From contig NC_010175.1 in NCBI RefSeq assembly GCF_000018865.1, positions 1,240,001 through 1,304,000 on the forward strand: 64,000 bases of DNA, given 5' to 3'. The notes under the pieces are model-generated. The model was not told the DNA's origin, searched no databases, and worked only from the letters and a program-made list of their open reading frames with translations. The stretch is from Chloroflexus aurantiacus J-10-fl. Its GTDB lineage: Bacteria; Chloroflexota; Chloroflexia; Chloroflexales; Chloroflexaceae. Position 1 is the stretch's first letter. Every line of letters starts with the position of its first letter. Shown piece by piece: positions 1 through 64,000 of this stretch. Position numbers and translations under genes: made by a program.

Positions 1-316
1 GCAACAGATTGAGCGCCACCCGTTCACCGGTGAGAATACTACGCGCCGAACCGGTAATCGTTGCCAGGGTCGTACCAGCAGAAACAGCCGCCCCTTCAGC
101 CACATGGCATTGCACGGCGACGCCAGGATCAAGCTGGCGAAAAACGGCAATCACGACCGGCAGCCCGGCTACCACACCGGCCTCACGCACCACAACCTGC
201 GCGGAACTCTGCACTGTCGCCGGAATAGCGGTCAAGGTGGTCAGATCGCCACCACCAACATCTTCGGCCAGCGCCTGCGCGACCACGGCGTCAACGATAT
301 GACGGGGAAGTTCCAT
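1..316 (-). CDS. nadC: Nicotinate-nucleotide pyrophosphorylase (quinolinate phosphoribosyltransferase), N-terminal part, cut by window edge
   Basis: This is the first 105 codons of a gene that runs off the left edge. The product would convert quinolinate and PRPP to nicotinate mononucleotide in de novo NAD synthesis. The visible part is the N-terminal alpha/beta sandwich typical of NadC: the LAEDVGGGDLTT segment near residue 16 (family pattern 'L.EDxGxGDxT'), then VREAGVVAGLP and a stretch ending TGERVALNLL, which normally leads into the PRPP-binding barrel. The ATG at 316 is chosen because an AGGAT-like ribosome site precedes it and the other nearby ATG (324) meets a stop after two codons. 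A TACAAT-like -10 box lies at 354-359, but no good -35 is seen. Phosphoribosyl-binding residues lie outside the window, so activity cannot be judged. Confidence 0.9.
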   Translation of the reverse strand, partial: MELPRHIVDAVVAQALAEDVGGGDLTTLTAIPATVQSSAQVVVREAGVVAGLPVVIAVFRQLDPGVAVQCHVAEGAAVSAGTTLATITGSARSILTGERVALNLL

Positions 317-410
317 TATGACATCCTTTACTACAACCCGATCCTCCGACGGTATTGTATCCGATGATAGTCATCGCGCCGTGTGATTAGCGGCGCATTA
401 TGTAATCCAA

Positions 411-727
411 GGTACTACCTTACGTCACTACAGCGGTGCGGGTCGTTGAGCGCGACGGGGGGAGGGGTGGAACACGGATGGACGCGGGTTAGGCGGATGA
501 ACACGGATAGATCATCACCCAAGGTGCTACCTTATATTAGCACAGAGAGACGGAGGATGGGCATACCAGACGTGCGTGACGTAGTGCGTCTACGGAACTG
601 GCTGCTACCCAAACGATTCGTACAGTTTAGTTACGCTGCACGATGTTGTGCGCAGCGTCGTGCTGTTCATCATAGCAGGTAGTCTTTCGTGGCCTGCTCA
701 CAGCGTAGGTGGCAACCTGGATTATGT
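411..727 (-). repeat. Dispersed intergenic repeat, family A, full-length copy A1
   Basis: Read on the minus strand, this stretch aligns by eye almost end to end with 44745-45071 on the plus strand. Shared blocks include CTGTGAGCAGGCCA, GATGAACAGCACGACGCTGC, GCAGCCAGTTCCGTAGACGC and TTCATCCGCCT. Shorter relatives lie at about 5690-5895 and 37420-37625. It has no conserved reading frame, so I treat it as a non-coding dispersed element. It fills most of the 530-base gap between nadC and the large regulator gene. Confidence 0.8.
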
Positions 728-848
728 ATGTAACATCGCCCGGCACGGCCCCCCTTTTGCCCGACCAGCATTATATTCTTGACCAATATCCACACTTCAG
801 AAATGGTAGTATCATAGAAAGTATCAATCGCCAACCAGCAGAAAGCCT

Positions 849-3800
849 ATGCGTAATACCAGAGCAATGTCGCAGCGAACTCGTTGGCCAACTGTCGGAG
901 TGATTGCCGGCTGGCAATTCTACGGCACAGCATTGACCATGAGCTACCTCAGCCCGATCTATCTCGGCATCCGACAGGCAGCCCAAGACCTGCAATGTAA
1001 TCTGCTCTTAGCGTGCGGCATGGGGCCATCGCTCCAGCTCAACGATCCCTCGCAACCCGCATGGTTCACCATCGCTGATGGTACCAATTTTGTACCGGTT
1101 GGGCCATGGAACACCCACGGTCTGATTATCATCAACCCTTTGCAGCGCCCAGAGCGGTCGCAGATGGTGCAGGCCATTCGCGATGCCGGCCATCCGGTGA
1201 TCTTCGTCGGTTCCGGCGAGCCGGGGCCGACCATTGTTGCCAACAATGCAGGTGGGATTTACCTCGCTCTTCAGCACCTGATCGAACACGGCCATCGTCA
1301 GATTGCTTTTATTGCCGGTAGTGAACACGACCTGGAAGGTGATACCGGTGACCGACTGCGGGCATTTCACAGCAGCATGGCCCGGTTCGGGTTAGAGGTT
1401 GATGAACGCCTGATCGCCTTTGGGCGTCACGTGTTCACCGGCGGTTACACTGCAATGCGCCAACTGCTGGCTACAGGCGTACCATTCACAGCAGTACTGG
1501 CAAGCAATGATGAATCGGCGTTGGGAGCCATTTCGGCGTTACAGGAAGCAGGGTACCGGGTGCCGGACGATATTGCCATCATCGGCTTTGATGACCGCCC
1601 AGAAGGCTTGCTGGCAGAACCGGCGCTCACCTCGGTACAGATTCCCCTGTTCAAGATGGGGTATCAGGCACTGAAGCTCATGGTTCATCACTTGCGCGAA
1701 CGAGTACCCCTGCCGGAACTGGTACAGGTGCCGACTCGTTTGATCATCCGTGAGTCGTGCGGTTGTAGCCAGAATGCGGTGCTGGCCGATGCCCTGGAGA
1801 TGACATCCCTGCATCCCGACATCTCAGACACGACTGATCTGCGCGATGCGGTGATTCGCTCAATGGGAGATCTGCTCAGTCAGAAATCGCGTGGCTTCAC
1901 ACCCGAAGAGATTGATCAGCTTTGCCGGCGTCTGCTCACAGCGTTTCTTGAGAGTGTGCAGGCGGCCAGCCCTGACCAGTTCCGTACCGTACTCGCTCAG
2001 ATGCTCAAGCAGGTGACATCGGTCGGTGATGATGCGCACGAGTGGCAGATTGCCATCTCGTACATTCGTGATGTCTTGCCGCGCCTGCTTGATCCGGCGT
2101 TCCACCCTGCCGCGCTGAACCTCCTCGATGAGGCTCGTATGACCATCAGTGCAGCGATGCGAGTTCAGCACTGGCATTACCGCCACACCCAACACCAGAC
2201 CAACAACCGGATCGGTCGCCTCACCGCCCGTTTGCTGAATGCGCTGGCTGAAAGTGACATCTACGACATTCTGGCCCAACATCTGCCCGAATTAAACCTG
2301 CCGCTACTCTGGATTGGCTATTTTGAAGCTGATCGCGACGATCCGGTAGCCTGGTGTCGCTTACGAGCGGTGACGATGCCCCAGCAACCGGTTATTCGGA
2401 TCCGTAGTCGCTCGTTTCCGCCCTCCCAATGGCTGACAGCGGGCCAGCCATTTCAGCTCAGCCTGATTCCGCTGACCGGGATCGATAGTGAGGCCGGTTT
2501 TGTCACCTTCGACTGCTCACGCCTCGATCTCTACGGCACCATTGTGCAGCAGATCAGTGCCGCACTGAATGCCGCCCGCCTCTACCGGGCGGCAACTGAA
2601 GGGCGCCGCCTGTCCGAAGAGGCAAATCAACTCAAGAGTCGCTTCCTGTCGATGGTGAGTCACGAATTGCAAACACCGCTCAACCTGATTGTTGGCATGA
2701 GCGATCTGCTGTTGCGCGAGAGTGCCGAGGGGACGCAACATTTACCGCTACAGGTACGGCACGACCTCAAGCGTATCTACGACAATGCCCGCCATCTTAG
2801 CCGGCTGATCGGTGATGTGCTCGATCTGACCAGTAGTGATGCCGGACAGTTGCGTTTGGTGTGCGATGTTGTTGATCTGGGACAGGTGATGCGTGCGGTG
2901 GCTGATATTGGACAGCAAATGGCAGCCGACAAGCACCTCATCTGGCACGACGCCATTCCCGCCGAAGGGCCGTGGGTTTGGGGAGATCGCACTCGCTTGC
3001 AGCAGATCGCCTTAAATCTGGTCGTCAATGCGATAAAATTCACGAATCGCGGCAGTGTCAGTCTGACAGTGACTACCGAAGCCGATGCAGTGACGGTCAC
3101 CGTGCGCGATACCGGGATCGGCTTATCACCGGAAGAACAGGCGCGCATTTTTGGTGAATTCCAGCGCACAGAGCGCAGCATTGAACGCGGTTACAGCGGC
3201 ATCGGCCTGGGGCTGGCGATCTGCAAACGGCTGGTTGCGTTGCACGGCGGCACTATCGGCGTACACTCAAGTGGCGTTGAAGGTGAGGGATCGGCCTTTT
3301 TCTTTCGCCTGCCCACGATTGCTGCCCCTACAGTCAAACAACGCCGTAAATCGCAACCGGTTACCACCCGATCACGTGTGCTGCTACTCTCAACCGGTAC
3401 CGACGAGCGGCTTCAGCATCATTTAGAGAAACGTGGTTTTGCCGTCACCTCACTCCCGATAGATGATAGTGCAGCCTGGGTGAGTGAACTCTTAAACAAA
3501 AGCTATAGCGCTGTAGTGCTGAACGCGGTGCAAGGCGATCAGGCATGGTGGCAGGCAATTCGGGTGCTCAAGGCGAATTCGGCGACTCGTGATCTGCCAT
3601 TGTTGTGTTGTGCGATGACCGAACAACACGGTACAGTGCTTGAGTTTAACTACCTGACCAAGCCGGTTGAACTGGCCGATCTGGCCCGCGTCCTCGATCA
3701 ATACTGGCTCAAGAGTGATCCTGTATCGGCAGGCCATACCATTCTGGTGGTCGATGATGACCCCGACACGCTTGAACTCCACGCCCGGATCATTCAATCA

Positions 3801-4457
3801 TACAGCGCCGGTCATCGGGTACTACGCGCTCGTTCGGGCCGTGAAGCGCTCACCATCCTTCAACAGCAGCCGGTTGATCTGGTATTGCTGGATTTAATGA
3901 TGCCGGAAATGAATGGCTTTACCCTGCTGCAAATGATGCGCGAGGATCAACGATTACGCGAAATCCCGGTCATTGTGATTACCGGTCGGATGCTGAGTGA
4001 AGAAGATATGGCACTCCTGAACCAGGGCGTCACAACTATCCTCAGCAAAGGCATTTTCAGCGCCGATGAAACTCTCGCCCATTTGCAGGCCGCGCTTGAG
4101 CGCCGACGCCGGCTGAGCGATCAGGCGCAGATGCTGGTACGAAAGGCAATGGCGTATATCCATAGCCATTATACCCATCCACTGACCCGGCAAGATATTG
4201 CCCATTATGTTGGCATGAGTGAAGACTACCTGACCCACTGTTTTCGGCAGGAACTCGGCACCACCCCGGTAGAGTATCTCAACCGGTATCGGGTCTTGCA
4301 GGCCCGCCACCTGCTTGCCGAGAGCGACAAGAGTATCACCAATATCGCCCTGGAAGTAGGCTTTTCGAGTAGTAGCTATTTCAGTCGTGTCTTCCGCAAG
4401 GAGGTTGGGCAATCGCCGGAAGAGTATCGGCGCTTGAAACAGAGTAGCGTGCGCTGA
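849..4457 (+). CDS. One-protein hybrid two-component regulator: LacI-type sugar-binding sensor, GAF-like region, histidine kinase, two receiver domains, AraC-type DNA-binding domain
   Basis: This 1202-residue protein has no signal peptide or membrane helix, so it should sense in the cytoplasm. Residues ~15-300 resemble the ligand-binding half of LacI/GalR regulators (ASNDESALGAISALQEAGY, IIGFDDRPE) but lack their DNA-binding headpiece. A GAF-like region follows (~450-590). The kinase has the H-box SMVSHELQTPLN with His605, an N-box (NLVVNAIKF) and G-boxes (DTGIGL, GIGLGLAICK). The first receiver (~855-960) has Asn (AVVLNAV) where the phospho-Asp should be and looks inactive. The second (~968-1090) keeps VVDDD and LLDLMMPEMNG with Asp1015. 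The last ~100 residues hold two AraC helix-turn-helix motifs (MSEDYLTHCFRQELG, GFSSSSYFSRVFRKE). The layout recalls Bacteroides hybrid two-component systems, but with an intracellular sensor. No transporter or sugar gene adjoins it, so the target is unknown. The ATG at 849 is weakly supported; 867 is an alternative. Confidence 0.9.
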   Translation: MRNTRAMSQRTRWPTVGVIAGWQFYGTALTMSYLSPIYLGIRQAAQDLQCNLLLACGMGPSLQLNDPSQPAWFTIADGTNFVPVGPWNTHGLIIINPLQRPERSQMVQAIRDAGHPVIFVGSGEPGPTIVANNAGGIYLALQHLIEHGHRQIAFIAGSEHDLEGDTGDRLRAFHSSMARFGLEVDERLIAFGRHVFTGGYTAMRQLLATGVPFTAVLASNDESALGAISALQEAGYRVPDDIAIIGFDDRPEGLLAEPALTSVQIPLFKMGYQALKLMVHHLRERVPLPELVQVPTRLIIRESCGCSQNAVLADALEMTSLHPDISDTTDLRDAVIRSMGDLLSQKSRGFTPEEIDQLCRRLLTAFLESVQAASPDQFRTVLAQMLKQVTSVGDDAHEWQIAISYIRDVLPRLLDPAFHPAALNLLDEARMTISAAMRVQHWHYRHTQHQTNNRIGRLTARLLNALAESDIYDILAQHLPELNLPLLWIGYFEADRDDPVAWCRLRAVTMPQQPVIRIRSRSFPPSQWLTAGQPFQLSLIPLTGIDSEAGFVTFDCSRLDLYGTIVQQISAALNAARLYRAATEGRRLSEEANQLKSRFLSMVSHELQTPLNLIVGMSDLLLRESAEGTQHLPLQVRHDLKRIYDNARHLSRLIGDVLDLTSSDAGQLRLVCDVVDLGQVMRAVADIGQQMAADKHLIWHDAIPAEGPWVWGDRTRLQQIALNLVVNAIKFTNRGSVSLTVTTEADAVTVTVRDTGIGLSPEEQARIFGEFQRTERSIERGYSGIGLGLAICKRLVALHGGTIGVHSSGVEGEGSAFFFRLPTIAAPTVKQRRKSQPVTTRSRVLLLSTGTDERLQHHLEKRGFAVTSLPIDDSAAWVSELLNKSYSAVVLNAVQGDQAWWQAIRVLKANSATRDLPLLCCAMTEQHGTVLEFNYLTKPVELADLARVLDQYWLKSDPVSAGHTILVVDDDPDTLELHARIIQSYSAGHRVLRARSGREALTILQQQPVDLVLLDLMMPEMNGFTLLQMMREDQRLREIPVIVITGRMLSEEDMALLNQGVTTILSKGIFSADETLAHLQAALERRRRLSDQAQMLVRKAMAYIHSHYTHPLTRQDIAHYVGMSEDYLTHCFRQELGTTPVEYLNRYRVLQARHLLAESDKSITNIALEVGFSSSSYFSRVFRKEVGQSPEEYRRLKQSSVR

Positions 4458-4510
4458 TACCGGTTTCCTGTTGGGTAGCGGATGGATGTCTGTCCGTTAT
4501 TGCGCCGACA

Positions 4511-5479
4511 TCACCGCAGCGTGGCATACCATTCGGTATACAGCTCTTGAAAACTCTTGCCATAGATGCCGCGGTAGTTGGCCGAACCGGGCGCTCGCCC
4601 GCGACCATTAGCGTACAGTTCGTTAAACTTATCCCAGCCATAGGTGCGGGCCAGATACTCAACGAAGCCGGCCCACATCTCGTAGGCGGCCATCGAATTG
4701 GCACTGTTTGCAAACACCGCCAGATTGCCCCGGTACCCGGCATTGTACAGTTCACGGGCACGGGCCTGAAAAGACGGCGCATCGTAGAGACTGAGCCAGT
4801 ATTCACCCGATATCCAGGTTGCCAGCCCTTCAAGCAACACCAGATCGGCCTGGGCCTGGGCTTCGCGACCGTAGGCTTCGGCCTGCAACGCATGGGCCAG
4901 TTCGTGGGTCAGAATCACCAGCGCCTGGTAGGTGTCTTCATTGGGACGGTAGAAGATACGGATATTGGTGCGGTCGTAGGTATACGCGATCCCGCGTGTA
5001 TCGCTGGTGGGTGCCAGCGCCGGATTATAAAACCCCACCGAGACCCGTTCTGTCAGCTCAACATCGAACCGCCGTTGCAAATAGCCCAGGGCATATTCAG
5101 CTTTCACTGCCAGATCGCGCACCTGGTCGGCGCTAAAGGTGCCGCGACCAACATAAAAATCGAGGCGGCGTCCGGCGTAGACGAACTCCCCCGGCAACAC
5201 CGGGCCACGACCGGGGAGAAAGCTGGTTGGGGCAACCTTCGCCTCATACGACTCGATAAACTCGCGGCGGGCCAGGGTTGGCGTGAGCGTTGGTGATGGC
5301 AGTGGTGAGGGGGTTGCGGTTGCAGTGGGCGGGATAGTTGCCGTTTCGAGCGGTGATAGTTCAGCAACCTTCAGACTCGGCGGCGGCGGTACCGGTGGAG
5401 TGGCAGCCATCAATCCCACCAATAGAAACATTGCCAGCACGGGCAACAACGCAAGCAAAGCGCGTTTCGGATAGTTCAC
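4511..5479 (-). CDS. Secreted zinc metallopeptidase, peptidase-MA-like (HELAH) family
   Basis: The 322-residue product begins with a basic stretch and a hydrophobic segment (LLALLPVLAMFLLVGLMAA) that acts as signal peptide or anchor. A Pro/Thr/Ser-rich linker to about residue 75 follows, then a globular domain. HELAHALQAE near residue 190 is the HExxH zinc-binding helix, and LLEGLATWISGEYW about 25 residues later supplies the likely third ligand Glu, as in gluzincins of the peptidase-MA type. The substrate is unknown; extracytoplasmic protein turnover is likely. I chose the GTG at 5479 over an upstream TTG (5503) because AGGGAGAG sits six to nine bases before it. A good sigma-70-type promoter lies at 5541-5570. 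The gene converges on the hybrid regulator, leaving a gap of only 53 bases. Confidence 0.8.
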   Translation of the reverse strand: MNYPKRALLALLPVLAMFLLVGLMAATPPVPPPPSLKVAELSPLETATIPPTATATPSPLPSPTLTPTLARREFIESYEAKVAPTSFLPGRGPVLPGEFVYAGRRLDFYVGRGTFSADQVRDLAVKAEYALGYLQRRFDVELTERVSVGFYNPALAPTSDTRGIAYTYDRTNIRIFYRPNEDTYQALVILTHELAHALQAEAYGREAQAQADLVLLEGLATWISGEYWLSLYDAPSFQARARELYNAGYRGNLAVFANSANSMAAYEMWAGFVEYLARTYGWDKFNELYANGRGRAPGSANYRGIYGKSFQELYTEWYATLR

Positions 5480-5540
5480 GCTATCTCTCCCTGAATGGTG
5501 CAACGGGGCACCAGGTTTGGTTGCTAACAGTCATGGGTAG

Positions 5541-5570
5541 CTTATACCACCCCAGGCCGGAAACTGTCAA
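5541..5570 (-). promoter_or_regulatory. Sigma-70-type promoter for the secreted metallopeptidase
   Basis: On the minus strand TTGACA (5570-5565) is followed after 18 bases by TATAAG (5546-5541). This is a close match to the vegetative consensus, placed about 60 bases before the GTG start at 5479. Confidence 0.65.
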
Positions 5571-5689
5571 GTACCGGCGATACGTTCAGAACCTTCGCAG
5601 GACACTGTAACCTGTACCTGCGGGTAATACATGATGATCGCTGTTTATGTGGAGTTCAAGGTGGGATAACGTGAGTCCGGGTGATAAAA

Positions 5690-5895
5690 ACTCACGTTGC
5701 CACGTCTGCTGTGAGCAGGCCCTGACGACTGACCGTCAGGATGAACAGCCCGACGTTGCCCTCAGCACCGTATCGCGCAACTGCACGCCTGCTGTGGGGC
5801 GCAGCCAGTCCCTATGGACGTGCTCCGTCACGCCTCACGGTAATAACCCGGCTTATACCTATCCGCTATGTCCGCCGTGTCTCTGTGGTAAAAAT
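5690..5895 (+). repeat. Dispersed intergenic repeat, family A, partial copy A2
   Basis: It shares ordered blocks with the other family A copies: CTGTGAGCAGGCC, GGATGAACAGC, a GCAGCCAGT...ATGGACGTGCT segment and CCGCCGTGTCTCTGTGG. It lacks the downstream half that carries TTCATCCGCC. It lies between the metallopeptidase promoter and the 3' end of the NACHT gene. The rest of 5571-6013 holds a GC-rich palindromic stretch and an A-rich tract, with no convincing gene. Confidence 0.7.
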
Positions 5896-6013
5896 ACCGC
5901 GATCCGCGCCTGCGGCGCGGGCAGGGGGATGCTGCGCCCCCCTGCACCCCCAGCACCGGCAGCGCAGCCCGCAGGCCATACAAAATACTTTACAATGTCA
6001 AAAAGACAAGAAG

Positions 6014-9000
6014 TCAAAAAGACATTAAGACGAAGGAAAGGAGAATAGACGGGCAAGACGCACACCCCAATTGACGAGGCCGGTCGGGATAGCGGTCGCG
6101 GCGGGAAGCGCAACGGGCGTTGACACGACCGTCGTACCAAGAGCCGCCGCGCAGCACGTATGTTCTAATAGTACGTTTGTTCCCTGTGTAAAGACTTTCT
6201 GCGCTCACCACCTCACCTGAGAATGGATAACGCACCAGCGGTGTGCTGCACCACTCAAAGACGTTGCCGGCCAGCTCCTCGGCTCCGCAGGCCGCCGCAC
6301 CGTGGGGGAAGATGCCCACCACCGAGGTGCCGCCGATCTTGCTCTCGGATGTATTGGCCGGAATGCCAGGGTGAAGCTCATCCCAATCGCCCCAGGGGTA
6401 CTCGCGCCGTCCGGCGCGCGTGTTGCCACCCGGCAGGACCGGCGGGTAGGCTGCGGCCCGCTCCCATTCGGCCTCGGTGGGCAGACGCACCTCCTCGCCT
6501 GCCGTCAGCACACCGATCTCGTGCAGCCATTCGTTGACCCACCAGGCGAAGGCGGTGGCGGCGTACCAGGTGATGCCAACCACCGGGTGGTTGCCCTCGC
6601 CGGCCCGGTAACGTGCGCCTGGCCAGAAGTGCGGGCGAAAATCCTCCGGCTTTTGCTTATGCATCTCCATCAACTGCAAGAGCTTCCGCGCCGCGGCAAC
6701 GGCCTCAGGCGTGCCGCGCCCGGCCAGCGCCTCGATAAACAGCAGGTACTGGCGGTTGGTCACCGGGAAGCGGGCCAGGGCGTAGGGCCGGCGGATGGTG
6801 TAGTCGAACTGCGGCTTTTCGTCGAGCCATCCATTGTCATCACCCATACTGAACGTACCCGGCTCGATGCGGGTCGCCCAGTAATCGGCCTTCGTCAGGT
6901 CGAGGCCGGGGCGGTCGCTATCGGCATCGAGCCGGTCGAGCGTGGTCGCGGCGCGGTTGCGCAGCACCGGATCGGGGTGGGCGACCCTCCGCCAGTCATC
7001 GGTGAGCGCAGCGAGGGCGCGGAGGCGGGTGGTGGTCTCATCACGCAGGGTGGTCAGCTCCTCGACCACCCCGATATCGACAAACACGGCGGCAGCAAGC
7101 AGTAGGTTTTCAGGATCGTGCATATCGAGCAGCCCGCGCAGAAGCCGCTCCGTCTTGGCGATCTGCTGACCATTGCTCCAGGAGCCGGCAGCCAGCAGCA
7201 GGGTCTCGCGCCAGCGCGGATCGCCACTACGATCCAGGAGAAATGCCACACTATCCGGTGCCCCGGCACGGTTGTCGAGGCTGTCGAGCGCCCGCGCCGC
7301 CAGGTACTCCTGAAACGTGTAGTGCGAGAAGGAGTACATGTCATCGCGGCGCTGGATGATGCCGCTGTCTACGGCAAGGCGGTGGAGCAGATCGCGCACC
7401 CGCTCATCGGCAGCCTCGCGGTCGATCTTCAGTCGTTCGACATAGAGTGGACTGAGCCATTCCTGCGCCTGACTGAGCGTCACCTCGCGTACCTGCTGCG
7501 CCTGTTGCTGCATCGAGAGGGCAAGCGCCTCCAGACGGCGTTGCTCGGTTGCCAGTTGCGCAATGCTCATCACCAGCGTGTCGTTGGCAACATTCTGCTT
7601 ACGCCAGAGGTCGAGGAGCAGCTCGATCAGCTTCTCGTACAGCTTCGCACGCTGGTCGGGCAGCTTCACGTTATTGAACTGGAGCAGCGCCATCACCGTC
7701 AGCAGGAGCGGGTTCGTCGCCATTTCTAAGAGGCGATCATTACGCTCGATGGCACTCCAGAGCCGGGCGGCCTGATCTGCGGCAGCGTCCTGGCGACGGC
7801 GCCCGATCTCTGCCAGGCGCGCATAAACGGCAGCGAACCACTTGTGGATCAGCGCTTGAGCCTCCCGCTCATTCAGCGGACTGAGGTGCCGTTCAAGGAA
7901 ATCGGAGAGGTAGACTCGCCCGCCATAGCCTGCGGTTCGACTTGCAACGACATAGCGCAACTTCGCATACCGGTGTGCGAGATTGTCGATCACCTGCGCG
8001 AGATACGCGCGGCGCTGATCATCGCCCGCCTCATCCAGCCCATCGAGTAGGAGCAGAACACCCCCGTCGTTCTTCTTGATCAGTGACGAAAGCATGCGTT
8101 CCGGCATCTCACAATACTTCGCCATCTCGCGATCCAGCCAGTTGAGGAAGAGGTCGGGCGGCGCACCGGCATAGTTTTGCCGCTCTTGCGGCGACAGTTC
8201 TTGCAGATCTGGTGGAATGGTTGCGGCAAAGAGCGTCAGCCGAACATAGATTGGCAGTGGCGTCTGCCGGAGATGGAGGCGCAGACCGGTATCGGCGTCT
8301 GCCAGCAGTGAGGCATCACCCTTAAGATACGCCTCAGCAAGGCGGAGTGCGGCATAGCGCAAGGTCGTTGTTTTACCGCTTCCCGCATCGCCGAGCAGCA
8401 ACAAGCGCGTTGTGGTCACAGGTGGCGGAGGCGCATCATCGGTTGGCGTGCCGCGATTCACCTGTTGTCGCCGCCGGTCGCTCGAAGACGCCCGACGTGC
8501 CGCCAGCAGATCCGGATCGCTCAGCAGCTCAAACACATAGCCACTGCTGTTCTCCGTGTCGGACAACACTCTCTCTAACATCTGCCGATCTTCACCACGC
8601 ATACGCCTGCGGTAGGACTCAATCGCATCGCGCTCGACGACCCGCAGCGGCACGTGAACAGCTTCAAGCCTGAGTTGCACCTGCTCGGTGGCAATACCGA
8701 GCGGCTGCGTGGAGCCGTATTCTGCCTGGAGCCATTCAAGATAGTTTGCGATGCCGGTCGGCAACGCCGCCCGGAATTGTCTCTCTCGCCGCTTGGCTTC
8801 GATATCCTTCTTATCCTCTTCGCGCTGCACTTCATCCTCAATGTCAATCCGCTGGCCACCCATCCTCCGATCAACCCAGCGGAAGAAACGCTCGCGCCAG
8901 GGCTTGACAGCGGCGGCGACAGCGGCGATGAACAGGGCGAGCACAAACAGCCCGGCGATCAGCAGCGGCGGACGCTGGGCGATCAGGGTAACGAGGGTTT

Positions 9001-9283
9001 CAACCGGCTTCTCGCCACTGATGATCCGGTCAATGGCCTCCGGCACAGTGAGCGTCGGCTCAGGCGTGGGCGGCGTAGCGGTGGACGTGGATAGCACAGC
9101 AGTGGACGTAGGCAACACCACCGTTGATGTCGGCAGCGCCACGGTCGGCACCGCAGTGACAGGCGGCGGTGTCGTCGTCGGCGCGGGCTGCTGCGCCACA
9201 ACCGGGTTGAGTGCGCCGAACAACAGTACAACCGGTAGAGCACAGGCGAAGAGTATGCCGGCAGGATGTCCTCTCATACGCAT
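6014..9283 (-). CDS. Membrane-anchored NACHT NTPase with C-terminal formylglycine-generating-enzyme (FGE-sulfatase/C-type lectin fold) domain
   Basis: The 1089-residue product starts with a signal-like hydrophobic segment (~8-30), a Pro/Thr-rich linker, and a second hydrophobic segment near 105-126 that should anchor it with the bulk in the cytoplasm. A NACHT/STAND NTPase follows: Walker A LLLLGDAGSGKTTTL (~292-304), Walker B VLLLLDGLDEAG (~410), then SRTAGYGG, NPLLLTVMALL and FSHYTFQEYLAAR, typical of this clade. A helical region leads to an FGE-like domain from ~806 (IEPGTFSMGDD, RFPVTNRQYL, VRLPTEAEWERAA, ELAGNVFEW, LRGGSW). NACHT-FGE proteins are signal-transducing ATPases often linked to defence or conflict; the target here is unknown. 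The last ~15 residues depart from the family ending, and a single extra base near 6076 would explain this (see findings). Its promoter is at 9334-9362. Confidence 0.85.
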   Translation of the reverse strand: MRMRGHPAGILFACALPVVLLFGALNPVVAQQPAPTTTPPPVTAVPTVALPTSTVVLPTSTAVLSTSTATPPTPEPTLTVPEAIDRIISGEKPVETLVTLIAQRPPLLIAGLFVLALFIAAVAAAVKPWRERFFRWVDRRMGGQRIDIEDEVQREEDKKDIEAKRRERQFRAALPTGIANYLEWLQAEYGSTQPLGIATEQVQLRLEAVHVPLRVVERDAIESYRRRMRGEDRQMLERVLSDTENSSGYVFELLSDPDLLAARRASSSDRRRQQVNRGTPTDDAPPPPVTTTRLLLLGDAGSGKTTTLRYAALRLAEAYLKGDASLLADADTGLRLHLRQTPLPIYVRLTLFAATIPPDLQELSPQERQNYAGAPPDLFLNWLDREMAKYCEMPERMLSSLIKKNDGGVLLLLDGLDEAGDDQRRAYLAQVIDNLAHRYAKLRYVVASRTAGYGGRVYLSDFLERHLSPLNEREAQALIHKWFAAVYARLAEIGRRRQDAAADQAARLWSAIERNDRLLEMATNPLLLTVMALLQFNNVKLPDQRAKLYEKLIELLLDLWRKQNVANDTLVMSIAQLATEQRRLEALALSMQQQAQQVREVTLSQAQEWLSPLYVERLKIDREAADERVRDLLHRLAVDSGIIQRRDDMYSFSHYTFQEYLAARALDSLDNRAGAPDSVAFLLDRSGDPRWRETLLLAAGSWSNGQQIAKTERLLRGLLDMHDPENLLLAAAVFVDIGVVEELTTLRDETTTRLRALAALTDDWRRVAHPDPVLRNRAATTLDRLDADSDRPGLDLTKADYWATRIEPGTFSMGDDNGWLDEKPQFDYTIRRPYALARFPVTNRQYLLFIEALAGRGTPEAVAAARKLLQLMEMHKQKPEDFRPHFWPGARYRAGEGNHPVVGITWYAATAFAWWVNEWLHEIGVLTAGEEVRLPTEAEWERAAAYPPVLPGGNTRAGRREYPWGDWDELHPGIPANTSESKIGGTSVVGIFPHGAAACGAEELAGNVFEWCSTPLVRYPFSGEVVSAESLYTGNKRTIRTYVLRGGSWYDGRVNARCASRRDRYPDRPRQLGCASCPSILLSFVLMSF

Positions 9284-9333
9284 GAATGTTTATTGGTGTG
9301 TTGAGTCGGAGGCGAGCAATACGTCCATGATAA

Positions 9334-9362
9334 ATGATAATCGAGCGCGTGTTGCATGGCAA
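9334..9362 (-). promoter_or_regulatory. Sigma-70-type promoter for the NACHT-FGE gene
   Basis: On the minus strand TTGCCA (9362-9357) is separated by 17 bases from TATCAT (9339-9334), about 50 bases upstream of the ATG at 9283. Confidence 0.5.
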
Positions 9363-9439
9363 TTGTAACCATGGTTTGGCATCGGGGGGCGGCGGGAGAC
9401 GTCATGCCGAACCGTGGAGCAGGGTGCGCGAACGTGTGT

Positions 9440-9760
9440 TATAGCTGTGCTATCGTGCGCCTGTTGCCTGCGTGCCCCTGATGATGAGGATGGCTGAACT
9501 CAGACCGGCAGCCTGCCCCACAGCATGCTGGTGGTGGTGCGCAGGGGTGGATTCGGCAGGGGCGGTTCTGTAGGGGCGGGTTCTCAACCCGCACCTACGG
9601 ACGGTGCCTGTGCCGTTCACCCTACCATCCACGGGAGGCGGTGAATGAGGGACATCACCCGATCACGCCAGGAGTGATCACAGACCCGGCGAACGGCATT
9701 TCCGCTGCACCCGCCGGAGTGGATACGGTTTTCCGGTGAAGTTACCCGTGGCGCAGGGTT
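9440..9760 (+). repeat. Dispersed intergenic repeat, family B, copy B1
   Basis: It aligns by eye with 17650-17960. Shared blocks include GACCGGCAGCCTGCCC, ACGGACGGTGCCTGTGCC, GAATGAGGGACATCACCCGA and GCGAACGGCATTTCCGCTGC. A short palindrome with a GTAGGGGCGGGTT arm lies inside at 9570-9598. No conserved reading frame is seen. Confidence 0.75.
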
Positions 9761-9839
9761 TGGAGTGCGGTAGCATGGCTGCCGCGCCAGCCGTGCTTGC
9801 GATCCGGTGCGGATTGCAACGGACTCCCGTGCCGGTACA

Positions 9840-10015
9840 TAACCCTGCTGACGGGGATGGCTGAACGCAGGCCGGCAGCCTGCCCCACAGTGTGCTGGTG
9901 GTGGTGTGTAGAGGCGGGTTCCGTAGGGGCGGATCTGTAGGGGCGGGTTTAGAACCCGCCCCCCTACCCTGTACCCGTTCACCCTACCATACAATGAATG
10001 CGGTGAACGAGAGAC
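9840..10015 (+). repeat. Dispersed intergenic repeat, family B, partial copy B2, with embedded palindrome
   Basis: It repeats the left half of family B (GGGGATGGCTGAACGCAGGC, CAGCCTGCCCCACAG) and carries a palindrome at 9937-9967 with arms GTAGGGGCGGGTT and AACCCGCCCC. It sits about 80 bases after copy B1, as if part of the element had been duplicated in tandem. Confidence 0.7.
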
Positions 10016-10107
10016 GAGAATGTCTGAATCGTATGTCGTGCATTGGGTGTGTTCAGATATGACCTCATCCCTCTACTCTCCCCTCTCCCGCGTTGCGTTA
10101 GGCCGGG

Positions 10108-10375
10108 CTGCAAGCGCTCCCCGTGGCGCATGCTTTCCGTGGCGCATGCTTTCCGTGGCGCAGGCTTCCAGCCTGCGTGCAGGCATCCTCGCCACCGCCG
10201 TCAGGTGCTGGCCGTGGCCGCTGGTGCGCAGGCACGAACCTGGTATGACCAGACATTTACGCACAGGTAGCGCATTCATGTCGGACCGACTCGATGATCG
10301 AAACGATCACATCCAGCTTCTCCGTGACCAGCATGGGGAACGGTGTGCCAAGCGCCGGATCGTGTGTACGGCTGG
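10108..10375 (-). repeat. Dispersed intergenic repeat, family D, with a triplicated 15-base motif and GC-rich palindromes
   Basis: On the minus strand it matches 17990-18245 (shared: CACGATCCGGCGC-like, CGTTCCCCAT, CATCGAGTCG-like, CACGGCCAGCACCTG, GGAAGCCCGCGCCACGGGG-like blocks). Within it, TTCCGTGGCGCATGC-like units occur three times at 10126-10162, and the last leads into the palindrome GCAGGCTTCCAGCCTGC. No gene is supported here. Confidence 0.65.
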
Positions 10376-10565
10376 CGCGGCAGCATGGCTGCCGCACTCC
10401 AAACCACGCGACACGCACATGATGCGTGCGTAAGGCAACCCATTCAGCACGTGATACCACGGCTGGAGCGGCGCGCTGCCATCGGGCCAGTCACCCACAA
10501 CAGCACCCATAGCGATCATCCCTGCTGTACACACGTGGTTGATACCAGGTATGGGTAATGCATAG
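10310..10565 (-). repeat. Dispersed intergenic repeat, family C, copy C1
   Basis: This is an inverted relative of 36935-37190. Shared blocks read on the minus strand are TACCCATAC/TACCCACAAC ends, GATCGCTATGGGTGCTGTTG-like, TATCACGTGCTG and GGTTTGGAGTGCGGCAGCCA. The last contains the palindrome GCGGCAGCATGGCTGCCGC at about 10376-10394. It overlaps the end of family D, so the elements are nested or mosaic. Confidence 0.65.
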
Positions 10566-11100
10566 CGGGGGCGGGTGAGGGGAGGGCAGACGTGTGATCC
10601 AGAGCTTCCTGATAGGGTAGACGTTGTGTTCGTTCATCTGTCCTGGCCGTTTGTGAATGCCGCCAGGGGCGGAAGCTTGCGCCTGGCTTCTCCCTCCAGC
10701 ACTGATACCGGCACCATGCGCGCCGGAGGCGCGCGCTCCCAGCTCCCGGCTGGGGAGCACGCCCGTCATCACGCCCCCGACTCGCTTCGGCACGCAGGCA
10801 ATGCAGTATGCGAGGTATGGGTAATGCATAGCCGCTAGGGGGAGGCATTTCCCGCCCCCCTCCCAACCTCCCCCCGCTGGGGGGAGGAGTGGACAGAACG
10901 CAAGAACAAACCCGCCATCTAGTGCATTAGAAAGCCACAAAGCCGCTCACTGTGTTCCCCTCTCCCGCGCTGCGGGAGAGGGGCCAGGGGTGAGGGACTT
11001 CTCCCGCCCCCAGCGGGGGCGGGGCGGGGTGGGGGGACTCTCCGTACAGCTTCTGATCTAAAGCGCCCAAACCATCTCACAACAGAACCGAAGCGGGCTT
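10566..11100. other. Gene-free GC-rich intergenic stretch with palindromes
   Basis: I see no supportable gene. Open frames on the minus strand lack ribosome sites and run through repeat sequence. It includes a hairpin-prone element near 10956-11000 with CCCCTCTCCCGC and GCGGGAGAGGGG arms, also present at 26926-26953 and 27240-27267, and strongly G/C-skewed runs at 10840-10900. Confidence 0.6.
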
Positions 11101-11505
11101 TTATTCAACCACCGTATCTACCAGCGGCGCGATCTCGATCCAGGCCCGTTCAACCCCTCGTATGTTCATAAAGAAATCAAACATCGCCTTCATCAGACCG
11201 TATTTATCATCAAGCGCATCCCGAGCGATGCGGGCCTCGTCGGGAGGCAGGATGCGTGCCCGTGCCGGCACGGTTGGGCCGAGCGGCTTCCCGGCCCGGT
11301 CGGACGGGCCAATCTCGACCTGGGGGTTGTTGCGGATGCGCTTGACCTTGCCTGCACTGGCGGTCGTCATCACGTAGATTTTGCCGTTTCGTTCCGCAAA
11401 CCAGACCGGCGTCACCACCGGCTGGCCGTTTTTACGGAACGTGATTAAATTTGCGTACTCGTGCCGGTAAAGATTTGCGAAATATGGTACTGTTTGCTCA
11501 GCCAC
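11101..11505 (-). CDS. PPOX-class (F420-dependent-like) flavin/deazaflavin oxidoreductase, split-barrel fold
   Basis: The protein belongs to the pyridoxamine-phosphate-oxidase-like split-barrel group often annotated 'PPOX class F420-dependent'. Visible family features are YANLITFRKNGQPVVTPVWF near the N terminus, GKIYVMTTASAGKVKRIRNN in the middle, and a C-terminal KYGLMKAMFDFF segment. The exact substrate and cofactor (FMN or F420) cannot be told from sequence. The frame is open upstream to 11601, which would overlap rsmA by 43 bases. I chose the GTG at 11505 because GGAGG lies five bases before it, the size (134 residues) suits the family, and the overlap disappears. A GTG at 11529 is an alternative. 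It is the last gene of a minus-strand run after rsmA. Confidence 0.75.
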   Translation of the reverse strand: MAEQTVPYFANLYRHEYANLITFRKNGQPVVTPVWFAERNGKIYVMTTASAGKVKRIRNNPQVEIGPSDRAGKPLGPTVPARARILPPDEARIARDALDDKYGLMKAMFDFFMNIRGVERAWIEIAPLVDTVVE

Positions 11506-11558
11506 ACGTGCCTCCGCTGCTGTTGTCACGATCAGATCAGAAAGGTCTCTCTTTATAA

Positions 11559-12431
11559 CTATACCCCCGATTCGGACAACACAGCGAGCAATTTTGCCCA
11601 TTCCGCCAGGGTTACCGTTTCGGCACGGCGTTGCGGATCGATACCGGCGGCGTGAAGCGCCTGCACGACGTGTTCACGGCTAACCGTTACCCCAAGTGCG
11701 GCCAGACCACCGGGCAGGGCATTCCCTAACTGCTTGCGGGCATGAAGAAACCCGGCTTTGATCAGCCGGAACAGCGCATTCACATCGTCTACTGCCACCG
11801 CCAGTTGCGGACGGCGAACGAGGCGCAGGATTGCCGAGTCGACCGCCGGTGCCGGGAAAAAGCTGGCAGCCGGAACGCGGGCCACAATCGTCGGTTCGGC
11901 GTACAGTTGCACCGCGTGCGCCAGGACGCTGTAATCGCCGGGGCCGGCGCAGATACGTTCGGCAACCTCCCACTGCACCAGCAAGATGCTCAGGTCGGGT
12001 GGGGTGGTCGCCTCAAGAAAATGGCGCAGCAGCGGGGCGGTGATGGCGTATGGGATATTCGCAACCAGTTTGTACGGTGGCGTAGCAGCAGCCCGCGCCA
12101 GCAGATCGGAAGGCGCAACCTTCAAAACATCACCCTGGATCAGATAGAGATGAGACTGATCGCGGAACTCAGCGGCCAGCCGGTCGGCAAGCCGGCGATC
12201 CAGTTCAACACAGATCACCCGCCCGGCACGCTGCACCAGCTCCCACGTCAACACACCGAGGCCCGGCCCGACTTCGACGACAGCATCAGAAGCATTGAGT
12301 TTCGCCTCATCCACAATCGTTGCCAGTACCTGACCATCGAGGAGAAAGTTCTGCCCCATGCCACGGGTCGGGCGCAGATTGAGCGCCCGCAGGGCAGCAC
12401 GAATGCGTTGTGGATTCAGATATGGATTCAC
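11559..12431 (-). CDS. rsmA: 16S rRNA (adenine1518-N6/adenine1519-N6)-dimethyltransferase
   Basis: This 290-residue protein (also called KsgA) dimethylates two adjacent adenines in the 3' hairpin of 16S rRNA with S-adenosylmethionine during 30S assembly. Diagnostic segments in order are GMGQNFLLDG (residue ~25), the SAM-binding loop VVEVGPGLGVLT (~52), CVELDRRLA (~74), GDVLKV (~99) and the catalytic NIPY (~125, usually NLPY), then FFPAPAVDSAI (~215). It starts with GTG, which overlaps the TGA of the upstream histidine kinase gene (GTGA), so the two are translationally coupled. Length is normal. Confidence 0.95.
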   Translation of the reverse strand: MNPYLNPQRIRAALRALNLRPTRGMGQNFLLDGQVLATIVDEAKLNASDAVVEVGPGLGVLTWELVQRAGRVICVELDRRLADRLAAEFRDQSHLYLIQGDVLKVAPSDLLARAAATPPYKLVANIPYAITAPLLRHFLEATTPPDLSILLVQWEVAERICAGPGDYSVLAHAVQLYAEPTIVARVPAASFFPAPAVDSAILRLVRRPQLAVAVDDVNALFRLIKAGFLHARKQLGNALPGGLAALGVTVSREHVVQALHAAGIDPQRRAETVTLAEWAKLLAVLSESGV

Positions 12432-14221
12432 GACTCAATCGGAACAAAAATGGTAATCTGTGTGCCTTTGCCAGGGGTCGAATCAATCTCAGCCCGGCCA
12501 CCCACCAGACGGGCACGCTCATCGATATTCAGCAGGCCAAAGCTACCGCGCCGTTCATACGATTTAAGTACCGCCGCCTTGTCAAAACCAACCCCATCAT
12601 CTTGAATCACCACTTCAAGCATTTGATCGTTCAAGCGTCGTAAGCGAACCCAAATGTGGTTTGCTTTCGCATGTTTGATGGCATTGGTTACCGATTCCTG
12701 GATCATATTAAAGAGCGCACCTTCAACTTTTGAACCGAGGCGAACTTTATCAATATCGGTTCCTTCAAGCACAATTGCCGTATTGCCGGCTTTGGCCCGC
12801 AGGCGGTCGAGGTACTGTTCGAGGGTAACTTTCAAGCCCTGCGTTTCCAGCATCAACGGACGCAATTCAAACAGCATCGTGCGCACCTCGTAATTGGTAC
12901 GCTTGGCAATACTGCTCAGCTCATCGAGTTCAGCCAGCGCCTGCGCCGGGTCGCGTTCAAGCAGCCGCTTGATAAACTCAGCTTTCATCGTAATCACTGC
13001 CATAGCCTGGGCCGGGCCATCGTGCAGATCACGGGCCAATTGATGGCGAACCTCTTCTTCATGCGAGAGCAACTTTTCGCGTTCTTCTTTCAGATCATAG
13101 ATGAGCTGTGCGTTATGCAAGGCCACAATCGCATAATTGGCCAGCGCCATCAACATCTCAACCTGGTCGGTAGTGAGCGTCTGATCAGTCGCAACGACAA
13201 ACAATCCATACACCCGCATACCAGCCTGCAACGGCAGCAAGGCAGCCGCTTTACAGGTGCGCAGCGATCCAAGTTGTTGCAACGAGGGAAATTGTGTAAA
13301 CGATGTAATAACTTGAGCGGTATTGGCACGGAGGGCCGCAGCCAGGCCGGTATCCATTTTTAACGACCGATTCAAATCGCCTGGGGCCAGATTTGAACCA
13401 AAAGCGACATACAATTCATTCGGTTGGCCCGAAGAGAGCAGAACGATCCCGGCCCGGTACGGCACAATTTTCTGACTCTCTTGCAGCAGCGTATCTAACA
13501 CCTGTCGATAATTGGCAGTACTGCCCAGCGTCAACGCTACCCGGTACAACGAACGCATCTGATCGCGATAGGCACGGGCTTCGCTGAGCGCCTGCTCAGC
13601 ATCGCGTTGAGCCTGAGTCACCCGTTCCCGATTGAACTCGCTCTGCCGCTCCGCCAGATTGCCGGTCACCCACGGCACAATCGCCAGCGTCGTTCCACGC
13701 AAAGCCAATGCCACGTAGTCGAGTAACGTCATCAACGCTTCAGGCGCGATCAGCCGCCGCCATGCGATGAAGGCAGCCATGTATGCCACCGCAGCTAATA
13801 AGCCAGAAAGGAGGCTCACCGAGCGCGACTGACGGATCGCAGCATAGGTAAGCGGTACCAGGTACAAGGGGAAAAAGATGACGATCCGCTCGCCACCGAA
13901 AAAGGTCATTAGCGAAATGAATGCGATATCAAACAGGTATGAAATACTCACCAGACCGGCGGCAAACTGTAAAAAGGCCAGAACGGTGAAAACCAGCGCG
14001 AAGCCGACGTACAGCCAGAAAATGCCCTCTAACGGGCCAATCTCATCGGTAACAGGCCACAAACCGCCATTGGTCAAAAATTGGGTTACGACACCGAGCA
14101 ATATGATCAACACCCAGCGGGCAGCAGCATAGAAACGCTCACCACCCAGCGGACTCCAGGCAGACAGTGATCGTTGCGATGACGAAGAAGCAGCGGTTGA
14201 TGATTTTGCCGGACTGGTCAT
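12428..14221 (-). CDS. Membrane sensor histidine kinase, NarL/LiaS type (HisKA_3), with GAF domain
   Basis: The 597-residue kinase has a Ser-rich N-terminal tail, about five or six hydrophobic helices (residues ~35-200), a coiled linker (ERQSEFNRERVTQAQRDAEQ), a GAF domain (~225-380) and a HisKA_3 dimerisation domain. The phospho-acceptor lies in RDLHDGPAQAMA (His ~400). The ATPase domain carries the N-box ESVTNAIKHAKA and QDDGVGF / GSFGLLNIDERARLVGG. Kinases of this class normally phosphorylate LuxR-type response regulators, yet none is adjacent, so its partner is elsewhere. The membrane part resembles a MASE-like small-ligand or stress sensor; the signal is unknown. It overlaps rsmA by 4 bases. 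Confidence 0.88.
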   Translation of the reverse strand: MTSPAKSSTAASSSSQRSLSAWSPLGGERFYAAARWVLIILLGVVTQFLTNGGLWPVTDEIGPLEGIFWLYVGFALVFTVLAFLQFAAGLVSISYLFDIAFISLMTFFGGERIVIFFPLYLVPLTYAAIRQSRSVSLLSGLLAAVAYMAAFIAWRRLIAPEALMTLLDYVALALRGTTLAIVPWVTGNLAERQSEFNRERVTQAQRDAEQALSEARAYRDQMRSLYRVALTLGSTANYRQVLDTLLQESQKIVPYRAGIVLLSSGQPNELYVAFGSNLAPGDLNRSLKMDTGLAAALRANTAQVITSFTQFPSLQQLGSLRTCKAAALLPLQAGMRVYGLFVVATDQTLTTDQVEMLMALANYAIVALHNAQLIYDLKEEREKLLSHEEEVRHQLARDLHDGPAQAMAVITMKAEFIKRLLERDPAQALAELDELSSIAKRTNYEVRTMLFELRPLMLETQGLKVTLEQYLDRLRAKAGNTAIVLEGTDIDKVRLGSKVEGALFNMIQESVTNAIKHAKANHIWVRLRRLNDQMLEVVIQDDGVGFDKAAVLKSYERRGSFGLLNIDERARLVGGRAEIDSTPGKGTQITIFVPIES

Positions 14222-14240
14222 ACTCGTTACCCGTAGTGAA

Positions 14241-14276
14241 CAGAGCGACGGCGCCCCTACGACGCCCGTCGCTCTG
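14241..14276 (-). terminator. Hairpin after malate dehydrogenase gene
   Basis: CAGAGCGACGG (14241-14251) and CCGTCGCTCTG (14266-14276) form a perfect 11-bp stem around a 14-base GC-rich loop, just past the mdh stop. On the minus strand no strong U-run follows, so it may act as an mRNA-stabilising or pausing hairpin rather than a classical terminator. In the plus direction it is followed by GTATTTTT. Confidence 0.5.
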
Positions 14277-14282
14277 GTATTT

Positions 14283-15299
<1,017 letters not shown>

Positions 15300-16250
15300 T
15301 CAATGGTACGATGCCCGATCCTGCAACTGGCGCAGTACTATCTGTAAGTCAGCGGGTAGAGGCGCTGTGAACTCTTGCCATCGACCACTGCGCGGGTGAA
15401 CCAGACCCAGGTAAGCGGCGTGCAAAAACTGACGCGATAGGTGAAGGTGTGAACGGCGTGGCCCATACACCGGATCACCGACAATCGGATAGCCCAGATG
15501 GCGTAGATGCACCCGAATTTGATGCGTGCGCCCGGTCTCCAGTTGCACTTCTAACAGACTGTAATCTCCGAACGTGTCCAGCAAGCGGTAGTGAGTACGC
15601 GCCGGACGACCATCGGGTACAACCGCCATACGGAGCCGGTCACGCGGATCACGGCCAATCGGTGCATCAATCGTACCGGTCTCTGGTGGTCGGCCAATCA
15701 CCAACGCCTGGTAGATTTTGCGCATCCGACGGGCCTGCTGTTGATCGACTAACGAGCGCATTGCCTGATCGTGGCGGGCAATCACCAACAGCCCTGACGT
15801 ATCACGGTCAAGGCGATGGACAATACCCGGACGTAGCTCACCGCCAATCGCCAGATCGGGATACCGGGCCAGCAGGGCATTGACCAGCGTGCCGCGAGGA
15901 TGGCCGGGTGCCGGATGCACGACCATTCCTGCCGGTTTGTTGATTACAGCAATATCGGCATCTTCATACACAACATCAAGCGGGATTGGTTCGGCAACCA
16001 GTTCAGTAGGTATCGGTGGCGGGATGGTAAGCTGAATGACCGCGCCAGGGCGCACCGGTTGACTGGCTCGCGGTGAACGACCATCGTAGAGCACAAAGCC
16101 CTGCTCAATCAGGCGTTGCACTTGTGCCCGCGAAAGATCGGGCATAGCACCGGCAAGAAAGCGATCAATACGCTCAGCGGTCTGGGTTGGCGGTACAACT
16201 ACCACCCGCTCCTCCGCTTCGAGCAATTCAATCTCACCTTCTCCGCTCAT
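15300..16250 (-). CDS. rluD: RluD-type 23S rRNA pseudouridine synthase
   Basis: The 316-residue protein has an N-terminal S4 RNA-binding domain (residues ~25-75, IDRFLAGAMPDLSRAQVQRL) and a RluA-family catalytic domain. The active-site Asp is in GIVHRLDRDTSGLLV (~145), and LLEVQLETGRTHQIRVHL and GDPVYGP complete the signature. RluD modifies helix 69 of 23S rRNA; because RluC and RluD look alike the exact target sites are inferred. It overlaps the upstream lspA by four bases (ATGA). The pairing of lspA with rluD is conserved in many bacteria, which supports both calls. Confidence 0.9.
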   Translation of the reverse strand: MSGEGEIELLEAEERVVVVPPTQTAERIDRFLAGAMPDLSRAQVQRLIEQGFVLYDGRSPRASQPVRPGAVIQLTIPPPIPTELVAEPIPLDVVYEDADIAVINKPAGMVVHPAPGHPRGTLVNALLARYPDLAIGGELRPGIVHRLDRDTSGLLVIARHDQAMRSLVDQQQARRMRKIYQALVIGRPPETGTIDAPIGRDPRDRLRMAVVPDGRPARTHYRLLDTFGDYSLLEVQLETGRTHQIRVHLRHLGYPIVGDPVYGPRRSHLHLSRQFLHAAYLGLVHPRSGRWQEFTAPLPADLQIVLRQLQDRASYH

Positions 16251-16831
16251 GATAGCGACTCCGAACTGGAAGTACGCGCATCGGTTGCTGCGGGGGGCGA
16301 GGGATCGCGACTCAACAACTCACTGAGGAGTTCATCGTCAATCGGTTCTGGTTCGGTTGGCGCCGGCTCTTCACCGATAAAGATAATATGAAAAGCCAAT
16401 GCGGCGACCCCGATGGTAATTGCGCTGTCGGCAAGGTTAAAGACCGGCCACCAGCCAAATTGAATAAAATCGACCACGTAGCCCTGGCGAATCCGATCTA
16501 CCAGATTGGACAAACCACCGCCAAAGATCATCCCAACCGCTACCGTTATCCAACGCGAGTCGGCTGGAAGGATATACTGGTATGTGAGCGCAAGCAACAA
16601 GAGCACCAGACCGGCCCCGACCGAAAGAACCCCTCCCTGATCGGGAAACAGGCCAAAAGCGACACCGGTATTTTCGTGATACGCCAGTTGCACCCAATCA
16701 AACAGCAAGGGAATGGGTCGGTTGTAGCGCAAGAGCACATCACTGAGCCAGACCTTACTCAACTGATCGATCACAAAAACCGGTATCGCCACCAATACCA
16801 GCAGCATCCAGCGCGAGCGTAGTATCATCAT
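16247..16831 (-). CDS. lspA: Lipoprotein signal peptidase II (second of a tandem pair)
   Basis: The membrane aspartyl peptidase cleaves signal peptides of diacylglyceryl-modified prolipoproteins. Four hydrophobic helices are visible. The family motifs are FVIDQLSKVWL (residue ~20), HENTGVAFGLF (~53), and the catalytic pair in NLVDRIRQGYVVDFI and FNLADSAITIG. After the last helix there is an unusual ~40-residue acidic/Pro/Ser tail (EEPAPTEPEPIDDE) not needed by the enzyme. It overlaps the preceding lspA copy by four bases and the following rluD by four bases, so the three genes are one coupled unit. Confidence 0.93.
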   Translation of the reverse strand: MMILRSRWMLLVLVAIPVFVIDQLSKVWLSDVLLRYNRPIPLLFDWVQLAYHENTGVAFGLFPDQGGVLSVGAGLVLLLLALTYQYILPADSRWITVAVGMIFGGGLSNLVDRIRQGYVVDFIQFGWWPVFNLADSAITIGVAALAFHIIFIGEEPAPTEPEPIDDELLSELLSRDPSPPAATDARTSSSESLS

Positions 16832-17337
16832 TGTGACATCATCGCCTGTCGAACCCGGCGCAATGCAATCTCATCAAGTGCATACTGCAACATCAAGAGG
16901 GCTGCCCCCACCGTGATCGCACTATCGGCAAGATTGAAGATCGGAAACCAGCCAACTTGAATAAAATCGACCACATAACCAAGCCGGATACGATCAATGA
17001 CATTTCCCAGCGCACCACCAAGAATGAGACCCATCGCGATCTGAATCAATCGCCGTCGGTTTGGTAATTGAGTGATGTAGAGATAGATGGCGCCGGTAAT
17101 AATGACCAGAGCAACGATGGTCAAAATATCCGACTTGCCGTGAAACAGGCTGAACGCAATCCCAGTATTATGCGAATAGGCCAACCGAATATCTTCACCA
17201 ATCAACGGAATAAATTTCGTCATTGGTTCAGGGCCAAGGGTTGCAACGATCCAGCGTTTTGACGCCTGATCCAGCGCGACGGCGATAATTGCAACCAGTA
17301 TGGGCGTTATCCAGCGGGCCTGCACCAGTGATTTCAC
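16828..17337 (-). CDS. lspA: Lipoprotein signal peptidase II (first of a tandem pair)
   Basis: This 169-residue protein has the same four-helix layout and complete motifs as the next gene: ALDQASKRWI, SHNTGIAFSLF, NVIDRIRLGYVVDFI and FNLADSAITVG, with both catalytic Asp residues. It has normal LspA length and no C-terminal tail. The GTG at 17337 is preceded by AGGAGG at good spacing. The two copies are clearly diverged from each other, so the duplication is old, and both look active. A TATAAT box lies at 17376-17381 upstream. Confidence 0.93.
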   Translation of the reverse strand: MKSLVQARWITPILVAIIAVALDQASKRWIVATLGPEPMTKFIPLIGEDIRLAYSHNTGIAFSLFHGKSDILTIVALVIITGAIYLYITQLPNRRRLIQIAMGLILGGALGNVIDRIRLGYVVDFIQVGWFPIFNLADSAITVGAALLMLQYALDEIALRRVRQAMMSQ

Positions 17338-17375
17338 GCAATAACCTCCTCGTGTACGTTGCTTAACTACTGTTT

Positions 17376-17381
17376 ATTATA
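17376..17381 (-). promoter_or_regulatory. Possible -10 box of the lspA-lspA-rluD operon
   Basis: On the minus strand a perfect TATAAT (17381-17376) lies about 40 bases before the first lspA start. No good -35 is seen at 16-18 bases, so this is tentative. Confidence 0.35.
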
Positions 17382-17649
17382 ACGTAGTAGCTTAGAAACG
17401 GGGCGTGAAACACAGGGCATGTAACAACCGCTCTCCGTCTGGGCGCGCGAGCCTCCGGCTCGCCAAAGCGTCAACACCCGACCCCAGCCTATGCATTACC
17501 CACAACTATACACATGGTGTCAACCATGTGCTATCGTGAGCAACATGCCAGGGAATAGTCGTACCGTGAGCGGTGCGCATCAGGAACGGAACGCGGAATG
17601 ATTGCAGCGGGAAACGTCGTGTCAAACCGTGGGGCAGGGTGCTTGAGCT

Positions 17650-17960
17650 GATGTCATCACGCTGTGCTACCGTGCGCCTGTCGCCTACGCGACCCTGATG
17701 ATGGGGATGGCTGAACGCAGACCGGCAGCCTGCCCACAGCGTGCTGGTGCCGATGGTGTGTCGAGGCAGGTTCCGTAGGGGCGGGTTTAGAACCCGCCCC
17801 CCGCCCCTACGGACGGTGCCTGTGCCATTCACCTGACCATCCACGGGATGCGGTGAATGAGGGACATCACCCGATCACGCTGGTCGTGATCACAGACCCG
17901 GCGAACGGCATTTCCGCTGCACCCGCCGGGGTGAATACGGTTGTCCAGCGGAGTTACCCG
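17650..17960 (+). repeat. Dispersed intergenic repeat, family B, copy B3
   Basis: It aligns with 9440-9760 over most of its length, with shared blocks such as GACCGGCAGCCTGCCC, GGACGGTGCCTGTGCC, GAATGAGGGACATCACCCGA and ACCCGGCGAACGGCATTTCC. A palindrome with GTAGGGGCGGGTT and AACCCGCCCC arms is inside at 17775-17810. The preceding stretch 17382-17650 shows nothing I recognise. Confidence 0.75.
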
Positions 17961-17989
17961 TGTCACGACATGTGGCGTGCGGCAGCCAG

Positions 17990-18245
17990 GCTGCCGCAGC
18001 AGCCGCGCTCACGATCCGGCGCGTGGCATACCGTTCCCCATCCTGGTCACGGAGGTGCTGAATGTGCTCGTGCCAATCATCGAGTCGATCAGGCATGTAT
18101 GCGATACCTGCGCGTAGACGGTTATGTTGCACGAAATTCGTGCTTGCGCACCAGCAGCCACGGCCAGCACCTGCCTGCGATGGCGATGATGCCTGCACGC
18201 AGACTGGAAGCCCGCGCCACGGGGAGCGCGTGCAGTCTGCCTGAC
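17990..18245 (+). repeat. Dispersed intergenic repeat, family D, copy D2
   Basis: It is the inverted relative of 10108-10375. A shorter version of its right half (GCCAGCACCTGCCTGCGATG, GCCCGCGCCACGGGGAGCGC) recurs at 18650-18725. No gene is supported. Confidence 0.65.
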
Positions 18246-18346
18246 GCGGCGTGACGTGTGGATAATGCATGGAGGGGCCGGTTCTGAACCCGGGACGGGT
18301 TGTGCATCCGCCCCAACTCCAGGGAGCGACGTTGGCCGACACATGC

Positions 18347-18374
18347 GTAGGGGCGACGCATGCGTCGCCCCTAC
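18347..18374. repeat. Perfect 28-bp palindrome (GTAGGGGCGACGCA arm)
   Basis: Each arm is GTAGGGGCGACGCA and its exact reverse complement follows directly. A related imperfect palindrome (AGGGACACGGCATG arm) lies at 18403-18425. Both have the REP-like look of a fixed outer arm (TAGGG) and a variable core. Confidence 0.8.
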
Positions 18375-18869
18375 TGAATGATGCACCGCTGGACACCTGT
18401 AGGGACACGGCATGCCGTGCCCTCTGGATTTTGGCCCTTGTTCCACCTCCCCCCTATACATTACCCATAACTATTTTGTCAACTTCTTCGCTCACTCGCA
18501 GCGTCTACCTCATCGTGCGCGATCCTGGGCACTATTCGCGTTACACTGCTGTCGCGTGGGTCTCACGTCACGAACGGGAAGTGGATGGGAGCAGTGGTGG
18601 CGGCGGTAGACGGTGTATCAAACCGTGGGGCAGGCTTCCAGCCGGCCAGCGGGGCCAGCACCTGCCTGCGATGGCGATGATGCCTGCACGCGGGCTGGAA
18701 GCCCGCGCCACGGGGAGCGCGTGCAGTCTACCTGACGCAGCGTGACGTGTGGGTAATGCATAGCGGTGGCGGGCTGGAGTGGGGGCGTGTCGCCGAACAC
18801 CACTGCGCACCACGCCCCAGCCACACCCACCCCCACCCCCTGATCGTAGACGCATCAAACCAGTACACC

Positions 18870-18997
18870 GCCCCTACCGCAGCTATTTCCTATCTCCTCT
18901 CTCCTATCTTCTAAAGCCTGGAATCACCGCCCCTACCCCAGCTATTTCCTATCTCCTCTCTCCTATTTCCTATTTCCTATCTCCTCTCTCCTATCTC
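18870..18997. repeat. Pyrimidine-rich low-complexity tandem array beside the tadC stop
   Basis: Units such as CCTATCTCCTCTCTCCTAT and TATTTCCTATC repeat several times, with a longer unit beginning CACCGCCCCTACC and AGCTATTTCC found twice. Read on the minus strand it is a purine-rich tract starting immediately after the tadC stop codon (18998). The region 18375-18870 before it holds partial family D sequence and no gene. Confidence 0.8.
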
Positions 18998-19750
18998 CTA
19001 AAACACCGCAAACACCTCACTACCCACCACCATCACGAAGAGCAGGTTTAACAAAATCCCCACGACCAGACTGATCGCAGTCAACAACAGCAGATAAACT
19101 GTGCGCCGGCGAATCAACCGGCGAAATTCACCCTGTAACAACGCTTCCAGAGTCTGCTGCTGCGCAGCGAGCACCATCTCAACCGGTGTCCCTTCAGCTT
19201 CTGCCTGAGCGAGCGCTGCCGTAGCATCGATCAGTTCACGACAATTGGAGCGACGGGCAACTTCGGCCAGTGCCGCAAAGGGGCGCATCCGCTGCTCTTC
19301 GCTGAGCGCCAACGCCTCGGCGACGAGGCTCCGCATTGGCGCCTGGCGGGGTGTTGCCTGCGCGCAGTAGCGTCGCAACAGCAGACTGGGGGCTTCAAAG
19401 CTGCCCAACGCAACCCGAATAAAACCGATCAACCCCGGCGTGAGGCGTCGTAATTCCTGGCTCAGCCGCTGCTGATCGCGCTGGGGCTGGCGTGCCCACT
19501 TCAGACCAAGCGCCAGATAGGCCGCCAACCCTAATCCCACCCAGATAATCCCCCCGCTGAGAGCAGCACCAAAACAGAGGAGAGCGATCAGCAGTCCACT
19601 ACTCTGACCAATGATCAGACGTTGTCGTTCATTCAACGGTCTCGTCACCAGCGGTTGCTGACGAAGTGCTACCCCAAGTGCGGCCAGCAAGGTGCCACAA
19701 AACGCTGCCAGCAACGCCGGTGCCGCAGGTGTTGTGAGTAGATGAGGCAT
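18998..19750 (-). CDS. tadC: Tad pilus inner-membrane platform protein TadC
   Basis: The 250-residue protein belongs to the type II secretion F (GspF/PilC/TadC) family, which forms the membrane platform for pilus assembly. It has two N-terminal helices, a cytoplasmic helical bundle (residues ~75-215; LTPGLIGFIRVALGSFEAPS, AEAEGTPVEMVLAAQQQTLE) and a C-terminal helix pair (VYLLLLTAISLVVGILLNLL). It is the last gene of the Tad operon on the minus strand, 35 bases after tadB, with AGGAGC before the ATG. The purine-rich array starts right at its stop codon. Confidence 0.8.
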   Translation of the reverse strand: MPHLLTTPAAPALLAAFCGTLLAALGVALRQQPLVTRPLNERQRLIIGQSSGLLIALLCFGAALSGGIIWVGLGLAAYLALGLKWARQPQRDQQRLSQELRRLTPGLIGFIRVALGSFEAPSLLLRRYCAQATPRQAPMRSLVAEALALSEEQRMRPFAALAEVARRSNCRELIDATAALAQAEAEGTPVEMVLAAQQQTLEALLQGEFRRLIRRRTVYLLLLTAISLVVGILLNLLFVMVVGSEVFAVF

Positions 19751-19785
19751 ATGCAGCTCCTGAGTAACGATGAGTACCTCGATAC

Positions 19786-20712
19786 CTAATAATCAACATC
19801 CTCGACCTGTGAGAACAGGAAGCCACCGATCATCGGTGCCAGCAAAGCCAGGGTCACGATGACGGCAAAAACCATCCCCAGCGGAGTGCTATACGCGATC
19901 CGTACCCGCTCCCATTGGGTCGCGATCAGGTATAGGGCCATCAGACACCCTGCCCCACCGACGGCCAGACCGCTGTAGCGCATCTGGGCCAGTTCGGTCA
20001 GTGCCTCTTCCCGCCGTCGTTCCGACACCTGAAGCGCGGCGTAAGCCGCAGCGCAGCGCCGGGCCTGCAAGTCTTGCGGCTGATCGGCGGCAACCGCCAG
20101 GTGGTTGAGCAGGGTTGCGTGGCGCGACGCTGAGGTTTGGGCGGCCAATGCTGCAATAACCTGACGAAGTGTTGCAATGCTCCCGTCGGCGAGCGGTGTC
20201 CCCTGTTGTCGAAGTAACCACCGCCACTCGTCGCGTAGTGGCCCATCACCCATATCGGTCAGGACACGCTCCAGGGCAGTACGAAGACCTAAACCGCCAC
20301 TGAGCAAAGCACTGAGGCGACCAATGGCCGGAGTCAGTTCCCGTTCCAGGTGCCGATTATAACGTGATTGGCTAACGGCAAAACCGATACGCACAACCAG
20401 CGCTGCCACCACCGGCGCAGCCACCAGCGCAAACCAGATTGAGCCAATCCATCCCAATACCAGACTACTCAACGTCGCCGCTCCGCCGGCCAGCAGCAAG
20501 GCCGTATTCGTTCCCAACAGCGCTGGCCGCCAGACTAGCGCCGGATCGCAGACCGCTGGCGAACGCGAGCGATCAAACCGGGCAAGGAACTGCATGAGGG
20601 GTTGCCGGAAGATAAAGGTAGCGGTCATGGTAATCAATGCAGCCAGCAAAGCCGGCACCGCACGTACCAGCCAGGCCGTTTCGGGATGGGTGAGCGAGTC
20701 AATGCCAGGCAT
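19786..20712 (-). CDS. tadB: Tad pilus inner-membrane platform protein TadB
   Basis: This 308-residue protein is the second GspF-type platform subunit. Hydrophobic helices at residues ~15-35, ~70-110 and the C-terminal pair (~240-300) flank a cytoplasmic F domain (LTPAIGRLSALLSGGLGLRTALERVL). TadB and TadC normally act together with the TadA ATPase, and here they follow an ATPase gene directly. The ATG at 20712 is preceded by AAAGGA. The order ATPase-TadB-TadC is the standard Tad arrangement. Confidence 0.8.
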   Translation of the reverse strand: MPGIDSLTHPETAWLVRAVPALLAALITMTATFIFRQPLMQFLARFDRSRSPAVCDPALVWRPALLGTNTALLLAGGAATLSSLVLGWIGSIWFALVAAPVVAALVVRIGFAVSQSRYNRHLERELTPAIGRLSALLSGGLGLRTALERVLTDMGDGPLRDEWRWLLRQQGTPLADGSIATLRQVIAALAAQTSASRHATLLNHLAVAADQPQDLQARRCAAAYAALQVSERRREEALTELAQMRYSGLAVGGAGCLMALYLIATQWERVRIAYSTPLGMVFAVIVTLALLAPMIGGFLFSQVEDVDY

Positions 20713-20745
20713 ATCATTATCCTTTCTCGGCAGTACAGAGCCTCA

Positions 20746-22742
20746 TCACGCACAACTGCTTCCCTGAGCAGTTACCAACGCTTCGCGCATACGCAGGGCA
20801 GCCGCCACCGGCGTGAGCGCCGCTGAACTGATTTCACCACTCGCCACCAGCATATTCAGTGCGCTGTAGCGCGTTCGCAATAGCGCCAGTGCCGTCTCGT
20901 CACTCAAGCGAGCTGGATCGAGCTTGATTAGCAGATCGAGCGCATCGCGGGCCCGACCCTGGCGCAATGCCTGATCTGCCCTGGTTATTGCTTGCTGCGC
21001 CTCTTGATCGGCTCGCTGTCCGGCTGCAATCTCCCCGGCCAGCGCAGGCCATCCGCCGGGAGGAGCAAAGGCTGCGTAGCGTTCGAGATCGGCGTTGAGG
21101 TCGGCATACAGACTTGCCGCACGCTCCCAGCGTCGACTGGACAGCGCAGCCAAAATCTGTTCGCAGGCTTCGCGTGCTGCCTGAGTCGCCTGCTGTGATC
21201 GTTCTGGCAGCATGGTCAGGGCCTGACGTGCCGCCTGGGCCAGCCGTTCATCCTGGCGCTCTTCCCATGCCCGCCGCAGGATCGCCAGTGCCCGTTCAGG
21301 AGCACTGGCCTGGCGAGCGAGCGCGGCCTGACTCAATGCCTCTTCTACGATTGTCCGACTGCTGGCGACGGCCCGCGGCCGCTCGCTCATCTTGAGCAGG
21401 CGCAGCCGTTGTTTGAGCATGTCAGGCGTCTGGTCGGCTCCATCCCATATCAAGGCATCGCCCTCCGCTTGTGCCGCGCAATACCAGCGCAGACCGCTGC
21501 TGTCAACTTCTGCCCGGGCCAGGGGAACGATCCGCGGACGCAAGCCGGTAGTCGTTTCATCACAACCGTCAAGCAGCACCACTTCATCAATGTAGCGTCG
21601 TCCGTTGTTGCGACTCAGATGGATCACGACGTGGAAGTTGTCGCAAATGTCTTCAAGAGCATTCGTGCGCCGTCCCTCGTAGAGGTATGCTCCAGGCATC
21701 GCCGCACAGTCGGCCAACCGGCTGACCGCACGCAGCGCATTGCGGGCGTGGATTGTGGTGACAACGGCATGACCGCTGACCGCAACGGCCAGAATGGCAC
21801 CTGCTTCGGCGGCACGGGTTTCGCCCGGCGCGACCAGTGATGGCGTCTGGCGCAAAACTTCACGGGCTGCCCGCCCAAAAGCGTGTGGATCGAGGCTGGT
21901 CTGCACCAGTTCCCGCGTCCACGCCGCATGGCGAACATTGATCTCCAGGGTATTGTCCTCGATAGTGATAACGTGTGGTTCTCCCGGCCACGAATTGACA
22001 ATCGCTTCCAGCAAAGCTGTCTTTCCGCAACCGGTTTCCCCGGCGATCAGAAACGAGCAACGGGCGCGCACTAGCAATCGCAAGAGCGCAAACAGCGCTT
22101 CATCACAGGCTCCCCGCCTCAGAATGTCGTCCAATGTCCACGCGGTGCGCCGCCCGCGGCGAATACAAATCAACGCCGTATCATCAGGAGTACAGGGCGG
22201 AATGGTAACGTGCATACGTGTGCCATGCGCCAGCGGCAGGGTGTCTTGGGGCCGGCTACGGTCGAGGGGAACCGCCAGCCGCGAGGCCAAAACCAGTGCC
22301 CGATCCAGCGCCTGGCGCGGCGAACTGAATCGTTCAGGCGCGAGCGTAAATCAGCACCCTCCTCTTGCACCATGATGCGGTCGCCGATAATCTTCACCTC
22401 CTGGACACGCTCATCGTCCAGATACGGCTGCGCCGGCCCCCAGCCGATAGTGTCGTGAAAGAGGCGCAGCAGACTGGCATCATCAGTCGGCAGACCGGCC
22501 AGCGGCCCACCACGTTCGGTGTGCGAGCCGATAGCGGCACGCAACACCCGCAGCACCGCCGGATCGCGTTCCGCAGCGGGAGCCACCGGATCGAGCAGAT
22601 CGGGATGCAGCTCGGCGAGCAGGATGTCGCGTGCGGCTTGTAAGGCTGTCGCCGTTGGATCGGTCGCCTGATGCGACGCCGGCAAGAGATCGGCCAGTCC
22701 TCCCTCTTCGAGAACGGTTAATGGTCGGTAGGCAGGATGCAT
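20746..22742 (-). pseudogene. Second TadA/CpaF-like secretion ATPase, interrupted by a -1 frameshift
   Basis: The gene starts at the ATG at 22742, behind AAGGAGGA, and reads well to about 22350 (DDERVQEVKIIGDRIMVQEEGADLRSRL). The family then continues in another frame (ERFSSPRQALDRALVLASRL, TRMHVTIPP) to the stop at 20746. One missing base near 22340-22352 would restore a 665-residue protein. Downstream the ATPase core is intact: Walker A IAGETGCGKTAL, Asp box ITIEDNTLEI, HAVVTTIHARNALRAVSRLA. A ~200-residue helical C-terminal extension follows, unlike standard CpaF. The downstream frame has only a TTG and no ribosome site, so either the gene is broken, the sequence has an error, or the shift is programmed. 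It lies between tadZ and tadB. Confidence 0.75.
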
Positions 22743-22752
22743 GGTCTCCTCC

Positions 22753-24012
22753 TTATGACGACATTGCCGGTACCGGAGCACGGTGTGTAAACAGCTCGGC
22801 AAAGCGGTGCCACCAGGCGGTTTGCGGCATTGGCAGGCGCGGCTGCAAACCAGCTTGTGCGCACAGAGCCTCAACTACCTGATGCGTGGCGCGGGCGAAA
22901 CGACTGTGCGGGCCGAGATCGAGCATCGAGATGTAGCCATCGTGTTCATCGGCGAGGCTGGCTAACCGAGGTTCGCGTGGCAGCGTGCCCAAACTACCAA
23001 CACGCGGGTAGCGGCGGGCGAAGAGTTCAGCCACCATCCCAACCGTCACCGTCACACCGCGTTCTGGCTCCATAAAGAGCAGTGAACAGCGTTCGAGCCG
23101 CTCCGGCGCCAACTCGCTAAAGTGTTCGAGCATATGCCCCACTCCCATCCGCTCGCGAGCACCGGGAGGCGTCGGCAGCACAACACTGCCACCCGCCTGC
23201 AACACGTGCGTAGCATACGGACGACGCAGATAGTCGGGAGGAGTATCAATTAACACCACATCGTACCCTTCAAGGGCAAGAATGCCCTGGTACAACCCTT
23301 GCCAGTCGGGTAAGCGTAAATCGTTTTCGGCCCTGGCCACAGCATGCGATCCGATCAGCAGATCGATCCGCCCCCAGCCCTGCTGATTGGCACGGGTATG
23401 CTCAGGCTGGAAAATAAAGGGCTGAATACCGGTCGGATTCCAGTGCGATGGGCCGCGCTGCACCAGGTGGAGGTACGAAGGAGCGCTGGCCGGAATGCGG
23501 AACGCCGGCACCAGACCGGGGTTTGAGATGTCGCTGTCCCACACCAAAACATCGAGACCACGCCGACGCAATCCTTCGGCCAACACACAGGTTGCGAATG
23601 TCTTGCCGATACCACCCTTCGCCGCCCCAATCGCGATCACCGGCAAGCGCTGCGTCCCGTGACCACGTCGTCGGCCAATCTGCGCCCCGATCCAGTCGGC
23701 CAGCGCGACCGGATTGCGTTCAGCCGTAGCCGGCAACCCTGCCGCCTGCGCATCGGCGAGAGCCGCCCGTGCCGGGCCGGTCAACCCCAGCATGACCCGC
23801 ACACCCACCTGCTGCGCACGCGCCGTTAAATCCCAGAGATCGGCCAGGGGCGTACCCCGACTATCATCGAGGTAGAGGGCATCTGGCGGGCGCGATCCGC
23901 TCAAGAGGCGTTGTACCTGATCAATCCGCGATGGTGCCAGCACTGCAACATCGCGCAATTGCTCAACTTCGGCCTGCAACCCTTCAATCGCACTAAAGAT
24001 GATCAGTTCCAT
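22753..24012 (-). CDS. tadZ: TadZ/CpaE-type pilus localisation ATPase (MinD/ParA-like)
   Basis: The 419-residue protein has an N-terminal receiver-like alpha/beta domain without obvious phospho-acceptor function (~1-110). A MinD/ParA-type ATPase with deviant Walker A GAAKGGIGKTFA (~130), DSDISNPGLV and VVLIDTPPDY follows. Such proteins position the Tad secretion machine at a cell pole or septum. The MELIIFS start (24012) has CGGAG nine bases upstream. The frame stays open to 24039 but that start lacks a ribosome site. It lies 75 bases after tadA and 10 bases before the second ATPase. Confidence 0.8.
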   Translation of the reverse strand: MELIIFSAIEGLQAEVEQLRDVAVLAPSRIDQVQRLLSGSRPPDALYLDDSRGTPLADLWDLTARAQQVGVRVMLGLTGPARAALADAQAAGLPATAERNPVALADWIGAQIGRRRGHGTQRLPVIAIGAAKGGIGKTFATCVLAEGLRRRGLDVLVWDSDISNPGLVPAFRIPASAPSYLHLVQRGPSHWNPTGIQPFIFQPEHTRANQQGWGRIDLLIGSHAVARAENDLRLPDWQGLYQGILALEGYDVVLIDTPPDYLRRPYATHVLQAGGSVVLPTPPGARERMGVGHMLEHFSELAPERLERCSLLFMEPERGVTVTVGMVAELFARRYPRVGSLGTLPREPRLASLADEHDGYISMLDLGPHSRFARATHQVVEALCAQAGLQPRLPMPQTAWWHRFAELFTHRAPVPAMSS

Positions 24013-24087
24013 AGCACAGCTCCGTTCACATTGATACACCGGAAACCCGCAACGGATAACGCTCCAGGGCTATCTGAAGCAACCCCA

Positions 24088-25293
24088 TCACATTCGCCCA
24101 AGCCCCCAACCGGCATTGACATACCCGGCCCGCATCAGACGGTCACTGCTGCGTTCGTAACGGAAGAGCGGATTGGTCGGAAATGGATCGCCACTCTGGC
24201 CCTGCGCACCCTGGGGAAGCACCTCCTCAATCGCAACCACCCCACGTTTACCGGTTGGCGTTCGCCCAATCTGCACAACCAGCAAATTCACAACATCCGA
24301 CGTAATCAGACCGCGTACAATCTGCGCAGCCGCCTGGCCGGCCCCGGTCGTTTCCTGAGCCAGACCAATCAAGGCCATCCGCTCCAGATTGCGCAGCGCC
24401 CCTTGCACGGTAGCGGCGTGAATGGTGCCCAGGCCAGGGTGGCCGGTGGCAGCGGCCTGTAACATCGCCATTGCTTCACCACCACGCACTTCGCCGACAA
24501 TGATGTAGTTGGGTTTCTGCCGCAGCGCAAACGTCACTGCCCGACCGAAACCACCCGGCTCCGGCGGAGCTTCGATATGCAGACTATTGGCGCTCCGCGG
24601 TAATTCGCCGCCATCTTCGATCACCACCAGCCGCATATGCCTGCCAATCGCCTGGGTCAGCGCAGCCGCCAGCGTCGTTTTACCACTCCCCGTTGGCCCG
24701 GCAATCAGCAGCGATGCCCCACCGTTCAACGCAGCTAACAAAAGATCACTCGCCTCACGGGTGATCACCTGGCCTTGAACCAGATCATCAAGCGTTGCCC
24801 ATCGTTCAGGGAGCAACCGGATCGAAAGGCTCGGCCCGGCTGGGGAAGCACTACGACTGGTAATCGCGTAACGCAACCCATCAACGACACCCTGCACGAA
24901 CGGCGGTAGTGGCTGATCAGGCGCAATACCCTGACTACGCCAGACAAGCTGCCGCTGTGTCCAATCAATCCAGGCCGGATGAACCATCACCCCGGTATTG
25001 ACCATCATCCCCCGCTGCACCACAAAGAAGGGCGAGTCGGCAGGGCCATTAAAGAGAATGTCCGACACCGCGTGCTCCGGGTCGCGCCAGATTTCCAGCG
25101 GGCCATACCAGCCCACCTGCCGCCAGCAGATCGTCTTCCCCAGACCAAGTTGGGCAAAGGCTTCTTCAGGCGGAACGTGCCAGCAATCCCGCAAGCGACC
25201 ACTGCGGAGCAACATACGCAGCTCCTCGGCAACTGTCGCCCCATCCTCCCCGCCGAGTACCGATTGACCGGGAATATCCCAATTCGCGTACAT
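24088..25293 (-). CDS. tadA: Tad pilus assembly/secretion ATPase TadA (CpaF family)
   Basis: The 401-residue hexameric ATPase powers pilin extrusion. An N-terminal domain (~1-170; HAVSDILFNGPADSPFFV resembles the CpaF 'vTDImvNG' segment) precedes the motor. The motor has Walker A IAGPTGSGKTTLA (~200), Asp box VVIEDGGEL, Walker B NYIIVGEVRGGEA and the His box GHPGLGTIHAATVQGALRNL. The ATG at 25293 follows GGAGGGGACGTGGC. It follows rcpC only after a 2-kb repeat-filled gap, so either it has its own promoter or transcription crosses the minisatellite. Confidence 0.85.
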   Translation of the reverse strand: MYANWDIPGQSVLGGEDGATVAEELRMLLRSGRLRDCWHVPPEEAFAQLGLGKTICWRQVGWYGPLEIWRDPEHAVSDILFNGPADSPFFVVQRGMMVNTGVMVHPAWIDWTQRQLVWRSQGIAPDQPLPPFVQGVVDGLRYAITSRSASPAGPSLSIRLLPERWATLDDLVQGQVITREASDLLLAALNGGASLLIAGPTGSGKTTLAAALTQAIGRHMRLVVIEDGGELPRSANSLHIEAPPEPGGFGRAVTFALRQKPNYIIVGEVRGGEAMAMLQAAATGHPGLGTIHAATVQGALRNLERMALIGLAQETTGAGQAAAQIVRGLITSDVVNLLVVQIGRTPTGKRGVVAIEEVLPQGAQGQSGDPFPTNPLFRYERSSDRLMRAGYVNAGWGLGRM

Positions 25294-25542
25294 GCCACGT
25301 CCCCTCCACTGGACTGTGATGGTAATGGTTATTGATGTCATTTCAGACCGACGACAGCATCGCTGCGCTTGTAGCCGGCCTGGGTATCGTCAACAATGCT
25401 CTGCCAATCACAAGAGGGTTTCAACCGCTCTCACCCCTACAACCGTTCACGTTTATGGACGAACAGAACGTAAACGTATAGGTCAACGCAACTTCCACTG
25501 CATCGGAACGCCCCAAAGCCTGCTTCTGGTCGCCTCTCTCCA

Positions 25543-27115
25543 CCGGTTCAGGATCGGCCACTGTGCTCACCCCCTCCTACCGCATCAGGCCACCCTGGCA
25601 CAGCTCTTCAGCCGCCTCGTACCCATCGGTTCAGGAGCGGCCACTGTGTTCACCCCTTTCCTGTCGCAGCGGAATGCCCTGGCACAGCTCTTCAGCCGCC
25701 TCGCATCCACCGGTTCAGGAGCGGCCATCTGTGCCTTCCCCTACCGCATCAGTCCACCCTGGCACAGCTCTTCAACTGCCTCGCACCCATCGGTTCAGGA
25801 GCGGCCACTGTGCTCACCACCTCTCCTACCGCATCAGGACGCCCTGACCCGGGTCTTCAGCCCCCTGCCCGCCGGTTCAGGAGCGGCGACGGCACTTACC
25901 CCCTCCTGCCACAGCCGGATGCCCCGGCACAGCTCTTTAGTCTCCTCTCACCCACCGGTTCAGGAGCGGCACCGGCGCTCACCACCTCTCCTACCGCATC
26001 AGGACGACCTGGCACAGCTCTTCAGCCGCCTCGCACCCATCGGTTCAGGAGCGGCACCTGCCCCCCTCCTGCCGCAGCCGGATGCCCTGGCACTGGTCTT
26101 CAATATCCTCTCGCCCACCGGCTTAGGAGCGGCACCGGCGCTCACCCCTTTCCTGTCGCAGCCGGATGCCCTGGCACTGGTCTTCAATATCCCCTTGCCC
26201 ACCGGTTCAGGAGCAGCCACCTGCGCTCACCCCCTCCTGCCGCAGCCGGACGCCCTGGTACAGGTTTCCAGCCTCCTCTCGCCCACCGGCTTAGGAGCGG
26301 CACCGGCGCTCACCCCTTTCCTGTCGCAGCCGGATGCCCTGGCACAGCTCTTCAGCCGCCTCGCACCCATCGGTTCAGGAGCGGCACCTGCCCCCCTCCT
26401 GCCGCAGCCGGATGCCCTGGCACCGGTCTTCAGCACCTCTCTTCCGCTGATACAGGAGCGGCACCTGCCCCCCTCCTGCCGCAGCCGGATGCCCCGGCGC
26501 AGCTCTTTAGTCGCCTCTCACCCGCCGGTTCAGGAGCGGCCATCCGCGCCATCTCCTACCGCATCAGGACGCCCTGACACAGGTTTCCGGCCTCCTCTCA
26601 CCCACCGGTTCAGGATCGGCACTGGTGCTCACCTCCCTCCTACCGCATCAGGACACCCCGGCACAGCTCTTTAGTCGCCTCTCACCCACCGGTTCAGGAT
26701 CGGCCACTGTGCTCACCCCCTCCTGCCGCAGCCGGATACCCTGGCACCGGTCTTCAACATCCCCTTGCCCACCGGTTCAGGAGCAGCACCTGTGCTCACC
26801 CCTCTCCTGCCGCATCAGGCCACCCTGGCACAGCTCTTCAGCCGCCTCGCACCCGCTGGTTCAGGATCGGCCATCTGCACCATCTCCTACCTCATCAGGA
26901 CGACCCAAAGCCTGTTTCTAGTCTCCCCTCTCCCGCCGTGCGGGAGAGGGGCCGGGGGTGAGGGCGTTTAACGCATCTCCATGCCCTATCCCCCGTCTAC
27001 AACCTCACGTTCTGTACGCCCCCGAAACCGTTCACGGTTGTACGTCGTCTACCGCTGGTACCGGCGCAACTAATTCCTTCTCCCCTTGCCCACTGCTTCA
27101 GGAGCGGCGACGGCA
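25543..27115. repeat. Minisatellite of ~18 degenerate units of 78-84 bp between tadA and rcpC
   Basis: The core TTCAGGAGCGGC (or TTCAGGATCGGC / TTAGGAGCGGC) recurs about every 84 bases from 25548 to 26860, with a further unit at 27096. Each unit is followed by CCTCCTGCCGCAGCCGGATG-type or CTACCGCATCAGG-type spacers and CTGGCACAGCTCTTCAGCC. Most units are multiples of 3, so a long frame (25292-26674) stays open on the plus strand, but it starts inside tadA and lacks a ribosome site. Units mix two or three spacer variants, suggesting repeated unequal exchange. The stretch 25294-25543 before it shows no gene. Confidence 0.9.
26886..27078 (-). repeat. Duplicated 193-bp segment carrying the 3' end of rcpC (copy 1)
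   Basis: It matches 27200-27392 base for base with no indel (constant offset 314) and only a handful of substitutions. The copy at 27032-27078 corresponds to the last 15 codons and stop of rcpC, in the same frame, and the rest is its 3' flank with the CCCCTCTCCCGC palindrome. The intervening 121 bases hold one minisatellite unit and a partial second. Confidence 0.9.
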
Positions 27116-27345
27116 CTTACCCCCTCCTGCCGCAGCCGGATGCCCTGGCACCGGTCTTCAACATCCCCTTGCCCACGGCCACCTGCATGCACTCCCCTTC
27201 CTACCTCATCAGGACGACCCAAAGCCTGTTTCTAGTCTCCCCTCTCCCGTCGTGCGGGAGAGGGGCCGGGGGTGAGAGCGTTTAACGCATCTCCATGCCC
27301 TATCCCCCGTCTACAACCTCACGTTCTGTACACCCCTGAAACCGT

Positions 27346-28155
27346 TCACGGTTGTACGTCGTCTACTGCTGGTGCCGGCGCAACTAATTCCTCGACCGTG
27401 ATCTGACCAATGTCCAGCCGATCCAACGCCGGCAAGATCGGGGAGTCACTGCCGTAGCGTTCGCCCCACAACGGCAGACCGGCAGCCTGTACGGCCTGGA
27501 TCACGTGTGACTGGTACGGCGTCAGTTCCAGGTAGGCAATACCTGCCTCTCCATCCACGTAGAGCACTCGCGCACCGCTGAGCAAACGACATGCATATGG
27601 TCGTGGCTGCAACGGCGAGTCTGGCGGATTCACGGTTGGCTCGCGCCCTGCGGCTGCCTGTCGTGCCTGATCACAGACATCAGGCGACCCATTCGGATCG
27701 CTGAAGCCGATATTGACCCGATCACGATGGGTGAGCGGGCCAATCGTCTCGGTACTGAACGGCACCGCAACCATCCCCGGCGTCAACGCCTCACCGTTCG
27801 GGTAGACCGGTTGGGTTGGTGCGTGCTCCATCAGCATCGAGGGCTGGAGCAGATCGTTCGCCGCAAGATGGCGGGCTGCATACTGCCCGACGGCCAATGC
27901 CGGTGAGCTAATACCGGTCAGTTGCACCGGACGATGACGGGGAAGCAGAACAACTGCAAGATCATCGGCACTGATTTGCTGTCCATACGGTACATCCCGC
28001 GCCAGAATCACCACCGGCTCGCTACGGCTTGCTTCCAGAAAGGCAATCACGGTAAAGACAGCCGTGATCAGCAAACCCAAACCGATGAGGATCGCCGGCA
28101 GGGGATTGCTGCGTCGGCGGCTCAGTGCCTGATGAAGCGTACCAATTGCAGACAT
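27346..28155 (-). CDS. rcpC: RcpC/CpaB-family pilus assembly protein (SAF domain)
   Basis: The 269-residue protein has one N-terminal membrane helix (ILIGLGLLITAVFTVIAFLE, ~22-42), followed by an SAF domain (VILARDVPYGQQISADDLAV...). A second domain follows (MVAVPFSTETIGPLTHRDRVNI), as in CpaB/RcpC proteins that help assemble Flp pili outside the membrane. Chloroflexota are generally held to lack a classic outer membrane, so the usual partner secretin RcpA is not expected, and none is seen. AAAGGAGCACTCGC precedes the ATG. The last codons are duplicated downstream in the repeat region. Confidence 0.8.
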   Translation of the reverse strand: MSAIGTLHQALSRRRSNPLPAILIGLGLLITAVFTVIAFLEASRSEPVVILARDVPYGQQISADDLAVVLLPRHRPVQLTGISSPALAVGQYAARHLAANDLLQPSMLMEHAPTQPVYPNGEALTPGMVAVPFSTETIGPLTHRDRVNIGFSDPNGSPDVCDQARQAAAGREPTVNPPDSPLQPRPYACRLLSGARVLYVDGEAGIAYLELTPYQSHVIQAVQAAGLPLWGERYGSDSPILPALDRLDIGQITVEELVAPAPAVDDVQP

Positions 28156-28179
28156 GCGAGTGCTCCTTTCATTGCAAGG

Positions 28180-28692
28180 TTATGGCCGACTCAGGCGATC
28201 AATCGTGTCGGCGGCCCGAATACGCGGGCGAATCTCTCCTAAACCAAACAGACCGTGCAGGGTTGGTTGCACTTCAGCACAGAGTAGTGGAGTAGAGCTG
28301 GTCACATACGCACATGTCCCTCCTTGTGGTAACACTGTCCAGCGCACAGCCGCAGCCAGCTTGTCTGGATCATGACCGTCTAGCCGCGCAGTCCGCAGGT
28401 TGACGAGCAGAAATTGATGTGCTACGTTGACAATCGCCGCGCAATGACCGGGATTCGTGACAGTTACTGCCTGACAGGTGCGGCTACCGCGTAGCGATTG
28501 CGTGTTACGGGCCAGCATCGCGTAATCGAGGTGTTGTACAGCCGAGCGCGTTGCCTGCTGAAGTGCATCTTCAAGCAGTGCTACGTCCAGCCAGAGGTTA
28601 GCCACCTCAATCACCACCAGGATGAAGAGTGTCAGCGCTGGCAACATCAGCGCCAGGATTGGTAATGCCTGCCCGTGATGACGATGCCACAT
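28180..28692 (-). CDS. TadE/TadG-like pseudopilin
   Basis: This small (170-residue) protein begins MWHRHHGQALPILALMLP, a short basic N terminus followed by a G-Q-A motif and a hydrophobic helix, typical of TadE/TadG-like minor pilins. The remainder is a soluble domain with four Cys residues (TCQAV, HCAAI, TCAYV, LLCAE), possibly paired in disulfides outside the cell. AGGAGAGGCGT precedes the ATG. It is 9 bases after the tadE gene and 24 before rcpC, so the three form a tight unit. Confidence 0.75.
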   Translation of the reverse strand: MWHRHHGQALPILALMLPALTLFILVVIEVANLWLDVALLEDALQQATRSAVQHLDYAMLARNTQSLRGSRTCQAVTVTNPGHCAAIVNVAHQFLLVNLRTARLDGHDPDKLAAAVRWTVLPQGGTCAYVTSSTPLLCAEVQPTLHGLFGLGEIRPRIRAADTIDRLSRP

Positions 28693-28701
28693 ACGCCTCT
28701 C

Positions 28702-29112
28702 CTACTGTTGATCGCGCTCGGCAGCCCGTGTGGCACTGGCTCGTACCACCAGGTCCTCGCTAAAAGGAAGCAGTGCCGTTGTTGCCCAGAGTGAGGCCCG
28801 GTAGCGCACCTCAACCGTGATCGGGTCGTAGCGCCGGCATGGTCGGCGCGGACACGAAATGACAACCTCACTTGCCGCTACGTCAATACCGAGGCTTCCA
28901 TGCAGTGCCTGCCGGGCTGCGAGTTCAGTTGCGGCACGATCACCTCCGGTCAGCGCAGCCTGATGCACTGCCGCACGAACCGCCTGATTGACGGCATAAT
29001 GAATAAGCAGAATTTGCCCCACCGTAAAAAGACCTATAACCAGGGTGAGCAAGATCGGGAGGGCCAGTGCCATCTCGATCAGTGTCTGTCCCGGCGTACG
29101 ATAGCGTTTCAT
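28702..29112 (-). CDS. tadE: TadE-family pseudopilin
   Basis: The 136-residue protein starts MKRYRTPGQTLIEMALALP and continues as a hydrophobic helix (ILLTLVIGLFTVGQILLIHY), the TadE-like signature with Glu at position five of the mature helix. The soluble part contains CPRRPCRRYDPITVEVRYRA. TadE-like pseudopilins are minor parts of Tad/Flp pili. AAAAGGAGCACGCG precedes the ATG. It is the first gene of the tadE-tadE-rcpC unit. No major Flp pilin gene or prepilin peptidase is visible in the window. Confidence 0.8.
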   Translation of the reverse strand: MKRYRTPGQTLIEMALALPILLTLVIGLFTVGQILLIHYAVNQAVRAAVHQAALTGGDRAATELAARQALHGSLGIDVAASEVVISCPRRPCRRYDPITVEVRYRASLWATTALLPFSEDLVVRASATRAAERDQQ

Positions 29113-29213
29113 CGCGTGCTCCTTTTCTCAACCGGTTGCAGGCTGTGAAACGATTTGTTTTGTGACCTGGAACCAGCCTGTGCTAACTGTCTGTCCTGCT
29201 GAGCTTTGTTCAT

Positions 29214-29702
29214 CTGATGACACCCTCACCGGTGGCGAACGGCTGTACTTGTCAGACGCATTTGGTTTCGCCGAACGCGCATACTCCCTGGAACTCATTG
29301 CTTAACCCACCAGCTCGACCGGCTAGGCTTTGTGATCTGATGACACCTCCCTACCGGTGGCGAACGGCTATGGCTGCCAGACTCCTCCAGTTTTGCCGGA
29401 CGTATATCCTGCCCTTGGCGCATCGCTTAACCTCCTGGCCCGACCGGCTGGACTTGGTGAGCTGATGACGCATCCCTACCGGTGGCGAACGGCTGTACCT
29501 GACAGACGCCCTTTGTTTCGCCGGACGCACATACTCCCTGGAACTCATTGCTTAACCCACCAGCTCGACTGGCTAGGCTTTGTGATCTGATGACATATCT
29601 CTACCGGTGGCGAACGGCTGTACCTGCCAGACGCCTTTGGTTTCGCCAGATGTATATCCTGACCAGAACTCATCGCTTAACTCCCCGGCCCAACCAGTGA
29701 TC
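29214..29702. repeat. Four tandem units of ~123-125 bp overlapping the 3' end of the large surface-protein gene
   Basis: Units start with CTGATGAC at about 29214, 29337, 29462 and 29587. They share CCGGTGGCGAACGGCT, CAGACGC-like, TTCGCCGGACG-like and CATTGCTTAACCC-like blocks. The last unit runs into the coding end of the DUF11 gene, so each unit carries a version of that gene's final codons and stop. Nothing else is seen between tadE and this array (29113-29213). Confidence 0.9.
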
Positions 29703-32700
29703 GCGGCGCCAGCAGGGTGATGTCAATCTGCCCGGATACGATCTGGCGTGCCGGATCAGGCAATGGTGCCACCGGAATGGGAGGCAGCGGTACGCCACCG
29801 ATACTGCCCGGTGCCTGATTGATAATCTGCACCTCAAGTTCAACCTGGATCGTCAGCCGCGCCCGGTTTATCTGGTCGGTGGCGTACAGATAGACATCAG
29901 AGCGCATGGGCGGTACTGGAGGCCTGCTCCAGTAGAGATGTACCTGATCATCGAGATCGCGTTCGCGAATGATGGCTGCACCAAGTTGATCCCGACTTTC
30001 CCCACCGAGATAGCGATACAAGCAGCCACTGAGCAGTTTTGGTGTCAGTAGCGGTCGCGTCCCCGGACGGCAACCGGTGATGCCACGGCTATCGGCGGCT
30101 CGTGGATCGAAGCGCTGACCACCCACTTCAACTTCAGTCAGACTCCAGCCGACCACCCGCACCTGGTAGGCGTAGGGCCACGGTAATGGTTCATCACTGA
30201 ATTGCAGATTGGCCAGTTGTGGTGTCAGATCGATCACCTCGCCGGTCGGCCAGGCAATAGCAGCACCTTCAGAGAGGTAGACACCGTTGGTCTGACTGCC
30301 ATCGCGTGCCGCCGGGTCCAGGGTCGAGCGAATGGCAGCCCGCAGATCGCCGGTTGCAGTACCGATGGTAGTCGGAGGTGGGACAACATTGATGTTCAAC
30401 GAAGCCAGATTGTCAACCGGATCATCAGCGGGTGTTTGCGTAGAAATCCGTGCTATCGCCGGCAAGACAGTTCCAGCCGGAACACGGGTCTGCACGACGA
30501 CCTCAATCCTTGCCGCAGTTTGCCCATCCAGCGTTCCCAGATTCCATCGCAGTAAACGCCCTTGTTGGGTTGTGGGTGTACGACTGGCGCCGACCAATTG
30601 CACATCGGACGGCAGCTCAAATTCAAGCACGGTGTTGGCTGCCGGTCGCGTTTGCGCTGGACGGCGTCGGTAGAGGTTGCCATAATCAATTGTGTAAGCG
30701 AACACACTGCCCTGACCGACGATGCTGGTGGGAGCACGGAGCAGCACAAACGGATTGGGGCGGACAACAGCTACGGTTGCGCTGGCCTGATTATCCTGTT
30801 GATCAACAATCCGTTCCGGGGTGGTCGTGCTAATGGAGGCCTGCACATTCAACTGATCAATGGTTGGCGTAGCTGGTACATACATATCCAGCCGTAACTC
30901 ACCACTGGCCGCAGGCACCAGATCACCGAGTGCGCAGAGCAATTGATTTCCCTGCTGCTGGCATCCGGTCGGTAGCGCCGGGAGCGTCACCGCTGCTGGC
31001 AGGAGTACCGTGAGTGTTGTCTGGCGGGCGACACCACTGCCGTGATTCTGGTAGCCAATCAACAGACGAGCCGTCTCACCTGCTGCCGCCGGAGCTGGCA
31101 CGAAGGTTAAACGAATTGCCGGATTTGGCTGTAGATATGCAGTACTTGCCATCGCCGAATTATCGGTTGGAGAGTCGCCTGCCGTCGTTGTCGTTACCGT
31201 CGCCCGGTTATCAAGTCGACTGGCGGCATCTGGTCGCGGGCGGGCCTGAAAGCTGATGATTGCTTCCTGCTGCGGCGACAGGCTGCTCATCGTACAACGA
31301 AGTGTCCGCTCTGCTCCCGCATAGCGACAGGCTCCTGCCGGCGCCTGCAACAAACTGACGAAATCAACCTGATCTGGTAACGGATCGGCAATTGTTACCT
31401 GTGATGCAGTAGCTCTACCGCGATTCACGACCCGCAGGGTGTAGAGGAGCATGTCGCCACTCAGGACAGCAACCGGTGCTGTTTTAGAAATGCTAACCTC
31501 GGCGCGTGTCAGGCGGGTAAACTGCGTTGAGCTATTGTTTGTTGTGTTTGTGTCAGATGGTCTGGAACTAATGACAGCAGCAGTAGCAACGGTCTGGCTC
31601 AGATTACTGCCAATCGTTGTTGGGGCACGTACCAACACCTCAATTCTGCCGTTACTATTCGGATTCAGTTGTCCAATCTGCCAGCTCAAAGTTGTTCCCT
31701 GCTGCTGAACCGGCATACTGGCACTAATCAACTGTGATCCGGTTGGCACTGACATCTGAATCGTCACATTTGTTGCTGGGGCCAAACCGGTATGACGATA
31801 AGAGATGGTGTAGCGCAATTCGCCGCCGACCACTACTTCAGCCGGTGCATTCAGCTCTACGCTGAGATCCATCGCCGCCTGCAGGGCCATCAGACCGACA
31901 TCAATATCTGTTTGTGTTGCACTGTGATTGAGAGCTATCGCTTGACTGAAACCACTACGCTCATCAATATCACTGTCGAGCTGTGCGTTTACACCACGGC
32001 CTGCCGGCGCAAAGGTATAACCTCCAGGCAAAGTCACGAACAAGCGATACTGACCAGGTTCGAGATTGGTGAATGTATAGCGACCCTGCGCATCGCTGGA
32101 AGTTGTGCGAGGATAGGTATTCACAGCAGGCGAAGAACCGGGCAAACGTTCCAGCCGGATCATCACGCCGCCAAGTCCAGGCTCATTGGCGTCTTGCATG
32201 CCATTACGATTGACATCGTGCCAGACCCGATCACCGATGGTAGCCGGACGAAATTGCCGGGTAAGCCCAATATCGACATGCTGAATCCGTTCACCACGCA
32301 CCGGTATCATCAGTGCATTGCCGGTCATACCGTTCCCGGCGTGACGACCGGCAAACTCAACGACACCGAAGATGGGATGAGCATCGCTGTCAAGGTTTGC
32401 AGGACCGACACGTTGTGGCGAGTAGGTCATCCCGTTCAGCGGCTGACCGCTCAGGAATTGATGCGGAGCCACACGCATATGTAACGCCCGGTTGGGTGGC
32501 ACTGCAACGGTATAGCTGCCGTCAGTAGCCGTTACCACGTGACCAAGTGGCACCGATTGACCGGGTTCAAAAACCTCAAGCCGTATACCACCCAATGGTG
32601 GTTCACCCGCTTCACGGACGCCATTCCCGTTAAGGTCATGCCAGAGTTGGCCACTGATAAATGCATATGTGCAGAGGAGTTCAAGATCGCCGAGCGTTGC

Positions 32701-34230
32701 CAGTTTATTACTGTTAGGCGGAATCAGGGTTATCGCACGGAATGGATGCGGTTGATTCGAGGTATACAACATCAGCCCCGATGCATTGTCACCCAGCAAC
32801 GATGTTGCCACAATCGTCTCGGTTCCATCAGGGTTTGGGATAGCCAGTAAGCTACCCATGTGATTTTCAACATGCGCCGGATCAGTACCAGGATATTTAT
32901 GCAAGTTGTCATTCAGCCAGTCGGCCCGATTTGCCAGAACTCTTGTACTTGAGTCATGAATATGCACCTGATCAGTGCGACTAACAGGAGATAATTCCAG
33001 CACCCATTTACCATCACTAAATCGATAATTAAGGCTATCGCCTTGAGCAGTTGCTGTATAGTGCCCTTGTGGTGGAACACCAAAGAACGTTAAGTCGCCA
33101 ATTCGATCTCGTAACCCAAGACGCATAAACTGACCATCAGGACTAAATTCAATATCGGTCAAAAATGGCTGGGCATCAAAGATGACATTGTTTTTTCGAT
33201 AAATTTTCAGTCTGTGCAAAGTTTCATTCCAGGCATTCCATCCAACCACTGAGCCATTAGGACTCAGATTTCTAAGTTCATGGAAGTACGTTGAACCAAC
33301 AAACCGAACATTGAAGACATCGTTCACCAGTGGCTGATGTAAAACAACCTGCCAGCTATCCGAATTAACGTTCCATTCCAGTACGAACACCTGCGGTTCA
33401 CCATTGGGTACGGCTGTATCCGTAACGCCAACCATCAAACGCGGACTGCCATCTGTTGAGTCGGCATTCGGCGCAAATTCCAGCGCAAAAGGCCGCAAAT
33501 TCGCCAGTGTCTGCTGATGTTGACTGATGAGGTGTAGTGGAACGGTAACTGGTACCAGGCGTTGAGGGGTTTCCTTTGTAATATCGTATCGTTCTAGCTG
33601 GCGAGTGTGCAGGTTAACGATGTAGAGCGTCGTGCCATCGGGGCTGATCTCCATGTCTCCAAGACCAGTTTTACCCACCGCATCAAGAATTGCCGTATCG
33701 TCTGGATCATTGGACAAACGATCTGAACCGGCGTTAGGCACGGTAAACGATGGCCGCCATTGTCCGTTGTCGAAACGATATTCATACACACCGCCGGAAC
33801 CGAGTGGGCCAAAACTGGTGAAGCGGCGGGTAAATGCGCCTGCGAATAAACGACGAATACCACTAATTGCTCCATCATCGTAAGCCAGACCATAGACAGA
33901 ACCGATGCCACTGTTACTGGCCATTCGCTGCCGATAACCACCACTGGTTGTGCCAATAGGTGCCAGCATCTGCTTTGTGCTGCTGATGGTCACGCGCACC
34001 AGGGCCGGATCGTCAGCAGCAACTGGCTTATACATCGTGTCGGCAAAACAGGTAGTTGCCAGCGAAAGATCACCGTTGAGACATGGAACAGCACTGGCAA
34101 AACCGTATGACCCACTCTGTGCTACTGCCGGAATTGGTACCAGAACAGATAGCCCGATCAGGAGGATACTGAGGATTATCAATACTGCCAGCCAACGTGA
34201 GAGTACGGGTACAGGCGCACGAAAACCCAT
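29677..34230 (-). CDS. Giant secreted surface protein with SdrD-type B domains and multiple DUF11 repeats
   Basis: This 1517-residue extracellular protein has a signal peptide (WLAVLIILSILLIGLSVLV, cut near AVAQS). A ~500-residue beta-rich, propeller-like N-terminal part follows, then two SdrD/Cna-B-type domains (GQLWHDLNGNGVREAGEPPL and GDRVWHDVNRNGMQDANEPG, each with a Ca-binding-like DxNxNG loop). At least four DUF11 beta-sandwich repeats follow (VVGGELRYTISYRHTG, VLSGDMLLYTLRVVNRG, and others). No LPXTG or membrane anchor is seen at the C terminus. It likely acts as an adhesin, sheath or S-layer-like component. The ATG at 34230 has AAGGAGACGCAGC before it; an upstream ATG at 34260 is less supported. 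It lies upstream of the Tad genes on the same strand. Confidence 0.8.
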   Translation of the reverse strand: MGFRAPVPVLSRWLAVLIILSILLIGLSVLVPIPAVAQSGSYGFASAVPCLNGDLSLATTCFADTMYKPVAADDPALVRVTISSTKQMLAPIGTTSGGYRQRMASNSGIGSVYGLAYDDGAISGIRRLFAGAFTRRFTSFGPLGSGGVYEYRFDNGQWRPSFTVPNAGSDRLSNDPDDTAILDAVGKTGLGDMEISPDGTTLYIVNLHTRQLERYDITKETPQRLVPVTVPLHLISQHQQTLANLRPFALEFAPNADSTDGSPRLMVGVTDTAVPNGEPQVFVLEWNVNSDSWQVVLHQPLVNDVFNVRFVGSTYFHELRNLSPNGSVVGWNAWNETLHRLKIYRKNNVIFDAQPFLTDIEFSPDGQFMRLGLRDRIGDLTFFGVPPQGHYTATAQGDSLNYRFSDGKWVLELSPVSRTDQVHIHDSSTRVLANRADWLNDNLHKYPGTDPAHVENHMGSLLAIPNPDGTETIVATSLLGDNASGLMLYTSNQPHPFRAITLIPPNSNKLATLGDLELLCTYAFISGQLWHDLNGNGVREAGEPPLGGIRLEVFEPGQSVPLGHVVTATDGSYTVAVPPNRALHMRVAPHQFLSGQPLNGMTYSPQRVGPANLDSDAHPIFGVVEFAGRHAGNGMTGNALMIPVRGERIQHVDIGLTRQFRPATIGDRVWHDVNRNGMQDANEPGLGGVMIRLERLPGSSPAVNTYPRTTSSDAQGRYTFTNLEPGQYRLFVTLPGGYTFAPAGRGVNAQLDSDIDERSGFSQAIALNHSATQTDIDVGLMALQAAMDLSVELNAPAEVVVGGELRYTISYRHTGLAPATNVTIQMSVPTGSQLISASMPVQQQGTTLSWQIGQLNPNSNGRIEVLVRAPTTIGSNLSQTVATAAVISSRPSDTNTTNNSSTQFTRLTRAEVSISKTAPVAVLSGDMLLYTLRVVNRGRATASQVTIADPLPDQVDFVSLLQAPAGACRYAGAERTLRCTMSSLSPQQEAIISFQARPRPDAASRLDNRATVTTTTAGDSPTDNSAMASTAYLQPNPAIRLTFVPAPAAAGETARLLIGYQNHGSGVARQTTLTVLLPAAVTLPALPTGCQQQGNQLLCALGDLVPAASGELRLDMYVPATPTIDQLNVQASISTTTPERIVDQQDNQASATVAVVRPNPFVLLRAPTSIVGQGSVFAYTIDYGNLYRRRPAQTRPAANTVLEFELPSDVQLVGASRTPTTQQGRLLRWNLGTLDGQTAARIEVVVQTRVPAGTVLPAIARISTQTPADDPVDNLASLNINVVPPPTTIGTATGDLRAAIRSTLDPAARDGSQTNGVYLSEGAAIAWPTGEVIDLTPQLANLQFSDEPLPWPYAYQVRVVGWSLTEVEVGGQRFDPRAADSRGITGCRPGTRPLLTPKLLSGCLYRYLGGESRDQLGAAIIRERDLDDQVHLYWSRPPVPPMRSDVYLYATDQINRARLTIQVELEVQIINQAPGSIGGVPLPPIPVAPLPDPARQIVSGQIDITLLAPRSLVGPGS

Positions 34231-34326
34231 GCTGCGTCTCCTTACCTTGTTTTCGGACATGCACTCACCCAAGGCGACGCCTCTAGCGTCACCCGATGAG
34301 TGCCTGTTCTCCTGTCAGGGAAATAC

Positions 34327-35394
34327 CTATCGTCCGACGAAAGGAATGTGTACGGTGTGTGAGGTATTAGGTAGTTGAATTGGTTCTATAGCTTGCGAAT
34401 TACCAGCCCGATCAAATAGCCTGACTTGAAGCATACGCGCTTCCACAGGAATGGTGTCTAAGGTAACCTGCAGTTGATACGGTGTGCCTTCTGTGCTAAG
34501 AACAGCCGTAGTTATTGCCCCAACCTCAGTCTCACTCAATACATGAAACACCGGACTCCCAATGGTCGATCCATCTGAGGCAACAAATTGCCACTCAATA
34601 GCGTGCGGTAAGGGAGCGTATTTGTCGGTAAACCGTCCACTCATCACCAATCGGGCAGGTGTTCCAGCCGTATCTACGTCGGCCTGAGTGTGCGTTAACG
34701 TCGGCGGAGTGATGTCGCGAATCAGGGAAAACCAGTCACTTTTCGAGTTTGCAGTCTCTTCTCCCCATACTGCAACATAAATTAAGATTTCTCCCTCTAA
34801 TGCCGGCAACGGATACTCCGGTTGGAGAGCTGGCTGATCGTTGAAGAAAAAATCGTGGATGACAAGTTCATCTGGGTGCGGGATTGCCACATATCCTTGT
34901 TTACCCCCGAAGATGTTAACGAGACGAACATTCACATGGTTCTGATTGGTATAACCGCTCATAGCCCGTTCAGGTGGTAGTAATTCCATTGTTACCTCAA
35001 TCGGTCGTGCTCTGATGAACGGTGCATTCAGTGAGATGATTGTCCCATCAAGATCAAGCAATTGCACATAGAGTATCGGCGGTGCTTCAGGATCGTAATT
35101 GTTGTAATCGGGAGGTGGATTGACCCATTTGGTGGCGTTGCCATCCTCAACCTCGATCCATCGCCAGCTTACCTCATCGGTAGGTTCCTGGTTCCAACTC
35201 CAGCGTATTTTGTCTATGGTCGAGGGCAACCCGGTAAATGTCACTTCAATCCGGCCCGTGATCGTGATGTGATCACCTACCTGCATCTGGGGCTGCGTTG
35301 ATTGAGCAGCAGTCGGCTGCGAAAGCAACAATAGTATCCACACCAATCCCCAGCAGGTGATCCATAGCGAGTGACGATGATTGCTGAGAAACAT
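34327..35394 (-). CDS. Secreted beta-rich protein of unknown function
   Basis: I do not recognise the family. The 355-residue product has a signal peptide (WGLVWILLLLSQPTAAQS) and a mature part rich in beta-strand patterns: an N-terminal segment (VGDHITITGRIEVTFTGLP), then Ig/CARDB-like strands (TPPTLTHTQADVDTAGT; RLFDRAGNSQAIEP) that resemble 'Bacterial Ig / fibronectin' modules. The C-terminal TVHIPFVGR resembles the IPxVxR-type ending seen on other secreted proteins of Chloroflexota, which may be a sorting signal (inference). It sits between the giant surface protein and the PAP2 lipoprotein, all on the minus strand, and may belong to the same cell-surface unit. Confidence 0.6.
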   Translation of the reverse strand: MFLSNHRHSLWITCWGLVWILLLLSQPTAAQSTQPQMQVGDHITITGRIEVTFTGLPSTIDKIRWSWNQEPTDEVSWRWIEVEDGNATKWVNPPPDYNNYDPEAPPILYVQLLDLDGTIISLNAPFIRARPIEVTMELLPPERAMSGYTNQNHVNVRLVNIFGGKQGYVAIPHPDELVIHDFFFNDQPALQPEYPLPALEGEILIYVAVWGEETANSKSDWFSLIRDITPPTLTHTQADVDTAGTPARLVMSGRFTDKYAPLPHAIEWQFVASDGSTIGSPVFHVLSETEVGAITTAVLSTEGTPYQLQVTLDTIPVEARMLQVRLFDRAGNSQAIEPIQLPNTSHTVHIPFVGR

Positions 35395-35413
35395 CGTTGT
35401 AACTCCTCTTCAA

Positions 35414-36703
35414 TTAGCGGCTCAGTACATAACGGGCAACTTCACTCCCTAACGCCATTCCCTGCTTCCCATCCATGACCCAATGTATCCCCCCAATGAT
35501 GCGTGAACGGGTTGCATCTGCTACTTCTTTGATGAACAGCTCTTTGTGTTGAGGAAAAGCAACCATCAACAGATTGGCAGCAGCCGAGCTGAACGCCGCA
35601 TGACCGGAGGGGTATGAAGGGTGCGGTGGGGTGGGCAACACTGGCTGCCAGCCCGGTTCGACAATGTTCATCCACTGCTCAGGGCGGGCAAACCCATAAA
35701 GATACTTGTTGTACCAGCAGGCGACCGCTGTATCGTGCATAGCGACACCGAGGTGTGCCAGGAGTGAAGCAGTCTGTAATTCATCGAGATTCTGAACCAC
35801 AGCCGTTGTAATCGCTGTCTCAAACCAGATGCCGGGTACGGTTGGCGTACCCACATCGGCATGCCATTGCCACGCCAGCGAACGATGCTCCTCGGTCAGC
35901 ACTTGCTGCGCAGCTCGAAAGGTTGTACGCTCCTGTTCCATGGCGCTGCTGTCCCAGGCCGGAGGGGCAGGTAGCGTTACAGCACTGCCATCCGGTAGGG
36001 CAACCGTTTTGACCGATCCCCAGTGAGCGTCCAGCGGCAATTGAGCGGTCGCCCATCCACCTGCTGCCGGCAAAGCAATCTCGACCGCTGCATCGCTCCC
36101 ATCTTGTTGTGCCCACGCCACGATCTGTTCCCCGACCGCTCGCCCGATCTGAAAACTATGTTCAAGCTCCACCGGCGACATCGGATCACGCTGCCATAAC
36201 CCGTACCAGCGCGCATCGTGAACATCTTGATCAATCTCGGCACTGTGTTGCGGGTGCAGGTAGCGCAGCACCGGCCAGGCTGCACCGGCCAGTACGGCAG
36301 TCTCGTTGATGGCGCCTTCCTGAGCAGCTTCATTGCTAATAATGAGCGCATCATTCAATGCCACCGAGATTAGCATCAGTCCGCGTGCTGCCCGCGTTGG
36401 CGGTAACCCATCACGGGCGATGTAGCCAATAGCAATTTTTACCCAACTGACAACAAACTTGTTGACAAAGCCAGACGGTGGCGCAGTTGGAATGTCTTCA
36501 GGGACGGGATTGTCAGGAACACTCGCCAGCACCGCAGCCGGATCGGTGACCAACCAGAGGCGTGGTTCAAGCGGACTTGCCAGCTTCCCAGTAGAAATAG
36601 CCTGCGAAACCGATGGTGGTTTACTTGCAGGTGTGGTTGCCCCCGGCGATAGCGTACAGGCAGTCAGTAGAACGAGCAGAACAAGTAGCTGGACGATTCG
36701 CAT
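35414..36703 (-). CDS. PAP2-superfamily / vanadium-dependent haloperoxidase-like lipoprotein
   Basis: The 429-residue product has a lipoprotein signal peptide (LLVLLVLLTAC) and a long helical core. The C-terminal half shows the phosphate/vanadate site of the PAP2/haloperoxidase fold: KYLYGFARP (Lys and Arg), PSYPSGHAAFSSAAA (Ser-Gly-His), and RIIGGIHWVMDGKQG (Arg and His). This arrangement is typical of vanadium-dependent haloperoxidase-related and non-specific acid phosphatase proteins; which reaction is catalysed cannot be told. The ATG at 36703 has GAGGTG at good spacing; the frame stays open to 36736 without a ribosome site. A perfect 6-bp inverted repeat (36814-36830) lies upstream. Confidence 0.75.
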   Translation of the reverse strand: MRIVQLLVLLVLLTACTLSPGATTPASKPPSVSQAISTGKLASPLEPRLWLVTDPAAVLASVPDNPVPEDIPTAPPSGFVNKFVVSWVKIAIGYIARDGLPPTRAARGLMLISVALNDALIISNEAAQEGAINETAVLAGAAWPVLRYLHPQHSAEIDQDVHDARWYGLWQRDPMSPVELEHSFQIGRAVGEQIVAWAQQDGSDAAVEIALPAAGGWATAQLPLDAHWGSVKTVALPDGSAVTLPAPPAWDSSAMEQERTTFRAAQQVLTEEHRSLAWQWHADVGTPTVPGIWFETAITTAVVQNLDELQTASLLAHLGVAMHDTAVACWYNKYLYGFARPEQWMNIVEPGWQPVLPTPPHPSYPSGHAAFSSAAANLLMVAFPQHKELFIKEVADATRSRIIGGIHWVMDGKQGMALGSEVARYVLSR

Positions 36704-36813
36704 GCAACACCTCATCGCGAAAAAACGTGTACACATATAGAACCGTGAAACATGCCAAAACGGTGCGCGGAATTTTTGAGATTTTTTGGTTGAATTTTGG
36801 CGCGTAGTTGTTT

Positions 36814-36830
36814 TTGAGACCGGTTCTCAA
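36814..36830. promoter_or_regulatory. Operator-like inverted repeat upstream of the PAP2 lipoprotein gene
   Basis: TTGAGA-CCGGT-TCTCAA is a perfect two-fold symmetric site in an AT-rich stretch about 110 bases before the gene. Its role is a guess. Confidence 0.3.
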
Positions 36831-36934
36831 TAAATGAGGCTCCGATGATCCCCACGAGGCACCCGGAGCGAATCCCGTTGCCAGACAGCGGCGCCCGTGG
36901 CGTATTGTGTGGAGTGCGTCAACCGTGCTCACGA

Positions 36935-37190
36935 TCAGACGTGGGGCAATGCATTACCCACAACTGGTGTCAACCACGGGTGTGTGAGCGGGTATGATCG
37001 CCATGGGTGCTGTTGTGGGCAACTGGCTCGGTGGCAGTGCGCAGCTCCAGCCGTGCTATCACGTGCTGGATGGATTGACTTACCCGCTCGTTATGCGCGT
37101 GTCGCACGGTTTGGAGTGCGGCAGCCATGCTGCCGCGCCAGTCGTGCTCACGTTCCGGCACGTGGCACGCCGTTGACCCTACCGGTCACG
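36935..37190 (+). repeat. Dispersed intergenic repeat, family C, copy C2
   Basis: It is the inverted relative of 10310-10565, with TACCCACAACTGGTGTCAACC, ATCGCCATGGGTGCTGTTG and GTTTGGAGTGCGGCAGCCAT blocks. A shorter copy of its right half occurs at 37235-37375 (GCGCGTGTCGCAGCGTTTGG, GTGCGGCAGCCATGCTC) and another at 44605-44715. Confidence 0.7.
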
Positions 37191-37234
37191 GACGGTTTTT
37201 TGAAATAGGTTCTAGCCTACCCTGCTCCTGGCCC

Positions 37235-37375
37235 GTCAGCAGAGCGCAGTTCCGGTTGTGCCATCACGCGCTAGATGGGGTGCCTTGCCTGCTCGTCATG
37301 CGCGTGTCGCAGCGTTTGGAGTGCGGCAGCCATGCTCACGATCCAGCGTGTGTCACGCTGTTGACACCACCATGG
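37235..37375 (+). repeat. Dispersed intergenic repeat, family C, partial copy C3
   Basis: It repeats the GCGCGTGTCGCA...TTTGGAGTGCGGCAGCCATG block and the CGTGTGTCACGCTGTTGAC-like end of copy C2 directly after it. It ends abruptly within the palindrome half, so the copy is truncated. Confidence 0.6.
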
Positions 37376-37419
37376 AACTCGGTCAGTAATGACCGATATA
37401 ACTTTTGGTGGATAACTCA

Positions 37420-37625
37420 AGTTATTACCAATGCTGTGAGCAGGCCATGGAGGCCGACTGTCAGAATAAACAGTACGACGTTGCACTCAACATCGTATGG
37501 CATAACCGCATGGATGTGGGTAGTAGCCAGTTCTCATGGACGTGCTTCGTCACGACTCACAGTAGCAACCCGGGTTATATCCATCCTCTGTGTCTCTGTG
37601 GTGACAAAGGGAGCAAACTGGGTTA
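37420..37625 (+). repeat. Dispersed intergenic repeat, family A, partial copy A3
   Basis: It shares CTGTGAGCAGGCCATG, AACAGTACGACGTTGC, GTAGCCAGTTC, GACGTGCTTCGTCACG and TGTGTCTCTGTGGTGACAAA with the other family A copies and ends before the TTCATCCGCC half. Together with copies C2/C3 it fills the gap between the PAP2 gene and the FHA gene; no gene is supported in 36831-37762. Confidence 0.7.
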
Positions 37626-37762
37626 GATATTTTTGAAACAGGTTCTAACACAGAATAACGAAGTACAAATGCCTTTGCTCAATTTCTTTCAACAATGTGC
37701 GTAACCTTTGCCCTCCTCAACCGGTTTATATACAGAGCGTATCATCGTATGAGGAGGGCTAT

Positions 37763-38596
37763 ATGCGTCGCTGCCATCCAATCATCGTGGCACTAGCACT
37801 TATCTCTATGTGGGGAACACTCGTTGCAGCTACAACGACCCCTCCCGCTCCCGCTTCGCCACCACTACCCCTTATTCTCGGCGTCGAACGTATCTCACCA
37901 ACGGCGTGGGCGGTGCTGTTGCACTGCCCCTATCCTCCTTACGATCTGTATGTGTGGACCGGTAACTCGACAATTCAACGTCCAAAAGCACTCATTCGAT
38001 TGGCAGAGGCGCGCTGGCAGGCCCAATTCGCCGGTGCGTTGCCAGAGATGGCAACACTGTATGGTTGTGGGCAACAAGCAGCATTCGTCGTTGCCTATCC
38101 GACGATAGTGTCGCCATCAGAATGGATCGTAGGGATCGGTCTGGCAGGGGCAGGTGCGTGTGGGATGTGGTTGATGTGGCGAAGACGACCAAAACCGGCC
38201 CGACCGTCGGCTCCGGCGCCGATGCCAGCATGGAGTGTGTATCTCCACGATGATCAGGGTGAGCGAACGATATCGCTGCCCCCCGGTCTCTTCTCTATCG
38301 GCAGTGATCCAGCCTGCCATCTGATCGTTCTTAGCGCAGACATTGCACTACGTCATGCGCACCTGATGGTGAGTGAAACCACTGTCCATATTGTCGATCT
38401 GGCCAGCCCTTCAGGTGTTTTTAGCGGGCCGGTACGGCAGCGGCTACGACCACATACCCCCGTACCTGTGGACAACAATGACATCTGGCTTGGCACCTCG
38501 GTACGTTTGCGCTTGTCTCGTGCACAAGTATCTCAGCCGCTATTCGACCACCCCTTGTCGGCTCACACCCAGAAAGACCGGCGGTCGCACCCGTAA
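37763..38596 (+). CDS. Membrane-anchored FHA-domain protein
   Basis: The 277-residue product starts MRRCHPIIVALALISMW, a signal or anchor helix, followed by a small extracellular domain with paired Cys (HCPYPP, YGCGQQ). A membrane helix near 140-160 (IVGIGLAGAGACGMWLMW) and an RRRPKP stop-transfer follow. The cytoplasmic C-terminal half is a forkhead-associated domain (SLPPGLFSIGSDPACHLIVL, RHAHLMVSE, VDLASPSGVF), which normally binds phosphothreonine peptides. The canonical GR..S..H pattern is changed to GSD...RHAH, so phospho-binding is uncertain. GAGGAGG precedes the ATG. Its 3' end overlaps the convergent gene at 38540 by 57 bases. Confidence 0.7.
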   Translation: MRRCHPIIVALALISMWGTLVAATTTPPAPASPPLPLILGVERISPTAWAVLLHCPYPPYDLYVWTGNSTIQRPKALIRLAEARWQAQFAGALPEMATLYGCGQQAAFVVAYPTIVSPSEWIVGIGLAGAGACGMWLMWRRRPKPARPSAPAPMPAWSVYLHDDQGERTISLPPGLFSIGSDPACHLIVLSADIALRHAHLMVSETTVHIVDLASPSGVFSGPVRQRLRPHTPVPVDNNDIWLGTSVRLRLSRAQVSQPLFDHPLSAHTQKDRRSHP

Positions 38597-39199
38597 CATC
38601 AAGCCGAGATCAACGAGGATGTGAATAAAAATAACCGTCCAGATGTCCTGATACAGGTAGAGGCAGAGGCTCCAACCCAACACAAGCGCCATTTCAGCGA
38701 GGGGGCGCAACTTGCGAATCCGCATCGATTGCGGCGAGTCGTCAAGGTGAGGCGGGAGGTACGGCAACCAGAATAGTCCATGGATAACACCACCATAAAT
38801 GACAAAGGCGGTGAAGCCGACAGCAAAGCCCAGCGGGCCAACCAGCGTCGGCCAGAACTGACCGGCTAACCCATTGCCGATCCATTCGCCTAGCCGGTAT
38901 ACGGTCGCAAAGGCAAATGTTTCGATGACGCCATTGCCGATGCTGAAAATGATCGTTGGCCCCCACAGAAATGGTCGCCCATCGTGACGGGCGACCAGCA
39001 CGTATAACACCTGACTGAGGGCAAAGCTGACCAGTAAGAATATCACAAACCAGGGATTGGCCAGCGTTGCCGGAACGTTCCAGCTTCTGAGCCAATCCCC
39101 CAGGATCGGAATCCCGATCAACAACGAGATGAGCCAGTAGAACAAAATGTACTGATCAAGGCGGCTCAGAGTGCGTTGGTTGGTCAGTTCGTACTCCAT
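38540..39199 (-). CDS. Polytopic membrane protein (CPBP/abortive-infection-like or unknown family)
   Basis: I do not firmly recognise the family. The 219-residue product has about six or seven hydrophobic helices (YILFYWLISLLIGIPIL, WFVIFLLVSFALSQVLYVL, FAVGFTAFVIYGGVIHGLFW, MALVLGWSLCLYLYQDIW, VIFIHILVDLGLML). The C-terminal VIFIHILVDLG and the earlier GVIHGLFW recall the His-bearing helices of CPBP-type intramembrane proteins, but the EExxxR motif is absent. The ATG at 39199 is chosen because it precedes a clean start MEYELT behind an ACGAGG stretch. Its stop lies inside the 3' end of the convergent FHA gene. Confidence 0.55.
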   Translation of the reverse strand: MEYELTNQRTLSRLDQYILFYWLISLLIGIPILGDWLRSWNVPATLANPWFVIFLLVSFALSQVLYVLVARHDGRPFLWGPTIIFSIGNGVIETFAFATVYRLGEWIGNGLAGQFWPTLVGPLGFAVGFTAFVIYGGVIHGLFWLPYLPPHLDDSPQSMRIRKLRPLAEMALVLGWSLCLYLYQDIWTVIFIHILVDLGLMLRVRPPVFLGVSRQGVVE

Positions 39200-39440
39200 A
39201 AAAATAGTACCTCGTTTTGTTTTTGATTGAAAGAAATAAGAGTTGTTTATATGCAATATACTACCATAATCCAGCTACTTTGCCTAGAGGAGAAGTGAAC
39301 AAATTGTGTCGTAAATGTGTGCATTTTTAGCGATGTCACGAACATGCCTGCTGCCATGATCCGGTATGATATGAGCAGTCTGGTCAGTATACGGTGTTTA
39401 CGCCGGTGTGCACACCATGCAACCAGAGAAGGGGATGATT
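39200..39440. other. Intergenic region between divergent genes
   Basis: This AT-rich gap separates the membrane protein gene (minus) from the FAH-family gene (plus) and must hold both promoters. TATATT and TATAAA-like boxes read on the minus strand near 39251-39260, but no clear -35 elements are seen. No RNA gene is apparent. Confidence 0.4.
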
Positions 39441-40454
39441 GTGCGTCTTGTGAGTTTTATTCCTCCTGCCGGAGGCGATGTTCGTAGTGGCGTATTACTG
39501 GGTGATACGATCATTGATCTGGCTACGGCTGCACCTTTGGTTAGTGAGGATATTGTTGATGCGCCCTGGGATATGCTCACGTTGCTCAGCGGTAGCCATC
39601 CTGATGTTACCCTGGCTACAGCCGCCGATATTGTGCAGGCGGTGGTGAGTTTGATGGGTAGCGAGGAACCGATGAACGAACCCTCAACCAGCTTTTCCTG
39701 GCATGATGGTCTCGTCATTGGTGAGGATGCATTAGTTGTACCGGTGTCGCAGGTACGTCTGGTGTCACCGTTACCGCGAGTGGTGTCACTGCGTGAATTT
39801 GATGCCTTTGTCGATGATCAAGCAGCGGCTCTGCGCCAGGCAGCAGGCTACTGGATCGGTGATCGCCGGCACCCCGCCTTCCGTTTTGCCGCTCATACCG
39901 CGATTTACGGCCCTGATGAGTCAGTCGAATTACCGGCCTCTGCCCCCCTCGATTGTGGGATGGCCCTGGGATGTGTGATTGGGCAGACCGGGCGCGATAT
40001 TTCACCCGCCGAAGCCGATGCGTATATCGCCGGCTATCTGCTGGCAAATGCCTGGACAATCCGCGACCCTCTCCTGGCAGCTCTGCGCCCGCGTGATGTT
40101 GCCACATCGCTCGGCCCCTGGCTGGTCACTGCTGATGAGCTGGAGTATTACCGTGACGACGATGGCCGTTTGCTCTTGACGTTGCGTCTGCTGATCAATG
40201 GCCAGGAAGTGAGTCGCTATCATACCGGACGGATGCGGTTTTCGTTTGCCGAACTGATTGCCTTTGCCAGCCAGGATACGTGGTTGCAACCAGGCGAGAT
40301 TATCCTCAGTGGCGTGGCTGCCGGAGGATGCCTGCTCGACATTCAGGGTGATAGTGGGCCATGGCTTCGTGATGGTGATGAGGTGATCATCGAATGTCCG
40401 GAACTGGGCCAGCTTCGTTCGCCGGTTGGATGGTTCGCCGGTAGTGATTATTGA
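39441..40454 (+). CDS. Fumarylacetoacetate hydrolase (FAH)-family protein
   Basis: The 337-residue protein has an N-terminal cap (MRLVSFIPPAGGDVRSGVLL when read from the GTG) and a FAH-type beta-rich core. Segments include SLREFDAFV, PAFRFAAHTAIYGPDESVELP, CGMALGCVIGQTGRDI, YIAGYLLANAWTIRDPL, VATSLGPWLVTADEL, QEVSRYHTGRMRFSFAELIAFAS and LQPGEIILSGVAAGG. The family hydrolyses or decarboxylates C-C bonds in diketo acids. The metal-binding acidic triad normally E..E..D is only partly visible (a Glu in SVELPAS; the second position reads GC rather than E), so activity is uncertain. The GTG at 39441 is chosen because AGAAGGGG lies six bases upstream; ATG at 39435 would be too close to it. Confidence 0.7.
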   Translation: MRLVSFIPPAGGDVRSGVLLGDTIIDLATAAPLVSEDIVDAPWDMLTLLSGSHPDVTLATAADIVQAVVSLMGSEEPMNEPSTSFSWHDGLVIGEDALVVPVSQVRLVSPLPRVVSLREFDAFVDDQAAALRQAAGYWIGDRRHPAFRFAAHTAIYGPDESVELPASAPLDCGMALGCVIGQTGRDISPAEADAYIAGYLLANAWTIRDPLLAALRPRDVATSLGPWLVTADELEYYRDDDGRLLLTLRLLINGQEVSRYHTGRMRFSFAELIAFASQDTWLQPGEIILSGVAAGGCLLDIQGDSGPWLRDGDEVIIECPELGQLRSPVGWFAGSDY

Positions 40455-40472
40455 TGACGTACATATGCCAGC

Positions 40473-40501
40473 TTGCCATTCTTTTTGCTATCTGGTATAG
40501 T
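40473..40501 (+). promoter_or_regulatory. Sigma-70-type promoter of the methyltransferase/carrier cluster; predicts a near-leaderless mRNA
   Basis: TTGCCA (40473-40478), 17 bases, then TATAGT (40496-40501). A start site 7-8 bases on would fall at about 40508, two to four bases before the ATG at 40512, which has no ribosome site. Confidence 0.55.
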
Positions 40502-40511
40502 CCGCCCGATT

Positions 40512-41261
40512 ATGGAAAAGAATGAGTACACAACAATGGCAGCCGTTGAGCTGCAACACTGGTGGTATGGTGGTATGCGAGCCATCAATGCCGCCTTGCT
40601 CGAACGATTCTTGCCTCCTCACCGCAATCTTCAGATTCTCGATGCCGGTTGTGGCACCGGTGGGGATGCCCTTTTTCTGCGTCGCTATGGCATGGTGGTT
40701 GGGCTTGATCTGGCCGCTGAAGCGTTAGCTCTCGCTCGTCAGCGGCTGCCTGGTTGTCTGGTTCGTGGTTCGGTCGTACAGTTGCCGTTTGCCGACCAGA
40801 GCTTTGATCTGGTCACGTCGTTCGATGTGCTGTATCATCGTGCCGTGATCGATGAGCAACACGCGCTGCGCGAGATGTGGCGTGTGTTACGCTCAAATGG
40901 TCGTATTCTCATCCGGTTGCCGGCATACGAATGGTTGCGCTCTTCGCATGACCGGCAGGTACACACTCGTCATCGTTACACTGCCGGTGAGGTACGGCGT
41001 CTGCTGGAAACAAATGGATTTGTGATTGAGCACCTGACCTATGCCCTGACCATCCTCTTTCCCCTGTCGGCAGCGGTACGCCTGCTCGAACGTGTCCTGC
41101 CTGCCCAACAGCAACACACCGATTCAGCGATGGTCATGCCATCAAAGCCGCTCAATACACTGCTCCGCCTGCCGATGATGGTCGAGGCGGCATACCTTGC
41201 ACGCGGTGGTCGGTTTCCTTTTGGTCTCTCAATCGTGTCTCTTGCTCGCAAAGCTGTCTGA
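40512..41261 (+). CDS. SAM-dependent methyltransferase (class I)
   Basis: This 249-residue protein has class I SAM-binding motifs: ILDAGCGTGGDALFL (motif I), VVGLDLAAEAL (motif II Asp), LPFADQSFDLVTSFDVLYH, and LREMWRVLRSNGRILIRLPA. The N terminus (VELQHWWYGGMRAINAALL) matches the 'HWWY..R' opening of methyltransferases found in polysaccharide and lipid-sugar gene clusters. The C terminus carries a helical, partly hydrophobic region. The substrate is unknown. It is the first gene of a plus-strand cluster with a second methyltransferase, an EamA/SMR-like protein and a polytopic membrane protein. Confidence 0.75.
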   Translation: MEKNEYTTMAAVELQHWWYGGMRAINAALLERFLPPHRNLQILDAGCGTGGDALFLRRYGMVVGLDLAAEALALARQRLPGCLVRGSVVQLPFADQSFDLVTSFDVLYHRAVIDEQHALREMWRVLRSNGRILIRLPAYEWLRSSHDRQVHTRHRYTAGEVRRLLETNGFVIEHLTYALTILFPLSAAVRLLERVLPAQQQHTDSAMVMPSKPLNTLLRLPMMVEAAYLARGGRFPFGLSIVSLARKAV

Positions 41262-41279
41262 TTAACGAAATGGTTCGTT

Positions 41280-41894
41280 ATGATGTTCGATCTTCTCCTC
41301 AACCGATTAAGCACTACGCCAGAACTCTGGAATCGCTTACGCTGGCTGGTTGAAGCTGGTTTCACCGGTGAACATCTGGCCATCGCTCGCGAATTACGTC
41401 CGTGGCACGGCGATCACCGCCGTTTTCTCGATTTGGGATGCGGTACCGGTGAGTTTGCCGCTGATTTTCCAGCCCATCGTTATATTGGCGTTGATCCGTC
41501 ACTCACCTATTTGCGGTTTGCTGTTCGCCGCCGACCGGGTTCCTATGTTGCTGCCGGTGGTGAAGCCTTACCGTTTGCCGATCAGACGTTCGATGCCGGT
41601 TTGATCCTCGGTGTCCTCCACCACCTTCCCGATACAACGGCCCGGCTGGTGATGCACGAGGTGTATCGGGTGATGCGACCAGGAGCCACTATCCTGGTGA
41701 TGGAGGACACGCCACCACCACCCGGTCAGAACCCGCTTGGTCACTTGATGCATGCGCTGGATCGAGGTGGGTATATTCGCCACGATGCCGATTATCAGGC
41801 AATGTTCGGCGATGGCTTCGATGTGGTACGTCATTACCCGCTTCGTTCAGGGATTTGTGATTACGCTGTCTACGTGTTACGTCGACGACCATGA
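41280..41894 (+). CDS. SAM-dependent methyltransferase (Methyltransf_11 type)
   Basis: The 204-residue product shows FLDLGCGTGEFAADF (motif I), YIGVDPSLTYLRFA, LPFADQTFDAGLILGVLHHL and MHEVYRVMRPGATILVMED. It lies 18 bases after the first methyltransferase and overlaps the next gene by four bases (ATGA), which fits one operon. The mixture of methyltransferases with a lipid-carrier-like protein suggests modification of a lipid-linked intermediate, but the substrate is unknown. Confidence 0.75.
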   Translation: MMFDLLLNRLSTTPELWNRLRWLVEAGFTGEHLAIARELRPWHGDHRRFLDLGCGTGEFAADFPAHRYIGVDPSLTYLRFAVRRRPGSYVAAGGEALPFADQTFDAGLILGVLHHLPDTTARLVMHEVYRVMRPGATILVMEDTPPPPGQNPLGHLMHALDRGGYIRHDADYQAMFGDGFDVVRHYPLRSGICDYAVYVLRRRP

Positions 41895-42310
41895 AACCGT
41901 TATTCGCTTATTCACAAAAGTTTCGTTCTATGCTACTGGTGCTCTCACTCTTGATCACCGCCAGTGCGCTGACCGTTACTGGCGAGGTGCTGCTGAAGAT
42001 CGGTATCAATCACGTGACCTCTCAGGTCGGTGCTTTTTCGCTTGATCCGCGGGTGCTCTGGGCCACCTTTACCGATTGGCGGGTTATTCTGGGGTTTGCC
42101 CTCGTCTTCGGTGGGGCTATCTTCTGGCTCGGTGTCATCTCGCGCGTCGATCTCTCGTTTGCCTACCCTTTGCTGGCGCTCAATTATGTGATCATTTTGA
42201 TCCCTTCACGCATCCTCCTCAACGAAGCCGTATCGCCGGTTCGGCTGATTGGTGCACTCATTATCGTTATCGGTGTCATTGTCATTACCTGGAGTAGTGG
42301 TAAGTCGTGA
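41891..42310 (+). CDS. EamA/SMR-like small four-helix membrane carrier (ArnE/ArnF-like)
   Basis: This 139-residue protein has about four helices: LLVLSLLITASALTVTGEVL, VILGFALVFGGAIFWLGVIS, SFAYPLLALNYVIILIPSRI, and VRLIGALIIVIGVIVITWSS. The conserved Glu in the first helix (GEVLLKIG) and the YPLLALNYV segment recall EamA-like/SMR proteins and the ArnE/ArnF type that flip undecaprenyl-linked sugars. It overlaps both neighbours by four bases, so the cluster is translationally coupled. The carried substrate is unknown. Confidence 0.7.
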   Translation: MKPLFAYSQKFRSMLLVLSLLITASALTVTGEVLLKIGINHVTSQVGAFSLDPRVLWATFTDWRVILGFALVFGGAIFWLGVISRVDLSFAYPLLALNYVIILIPSRILLNEAVSPVRLIGALIIVIGVIVITWSSGKS

Positions 42311-44286
42311 TCCCTGCGATACCAGAGGCGGTTCGGCAGTTGGTGTCCACTATGCGCCATCGTGTGCTATCGCTGGCAATGGTGCTGGCTCTGGTCGCTA
42401 TAGGCAGTGTGCTGGCCTATCAGGCACCGCTGCATGTTCATCTGGCAGTAGGTGGTGATCCCCGCACTCAGCGTCGCGAAGACGATGCGCCGTTTCTCCG
42501 CATGATGCACGCCGCTGAACCGGCAGTGCCTGCTGTAGGCGAGTGGTGGCAATTACCCGGTGCAGATGATCCGTATCGCTGGACGCAACCAGAGAGTAGC
42601 CTGCTGTTACCCGGCCTTGGTGGCGGTCATTGGCTGGTAACGGTGCGTGCTCAGGGTGGGCGACCGGACGGTACACCGACATCGTCTGAGTGGCAGGTTG
42701 GGAGCGAACCTCCGCTGGTTCTGTCGTTGCCGGCAACACCGGCACGCCGTTACACGCTGCTGGTACCTGCAAACGGTACCTTGCAACTTACGTTTCGGAG
42801 TACCCCCCTTCAGGTCGATGGCGATCCGCGTGCGCTTGGTTTCGTCTTGCGCGATGTGTGGGTACGGCCGATTGATACATGGCAAATGCCTGATTGGGTT
42901 CAACTAGCCTGGGTAGGGTTGATCCTGACAGCACTGTGGGTTTGGGGTCAGAGCATTGAACTGCGCTCCCACTGGATCATTGCGCTGCTAAGCGGGAGCG
43001 GCATCATCATAGTGGCGGCATTTGCTCTGTTTCGCCTCGCGTTCGCACTTGTAAACCCTCTTCTGGCCGGTTTGATCCTGTTTGCCACTATTGTCAGCGT
43101 TGGCCTGGCCTGGCGCTGGCCGCAACACCTGGCCTGGCGGCAGGCCATTGCCCTGACTCAGGTCGCCCTGATTGTCCGCCTGGCCGGATTGTTGCATCCA
43201 CATGCGATCAGCAGTGATGCCGGTTTTCACGCCAATAATCTGCTCCGCCTCGGCCTGGGTCAGGTCTTTTTAACTGCTGGATTGCCGGCGGATGCTGGTG
43301 GTGGGATTGCCCCCTATCCGGTCGGCTTTTATTTGTTGGCCTTGCCATTGCAATTGCTGGTCGGCGATGATTTTGCCTCCCGTCTCGTCCTGGTCACAGT
43401 AGTCGCGGCTGCCCTTGACAGCTTCTTCTGCCTGGCGATCTGGTGGTGGATCAAACAGGCCGGCTTCGGCCTGCGGGCAGCATTGTTCGGCGCTGCCTGT
43501 TACATCGGCGCAACCCAAGCCTTTGAAGCCCTGTCTATCGGTGAGCTGGCTAATGTTGGTGGACAGGCCCTTATGCTTCCGGCACTCATCGGATTGTTCA
43601 GCGGTGCTTCCGCTCGCCAGAGCGGTTGGTTAGCGCTGATAGGCTTAATGCTGGCGATCTGTGCCGGTTTACTCGCCCATTCTGGGGTGACCCTGGGATT
43701 TGGGCTGTTGATCGGGTGGGCATGGGTGCTGGCATGGCAACAGCCATCAACCGTGACCACGCCGTTGCGATTATTCGCTGCTGCTGCTGGCGGGCTGGGA
43801 TTGGCGCTAATGGTCGTCTACACCGCCCCCACGTATCTCGACCTGATCGTCCAGCGAAGTGGACAGGGGGCCAGTGGCGGTCTCGCGCCGATGCAGATTC
43901 TGAGCGATACAGTGCTGGCACTTGTCGGTTTGCAACCACCACACCGGCGCAGCCTGGTGTTGCCATTCGGTCTGGCGCTCGCCAATCTATTCGGATTATG
44001 GCTTCTCTGGCGCTCAGCGTCGGTTGAAGCGTCGCGTTTACGCTGGTTGATCGGCGCATGGTGGGCCGGCACCTTGACCGGCCTGGTCTTGCTGCTCGTC
44101 GCCGATCAGGGCTTACGCTGGGGATTATTTCTCTATCCGGCACTCTGCATTTCAGCCGGTATTGCCCTGGATCGGCTCGCCACTCGCTCCGTTTGGGGGC
44201 AATGGTTGGCTACGGTGGGGATGGTGACCATCGTCGGGCAAGGGGTATGGTTATGGGTTGCGCAGATCCGCGATTACTTGCATTGA
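42307..44286 (+). CDS. Large polytopic membrane protein, GT-C-like (putative membrane glycosyltransferase)
   Basis: The 659-residue protein begins with a membrane helix (LSLAMVLALVAIGSVLAY) and a ~130-residue extracytoplasmic beta-rich domain. About eleven hydrophobic helices follow (e.g. WIIALLSGSGIIIVAAFALF, PLLAGLILFATIVSVGLA, YLLALPLQLLVGDDFASRL). The SDAGFHANNLLRLGLGQVF segment lies just outside the membrane, where GT-C enzymes keep an acidic motif for a polyprenyl-phosphate sugar donor; here an 'SDAGFH' stands in for the usual D/E. That makes it a GT-C candidate by position and topology, not by clear homology. The GTG start overlaps the stop of the upstream carrier gene (GTGA). Confidence 0.6.
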   Translation: MIPAIPEAVRQLVSTMRHRVLSLAMVLALVAIGSVLAYQAPLHVHLAVGGDPRTQRREDDAPFLRMMHAAEPAVPAVGEWWQLPGADDPYRWTQPESSLLLPGLGGGHWLVTVRAQGGRPDGTPTSSEWQVGSEPPLVLSLPATPARRYTLLVPANGTLQLTFRSTPLQVDGDPRALGFVLRDVWVRPIDTWQMPDWVQLAWVGLILTALWVWGQSIELRSHWIIALLSGSGIIIVAAFALFRLAFALVNPLLAGLILFATIVSVGLAWRWPQHLAWRQAIALTQVALIVRLAGLLHPHAISSDAGFHANNLLRLGLGQVFLTAGLPADAGGGIAPYPVGFYLLALPLQLLVGDDFASRLVLVTVVAAALDSFFCLAIWWWIKQAGFGLRAALFGAACYIGATQAFEALSIGELANVGGQALMLPALIGLFSGASARQSGWLALIGLMLAICAGLLAHSGVTLGFGLLIGWAWVLAWQQPSTVTTPLRLFAAAAGGLGLALMVVYTAPTYLDLIVQRSGQGASGGLAPMQILSDTVLALVGLQPPHRRSLVLPFGLALANLFGLWLLWRSASVEASRLRWLIGAWWAGTLTGLVLLLVADQGLRWGLFLYPALCISAGIALDRLATRSVWGQWLATVGMVTIVGQGVWLWVAQIRDYLH

Positions 44287-44435
44287 GGCATCCAACTGAA
44301 CCTACCTGCCGGGATTGCGCTCGCCATCGATGGATTACGTCAACACTTGCTCGCAGATAGGCACCATTCTGGGGTTAAATGTATGGCACGCGAACCAAGC
44401 CGTAGCCTTTCGCTACCCCTTGTTCGCCACATTCC

Positions 44436-44464
44436 GTAGGGGTGGGTTCAGAACCCGCCCCTAC
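44436..44464. repeat. Palindrome with GTAGGGGTGGGTTC arm in intergenic island
   Basis: The arms GTAGGGGTGGGTTC and GAACCCGCCCCTAC pair with one mismatch and no loop to speak of. The same outer arms occur at 9570, 9937 and 17775. The stretch 44287-44604 otherwise shows nothing recognisable. Confidence 0.75.
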
Positions 44465-44604
44465 CTGGTATCCAACCATCGCACAGGCGCATGCACGCTT
44501 GCCAATCACCAAAGACGACCCATCCTGCTCCCGGCACGCCGGTATGGAAGCGAGGGTGCTGATGAGCATCTCCATTGCAATCACTCGCCGGATTGATTAC
44601 TTTG

Positions 44605-44715
44605 GCCGCTCTTCATGCGCGTGTCGCATCGTTTGGAGTGCGGCAGCCATGCTGCCGCGCCAGTCGTGCTTCGTGCCAGGCGCGTGCTACGCCGTTCACG
44701 GGGATGCTGTGTATT
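44605..44715 (+). repeat. Dispersed intergenic repeat, family C, partial copy C4
   Basis: It shares CATGCGCGTGTCGCA, GTTTGGAGTGCGGCAGCCAT and CTGCCGCGCCAGTCGTGCT with copy C2. It directly precedes the full-length family A copy, the same order (C then A) as at 36.9-37.6 kb. Confidence 0.65.
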
Positions 44716-44744
44716 CTCGGCACGATCATGGAGTCTGTTAGTAA

Positions 44745-45071
44745 GTAACCCAAGTTGCCACATTATACTGTGAGCAGGCCATGTGAGACTGACTGCCAGG
44801 ATGAACAGCACGACGCTGCGCACCACATTGTGCAGCGTACCTGAACGGTATGCATCGTTTGGATAGCAGCCAGTTCCGTAGACGCACTACGTCACGCACA
44901 TCTGGTATGCCCATCCGCCGTGTCTCTGTGGGGATATATAGGGAGCACCTTGGGTAACGATCTATCCGCGTTCATCCGCCTCACCCGCGTCCATCCGTGT
45001 TCCACCCCTCACCCCGTCGCGCTCAACGCCCCGCACCGCTGTGGTGACGTAAGGGGGTAACTTGGATTACG
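44745..45071 (+). repeat. Dispersed intergenic repeat, family A, full-length copy A4
   Basis: It aligns almost end to end with the reverse complement of 411-727, including GATGAACAGCACGACGCTGC, GCAGCCAGTTCCGTAGACGC, GCACCTTGGGT and TTCATCCGCCT...CACCCGTGT-like segments. An imperfect palindrome with GGAGGGGCGACGTA arms follows at 45139-45166. No gene is seen through 45452. Confidence 0.8.
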
Positions 45072-45452
45072 ATACTTGTACGAAACAGCCACTGATTGCC
45101 AGACACCTGTCTCATCTCGCAACTTGAGGCGAGATGCCGGAGGGGCGACGTATACGTCACCCCTCCCCGTTTGTGCAACAGCCTCTACACCTGATCGCCA
45201 CGTTTCTTCACAGCATGATAACAGGGACGCCAGATGTCATCCTTGCCGGATAGTTGTACCTTCTCCGCTTCTGTCTAAGCGCTGGGTACAGCTTCAGGCA
45301 ACATCGAACGAAAAACTCCTTGCGCTCTGCACTCGTGTGGTATTTGGTAACAGACAACCGGACAGAATCTCTACCCAGTTTGCCTGCATTCTGAACCGAT
45401 TGCATCTCTTCACGGTCAGTCTCAGAATCCCCGACGCGCAACAAAAACGCTC

Positions 45453-45854
45453 CTACTCATTGGCAATATCGCGCACGACATCGGTCACCGACAGCACCCC
45501 AATCGGACGCAATCCCTTTTCCCCCGGCTCGACCACGATCACCCGGTGGATACGGCGTTCCATCATCAGGCGGCTGGCATGCTGGAGTGTATCCTGTGGC
45601 GTGACCGACACAACATCGGTGATCATAATGTGCCCTGCCGTCAGGCCGCGCCAGTGCTTCCAGTATTGCTCGTACAGGCGCGCATTGACCAGATCGGTAC
45701 GCGAAACCAATCCAACCATGTACCCCTCATCGTCAACGACCACCAGAGCACTTACATCTTGTTCCGACATTTGACGGGCCACATCCTGAATTGGCGTCTC
45801 ACGGCGGCAGGTCAACACACCAACATGCATCACCTCGCCAACTGTTCGATCCAT
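45453..45854 (-). CDS. Tandem CBS-domain protein
   Basis: The 133-residue product is just two CBS domains (a Bateman module): MHVGVLTCRRETPIQDVARQ / SALVVVDDEGYMVGLVSRTD, and MITDVVSVTPQDTLQHASRL / HRVIVVEPG...GVLSVTDVVR. Such stand-alone modules bind adenosine nucleotides and can regulate enzymes, transporters or thioredoxins; no partner is adjacent. GGGAGGTGCC precedes the ATG, and a clear promoter lies at 45905-45933. Confidence 0.85.
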   Translation of the reverse strand: MDRTVGEVMHVGVLTCRRETPIQDVARQMSEQDVSALVVVDDEGYMVGLVSRTDLVNARLYEQYWKHWRGLTAGHIMITDVVSVTPQDTLQHASRLMMERRIHRVIVVEPGEKGLRPIGVLSVTDVVRDIANE

Positions 45855-45904
45855 GGCACCTCCCTTTCACGAATTGCGGTTCAGATTGATCCGGTGATTT
45901 CTTT

Positions 45905-45933
45905 AGTGTAATCAATCTGACACGGCGCGTCAA
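45905..45933 (-). promoter_or_regulatory. Sigma-70-type promoter for the CBS-domain gene
   Basis: On the minus strand TTGACG (45933-45928), 17 bases, TACACT (45910-45905), about 50 bases before the ATG. The rest of the gap to 46269 shows no gene. Confidence 0.6.
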
Positions 45934-46269
45934 TATATATCTTCTTCAGGTATCTTGCATCATATCAACCGCAGTCACAACACTGTTGTAGTGATCAACC
46001 ACCATCCACAGGCGATGACATCTACGGTTGACCCGGCATAATGAAGGAGAAGCACATCTGTAGGGCCTGTCCTGCCACGTCAGTACACATTGTGTGGTTA
46101 ATGCCTTTCTCCGATAGCATGTATGCCCTCAATGCAACCAACTGCTACGGTCGTATTTGAACCGAAAACAGGGGCCTTCTAGTCGCCGTGAGGTTTGCGC
46201 GGGTCGCTCATTCATGCTAGAATCATGCTACAGTTCGTCTACATTCATTTTGTTCTGTCGGGTGAACGT

Positions 46270-46938
46270 ATGTCAGAGCCGACAACTAATCAGCGTCAAC
46301 CTGCACTACCTGGTCTTGATGTCGAGGCAACGACTGTTGTCGGGATCGGCCTGGGCCTCACCGGTCTTGCGCTTGGTCTGCGACCGCGACTGGCACCGGC
46401 CACGCTGGCTCTGACGGCGCTGGCAGCGGCACTCTTCCGCAATCCGCGGCGTATTCCACCCGATGAACCACGTACCATTTTTGCCGTGGCCGATGGGCAC
46501 GTGCAAGGGGTACGTGAAGTCTACGAGCACCGCTTCGTCCACAGTGACTGTCTGCGGCTGACGACGATTATCGGTCCGCTCGATGTACCAATCTGTCGTG
46601 CTCCCCTCGCCGGTCGTGTTGCCTATCTTGAACAACTGACCGGCGATCATCGTCCGTTACGTGATCCCCAGGCGGCTGAGCGCAACCAACGGCTGTATAT
46701 CGGCCTGGAGACAACCTGGGGGCCGATGCTGATCGCTATCGTTGCCGCACCGCTGGGGCGCTGGTTGCGCTGCGAAACGTCTCTGGGTGCAACACTGAAC
46801 CCCGGTACCCGGATCGCCAGTGTGCGGTTTGGTGGCCAGGTTGATCTCTATGTGCAACGTGATGTCCTCGATCCGCTTGTGGCACCCGGTAATCGAATAC
46901 TGGCCGGGCGGAGCCGATTAGGAGCAGTGGTCGCCTGA
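46270..46938 (+). CDS. Phosphatidylserine decarboxylase-like protein lacking catalytic residues (probable pseudoenzyme)
   Basis: The 222-residue protein has two N-terminal hydrophobic stretches (~22-60) followed by FRNPRRIPP, VADGHVQG, IGPLDVPICRAPLAGRVAYL, ERNQRLYIGLET and RIASVRFGGQVDLYV, in the order of archaeal-type PSDs. PSDs make phosphatidylethanolamine using a pyruvoyl group formed by self-cleavage at Gly-Ser. Here that site reads Gly188-Gly189, and the catalytic His of the 'DVH' segment reads DVP. The Asp of the ADG segment is kept. It should therefore neither self-process nor decarboxylate. The ATG at 46270 gives a compact protein; the frame stays open upstream to 46195 with other possible starts. 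It ends 9 bases before the RibD-like gene. Confidence 0.7.
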   Translation: MSEPTTNQRQPALPGLDVEATTVVGIGLGLTGLALGLRPRLAPATLALTALAAALFRNPRRIPPDEPRTIFAVADGHVQGVREVYEHRFVHSDCLRLTTIIGPLDVPICRAPLAGRVAYLEQLTGDHRPLRDPQAAERNQRLYIGLETTWGPMLIAIVAAPLGRWLRCETSLGATLNPGTRIASVRFGGQVDLYVQRDVLDPLVAPGNRILAGRSRLGAVVA

Positions 46939-46947
46939 CCAGGTTGC

Positions 46948-47796
46948 ATGATCGCACCGTTTACCCTCTTATTTGAAGAAGAGCCAAACCCCGGTCCAGG
47001 GTTGCCGGAAGCAATGCGGGCTGTGTACAACGGGGATTGGCGCCTTCCTCCGCTACCTGCTCATCGTCCGCTCGTCTGGACTAATTTCGTTGTTTCACAC
47101 GATGGACGAATTGCCTTCAATCAGCCGGGTTGGAACGGCGGTAACGCGATTAGCCGCGGGAGTCGTCACGACCACTGGCTGATGGAACTGGTGCGCGCTC
47201 GCGCCGACGCGATTCTGGTCGGCAATGCCACCCTGCGCGCAGCCCGTCGCCATCGCTGGGCACCGGGAGAGGTGTTTGCCTGGCCGGAGTTTGCTGCCTT
47301 GCGCGCAGCCGAAGGGCGGCCTGCGTTACCGGCGCTGGTCATCCTCTCGGCCAGCGGCGAGTTGCCGGCAGCCGTTGCCCTTGAACTGCCACGAACACTC
47401 TTCCTGCTGACAACCGCTGAAGGTGCCGAACGTGCCCGGCAGCGCTATCCCCATCTGATTTGTCTGACCGGTGCTGATGGGCAACTTGACCTGATTGCAG
47501 CCCTGGCACAGTTGCGTCACGATTACGGGATTCGCACGTTGCTCAGCGAAGGTGGTGGTCGCACGTATGGAACACTGCTGGCAAATCATCTGATCGACGA
47601 AGTCTTCCTGACCATCAGCCCAATTATTGTTGGCAATCCATCGCCGCCACTTGCCCCTCGGCCTGGTCTGGTCGAGGGAGTGGGGTTTGCCCCGCAATCG
47701 CCACCTTACTTACGCCTGATCAGTTTACGTCGAGTTGACGATATGCTCTTTCAACGGGCAAATATCGTTATCCCTCCTGACGCAAAACCGGTATAA
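46948..47796 (+). CDS. RibD C-terminal-domain reductase (dihydrofolate-reductase superfamily)
   Basis: The 282-residue protein matches the NADPH-dependent reductase half of RibD (pyrimidine reductase of riboflavin synthesis) and stand-alone HTP/DHFR-like reductases. Motifs include RPLVWTNFVVSHDGRIAF, RADAILVGNATLRA, PALVILSASGELP, GIRTLLSEGGGRTYGTLL, and VDEVFLTISPIIVGN-like (IDEVFLTISPIIVGNPSPP). The deaminase half of RibD is absent, and the N-terminal ~35 residues are not part of the family. No other riboflavin genes are nearby, so the substrate is uncertain. It is in tandem with the PSD-like gene, 9 bases apart. Confidence 0.78.
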   Translation: MIAPFTLLFEEEPNPGPGLPEAMRAVYNGDWRLPPLPAHRPLVWTNFVVSHDGRIAFNQPGWNGGNAISRGSRHDHWLMELVRARADAILVGNATLRAARRHRWAPGEVFAWPEFAALRAAEGRPALPALVILSASGELPAAVALELPRTLFLLTTAEGAERARQRYPHLICLTGADGQLDLIAALAQLRHDYGIRTLLSEGGGRTYGTLLANHLIDEVFLTISPIIVGNPSPPLAPRPGLVEGVGFAPQSPPYLRLISLRRVDDMLFQRANIVIPPDAKPV

Positions 47797-47797
47797 T
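47792..47797 (+). promoter_or_regulatory. Possible -10 box for the ECF sigma gene
   Basis: A perfect TATAAT overlaps the end of the RibD-like gene, 35 bases before the sigma-factor ATG. No matching -35 is present, so its use is uncertain. Confidence 0.3.
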
Positions 47798-47831
47798 ACA
47801 GCTCAGGTTGGTACAAGAGACGAGCGATCGT

Positions 47832-48434
47832 ATGGCTAATGAAGAGCAACGACTGATCAGTGCAGCACAAGCGGGCGATCTCGATTCGTTTAACCAGATT
47901 GTACGGCTATACGAAACGCGGGTCTACAACCTTTGTTATCGTATGTTGGGCGATACCGATGCCGCAGCCGATGCCACCCAGGACACGTTTATCTCTGCTT
48001 TCCGTCATTTGGCGAACTTTCGCGGCGGTGCATTGAAATCCTGGCTCCTCCGCATTGCTACCAACACCTGCTACGATGTACTACGTACCCGGAAACGGCG
48101 ACCATCGGTGTCGCTTGACAAAGAGCCAGATGATGAGGGTAATCGGCTTGATCTCCCTGATCCGGGCGCCAGTCTCGATGAGCTTATGTTGCAGCAAGAG
48201 TTGAGTGCAGCGATCCAGCGTGGTTTGGCCGAACTACCTGAAGATCAGCGCATCGTGATCATCCTCAGCGATATTCAAGGGTTAGCCTATGAGGAGATTG
48301 CCCACATTACCGGTGTGCAGTTAGGAACTGTGAAATCGCGATTAAGTCGGGCACGGGCTAAATTGCGCGATATTCTCCGCGCCGGGGAACTCTTACCGTT
48401 AAAATTTCGTCTTGATGATGAAACAACCACGTAA
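47832..48434 (+). CDS. ECF-type RNA polymerase sigma-70 factor
   Basis: The 200-residue sigma factor has region 2 (VYNLCYRMLGDTDAAADATQ, DTFISAFRHLANFR, SWLLRIATNTCYDVLR) and region 4 (LPEDQRIVIILSDIQGLAYE, GTVKSRLSRARAKLRD) joined by an acidic linker (KEPDDEGNRLDLPDPG). It lacks regions 1.1 and 3, so it is an extracytoplasmic-function sigma. The ATG at 47832 is preceded by a weak GAGACGAG. The gene 32 bases downstream encodes its likely anti-sigma factor. Confidence 0.9.
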   Translation: MANEEQRLISAAQAGDLDSFNQIVRLYETRVYNLCYRMLGDTDAAADATQDTFISAFRHLANFRGGALKSWLLRIATNTCYDVLRTRKRRPSVSLDKEPDDEGNRLDLPDPGASLDELMLQQELSAAIQRGLAELPEDQRIVIILSDIQGLAYEEIAHITGVQLGTVKSRLSRARAKLRDILRAGELLPLKFRLDDETTT

Positions 48435-48466
48435 CAGTTACACCTGATGGTTACACGAGTACGCTG

Positions 48467-49183
48467 ATGACAACCCTGTCGCCTTCACCATCTGAATTAC
48501 CTGAGCATGATCGTGAATTGCTCTCGGCATATATAGATAACGAACTAACGCCTGCCGAGCGATCTGCGCTCGAACAGCGGTTGCGCGCCGAGCCATCGTT
48601 ACGCCGTGAACTGGCCGAACTGCGTGCGGTTCGCGACCTCCTCCGTGAACAGCCATGGGTAACGCCACCACGCACGTTTACGCTGACTCCTGAGATGGCT
48701 GGCGTGCGTCGGCGCCGGTTTTCCTTGTCTGGCTGGTGGCAGCCGCTCAGCGGCCTGGCTGCGCTGGTGTTGGTCATTCTCATAAGCTGGCAGATGCTGG
48801 GGCTGAATAACAATTCAGCCAGCACTCCGCAAGCCATGATGAGTGGTGACACTACAGCACCCACCGCCCCCGCCTTTGCCGCTGCGCTACCTGAGTCGCC
48901 CGTTGCTGAAAACGCTCCTGCCATCGCCGCCAGTCCAAATGAGGTTGAGCAAGCAGAACCGACGTCTGAAGCGGCATTGAGTGCGATGGCTGAGCCAACG
49001 TTACCGGCAGGCGCTGCTGCCCGCGAGTCGCAGGCTGTTGAACCAGACGGTTCAGCAGGTGCGCAGTCGCAACCTGCCCAAAGCCCTCCACTTGCTCCGC
49101 CGTCCTGGCCGGTAGTGATTGCCCTGGCTATCTTGCTCCTGATTGTGGCCGGTATCTGGTTTGTCCGCCGACGGGCTGAATAG
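48467..49183 (+). CDS. Probable membrane anti-sigma factor partner of the ECF sigma
   Basis: Residues ~15-60 (LLSAYIDNELTPAERSALEQ, RLRAEPSLRRELAELRAVRD) resemble the anti-sigma domain seen in zinc-finger anti-sigmas, but the H...C..C zinc ligands are missing. A membrane helix (LSGLAALVLVILISWQMLGL, ~95-115), a long Ala/Pro/Glu-rich extracytoplasmic linker and a second C-terminal helix (WPVVIALAILLLIVAGIWF) ending in RRR follow. The topology would place the N terminus inside and the linker outside, which suits signal transduction by regulated proteolysis. Confidence 0.7.
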   Translation: MTTLSPSPSELPEHDRELLSAYIDNELTPAERSALEQRLRAEPSLRRELAELRAVRDLLREQPWVTPPRTFTLTPEMAGVRRRRFSLSGWWQPLSGLAALVLVILISWQMLGLNNNSASTPQAMMSGDTTAPTAPAFAAALPESPVAENAPAIAASPNEVEQAEPTSEAALSAMAEPTLPAGAAARESQAVEPDGSAGAQSQPAQSPPLAPPSWPVVIALAILLLIVAGIWFVRRRAE

Positions 49184-49247
49184 ACTATACAGCGCCATGC
49201 GCCCGGTTCACCACATAACCCGGCTTGAACAGGATACAGGCCACTTC

Positions 49248-50321
49248 TTAATTCGCCTGTTCCAGCGGTAGATTTGCCGTCACATCAACGTCCCAGCCGT
49301 ACTGCACACCGCTGTGAAACCGGTAAAATGCAGCGGCAGCAACCATTGCAGCGTTATCGGTGCAGAGATCAAAGGCCGGTAAATGGACTGGCACACTGGC
49401 GCGCCGGATTAGCTCTTCGCGCAACCGCCGATTAGCGGCGACACCACCGGCAAGGAGGATCGCCTGCGCCTGATAACGCCGCGCCGCATCAACGGTTTTG
49501 GTGACCAGCACATCAACTACCGACTCCTGAAAGGCGTAAGCCATCTGCGCCACAAACGGGGCATCGAGCTGCGGCGTCTCACCGGCTCCCTTCCGTCCGC
49601 TCAGTCGGCTTTGCTGAGCCAGCCGATCCTGCACACGATGAAGGACGGCTGTTTTCAAACCGCTAAACGAAAAATCGTAGCTGTCACGCAACCAGGCCCG
49701 TGGCAGCACACCACCAGGAGTGGCATTGGCAGCAGCAGCCTGAATTGCCGGCCCGCCTGGGTAGCCCAACCCCAAAATACGCGCTACTTTATCAAAGGCT
49801 TCACCGGCTGCATCGTCACGGGTTTGCCCAAGCAGTTGATAGTTACCGTGATCGCGCAAGAGTACCAGCAACGTATGCCCTCCGCTCACCAGCAGGGCAA
49901 CGAGTGGAAATGGTGGCGGCGGATCACTACCCAACCATCCGGCGTAAAGGTGCGCTTCGAGATGGTTAACTGCCACAAAAGGCAAACCGCGTCGCCATGC
50001 CATGGCCTTGGCCGCATTAAGACCGGTGAGCAGTGCACCGCTCAGCCCTGGCCCATGAGTGGCAGCTACTGCATGCACATCAGCCCAACCGTTTGGCAGG
50101 ACAGCCAGGGCTGCCCGCACGACCGGTGCCAGACTGAGAATGTGCTGGCGCGAAGCAATTTCCGGCACAACCCCACCGTAGCGTTCATGGGTCGCCATTT
50201 GGGACGCGACAACATTGCTCAGCACCGTCCGCCCACCACGCACCACTGCAGCAGCCGTCTCGTCACAAGAGGTTTCCAATGCCAGAATCGTGAAATTGGC
50301 GGGCAATTCATTCATAGTCAT
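49248..50321 (-). CDS. tsaD: tRNA N6-threonylcarbamoyladenosine biosynthesis ATPase
   Basis: The 357-residue enzyme transfers threonylcarbamoyl to A37 of ANN-decoding tRNAs. Visible features: LETSCDETAAAVV near the start, GGVVPEIASRQHI, HGPGLSGALLTGLNAAK (nucleotide site), the metal-binding HLEAHLYA, LLVSGGHTLLVL, DDAAGEAFDKVARILGLGYP, and LAGGVAANRRLREEL. An AGGA lies before the ATG at 50321; MNELP at 50315 is an alternative. The gene is 12 bases after yggS. Confidence 0.95.
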   Translation of the reverse strand: MTMNELPANFTILALETSCDETAAAVVRGGRTVLSNVVASQMATHERYGGVVPEIASRQHILSLAPVVRAALAVLPNGWADVHAVAATHGPGLSGALLTGLNAAKAMAWRRGLPFVAVNHLEAHLYAGWLGSDPPPPFPLVALLVSGGHTLLVLLRDHGNYQLLGQTRDDAAGEAFDKVARILGLGYPGGPAIQAAAANATPGGVLPRAWLRDSYDFSFSGLKTAVLHRVQDRLAQQSRLSGRKGAGETPQLDAPFVAQMAYAFQESVVDVLVTKTVDAARRYQAQAILLAGGVAANRRLREELIRRASVPVHLPAFDLCTDNAAMVAAAAFYRFHSGVQYGWDVDVTANLPLEQAN

Positions 50322-50333
50322 AATTCCTGGCTC

Positions 50334-51074
50334 TCATACCATCTTACCTGTTCGCTCACCGAAGATTGCTCTGCCGATCCGCACCATCGTTGCCCCTTCG
50401 GCAATCGCCGCCGTGAGATCGTCACTCATACCCATCGAAAGCTCGCGCCAGTTGGTCTGAGGATAGCGACGGACCAGATCATCACGTAGCTCACGTAAGG
50501 TTGCGAAGTAGGGCCGCGCCAGATCGGGATGCTCAACAATCGGCGCAATCGTCATCAGCCCCCGTATCTCAAGGGCCGGCAGTTGCAGAATAGCCTCTAC
50601 ATCGCGCAAGAATGCGCTATAAGCTGTCGTATTTTTAATCCCATCCACGACCACAAAACCCTCTTTACTCGCCTCGCCACTCACATTCACCTGGAGCAGA
50701 ATCGGCAATCGCCGATCCCGCTCACGTGCATGCCGATCCAGCGTTTCTGCCAGTCGTACACTATCAACAGAATGGATGAGATCGAACAATTCAACCGCGA
50801 CTTTAGCCTTATTACGCTGAAGATGGCCAATCAGATGCCAGCGCGGCCGTGGTTGCAGAGAGTGTAACGCCGCGATTTTATGTTGAGCTTCTTGCACACG
50901 ATTTTCGCCAATATCGCTGACGCCGGCGGCTACCGCTGCTGCCACCACTTCCGGTGGATGGGTCTTACTCACCGCAATCAACTGTACCTCGTCAGCTTGC
51001 CGTCCGGCGGCGGCAGCGGCTGCTGCAATCTGCTCACGGACAATGGCCAGTCGTTGACGAAGCGCCTCAGTCAT
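50334..51074 (-). CDS. YggS/PROSC-type pyridoxal-phosphate homeostasis protein
   Basis: The 246-residue TIM-barrel protein binds PLP without catalysing a reaction and helps PLP homeostasis. The PLP Lys is in VQLIAVSKTHPP (~35). GVSDIGENRVQEA, WHLIGHLQRNKAKV, and LSMGMSDDLTAAIAEGATMV with RIGRAIFGER near the end are family signatures. It overlaps the upstream gene by four bases (ATGA). Confidence 0.93.
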   Translation of the reverse strand: MTEALRQRLAIVREQIAAAAAAAGRQADEVQLIAVSKTHPPEVVAAAVAAGVSDIGENRVQEAQHKIAALHSLQPRPRWHLIGHLQRNKAKVAVELFDLIHSVDSVRLAETLDRHARERDRRLPILLQVNVSGEASKEGFVVVDGIKNTTAYSAFLRDVEAILQLPALEIRGLMTIAPIVEHPDLARPYFATLRELRDDLVRRYPQTNWRELSMGMSDDLTAAIAEGATMVRIGRAIFGERTGKMV

Positions 51075-51658
51075 GATGATGCCCCTTGCACATCGATAAG
51101 TAAGCGTTGCTCCAGCGGTGGATCCGGCGGCAGATGGGTGATCAACAGCAAGCCGCGACCGTTCGGTAATGGGACACTCAATTCAAGCGGTGTCGAAGCT
51201 CCAGGTGACAGGTTGGCTATCGTTGTTCCTGGTGCGCGATAACTCTCACCGGCACTGTCACGCAACTCAAAGGCGCTGATCGGCACCTGAAGATTGCCAT
51301 CGGTCAGGTTTGTTACCGTCCCCCGAATCCGTACCCCATTGGGAACAGGCTCGATCCCATCGATCACCACCCGTAACCGTTGATTGCTGGCGACCGGATC
51401 AACCGCTTGTGAGCGATTACCGGCCATAATCTGCTGCCAGAGTTGCCGGGCTGCTTCCTGTGCATCTGGCGAGAGGCTCTGAATCTCTAACTGTGGCAGA
51501 CCAGGCAGCGGCAAGGCTGGTGTTGGCTGGCGGGCAAACTGATCAATCAGGGCAACCGTTCGATTTTGTTGTAAAAATATGCTCATGCCGATCAGCAAGA
51601 GTGCGCCTAAGATGCCAATCATCCAGAATGGAATGGGAGGCGATTCGTCATGCATCAT
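51071..51658 (-). CDS. Membrane-anchored FxLYD/DUF3426-like protein of unknown function
   Basis: The 195-residue product has one membrane helix (FWMIGILGALLLIGMSIFL, ~11-29), a Pro-rich stalk, and a C-terminal beta-sandwich-like region (LRVVIDGIEPVPNGVRIRGT; LTDGNLQVPISAFELRDSAG). This resembles FxLYD/DUF4352-type modules that decorate extracytoplasmic proteins. The function is unknown. It is the first gene of a coupled unit with yggS and tsaD. Confidence 0.55.
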   Translation of the reverse strand: MMHDESPPIPFWMIGILGALLLIGMSIFLQQNRTVALIDQFARQPTPALPLPGLPQLEIQSLSPDAQEAARQLWQQIMAGNRSQAVDPVASNQRLRVVIDGIEPVPNGVRIRGTVTNLTDGNLQVPISAFELRDSAGESYRAPGTTIANLSPGASTPLELSVPLPNGRGLLLITHLPPDPPLEQRLLIDVQGASS

Positions 51659-51719
51659 TGTACGGTGCTCCCGAACTCTCGGTTATTACCTGACACTATT
51701 CTAGCCGGTGCCGACCTGC

Positions 51720-51748
51720 TTGACAAACTGGCGTGAATGGCGTATATT
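51720..51748 (+). promoter_or_regulatory. Sigma-70-type promoter of the liv operon
   Basis: TTGACA (51720-51725), exactly 17 bases, TATATT (51743-51748). It lies about 150 bases before the LivK start, leaving a 5' leader of roughly 145 bases in which I could not identify a riboswitch. Confidence 0.65.
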
Positions 51749-51900
51749 CGCCTACTGTCATCCACTGTGGCTAATTGTTGGCAACGCAATGATGCATAGC
51801 AGCGCTGCGCAAAGGCGTTCTGGTATCATTGTGTTGTGTACAACCAGCCCTCTGGAGACAGCAGATTACCGGTTTGAAGTATGTTAAGGAGAAATCGGTC

Positions 51901-54336
51901 ATGAAGCGTTCGATCAGTTTCTTACTGCTGGTCGGTATGCTGGCTTCGATGCTGGCCGCCTGTGGTGCACCGCAGGCTCAGCCTACAGCCACACCGCAGC
52001 CAGCACCGCAGGCCACTGAAGCACCGCAGCCGACGGCTGCACCAACCGAACCACCTGCGGCTCAGGTGATCAAGATTGCCACCCAAAGCCCCTTGTCGGG
52101 TGGTCAGGCTGCGCTCGGTACCGGTATGAAGAATGCCGCCGAGCTGGCCGTGCAGCAGTTGTCTGGCCCGCTTACTGAGCTGGGCTTCCGCGTTGAACTG
52201 GCTCCATTCGATGACCAGGCCCGGCCAGAGGTTGGCTCGGCCAACGCCAAGAATATCGTCTCGGATCAGGATATTCTCTGCGTCGTTGGTCACCTCAATT
52301 CGGGTGTCGCCCTGGCTGCGCTGCCCGACTACAAGAATGCCAGCCTGCCGATGGTCTCACCGGCGAACACCAACCCGAACATCACCGAGGGTGGCTATGA
52401 AGTCGCCTTCCGCGTCGTCGGACGTGACGACGTGCAGGGTGTGGTGGCCGAGCAGTTCGCCCGCGAAACGTTGGGCGTGAAGTCGGTCTACATCATCCAC
52501 GACACCACCGCCTACGGGCAGGGTGTGGCCGAGTTCTTCCGCCAGGCGGCTGAGGCCAACGGTTTAGAGGTCTTGGGCTTTGAGGGTACCGAAGAGCGCA
52601 GTGACTTCTCGGCCATCCTCACCCCGATCCTGGCTGCCAATCCCGATCTGATCTTCTTCGGCGGTATCTACGACCAGGCTGGCCCCTTCTTCCGCCAGGC
52701 CCGCGACCGTGGCATCACTGCCCAGTTCATGGGACCCGATGGTATGGAGTCGGAAGAGCTGGTGACGCTGGCCGGTGATGCGGTCGATGGTATGTACTAC
52801 ACCACCGTCGCTGCTCCGGTGAGCCAGTTCCCCGATGCTGCGAAGTATGCCCAGGACTACCAGGCCGCGTTCGGTGATGCGGCGCCCGCCTTCTCGGCGC
52901 AGGCGTATGATGCGACCGGTATCTGTCTGACCGCAATTACCAACGCGGCAAAGGCTGCCGGTGGCAAGCCGACCCGTGCTCAGGTGTTGGCTGAAATTAA
53001 GGCTCTCCAGTCGTATAAGGGTATCACCGGTACCTACACCTTCAGCCCGAAGGGTGACCCCAACCCGGCAACCTACTTTGTGTTGCAGGTGAACGCTGCC
53101 GACTGGAGCCAGAACCGGCTGGTGACCCGCCTGGAGATTGCGCCTCCTGGCGAAGCTGCCAGTGGTGGTGGCACGACTGGCGGTACAACCGACTTCGATC
53201 TGGCAGCGCTGGCCGCTCAGCTCGGCAATGTTGCTGCCCGGCTCGGCACCATCAAGATTGCCACCCAAGGCCCGCTGTCAGGTGGTCAGGCTGCGCTCGG
53301 TACCGGTATGAAGAATGCCGCCGAGCTGGCAGTTGAGCAGCTCAATGCTCAGTTGGGTGCGCTTGGGATCAGGTTTGAGCTGGTTCCGTTCGACGACCAG
53401 GCTCGGCCAGAGGTTGGCTCGGCCAACGCCAAGAATATCGTCTCGGATCAGGATATTCTCTGTGTCGTTGGTCACCTCAATTCGGGTGTCGCCCTGGCTG
53501 CACTGCCCGACTACAAGAATGCCAGCCTGGCAATGGTCTCGCCGGCCAACACCAACCCAAACATCACCGAGGGCGGCTATGAAGTTGCCTTCCGCGTCGT
53601 CGGTCGCGACGACGTGCAGGGTGTGGTGGCCGAGCAGTTTGCCCGCGAAGAGCTGGGCGTGAAGTCGGTCTACATCATCCACGACACCACCGCCTACGGG
53701 CAGGGTGTGGCCGAGTTCTTCCGCCAGGCGGCTGAGGCCAACGGCTTGCAGGTGCTCGGCTTTGAGGGTACCGAAGAGCGCAGCGATTTCTCGGCAATCC
53801 TCACCCCGATCCTGGCTGCCAATCCCGATCTGGTCTTCTTCGGCGGTATCTACGACCAGGCTGGCCCCTTCTTCCGCCAGGCCCGCGACCGTGGCATCAC
53901 TGCCCAGTTTATGGGTCCAGACGGTCTGGAGTCGTCTGAGCTGGTCGATCTGGCAGGCGATGCAGTTGATGGCATGCACTACACCACCGTCGCTGCTCCG
54001 GTAAGCCAGTTCCCGCGTGCAGCCCAGTACGCGCAGGATTACCAGGCTGCGTTCGGCGATGCGGCGCCCGCCTTCTCGGCGCAGGCGTACGATGCGACCA
54101 ACATCTGCGCTGCCGGCATTCTGTCCGCAGCAGTTGCAGCCGGTGGTAAGCCGACCCGCGCCCAGGTTGTGCAGGCTATCCGCGATCTGCCACCATTCCC
54201 TGGCATTACCGGCACGTATGACTTCAATGCCAAGGGAGACCCAACGGTTGCTACCTATTTCGTGTTGAAGGTCAACGCGGCTGATTGGAACCAGAACGAG
54301 CTGATTAGCCGGCTGGAAATTGCGCCACCACAATAA
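51901..54336 (+). CDS. Branched-chain amino-acid-type ABC substrate-binding lipoprotein with two tandem binding domains
   Basis: The 811-residue lipoprotein has a signal peptide with lipobox (ASMLAAC) and a Thr/Pro/Gln-rich linker. Two complete Peripla_BP_6 (LIVBP) domains follow (residues ~57-400 and ~450-811), joined by a Gly/Thr-rich linker. Both carry IKIATQxPLSGGQAALGTGM, VGSANAKNIVSDQDIL, NASL.MVSPANTNPNITEG, VYIIHDTTAYGQGVAEFF and YDQAGPFFRQARDRG. The repeats are offset by 1182 bases (394 codons) and are nearly identical in long stretches at the DNA level. It likely binds branched-chain amino acids or similar amides. AAGGAG precedes the ATG. It is followed by permease and ATPase genes. 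Confidence 0.93.
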   Translation: MKRSISFLLLVGMLASMLAACGAPQAQPTATPQPAPQATEAPQPTAAPTEPPAAQVIKIATQSPLSGGQAALGTGMKNAAELAVQQLSGPLTELGFRVELAPFDDQARPEVGSANAKNIVSDQDILCVVGHLNSGVALAALPDYKNASLPMVSPANTNPNITEGGYEVAFRVVGRDDVQGVVAEQFARETLGVKSVYIIHDTTAYGQGVAEFFRQAAEANGLEVLGFEGTEERSDFSAILTPILAANPDLIFFGGIYDQAGPFFRQARDRGITAQFMGPDGMESEELVTLAGDAVDGMYYTTVAAPVSQFPDAAKYAQDYQAAFGDAAPAFSAQAYDATGICLTAITNAAKAAGGKPTRAQVLAEIKALQSYKGITGTYTFSPKGDPNPATYFVLQVNAADWSQNRLVTRLEIAPPGEAASGGGTTGGTTDFDLAALAAQLGNVAARLGTIKIATQGPLSGGQAALGTGMKNAAELAVEQLNAQLGALGIRFELVPFDDQARPEVGSANAKNIVSDQDILCVVGHLNSGVALAALPDYKNASLAMVSPANTNPNITEGGYEVAFRVVGRDDVQGVVAEQFAREELGVKSVYIIHDTTAYGQGVAEFFRQAAEANGLQVLGFEGTEERSDFSAILTPILAANPDLVFFGGIYDQAGPFFRQARDRGITAQFMGPDGLESSELVDLAGDAVDGMHYTTVAAPVSQFPRAAQYAQDYQAAFGDAAPAFSAQAYDATNICAAGILSAAVAAGGKPTRAQVVQAIRDLPPFPGITGTYDFNAKGDPTVATYFVLKVNAADWNQNELISRLEIAPPQ

Positions 54337-54361
54337 GCCATTGATAGGTTGTTCGCGTGGC

Positions 54362-54389
54362 AGTGCGCGAGAAACTCTTCTCGCGCACT
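54362..54389 (+). promoter_or_regulatory. Stem-loop between the binding-protein and permease genes
   Basis: AGTGCGCGAGAA (54362-54373) and TTCTCGCGCACT (54378-54389) form a perfect 12-bp stem with a four-base loop. No U-run follows. In ABC operons such hairpins typically stabilise or process the mRNA so that the binding protein is made in excess. Confidence 0.65.
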
Positions 54390-54417
54390 TGCCCAATCCA
54401 TAAGTTCGGGAGTTTTC

Positions 54418-55584
54418 ATGGCTGTCGATGCAACGGTTTCCCCCACGACTGCACGCCGATCTCTCGGTGAGGTGCTTGGGGTTGTCTTTGGCCCTGTCGG
54501 GCAACTGCTGGCCTTCATTGTCGGAAGTGCCGCTGCACTATCGCTGATCGTTGTTTTGCTTGCCCTGGTACTATCCCCCAGCCAGCCTGACATCATGCAA
54601 CGGGTGGTGATCATTCTGCCGCAAGTGCTCATTGATGGGCTGGTTCGCGGCTTCCTCTTCGCCACCATCGCCCTTGGCTACACGATGGTCTACGGCGTGC
54701 TTGAATTCATCAATTTTGCCCACGGTGAAATCTTCATGATTGGTGGCGTCGTTGGTGCCACTGTGAGTTTTATTCTGGTCAGCTCTGGCACGCTGGCAAG
54801 TGTACCGCCGCTGGTTTTCGTGTTGCTAGTTGTGTTGATCGCCATGGCCTTTTGCGGCACCCTCGCCGTTACCGTCGAGCGGATTGCATATCGTCCGCTT
54901 CGTAATGCGCCCCGGCTGGTACCGTTGATCTCGGCTATCGGCATGTCACTCATCCTGCAAGACCTTGCCCGCCTGGTAATGACCAACAGCCCCCTGGGTT
55001 TTAATGCCCGTTACCAAACTCCTGATTTCGGACAGCCGATTCGCCTGTTTGAAATGCAGATCGGCGAACGGAGTGTACCGGTTATTCTGAGTCCGCGCGA
55101 TTTGATCTTCATTGTCGCGGCCACCCTCATGTTGATCGTCCTGAATTATGTCGTAAATGCCACAAAACTGGGCAAGGCGATCCGGGCCACCGCTCAGGAT
55201 ATGCCAACGGCGAGTCTGATGGGTATTGATGTTAATCGGATCATTGCGCTTACCTTCTTGATCGGTGGAGCACTTGGAGGCGCTGCCGGTGCGTTGTTTG
55301 GTTTGCGCATTGGTACCGTGAATCCATATATGGGTTTGATCCCCGGTCTGAAAGCATTTACTGCTGCTGTGTTAGGTGGTATCGGCAATATTACCGGCGC
55401 AATGGTCGGCGGTATTGTGCTCGGTTTTCTTGAGGCTTTTGTTGCGGCGTACCTCGCTATCTTTACCGGCGGTAATTTCTCAGGTGCAGCCTATGCCGAT
55501 ATTGCCGCGTTTAGTATCCTGATCTTGCTGTTAATTTTCCGGCCTTCCGGTCTGCTCGGTGAGGCGACAACGCAGAAGGTGTAA
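54418..55584 (+). CDS. livH: Branched-chain amino-acid ABC transporter permease LivH type
   Basis: The 388-residue membrane protein has about nine to ten helices. LivH-type motifs include GFLFATIALGYTMVYGVLEF, INFAHGEIFMIGG, AYRPLRNAPRLVPLISAIGM, LGKAIRATAQDM and the cytoplasmic EAA-like loop near GIDVNRIIALTF with GLIPGLKAFTAAVLGGIGN. The ATG at 54418 follows CGGGAG. The long N-terminal extension before the first family helix (~60 residues, one extra hydrophobic segment) is longer than usual. Confidence 0.93.
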   Translation: MAVDATVSPTTARRSLGEVLGVVFGPVGQLLAFIVGSAAALSLIVVLLALVLSPSQPDIMQRVVIILPQVLIDGLVRGFLFATIALGYTMVYGVLEFINFAHGEIFMIGGVVGATVSFILVSSGTLASVPPLVFVLLVVLIAMAFCGTLAVTVERIAYRPLRNAPRLVPLISAIGMSLILQDLARLVMTNSPLGFNARYQTPDFGQPIRLFEMQIGERSVPVILSPRDLIFIVAATLMLIVLNYVVNATKLGKAIRATAQDMPTASLMGIDVNRIIALTFLIGGALGGAAGALFGLRIGTVNPYMGLIPGLKAFTAAVLGGIGNITGAMVGGIVLGFLEAFVAAYLAIFTGGNFSGAAYADIAAFSILILLLIFRPSGLLGEATTQKV

Positions 55585-55589
55585 GCAGT

Positions 55590-56939
55590 ATGACTACGAG
55601 CACTTCGCCGCAGAGCCTTTGGCAGCGCGTAACGACTTCTCTGAGCAGTGGGCCAACCGCATACGCATTTCTGGTTTTCTACGTGCTCGTCTGCTCCTTC
55701 CTGCTCTTGACCAATCCGCGCACCGAATTGAGCACCGACATCGTGTTCGTGCTCTTTATGTTGTCGATGCTGGTAGCGTATCGCTCGCGGGTTGCCGGTT
55801 GGTTCAAGGTGGTACTGGGGGTGTTTGCCCTTGGTATCGTTTTACCGTACTTCGGTACCCTCAACCCGTTTTACATTGATGTCGCAACTCAGGCTGGTAT
55901 CTTCACGGCACTGGCCCTGGGATTGAACGTGGTCGTCGGCTTTGCCGGCCTCCTTGACCTTGGCTATGTCGCGTTCTTTGCGGTGGGTGCGTATGCCTGG
56001 GCGATCTTTAGCACCCCACAGATCAGCGAGATTAATCCGGCCTGGAGTCCGGTCGATCCGATCATGTTCTATCCGTTTCTGATTATTGGCCTCATTCTCG
56101 GTTTGATCACCGGTGTCTTGCTTGGTTTACCGGTGTTGCGTCTCCGTGGTGATTATCTGGCTATTGTAACCCTGGGTTTTGGCGAGGTGATTCGAGTTAT
56201 CGCCAACAACCTGGATCGACCGGTAAATGTGACCAATGGCTCACAAGGCATTCGCGACATCGAGCGGCCCCCGCTCGTGCTGGTTGATCTGGTGCGAAAC
56301 CTTGGTGTTGTTGCCGACGATAATCGCCTGTATCAGCTCTTCTTCTACTACCTGGTTCTGATCATTCTGTTGCTCACCGTGATCGTCGTAGCTCGCTTGA
56401 AGAATTCACGGATTGGTCGGGCCTGGGAAGCGATTCGTGAAGACGAGGTGGCAGCAGTTGCGCAGGGTATCCCACGGGTGCGCATGAAACTGCTGGCTTT
56501 CGCGATTGGCGCATCATTTGCCGGTGTCATGGGGGTGGTCTTCGCCTCGAAGCAGCTCTTTATCAATCCACCAACCTTTGACTTGCTGCGCTCCATCAAT
56601 ATCCTGGTGATGGTTATCCTCGGTGGGATGGGTTCCATTCCTGGGGCAATGCTCGGTGCAATCATTGTAACGATGCTCGATTTGCAGATATTGCCCCGCA
56701 CGGCTGCTGTGATCCGCGAAGCCCAGGCTGCCGGTTTACCCATCCCGCGCCAGTTCGATCCTACTCAGTATCAGCGACTCTTCTTTGGGCTGTTGCTGGT
56801 GATTATGATGATCTTCCGTCCTGAAGGATTGTGGCCTGACGAGCGCCGGCGCGAAGAGCAGCACGAGGTCGAAGTGACTGAAGAGGAGCTTGAGGCCGAC
56901 AAGTCGGTGGCACCAACCGGTGCCGATATGGGGAGATAG
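55590..56939 (+). CDS. livM: Branched-chain amino-acid ABC transporter permease LivM type
   Basis: The 449-residue permease starts five bases after livH. It has about ten helices and LivM motifs: GIFTALALGLNVVVGFAGLL, DLGYVAFFAVGAYAWAI, PVLRLRGDYLAIVTLGFGEV, RIGRAWEAIREDEVAA and LVMVILGGMGSIPGAMLGAI. The C-terminal ~35 residues form an acidic tail (EEQHEVEVTEEELEADKS). It pairs with LivH to form the membrane channel. Confidence 0.93.
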   Translation: MTTSTSPQSLWQRVTTSLSSGPTAYAFLVFYVLVCSFLLLTNPRTELSTDIVFVLFMLSMLVAYRSRVAGWFKVVLGVFALGIVLPYFGTLNPFYIDVATQAGIFTALALGLNVVVGFAGLLDLGYVAFFAVGAYAWAIFSTPQISEINPAWSPVDPIMFYPFLIIGLILGLITGVLLGLPVLRLRGDYLAIVTLGFGEVIRVIANNLDRPVNVTNGSQGIRDIERPPLVLVDLVRNLGVVADDNRLYQLFFYYLVLIILLLTVIVVARLKNSRIGRAWEAIREDEVAAVAQGIPRVRMKLLAFAIGASFAGVMGVVFASKQLFINPPTFDLLRSINILVMVILGGMGSIPGAMLGAIIVTMLDLQILPRTAAVIREAQAAGLPIPRQFDPTQYQRLFFGLLLVIMMIFRPEGLWPDERRREEQHEVEVTEEELEADKSVAPTGADMGR

Positions 56940-56941
56940 CC

Positions 56942-57724
56942 ATGGCGCTTTTAGAGGCTTCTAATATTACAAAAGTCTTCGGTCGTCTGGTGGCGGTTAA
57001 CGATGTAACCTTCACCGTTGAACCGGGCAGCATCGTCAGTGTGATCGGCCCAAATGGTGCCGGTAAGACAACGTTCTTTAATGTGCTGACCGGAATCTAC
57101 AAGCCAGACAAGGGGCGCGTGATATTTGCCGGCCAGGACATTACCGGCTGGCGGTCGGATCAGATCGCTGCGTTAGGGATGCGACGAACCTTCCAGAATA
57201 TTCGCCTCTTCAATAACATGACCGTCCTGGAGAACGTGCTCATCGGCATGCACGTTCATTTGCAGGCTTCAATCTGGAGTATCATCTTTCGTGCCCGCAA
57301 TATGTTGCGGGAAGAAGCAAAGGCTCGCAATAAGGCGATTGAGTTGCTCGAATTTGTAGGTATTGCCGAAAAACGCGACGAGCTGGCCAAAAATTTGCCT
57401 TACGGCGACCAACGTCGGCTTGAGATTGCCCGTGCGCTGGCCGGCGATCCTAAAATTATCCTGCTCGATGAGCCGACCGCCGGTATGAATCCGCACGAGA
57501 CGACCGAAGCAACCCAACTGATCCGTCGCTTGCGTGATGAGCGCGGCATTACCGTGATCTTGATTGAGCACGATATGCGGTTGGTGATGTCTATTTCGGA
57601 ACGAATCTCGGTGCTCGATTATGGCAGCAAGATTGCTGAAGGTGATGTACAGACAATCCGTACCAACCCACGAGTCATTGAGGCCTATCTTGGTAAAGGT
57701 GCTGCCGCTGGTCACGCGGCCTGA
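56942..57724 (+). CDS. livG: Branched-chain amino-acid ABC transporter ATP-binding protein LivG
   Basis: The 260-residue ATPase shows Walker A IGPNGAGKTTFFN, Q-loop GMRRTFQNIRLF, signature LPYGDQRRLEIARAL (typical LivG variation of LSGGQ), Walker B IILLDEPTAGMNP and switch His (LIEHDMRLVM). GGGGAGATAGCC precedes the ATG, three bases after livM. Confidence 0.95.
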   Translation: MALLEASNITKVFGRLVAVNDVTFTVEPGSIVSVIGPNGAGKTTFFNVLTGIYKPDKGRVIFAGQDITGWRSDQIAALGMRRTFQNIRLFNNMTVLENVLIGMHVHLQASIWSIIFRARNMLREEAKARNKAIELLEFVGIAEKRDELAKNLPYGDQRRLEIARALAGDPKIILLDEPTAGMNPHETTEATQLIRRLRDERGITVILIEHDMRLVMSISERISVLDYGSKIAEGDVQTIRTNPRVIEAYLGKGAAAGHAA

Positions 57725-57833
57725 TGCGGATCAGAGAGGTAGCTGTGGCCTTATGGTACGTCACCTGGTACCGGATAGCATAAGAGCCAGAGTACGCACC
57801 TGAGTGGATCCACAGCTTAGGATTGAGGACGTT

Positions 57834-58550
57834 ATGGCGCTGCTGGAATTGCAGAATGTTCACACCTATTATGGCAAAATCCATGCCCTGAAGGGCATCT
57901 CAATGCGGGTTGATCCCGGAGAAATCGTTACCCTGATTGGCTCGAATGGTGCCGGTAAGAGTACGACTCTGCGCACCATTTCCGGCTTGCTGAAGCCGCG
58001 CCAGGGCCAGATTACGTTCAAAGGACAACGCATTGACACATTGCCACCCCACGAGATCGTAAAATTGGGGATTGCGCAGGCCCCGGAAGGCCGCCGGATC
58101 TTTCCACGGCTGACCGTGTTAGAGAATCTTGAAATGGGAGCTTTTCTCTATAACACACGCAGTCCCGAATATCAGGCCGATCTTGATCGGGTACTCACGC
58201 TCTTCCCTCGTCTGCGCGAACGGGTCAGTCAAAAAGGTGGCACCCTGTCAGGCGGTGAGCAGCAGATGCTGGCAATTGGCCGGGCACTCATGACCCGACC
58301 GCAGGTCCTGCTCCTCGACGAACCTTCGATGGGTCTGGCCCCAGTGCTCGTCGAGCAAATCTTTGAGATTATCCAGACGATTAATCAGCAAGGTACGACG
58401 GTCTTGTTGGTAGAACAAAATGCGTTGCAAGCGCTCTCTATTGCCCACCGCGGCTATGTGTTGCAGAGCGGCGAAATCGTGTTAGAGGATACGGCAACGA
58501 ATTTGCGCAACAACGAGATGGTGCAGAAGGCGTATCTGGGTTTGGAATAA
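57834..58550 (+). CDS. livF: Branched-chain amino-acid ABC transporter ATP-binding protein LivF
   Basis: The 238-residue ATPase shows Walker A IGSNGAGKSTTLR, signature TLSGGEQQMLAIGRAL, Walker B VLLLDEPSMGLAP and switch region LLVEQNALQALSIA. The ATG at 57834 has GAGG eight bases upstream; an in-frame extension to 57804 lacks support. A 109-base gap separates it from livG; a strong terminator follows it. Confidence 0.95.
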   Translation: MALLELQNVHTYYGKIHALKGISMRVDPGEIVTLIGSNGAGKSTTLRTISGLLKPRQGQITFKGQRIDTLPPHEIVKLGIAQAPEGRRIFPRLTVLENLEMGAFLYNTRSPEYQADLDRVLTLFPRLRERVSQKGGTLSGGEQQMLAIGRALMTRPQVLLLDEPSMGLAPVLVEQIFEIIQTINQQGTTVLLVEQNALQALSIAHRGYVLQSGEIVLEDTATNLRNNEMVQKAYLGLE

Positions 58551-58579
58551 GGTAATATTCGCTAACACTACGAGACCCG

Positions 58580-58617
58580 ACACCCGGCGTGACCATGCGG
58601 TTACGCCGGGTGTTTTA
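58580..58617 (+). terminator. Rho-independent terminator of the liv operon
   Basis: ACACCCGGCGT (58580-58590) and ACGCCGGGTGT (58603-58613) form a perfect 11-bp GC-rich stem with a 12-base loop, then TTTAT, 30 bases after the livF stop. Confidence 0.85.
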
Positions 58618-58679
58618 TCACTGCACATACAGTGACCATCGTCGGCTCACGTGAACGGATATTACATTCCGGTTTAATA

Positions 58680-58985
58680 AAATCCATCACACCGGTGTAA
58701 CCGCGGATACAAAGAACGGTGTTTCTGCTGCACACGCCTTGGTGTCGCTCGCTAGCGTGGATACGGTTTCCCCATCGAGTTGTCCGTAACACATCGTGTG
58801 ACGTGCGGAAGCCACGCTATCGTACCCACCATGTGCGCCGGCAGGCACGAGGTGCAGCACACATACCTGTGCTGGTACGCCACCCTGGAGCAAGAGAGGC
58901 ATGAGTGTGGGTTGGCAGCCCGTCCTACGGGAAGCTGTTGGTACGTCGTAGACAACGCTGCAAACTTGCCGTGCAGGAGCTGATC
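58680..58985 (+). repeat. Diverged dispersed repeat related to family B, and flanking gene-free stretch
   Basis: The block CACACCGGTGTAACCGCGGAT ... GTGGATACGGTTTCC...GTGACGTGCGG is a weak relative of the 3' part of family B (GTGGATACGGTTTTCC, GTTACCCGTG). The remainder to 59045 has no supported gene. Confidence 0.45.
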
Positions 58986-59045
58986 TGACCAATGATGATT
59001 GATGGCCTTGGCGATGATGCACTATATCTGAAGGTAGCGTGACCC

Positions 59046-59080
59046 TAAAATAAAATTCCCTGGTCATACCAACCAGGGAA
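59046..59080 (-). terminator. Rho-independent terminator of tRNA-Gly
   Basis: On the minus strand TTCCCTGGT...ACCAGGGAA (59080-59072 with 59064-59056) is a perfect 9-bp stem with a 7-base loop, directly followed by a T-rich run TTTTATTTT. It sits two bases past the encoded CCA end of the tRNA. Confidence 0.85.
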
Positions 59081-59082
59081 AC

Positions 59083-59158
59083 TGGAGCGGGAGACGGGAC
59101 TCGAACCCGCGACATTGTGCTTGGGAAGCACACACTCTACCAACTGAGTTACTCCCGC
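59083..59158 (-). tRNA. tRNA-Gly (anticodon CCC), CCA end encoded
   Basis: On the minus strand the 76-base gene folds as a complete cloverleaf: acceptor GCGGGAG/CTCCCGC, D arm with AACTCAGTTGGTAGAGT, anticodon stem TGTGC/GCACA around TTCCCAA, T arm GCGGG-TTCGAGT-CCCGT, and an encoded CCA. The anticodon CCC reads GGG glycine codons. Confidence 0.97.
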
Positions 59159-59205
59159 ACCTCATCAGCACGCTAAAGTATAGCATGTTCATCGTTGTCT
59201 GTCAA

Positions 59206-59889
59206 TCAGGGTTCCATTCGATACCCGACTCCCCATTCGGTTAACAAAAGCTGAGGCTGGCGCGGATCGATCTCAATCTTGCGCCGCAAATGCCAGATAT
59301 ATACCTTGAGATAATCGTTATCGCGCATCGGCTCACTACCCCATACAGCCCTTAGCAATTGCTCGTGTGTTACAACCTCGCCAGCGTGCTCAGCCAGTAC
59401 TAGAAGCAATTGATACTCGGTTGGGGTGAGATCAACCAGTTCACCCCGTACACGCACTTCTCGTTTCCGCTGATCAATGCTTATCAGGTTATTGCCAACC
59501 GTGAGTGGGCGATTGGTTGCAGGTACCCGCCGTAGTAAAGCACGAATCCGGGCCAGCAGTTCGTCGTAATTGAACGGTTTGATCACATAGTCATCGGCAC
59601 CTTGATTAAGCCCGGTAATAATATCTTCGGGCATCGTCCTGGCGGTCAGCATCAAAATGGGTAACGAGGCAAATTCACGCACCTTTTGACAAACCGTCAA
59701 CCCATCGAGGTCGGGTAACATAATATCGAGAATGACCAGATCAGGTCGTTGCTGTCGGATAATCTTAATTGCTTCCAGACCACTGATGGTCTGGATAACG
59801 TGATACCCTTCCTGTTCAAGGCGGACCCGGATCAATTCCTGCAAACCGCTGTCATCTTCAACGACCAGAATGGTCTCTGGCTGATCCAT
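59206..59889 (-). CDS. OmpR/PhoB-family response regulator
   Basis: The 227-residue regulator has a receiver (ILVVEDDSGLQ, DLVILDIMLPDLDG with phospho-Asp ~53, ILMLTARTM, VIKPFNYDEL with the switch Lys) and a winged-helix DNA-binding domain (VDLTPTEYQLLLVLAEHAGE; VYIWHLRRKIEIDP; GVGYRMEP). GGAGAACCTGT precedes the ATG. No histidine kinase is adjacent, so the partner lies elsewhere. It is next to the thioredoxin and ccm genes but with its own likely regulation. Confidence 0.93.
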   Translation of the reverse strand: MDQPETILVVEDDSGLQELIRVRLEQEGYHVIQTISGLEAIKIIRQQRPDLVILDIMLPDLDGLTVCQKVREFASLPILMLTARTMPEDIITGLNQGADDYVIKPFNYDELLARIRALLRRVPATNRPLTVGNNLISIDQRKREVRVRGELVDLTPTEYQLLLVLAEHAGEVVTHEQLLRAVWGSEPMRDNDYLKVYIWHLRRKIEIDPRQPQLLLTEWGVGYRMEP

Positions 59890-59927
59890 ACAGGTTCTCC
59901 GTTGTTACAACCCTCAATACCGACCAA

Positions 59928-60776
59928 TTACTGCGATGTTTGACCACCACTCGCTGCTCGCAATTCGGTAAAGCGAGCTGTAATATCGTCGAGGGTTAGT
60001 TCACCGATGTGAACATAGCGAATCTGTCCATCGGGCGTAATAAAGAAGCTGGTGGGTAGAGGAAAGACCCGATACGCTTCAGTGATTGTACCCTCGGTAT
60101 CGAGTGCAATCGGGTATGTAACACCGTACTGCGCCAGGAACGCAGCCACATCGGCAATAGTTTGTCCATTCACCTGCTCATCATCGGTGAGGTTCACACC
60201 GATGACCATCAAACCCTGGTCGGAAAACTGCTCATACGCTTGCTGCAAAGCCGGCAACTCCCGCTTGCATGGTTCGCACCAGGTTCCCCAAAAATTCAGG
60301 ACAACGACTTTTCCCCGGTATTGAGACAGCTCTATCGTACCACCACGCAATTCAGGGGCTGTAAAGTCAGGTGCCGGACGATTCACCTCACCCATCGCCT
60401 GGCCGGTAAGTGTCTCCCGGTTCGTAAATATCCACACACCTGCCACCACAGCGACGGCTATGAATGAAAAAGCAAATACGCTCAGCCACTCGCGTCGGCT
60501 CAGCTCACGACGGACTGGCCGGCTTGTTGATGGTATCAGACCCTGACTGATGTCATACTGACGCCGCCGTTCAGGATCACGTAATACGTGGTACGCTCGC
60601 TCGATGGTCTGTAGCCGCTCTTGCGCCACTGCCCGGAGTTCATCATCGAGATCGGCAACCCGTTCCGGTGCATAGCGCTGCCGTTGTTCAGCATAAGCGG
60701 CATCAATTGCTGCCTGATCGGCATCAGGGGTTATCCCCAACAGACTATAGTAATTTGGTCTGTTCATATTTGACAT
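59928..60776 (-). CDS. J-like domain fused via a membrane helix to a TlpA/ResA/CcmG-type thioredoxin
   Basis: This 282-residue protein starts with a J-domain-like helical region (NYYSLLGITPDADQAAIDAA, ERAYHVLRDPERRRQYD), but its HPD tripeptide reads APE (RYAPERV). A membrane helix (~93-113, WLSVFAFSFIAVAVVAGVWIF) then leads to an extracytoplasmic thioredoxin-like domain (VLNFWGTWCEPCKRELPAL) with WCEPC active site and PIALDTEGTITEAYRVFPLP. TlpA/CcmG proteins reduce apocytochrome c or other exported thiols. It follows the J-TPR and ccmF genes, suggesting a CcmG role. An AGGTAAGG stretch lies before the ATG. Confidence 0.85.
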   Translation of the reverse strand: MSNMNRPNYYSLLGITPDADQAAIDAAYAEQRQRYAPERVADLDDELRAVAQERLQTIERAYHVLRDPERRRQYDISQGLIPSTSRPVRRELSRREWLSVFAFSFIAVAVVAGVWIFTNRETLTGQAMGEVNRPAPDFTAPELRGGTIELSQYRGKVVVLNFWGTWCEPCKRELPALQQAYEQFSDQGLMVIGVNLTDDEQVNGQTIADVAAFLAQYGVTYPIALDTEGTITEAYRVFPLPTSFFITPDGQIRYVHIGELTLDDITARFTELRAASGGQTSQ

Positions 60777-60808
60777 TGTAGCATACCTTACCTGAAAAGC
60801 TATATAGT

Positions 60809-61906
60809 TTATTGACTATACTCGTCAATCAAGATTTGAGCCTGTAATTGCAGTCCCGGAGCGACTCCCGGAATGGACAGGACAAGCTGCCACTGTTGAA
60901 TCGCGCGCTCGGTTTGCGGTGGATCGACGGCAACCAGGCAGATGCCATGCGAGAGCAGGACACGGGCATTTTGCGGTGCTGCCTGAAGTGCTTTTTCAGC
61001 CTCGCTCAGCCCCTCTGCTGCCTGCTGGGGATTGTTGGTATCGAGACCGTAGTAACACAGACTGGCGGCAATATCGGCGCGAATGACATCGTTGCCGGGT
61101 TGCAGCTCGAGGGCTTTACGATACGCATCAACCGCCTCCAACCAGCGCGGAAGCCGCTCTTGATAAATTTGCTGCGCCTCGGCATTGCCATTCGTCAGTT
61201 GCTCACGTACATACACCACACTGTCGAACAGTGCATTACCAAGGTTAATCCAGGCATTCGGATTGTCAGGCACCTGATCTGTGACTTGTCGAGCTGCAAT
61301 CACTTGCCCCTCGAATTGATCGAGAATTTCGCGCAAGGTTGGCGTGGGTGGGACAATCGTTGCCACTGTTGTCGGTGCCGCAGGTGGTGGTGCAACCACT
61401 GCTGTACTGATCAATGTGCCGAGCACGATGCTAAAGGTCGCCGCCGCCACAACCAGCGATGGTAAGAGCCAGGCCGGCTGTTGTCGCTGCACAACTCGTC
61501 CACGGGTCATTGTAGCCTGTTTTGAACGTGGGCTAAGGTATGGCTGTGGATTAAAGCCCGGTGGTCGCTCCTGACGACGGGCCGGCGGTAAGGGACGAAA
61601 ATCGATCAGATCATCGTCCATTTCGCCAACCGGCAGCGTGTCTGCCTTCACTTCCGGTACTGGCAGCGAAGGTTGAACCTGTTCTTTTAGCTGTTGATCA
61701 TACTCGGCACGTCGCCGGGGATCGCTTAACACCTGATACGCCCGTTCGATCTCGTCGCGCCGTCGACGCGCCAGTTCGACCAACTCATCAGCCGCCCCTT
61801 CCAGGCGGGCAGGATCGTACCGTTCACGTAATCGTTCGTAGGCGGCACGAATAGCTTCGGCATCTGCCTTCGGATGAACTTGCAGGATTTCGTAGTAGTC
61901 AGCCAT
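60809..61906 (-). CDS. J-like domain fused via a membrane helix to a TPR domain (CcmI/CycH-like candidate)
   Basis: The 365-residue product starts with a J-like domain (YYEILQVHPKADAEAIRAAY, IERAYQVLSDPRRRAEYD) whose HPD position reads DPA (RYDPARL), so it cannot stimulate Hsp70 in the usual way. A basic linker, a membrane helix (~152-175) and a helical extracytoplasmic part with TPR-like units follow (NPNAWINLGNALFDSVVYV; AVDAYRKALELQPGNDVIRA; AEKALQAAPQNARVLLSHGI). The lone helix plus TPR layout and position next to ccmF recall CcmI, which holds apocytochrome c during haem attachment. The ATG at 61906 gives the MADYYEIL start; a GTG at 61915 is an alternative. Confidence 0.8.
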   Translation of the reverse strand: MADYYEILQVHPKADAEAIRAAYERLRERYDPARLEGAADELVELARRRRDEIERAYQVLSDPRRRAEYDQQLKEQVQPSLPVPEVKADTLPVGEMDDDLIDFRPLPPARRQERPPGFNPQPYLSPRSKQATMTRGRVVQRQQPAWLLPSLVVAAATFSIVLGTLISTAVVAPPPAAPTTVATIVPPTPTLREILDQFEGQVIAARQVTDQVPDNPNAWINLGNALFDSVVYVREQLTNGNAEAQQIYQERLPRWLEAVDAYRKALELQPGNDVIRADIAASLCYYGLDTNNPQQAAEGLSEAEKALQAAPQNARVLLSHGICLVAVDPPQTERAIQQWQLVLSIPGVAPGLQLQAQILIDEYSQ

Positions 61907-62075
61907 TGCTTTCACAACAACAATCGCGATTGGCGGCTCATCGGTCTGCCTGCCAACCGCGACTGTCCTTTATTCATCGATCATTACACGCTGAAACACA
62001 TCAGATAGCTACCAACAGATGCTCACGTTTGGTCAGTATTCTCTGACCATATAATCCTGATCTGGTGTCCACATC

Positions 62076-64000
62076 CTAGTCGCCGGCCCCGCGCCAGCCC
62101 AGTTGAGCCGCCAGTTCCGGCAACGCTTTGGGTAGTCGTACTCGTGCACCAGCCAGCGCCAGACTACCTTCAAGGTAGCGCCGTACCAGTGCGATTGCAC
62201 CGCCGATCACCATCATGATAACACCAGTCCAGACCAGCACAACCAGCGGTTTGACACTCACCGCAATGACAGCCTTGGCCGGCACCACCGGCAGATCATC
62301 CAGGCCGGGACCACTACCTTCGAGAAGCACCATGCGGTTGGTCGGATCAAGCTCCGCTAGACGCAGGGTGTGGCCACCGGGTAGGGTGACCGGAATGAAC
62401 TGCAACTCACCTTCATTCGTGGTCGGATTGGGGACAACTTCCACCCGCGGCTCAACCTCGAAGGTCTGGCCTTCATAAGTAACTTCGACACGGGCGCCAA
62501 CCTTCGCTTCACCACGCATCATTGCCTCGCGGTCGATATTGAACCCGCGGAAGGTCAACGTGTATGGCCCCATCTGTGCGCTCTGATCCACACCTAACAC
62601 CGGTCGCGAAGGATCACGTTCCGGGTCATAACCTGCCGGTGAAATGTAGAGATCGTGCCAGAGATAGCTGTGGATCGAGGGCGTTTGCATGGTTGCGCCC
62701 ATACGCTGATTAAAGTAGAGATACGGTCGAGCCGAGAAGGTACCCGATCCGTCACTCACCGTGAGATCGAGCACACCACGCTGCTGGTCATCAAGTTGAT
62801 AGCCGTTGAAGATAAACTCATAGCCAAACAATCGGGCCGACTCACCGGGAGATAGCGTCAGGCGAGTATCGGGAGTAGCGTAGGCCGAAGAGGCAACCAT
62901 CCCAATCGCCATCACTGTAAAACCGAGGTGAGCAAGATAGCCACCGATCCGTAACCAGCCACCACGCAGGGTACGAATAATCATCACCAGGTTCGTTCCA
63001 AACGCGAAGACACCACCGGCAACATAAGCCAGGGAGAGCAAATCGCGCACATTGATAATCATGGCCACGACAGCCGCTATCACTGCAAACACTGCCGGCC
63101 AACGCAATGCACGCAGGAGGTGGCTGAGATTAGCGTCGCGCCAGCCAAGGAGTGGCCCAACGATCAGCAACACGATTGCTACCACGCCGAGTGGAGGTAC
63201 TGTGCGCTGGTAGAAGGATGGGGCAAGCGAAAAACGGCCATCTTCAAACGGTTGCGCCTGCGGGTTCATCAGGGTGCCGTCATCAAGCTCGAAATAACGC
63301 CCCATCCACTCTTGCAGCGTATGCCCTACCCCAGGAATAGCCGAAATGACCGGCATCGAGGTGCCGATACCAACGACCAGCGCGGTCATGACAATGGTAA
63401 TAATCGCCAGCACGAAGAAGCTATCACGCGAGAAGAATTTGTCACTAAGTGGACGGGCAGGAATATCGTTCCAGCGGGCCAGCAACGAGACAATGGCAAC
63501 CGCCAGCAAGAAAATCTGAAAGCCAACCAGTCCCTCAAAAATCCCTTCGGCGACAAATGAGTGGACAGAGAAGTTAGCATAGACCCCGCTGCGGGTCATA
63601 AAGGTAGCGTAGAACACCGTAATGTACGTCGCCACACCCAACACGAGGTTGGTCTTTCGCAAACCACCGTGGGTGCGTTGCACAAGCATCCCGTGGATCA
63701 GGGCGGTTAGAATGAGCCAGGGTACCAGCGACAAGTTTTCAACCGGATCCCAACCCCAATAGCCACCCCAGCCCAGCGTCTCATAAGCCCAGTAACCGCC
63801 GAGCAAGAGTGCCAGCCCCAGAAATGCCCAGGCCGCCAATGTCCATGGCAAGGCCCGTTTCACCCATGTATCGTAATCGCGCCGCCACAGCGCAGCCAGG
63901 GCAAATGCGAAGGGAATCATGGAAAGCGCATAGCCAACGAACAGGATTGGGGGGTGAATGATCATCCAGAAGTTGTGCAACAGCGGATTGAGACCGCGAC
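62076..64000 (-). CDS. ccmF: Cytochrome c haem-lyase subunit CcmF, C-terminal majority, cut by window edge
   Basis: The visible ~641 residues are the bulk of CcmF, which delivers haem to apocytochrome c. Features include the entry LNPLLHNFWMIIHPPILFVG, the haem-binding WWD-type motif GYWGWDPVENLSLVPW, FMTRSGVYANFSVHSF and further helices to WLRIGGYLAHLGF. A large extracytoplasmic domain (~390-590) and a final anchor helix (VWTGVIMMVIGGAIALV) follow. The gene starts beyond base 64000: the frame is open to the edge (RGLNPLL). Downstream lie the TPR and thioredoxin partners. Confidence 0.93.
   Translation of the reverse strand, partial: RGLNPLLHNFWMIIHPPILFVGYALSMIPFAFALAALWRRDYDTWVKRALPWTLAAWAFLGLALLLGGYWAYETLGWGGYWGWDPVENLSLVPWLILTALIHGMLVQRTHGGLRKTNLVLGVATYITVFYATFMTRSGVYANFSVHSFVAEGIFEGLVGFQIFLLAVAIVSLLARWNDIPARPLSDKFFSRDSFFVLAIITIVMTALVVGIGTSMPVISAIPGVGHTLQEWMGRYFELDDGTLMNPQAQPFEDGRFSLAPSFYQRTVPPLGVVAIVLLIVGPLLGWRDANLSHLLRALRWPAVFAVIAAVVAMIINVRDLLSLAYVAGGVFAFGTNLVMIIRTLRGGWLRIGGYLAHLGFTVMAIGMVASSAYATPDTRLTLSPGESARLFGYEFIFNGYQLDDQQRGVLDLTVSDGSGTFSARPYLYFNQRMGATMQTPSIHSYLWHDLYISPAGYDPERDPSRPVLGVDQSAQMGPYTLTFRGFNIDREAMMRGEAKVGARVEVTYEGQTFEVEPRVEVVPNPTTNEGELQFIPVTLPGGHTLRLAELDPTNRMVLLEGSGPGLDDLPVVPAKAVIAVSVKPLVVLVWTGVIMMVIGGAIALVRRYLEGSLALAGARVRLPKALPELAAQLGWRGAGD

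Follow-up and report, generated by a model that had tools for sequence, protein, structure and literature searches.

Diverged J-like domains on a TPR protein and a ResA-like thioredoxin encoded beside ccmF in Chloroflexales

Introduction

Directly after ccmF in Chloroflexus aurantiacus J-10-fl lie the genes of two membrane proteins which each begin with a J-like domain lacking the HPD tripeptide. A single membrane helix follows in both, and then an outer module, of TPR type in one protein and of thioredoxin type in the other. What might a pair of such domains be doing at a locus whose genes, as read from their sequence, are putatively concerned with the making of cytochrome c? The locus offers a natural case of two J domains beside one enzyme that have lost the Hsp70 signature and are nevertheless conserved, and it would allow a direct test of whether the J fold can serve bacteria in a non-chaperone role. 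It also bears on how heme is attached by a System I* without CcmH.

Searches of open-licence PMC papers gave no match for a J domain in connection with cytochrome c maturation, or in fusion with TlpA or TPR, in Chloroflexus or Chloroflexi; nor did they give one for Chloroflexus cytochrome c biogenesis with CcmF or for an HPD-lacking, Hsp70-independent J protein. A preliminary description of the locus had drawn attention to the paired architecture. New here are the absence of CcmH, the Cys-type CcmE, the ResA-like nature of the thioredoxin, the probable origin of its J domain as an old copy of that of the TPR protein, and the linker peptide D[YF]xPL.

Locus and domain architecture

The window, by which we mean the whole stretch of 64,000 nucleotides analysed, comes from a genome of 5,258,541 bases in a single contig. 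The gene order on the minus strand is an ABC ATPase gene (in the place of ccmA), ccmB, a Cytochrom_C_asm gene (in the place of ccmC), ccmE, ccmF, the genes for the two proteins, here called J-TPR and J-TlpA, and a response regulator gene (Table 1). The four products encoded upstream of ccmF (ABC ATPase, CcmB, Cytochrom_C_asm protein and CcmE) were assigned by Pfam in the organism's own genome. The region of interest extends from the ATG of the TPR gene at 61906 to the final base of the thioredoxin gene stop codon at 59928, and reading frames, Pfam matches and AlphaFold2 models bear out the positions and the two three-part architectures set out in the preliminary description. By eye, no kinase gene is seen beside the response regulator in the window. 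Elsewhere in it, an 835-residue frame with two Peripla_BP_6 stretches (51829-54336) heads what appears by eye to be a branched-chain amino acid ABC operon.

Table 1. Positions of genes, domains and motifs in the window
Feature	Position	Strand	Residues	Basis and remarks
ccmF	62076..64000	-	797 (full gene)	5' end outside window; full gene at genome 1302076-1304469
J-TPR gene (CcmI position)	60809..61906	-	365	From ATG 61906; alternative GTG start 61915; Pfam; ccmF adjacency
J-like domain of J-TPR, HPD-less	61691..61906	-	1-72	DnaJ 49.5 bits; AlphaFold2; solved DnaJ chains, best E 2.1e-9
HPD-equivalent tripeptide DPA of J-TPR	61808..61816	-	31-33	Aligned position
Cytosolic (predicted) linker peptide of J-TPR around DFRPLPPARRQERP	61541..61612	-	99-122	Alignment; conserved
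Membrane helix of J-TPR, single	61400..61468	-	147-169	AlphaFold2 and hydrophobicity
Helical TPR-type domain of J-TPR, predicted extracytoplasmic	60815..61336	-	191-364	TPR_11 over cut-off; block pLDDT 89-98 (191-365)
J-TlpA gene (CcmG position)	59928..60776	-	282	Pfam
J-like domain of J-TlpA, HPD-less	60546..60755	-	8-77	DnaJ 47.1 bits; AlphaFold2; solved DnaJ chains, best E 1.1e-6
HPD-equivalent tripeptide APE of J-TlpA	60663..60671	-	36-38	Aligned position
Membrane helix of J-TlpA, single	60423..60497	-	94-118	AlphaFold2 and hydrophobicity
ResA-like thioredoxin domain of J-TlpA, predicted extracytoplasmic	59946..60395	-	128-277	AhpC-TSA 121.5 bits; ResA fold matches
Active site WCEPC of J-TlpA	60267..60281	-	166-170	Sequence
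Response regulator gene, receiver and Trans_reg_C	59206..59889	-		Pfam; 3' of TlpA in most Chloroflexales genomes (see text)

Both N-terminal regions exceed the cut-off of 27.8 bits of the Pfam DnaJ profile (PF00226), over residues 3-70 of J-TPR and 8-75 of J-TlpA. The AlphaFold2 models have their helices in J-type order, at residues 3-8, 16-29, 32-61 and 63-77 of J-TPR (block pLDDT 55-87 over residues 1-80) and at 9-13, 21-34, 45-66 and 68-77 of J-TlpA (93-97 over residues 11-80). Together with the matches to solved J domains, these results rule out a chance likeness, and the J fold, on whose presence in both N-termini the preliminary description had staked its proposal, was found in each. 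The fold comparisons bear on the outer domains: Foldseek listed thioredoxins alone for J-TlpA, and the VIA list for J-TPR was filled by proteins resembling its TPR part, among them many 14-3-3 proteins.

Of the outer domains, that of J-TPR passes the TPR_11 profile narrowly (27.7 bits, cut-off 26.8), and all five residues of the WCEPC active site of J-TlpA are invariant among 19 aligned relatives. By the positive-inside rule, the basic flank of a transmembrane segment is the cytosolic one. Every aligned relative of the two proteins (19/19 for J-TlpA and 15/15 for J-TPR, 34/34 in all) has one hydrophobic membrane segment with basic residues richer on the J side. The J part is therefore predicted to be cytosolic, and the thioredoxin or TPR part to lie outside.

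Divergence from the Hsp70-binding type

The absence of HPD, replaced by APE and DPA as the preliminary description had observed, extends well beyond the window. At the aligned position HPD is found in none of 63 distinct TPR J domains and none of 62 distinct TlpA J domains, one of the latter having an HPD elsewhere, while it is kept in 24 of 24 other J domains, a control set chosen by hand rather than at random (20 loci from a long list and four from the organism's own genome). Four further 'other' J domains without HPD, which would make the count 24 of 28, belong to this same gene pair and are fragments produced by frameshifts or contig ends. On this hand-chosen set, we reject the idea that J proteins of the phylum lack HPD as a rule. 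Another J protein of the own genome (locus L008, 1317-2633; DnaJ 42.9 bits) keeps HPD and looks, by eye, as if it had both a membrane segment and an outer domain.

The surface residues of DnaJ that we compared are positions contacting DnaK. The comparison, made by alignment column with E. coli DnaJ, covered 50 TPR, 53 TlpA, six TlpA-2 and 22 control domains remaining after dereplication at 90%. The fold-core residues Y7, L10, L57, R63, Y66 and D67 are retained in nearly all TPR and TlpA J domains; the TlpA-2 domains stop before R63. H33, present in 22/22 controls, is gone from 102 of the 103 TPR and TlpA domains (it remains in 1/50 and 0/53, respectively), and D35, again present in 22/22 controls, is found in 1/50 TPR and 15/53 TlpA domains. 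P34 occurs in 36/50 and 35/53. Basic residues are scarce at the equivalents of K26 (5/50 TPR and 4/53 TlpA against 18/22 controls) and K48 (1/50 and 6/53 against 13/22), the latter being acidic in 30/50 TPR domains, and at R22 they number 18/50, 5/53 and 12/22. They are frequent at the equivalents of R27 (46/50 TPR, 24/53 TlpA) and K31 (31/50, 39/53). Since these last two are often still basic, the Hsp70-facing side of both J domains is, as far as the aligned sequences can tell, altered rather than erased, with the HPD signature itself gone.

Could the domains, then, still bind Hsp70 (DnaK), either holding it without stimulating it or acting as competitors? The basic R27 and K31 equivalents of the TPR J domains would suit such a role, as would the D35 of a minority of TlpA J domains, but the almost complete loss of H33, the loss of most K26 and K48 equivalents and the reversed charge at K48 make it, in our judgement, very unlikely. 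The loss of HPD suggests, therefore, that the J-like domain is probably a docking piece and not a partner of Hsp70.

Mean dN/dS over unsaturated pairs was 0.11 for the TlpA J domain, 0.08 for the TPR J domain, 0.09 for the thioredoxin domain, 0.07 for the TPR domain, 0.24-0.34 for the linkers and 0.107 for the motif region, values drawn from nine pairs in three genera, several of them saturated, with domain borders in the TPR protein set by the window's protein and displaced by a few residues in the two remaining genera. Both J domains are, on these ratios, under purifying selection, at least in the organism's own family. That they are decaying remnants is disfavoured by the low dN/dS, though the TlpA J domain has been shortened or lost in some lineages.

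Distribution and gene linkage

In the Chloroflexales set of 82 genomes, the TPR profile matches 74 and the TlpA profile 81, of which 78 were assigned to the present locus type by coordinates. J status was coded by hand from match ranges and maps, shortened and very weak TlpA J domains being scored as present. So coded, the J domain of the TPR protein is conserved across the order, present in 66 genomes, absent from six and not assigned in two. That of TlpA is present in 59 and not assigned in two, and is absent from 17 of the 76 that could be scored; in some genomes it is shortened at the HPD loop. Both proteins carry J in 54 genomes, the TPR protein alone in 10 and neither in six, all of one genus; in five more, J-TlpA is present and the TPR gene was not found or is cut. 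In no Chloroflexales genome does a J-bearing TlpA accompany a TPR protein shown to be J-less. To judge from these counts, the J domain on the thioredoxin is dispensable. The J module as a whole seems not to be essential to the pathway, since the six J-less genomes retain the same gene order.

Linkage with ccmF is close to complete. In 68 of the 73 Chloroflexales genomes mapped, the TPR gene follows directly on ccmF, and in the remaining five the locus is interrupted by the end of a contig. The TPR and TlpA genes lie at most 1.5 kb apart in 66 of the 72 genomes with both, falling on different contigs in the remaining six. TlpA is truly separate from ccmF and the TPR gene in four genomes (G039, G040, G426 and G428). 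The expectation that the fusions adjoin ccmF is thus upheld in most genomes, and a pair found mostly without ccmF, the opposite outcome, was not seen.

Near-total linkage also bears on a reading in which the J-like domain has no specific partner and acts on its own, as a cap for folding, insertion or topology (an N-in anchor). Such a cap would fit the tolerated loss of J from TlpA and the other J proteins of the phylum, which by eye appear to show a membrane segment after the J domain and outer parts of various kinds. Those examined, however, keep HPD (24/24), and the J domain of the TPR protein is under selection of much the same strength as its TPR domain; with the ccmF linkage added, we consider a mere cap improbable.

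In 73 of 77 Chloroflexales genomes mapped, TlpA is followed by the response regulator gene (three are cut by edges and in one it is not adjacent), which stays with TlpA away from ccmF in G039, G040, G428, G426 and G345. This association might be taken to mean that redox state is signalled jointly by the regulator and the thioredoxin's cytosolic J-like domain. However, the two genes are linked just as closely in genomes whose TlpA is J-less, and nothing here connects J domains with receiver domains, leaving very little in favour of a signalling role.

A scan of genome contigs with patterns drawn from the present family returned 37 loci, 34 with Chloroflexi-type labels, one labelled 'bacterium' and two in oddly labelled bins; records labelled Chloroflexus show 79-80% identity to the window's TPR protein. 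The two odd bins, labelled Cyanobacteria and Gracilibacteria (L235 and L244), hold a Chloroflexales-type J-TPR gene and are probably mis-binned contigs. No J-like match was found in 11 chosen and mapped ccmF regions outside Chloroflexales (L098-L108), eight of which have a thioredoxin and three none that was recognised. In one of the eight, from another Chloroflexota family, the thioredoxin is fused to CcmF (L101, 4592-7198), giving an 869-residue frame with CcmF_C and AhpC-TSA both over cut-off. A second J-TlpA type, with a J domain ending in LRPAL, lies beside a ccmF-like gene in 6/6 copies from five genomes (L094, L095, L168, L169, L170 and L171); the one copy scanned reached 20.5 bits with the DnaJ profile, below the cut-off of 27.8.

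Origin of the two J domains

A tree of J domains (131 rows, 74 columns, midpoint-drawn) places the HPD controls on one side of a 100/97 branch. On one side of a further branch, of modest support (96/62), stand 52 of the 53 TlpA domains and all six TlpA-2 domains; the remaining TlpA domain (L173) sits among those of TPR proteins. If the tree is rooted on the HPD side, the J domains of TlpA are nested within those of the TPR proteins. The thioredoxin's J domain would then look like an early copy of that of the TPR protein, followed by repeated loss or shortening on TlpA, the direction of copying being our reading of the nesting.

The close kinship of the two domains, their conservation and the proximity of their genes invite the idea that they form a cytosolic heterodimer tying the TPR and thioredoxin arms together, for which Pam16/Pam18 is, as presented in an excerpt of PMC3806816, a precedent among J-type domains. 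The lack of any genome with J on TlpA and a TPR protein shown to be J-less points the same way. Covariation is equivocal: the top-1% mean is higher for the J-J pair than for the other five between-protein domain pairs by a hair only (0.319 against 0.286-0.313), while the J-J maximum of 0.449 lies below the 0.501 seen for the TPR protein's J domain with the thioredoxin domain, in an alignment of 43 pairs, about 29 effective. Pam18, moreover, keeps HPD, which both members lack here. Because 10 genomes have J on the TPR protein alone and covariation shows no clear excess, mutual pairing, one of the options floated in the preliminary description, is disfavoured as the sole role, and we rate the heterodimer as possible but rather unlikely.

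A conserved peptide in the cytosolic linker

Between the J-like domain and the membrane, the linker of J-TPR reads DYRPLPPARRQERP or a variant of it in the alignment, and the window's DNA matches the linker motif pattern at 61584-61603. The core D[YF]xPL was matched by script in 69 of 72 distinct Chloroflexales frames, a count in which one protein may figure twice where locus ends cut it differently; the other three comprise DYRPLTP and DYRPLAP, recognised by eye, and one frame cut before the site. Elsewhere in the own genome, the DNA pattern for D[YF]RPLPP occurs once more, within a 95-residue frame that overlaps a longer frame looking, by eye, like a sensor kinase. D[YF]xPL is retained in the six genomes whose TPR protein is J-less, so the motif does not depend on a J domain in the same protein, and is most simply read as having a partner in trans.

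Type of cytochrome c maturation system

The preliminary description had equated a TPR protein and a thioredoxin with the exact set of System I partners of CcmF. System I normally also includes CcmH, and CcmH (PF03918) was found in 0/19 Chloroflexales genomes sampled, neither over the cut-off nor at E 0.001, so that the equation, taken as written, is not supported. CcmH was found in 108 of 201 genomes sampled across the whole phylum and in all five listed genomes of the class's other families. CcmE is of Cys-type, with CPSKY, in 21/21 Chloroflexales loci read as well as in the own genome. According to excerpts of PMC3601427, a Cys-type CcmE marks the System I* variant, and about one third of the bacteria that have it possess CcmH; absence of CcmH is thus frequent in System I* rather than defining. 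By these sequence marks, the locus is of System I* type. Outside the order, Cys-type CcmE is also seen in L098, L099, L102-L104 and L106-L108, with CxxxF in four of these eight, and CcmH is often present there.

The top four fold matches of the thioredoxin domain of J-TlpA are all ResA, at 39-40% identity and TMt 0.92-0.93. Against the NCBIfam models, J-TlpA scores 143.2 bits for ResA (NF002854, cut-off 170) and 69.3 bits for CcmG/DsbE (TIGR00385, cut-off 123.15), and it has the make-up of CcmG/DsbE in being a membrane-anchored thioredoxin with WCxxC, on the predicted extracytoplasmic side. J-TPR reaches 31.6 bits with TPR_CcmH_CycH (PF23914, cut-off 42) and has one membrane segment in 15/15 relatives, not the two N-terminal helices of CcmI/CycH. 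The earlier labels, CcmG-like and CcmI-like, are therefore apt as to place and architecture, but both proteins fall below the family cut-offs, and it is ResA structures that the thioredoxin most resembles.

A System II reading is rejected in view of the lack of ResB: no ResB/CcsB was found in the own genome by a search that was positive in 5 of 14 control genomes. The own genome has one DsbD_TM (CcdA-like) gene, which could supply electrons to the thioredoxin. With a ResA-like thioredoxin, no ResB in the own genome, no CcmH in the genomes sampled and a Cys-type CcmE, the Chloroflexales locus therefore looks like a System I* without CcmH that draws on a ResA-like reductant and a TPR partner.

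Proposed role

Our preferred reading, offered tentatively and with a likelihood somewhat short of even, is that the J-like domain works independently of Hsp70, as a docking module on the cytosolic side for the partners of the heme lyase in a System I* without CcmH. A J domain would have been recruited to the cytosolic N-terminus of CcmF's TPR partner, would have lost HPD before the Chloroflexales diversified and would then have been copied onto the adjoining ResA-like thioredoxin. The TPR protein is the partner constantly encoded next to CcmF, and docking is attributed to its J-like domain and D[YF]xPL, which together may anchor it to the CcmF complex from the inner face; the J domain on the thioredoxin, where present, would recruit the reductant there as well. 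On the outer side, capture of the apocytochrome by the TPR domain, CXXCH reduction by WCEPC and heme attachment by CcmF could in this way be held together without CcmH, with the thioredoxin perhaps doing the work of CcmG and CcmH.

The preliminary description's choice of cytosolic docking over Hsp70 fares well in its first part, a non-Hsp70 cytosolic role being the likeliest given the J fold, the loss of HPD and the ccmF linkage, and less well in its option of mutual J-J pairing, which is disfavoured as the sole role. A bolder version, which we think more improbable than not by a wide measure, sees the two diverged J domains and D[YF]xPL as a cytosolic clamp, built as CcmH was lost, that unites TPR chaperone, ResA-like reductant and CcmF in parallel to Pam16/Pam18. 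In either form, the J-like domain and D[YF]xPL are candidates for assembling the heme-lyase complex in Chloroflexus-type bacteria.

Comparison with known systems

The System I* of Desulfovibrio and archaea, as excerpted in PMC3601427, shares with the Chloroflexales locus the Cys-type CcmE and a set of genes in which no CcmH was found. The Chloroflexales differ in having a membrane thioredoxin, closest to ResA, and a TPR partner, with a cytosolic (predicted) J-like domain on each in most genomes. ResA, the thioredoxin of System II, resembles J-TlpA in fold and, in the top four matches, in sequence, whereas J-TlpA carries the J-like fusion, lies beside ccmF in a genome without detected ResB and scores below the ResA model.

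The proteobacterial CcmI/CycH is likewise a TPR protein that has a cytosolic segment and whose gene lies next to ccmF (PMC3884852, in excerpt). J-TPR has one membrane segment instead of two and falls below the PF23914 cut-off, and its J-like domain and D[YF]xPL replace the loop; by analogy, the J-like domain would take the place of the cytosolic region of CcmI. In the same excerpt, that region holds a leucine zipper in R. capsulatus CcmI and lacks one in P. aeruginosa CcmI, and it may be that docking is its task in R. capsulatus. CcmI boosts production and is not required, according to the excerpted PMC3601427.

The closest parallel for the J domains themselves is Pam16/Pam18 (Tim16/Tim14), which in the excerpted PMC3806816 are also membrane-linked J-type domains, one of them HPD-less. 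That pair combines a J-like with an HPD-bearing J domain, whereas J-TPR and J-TlpA are both HPD-less, are bacterial, and have predicted extracytoplasmic thioredoxin and TPR domains in place of a protein import motor.
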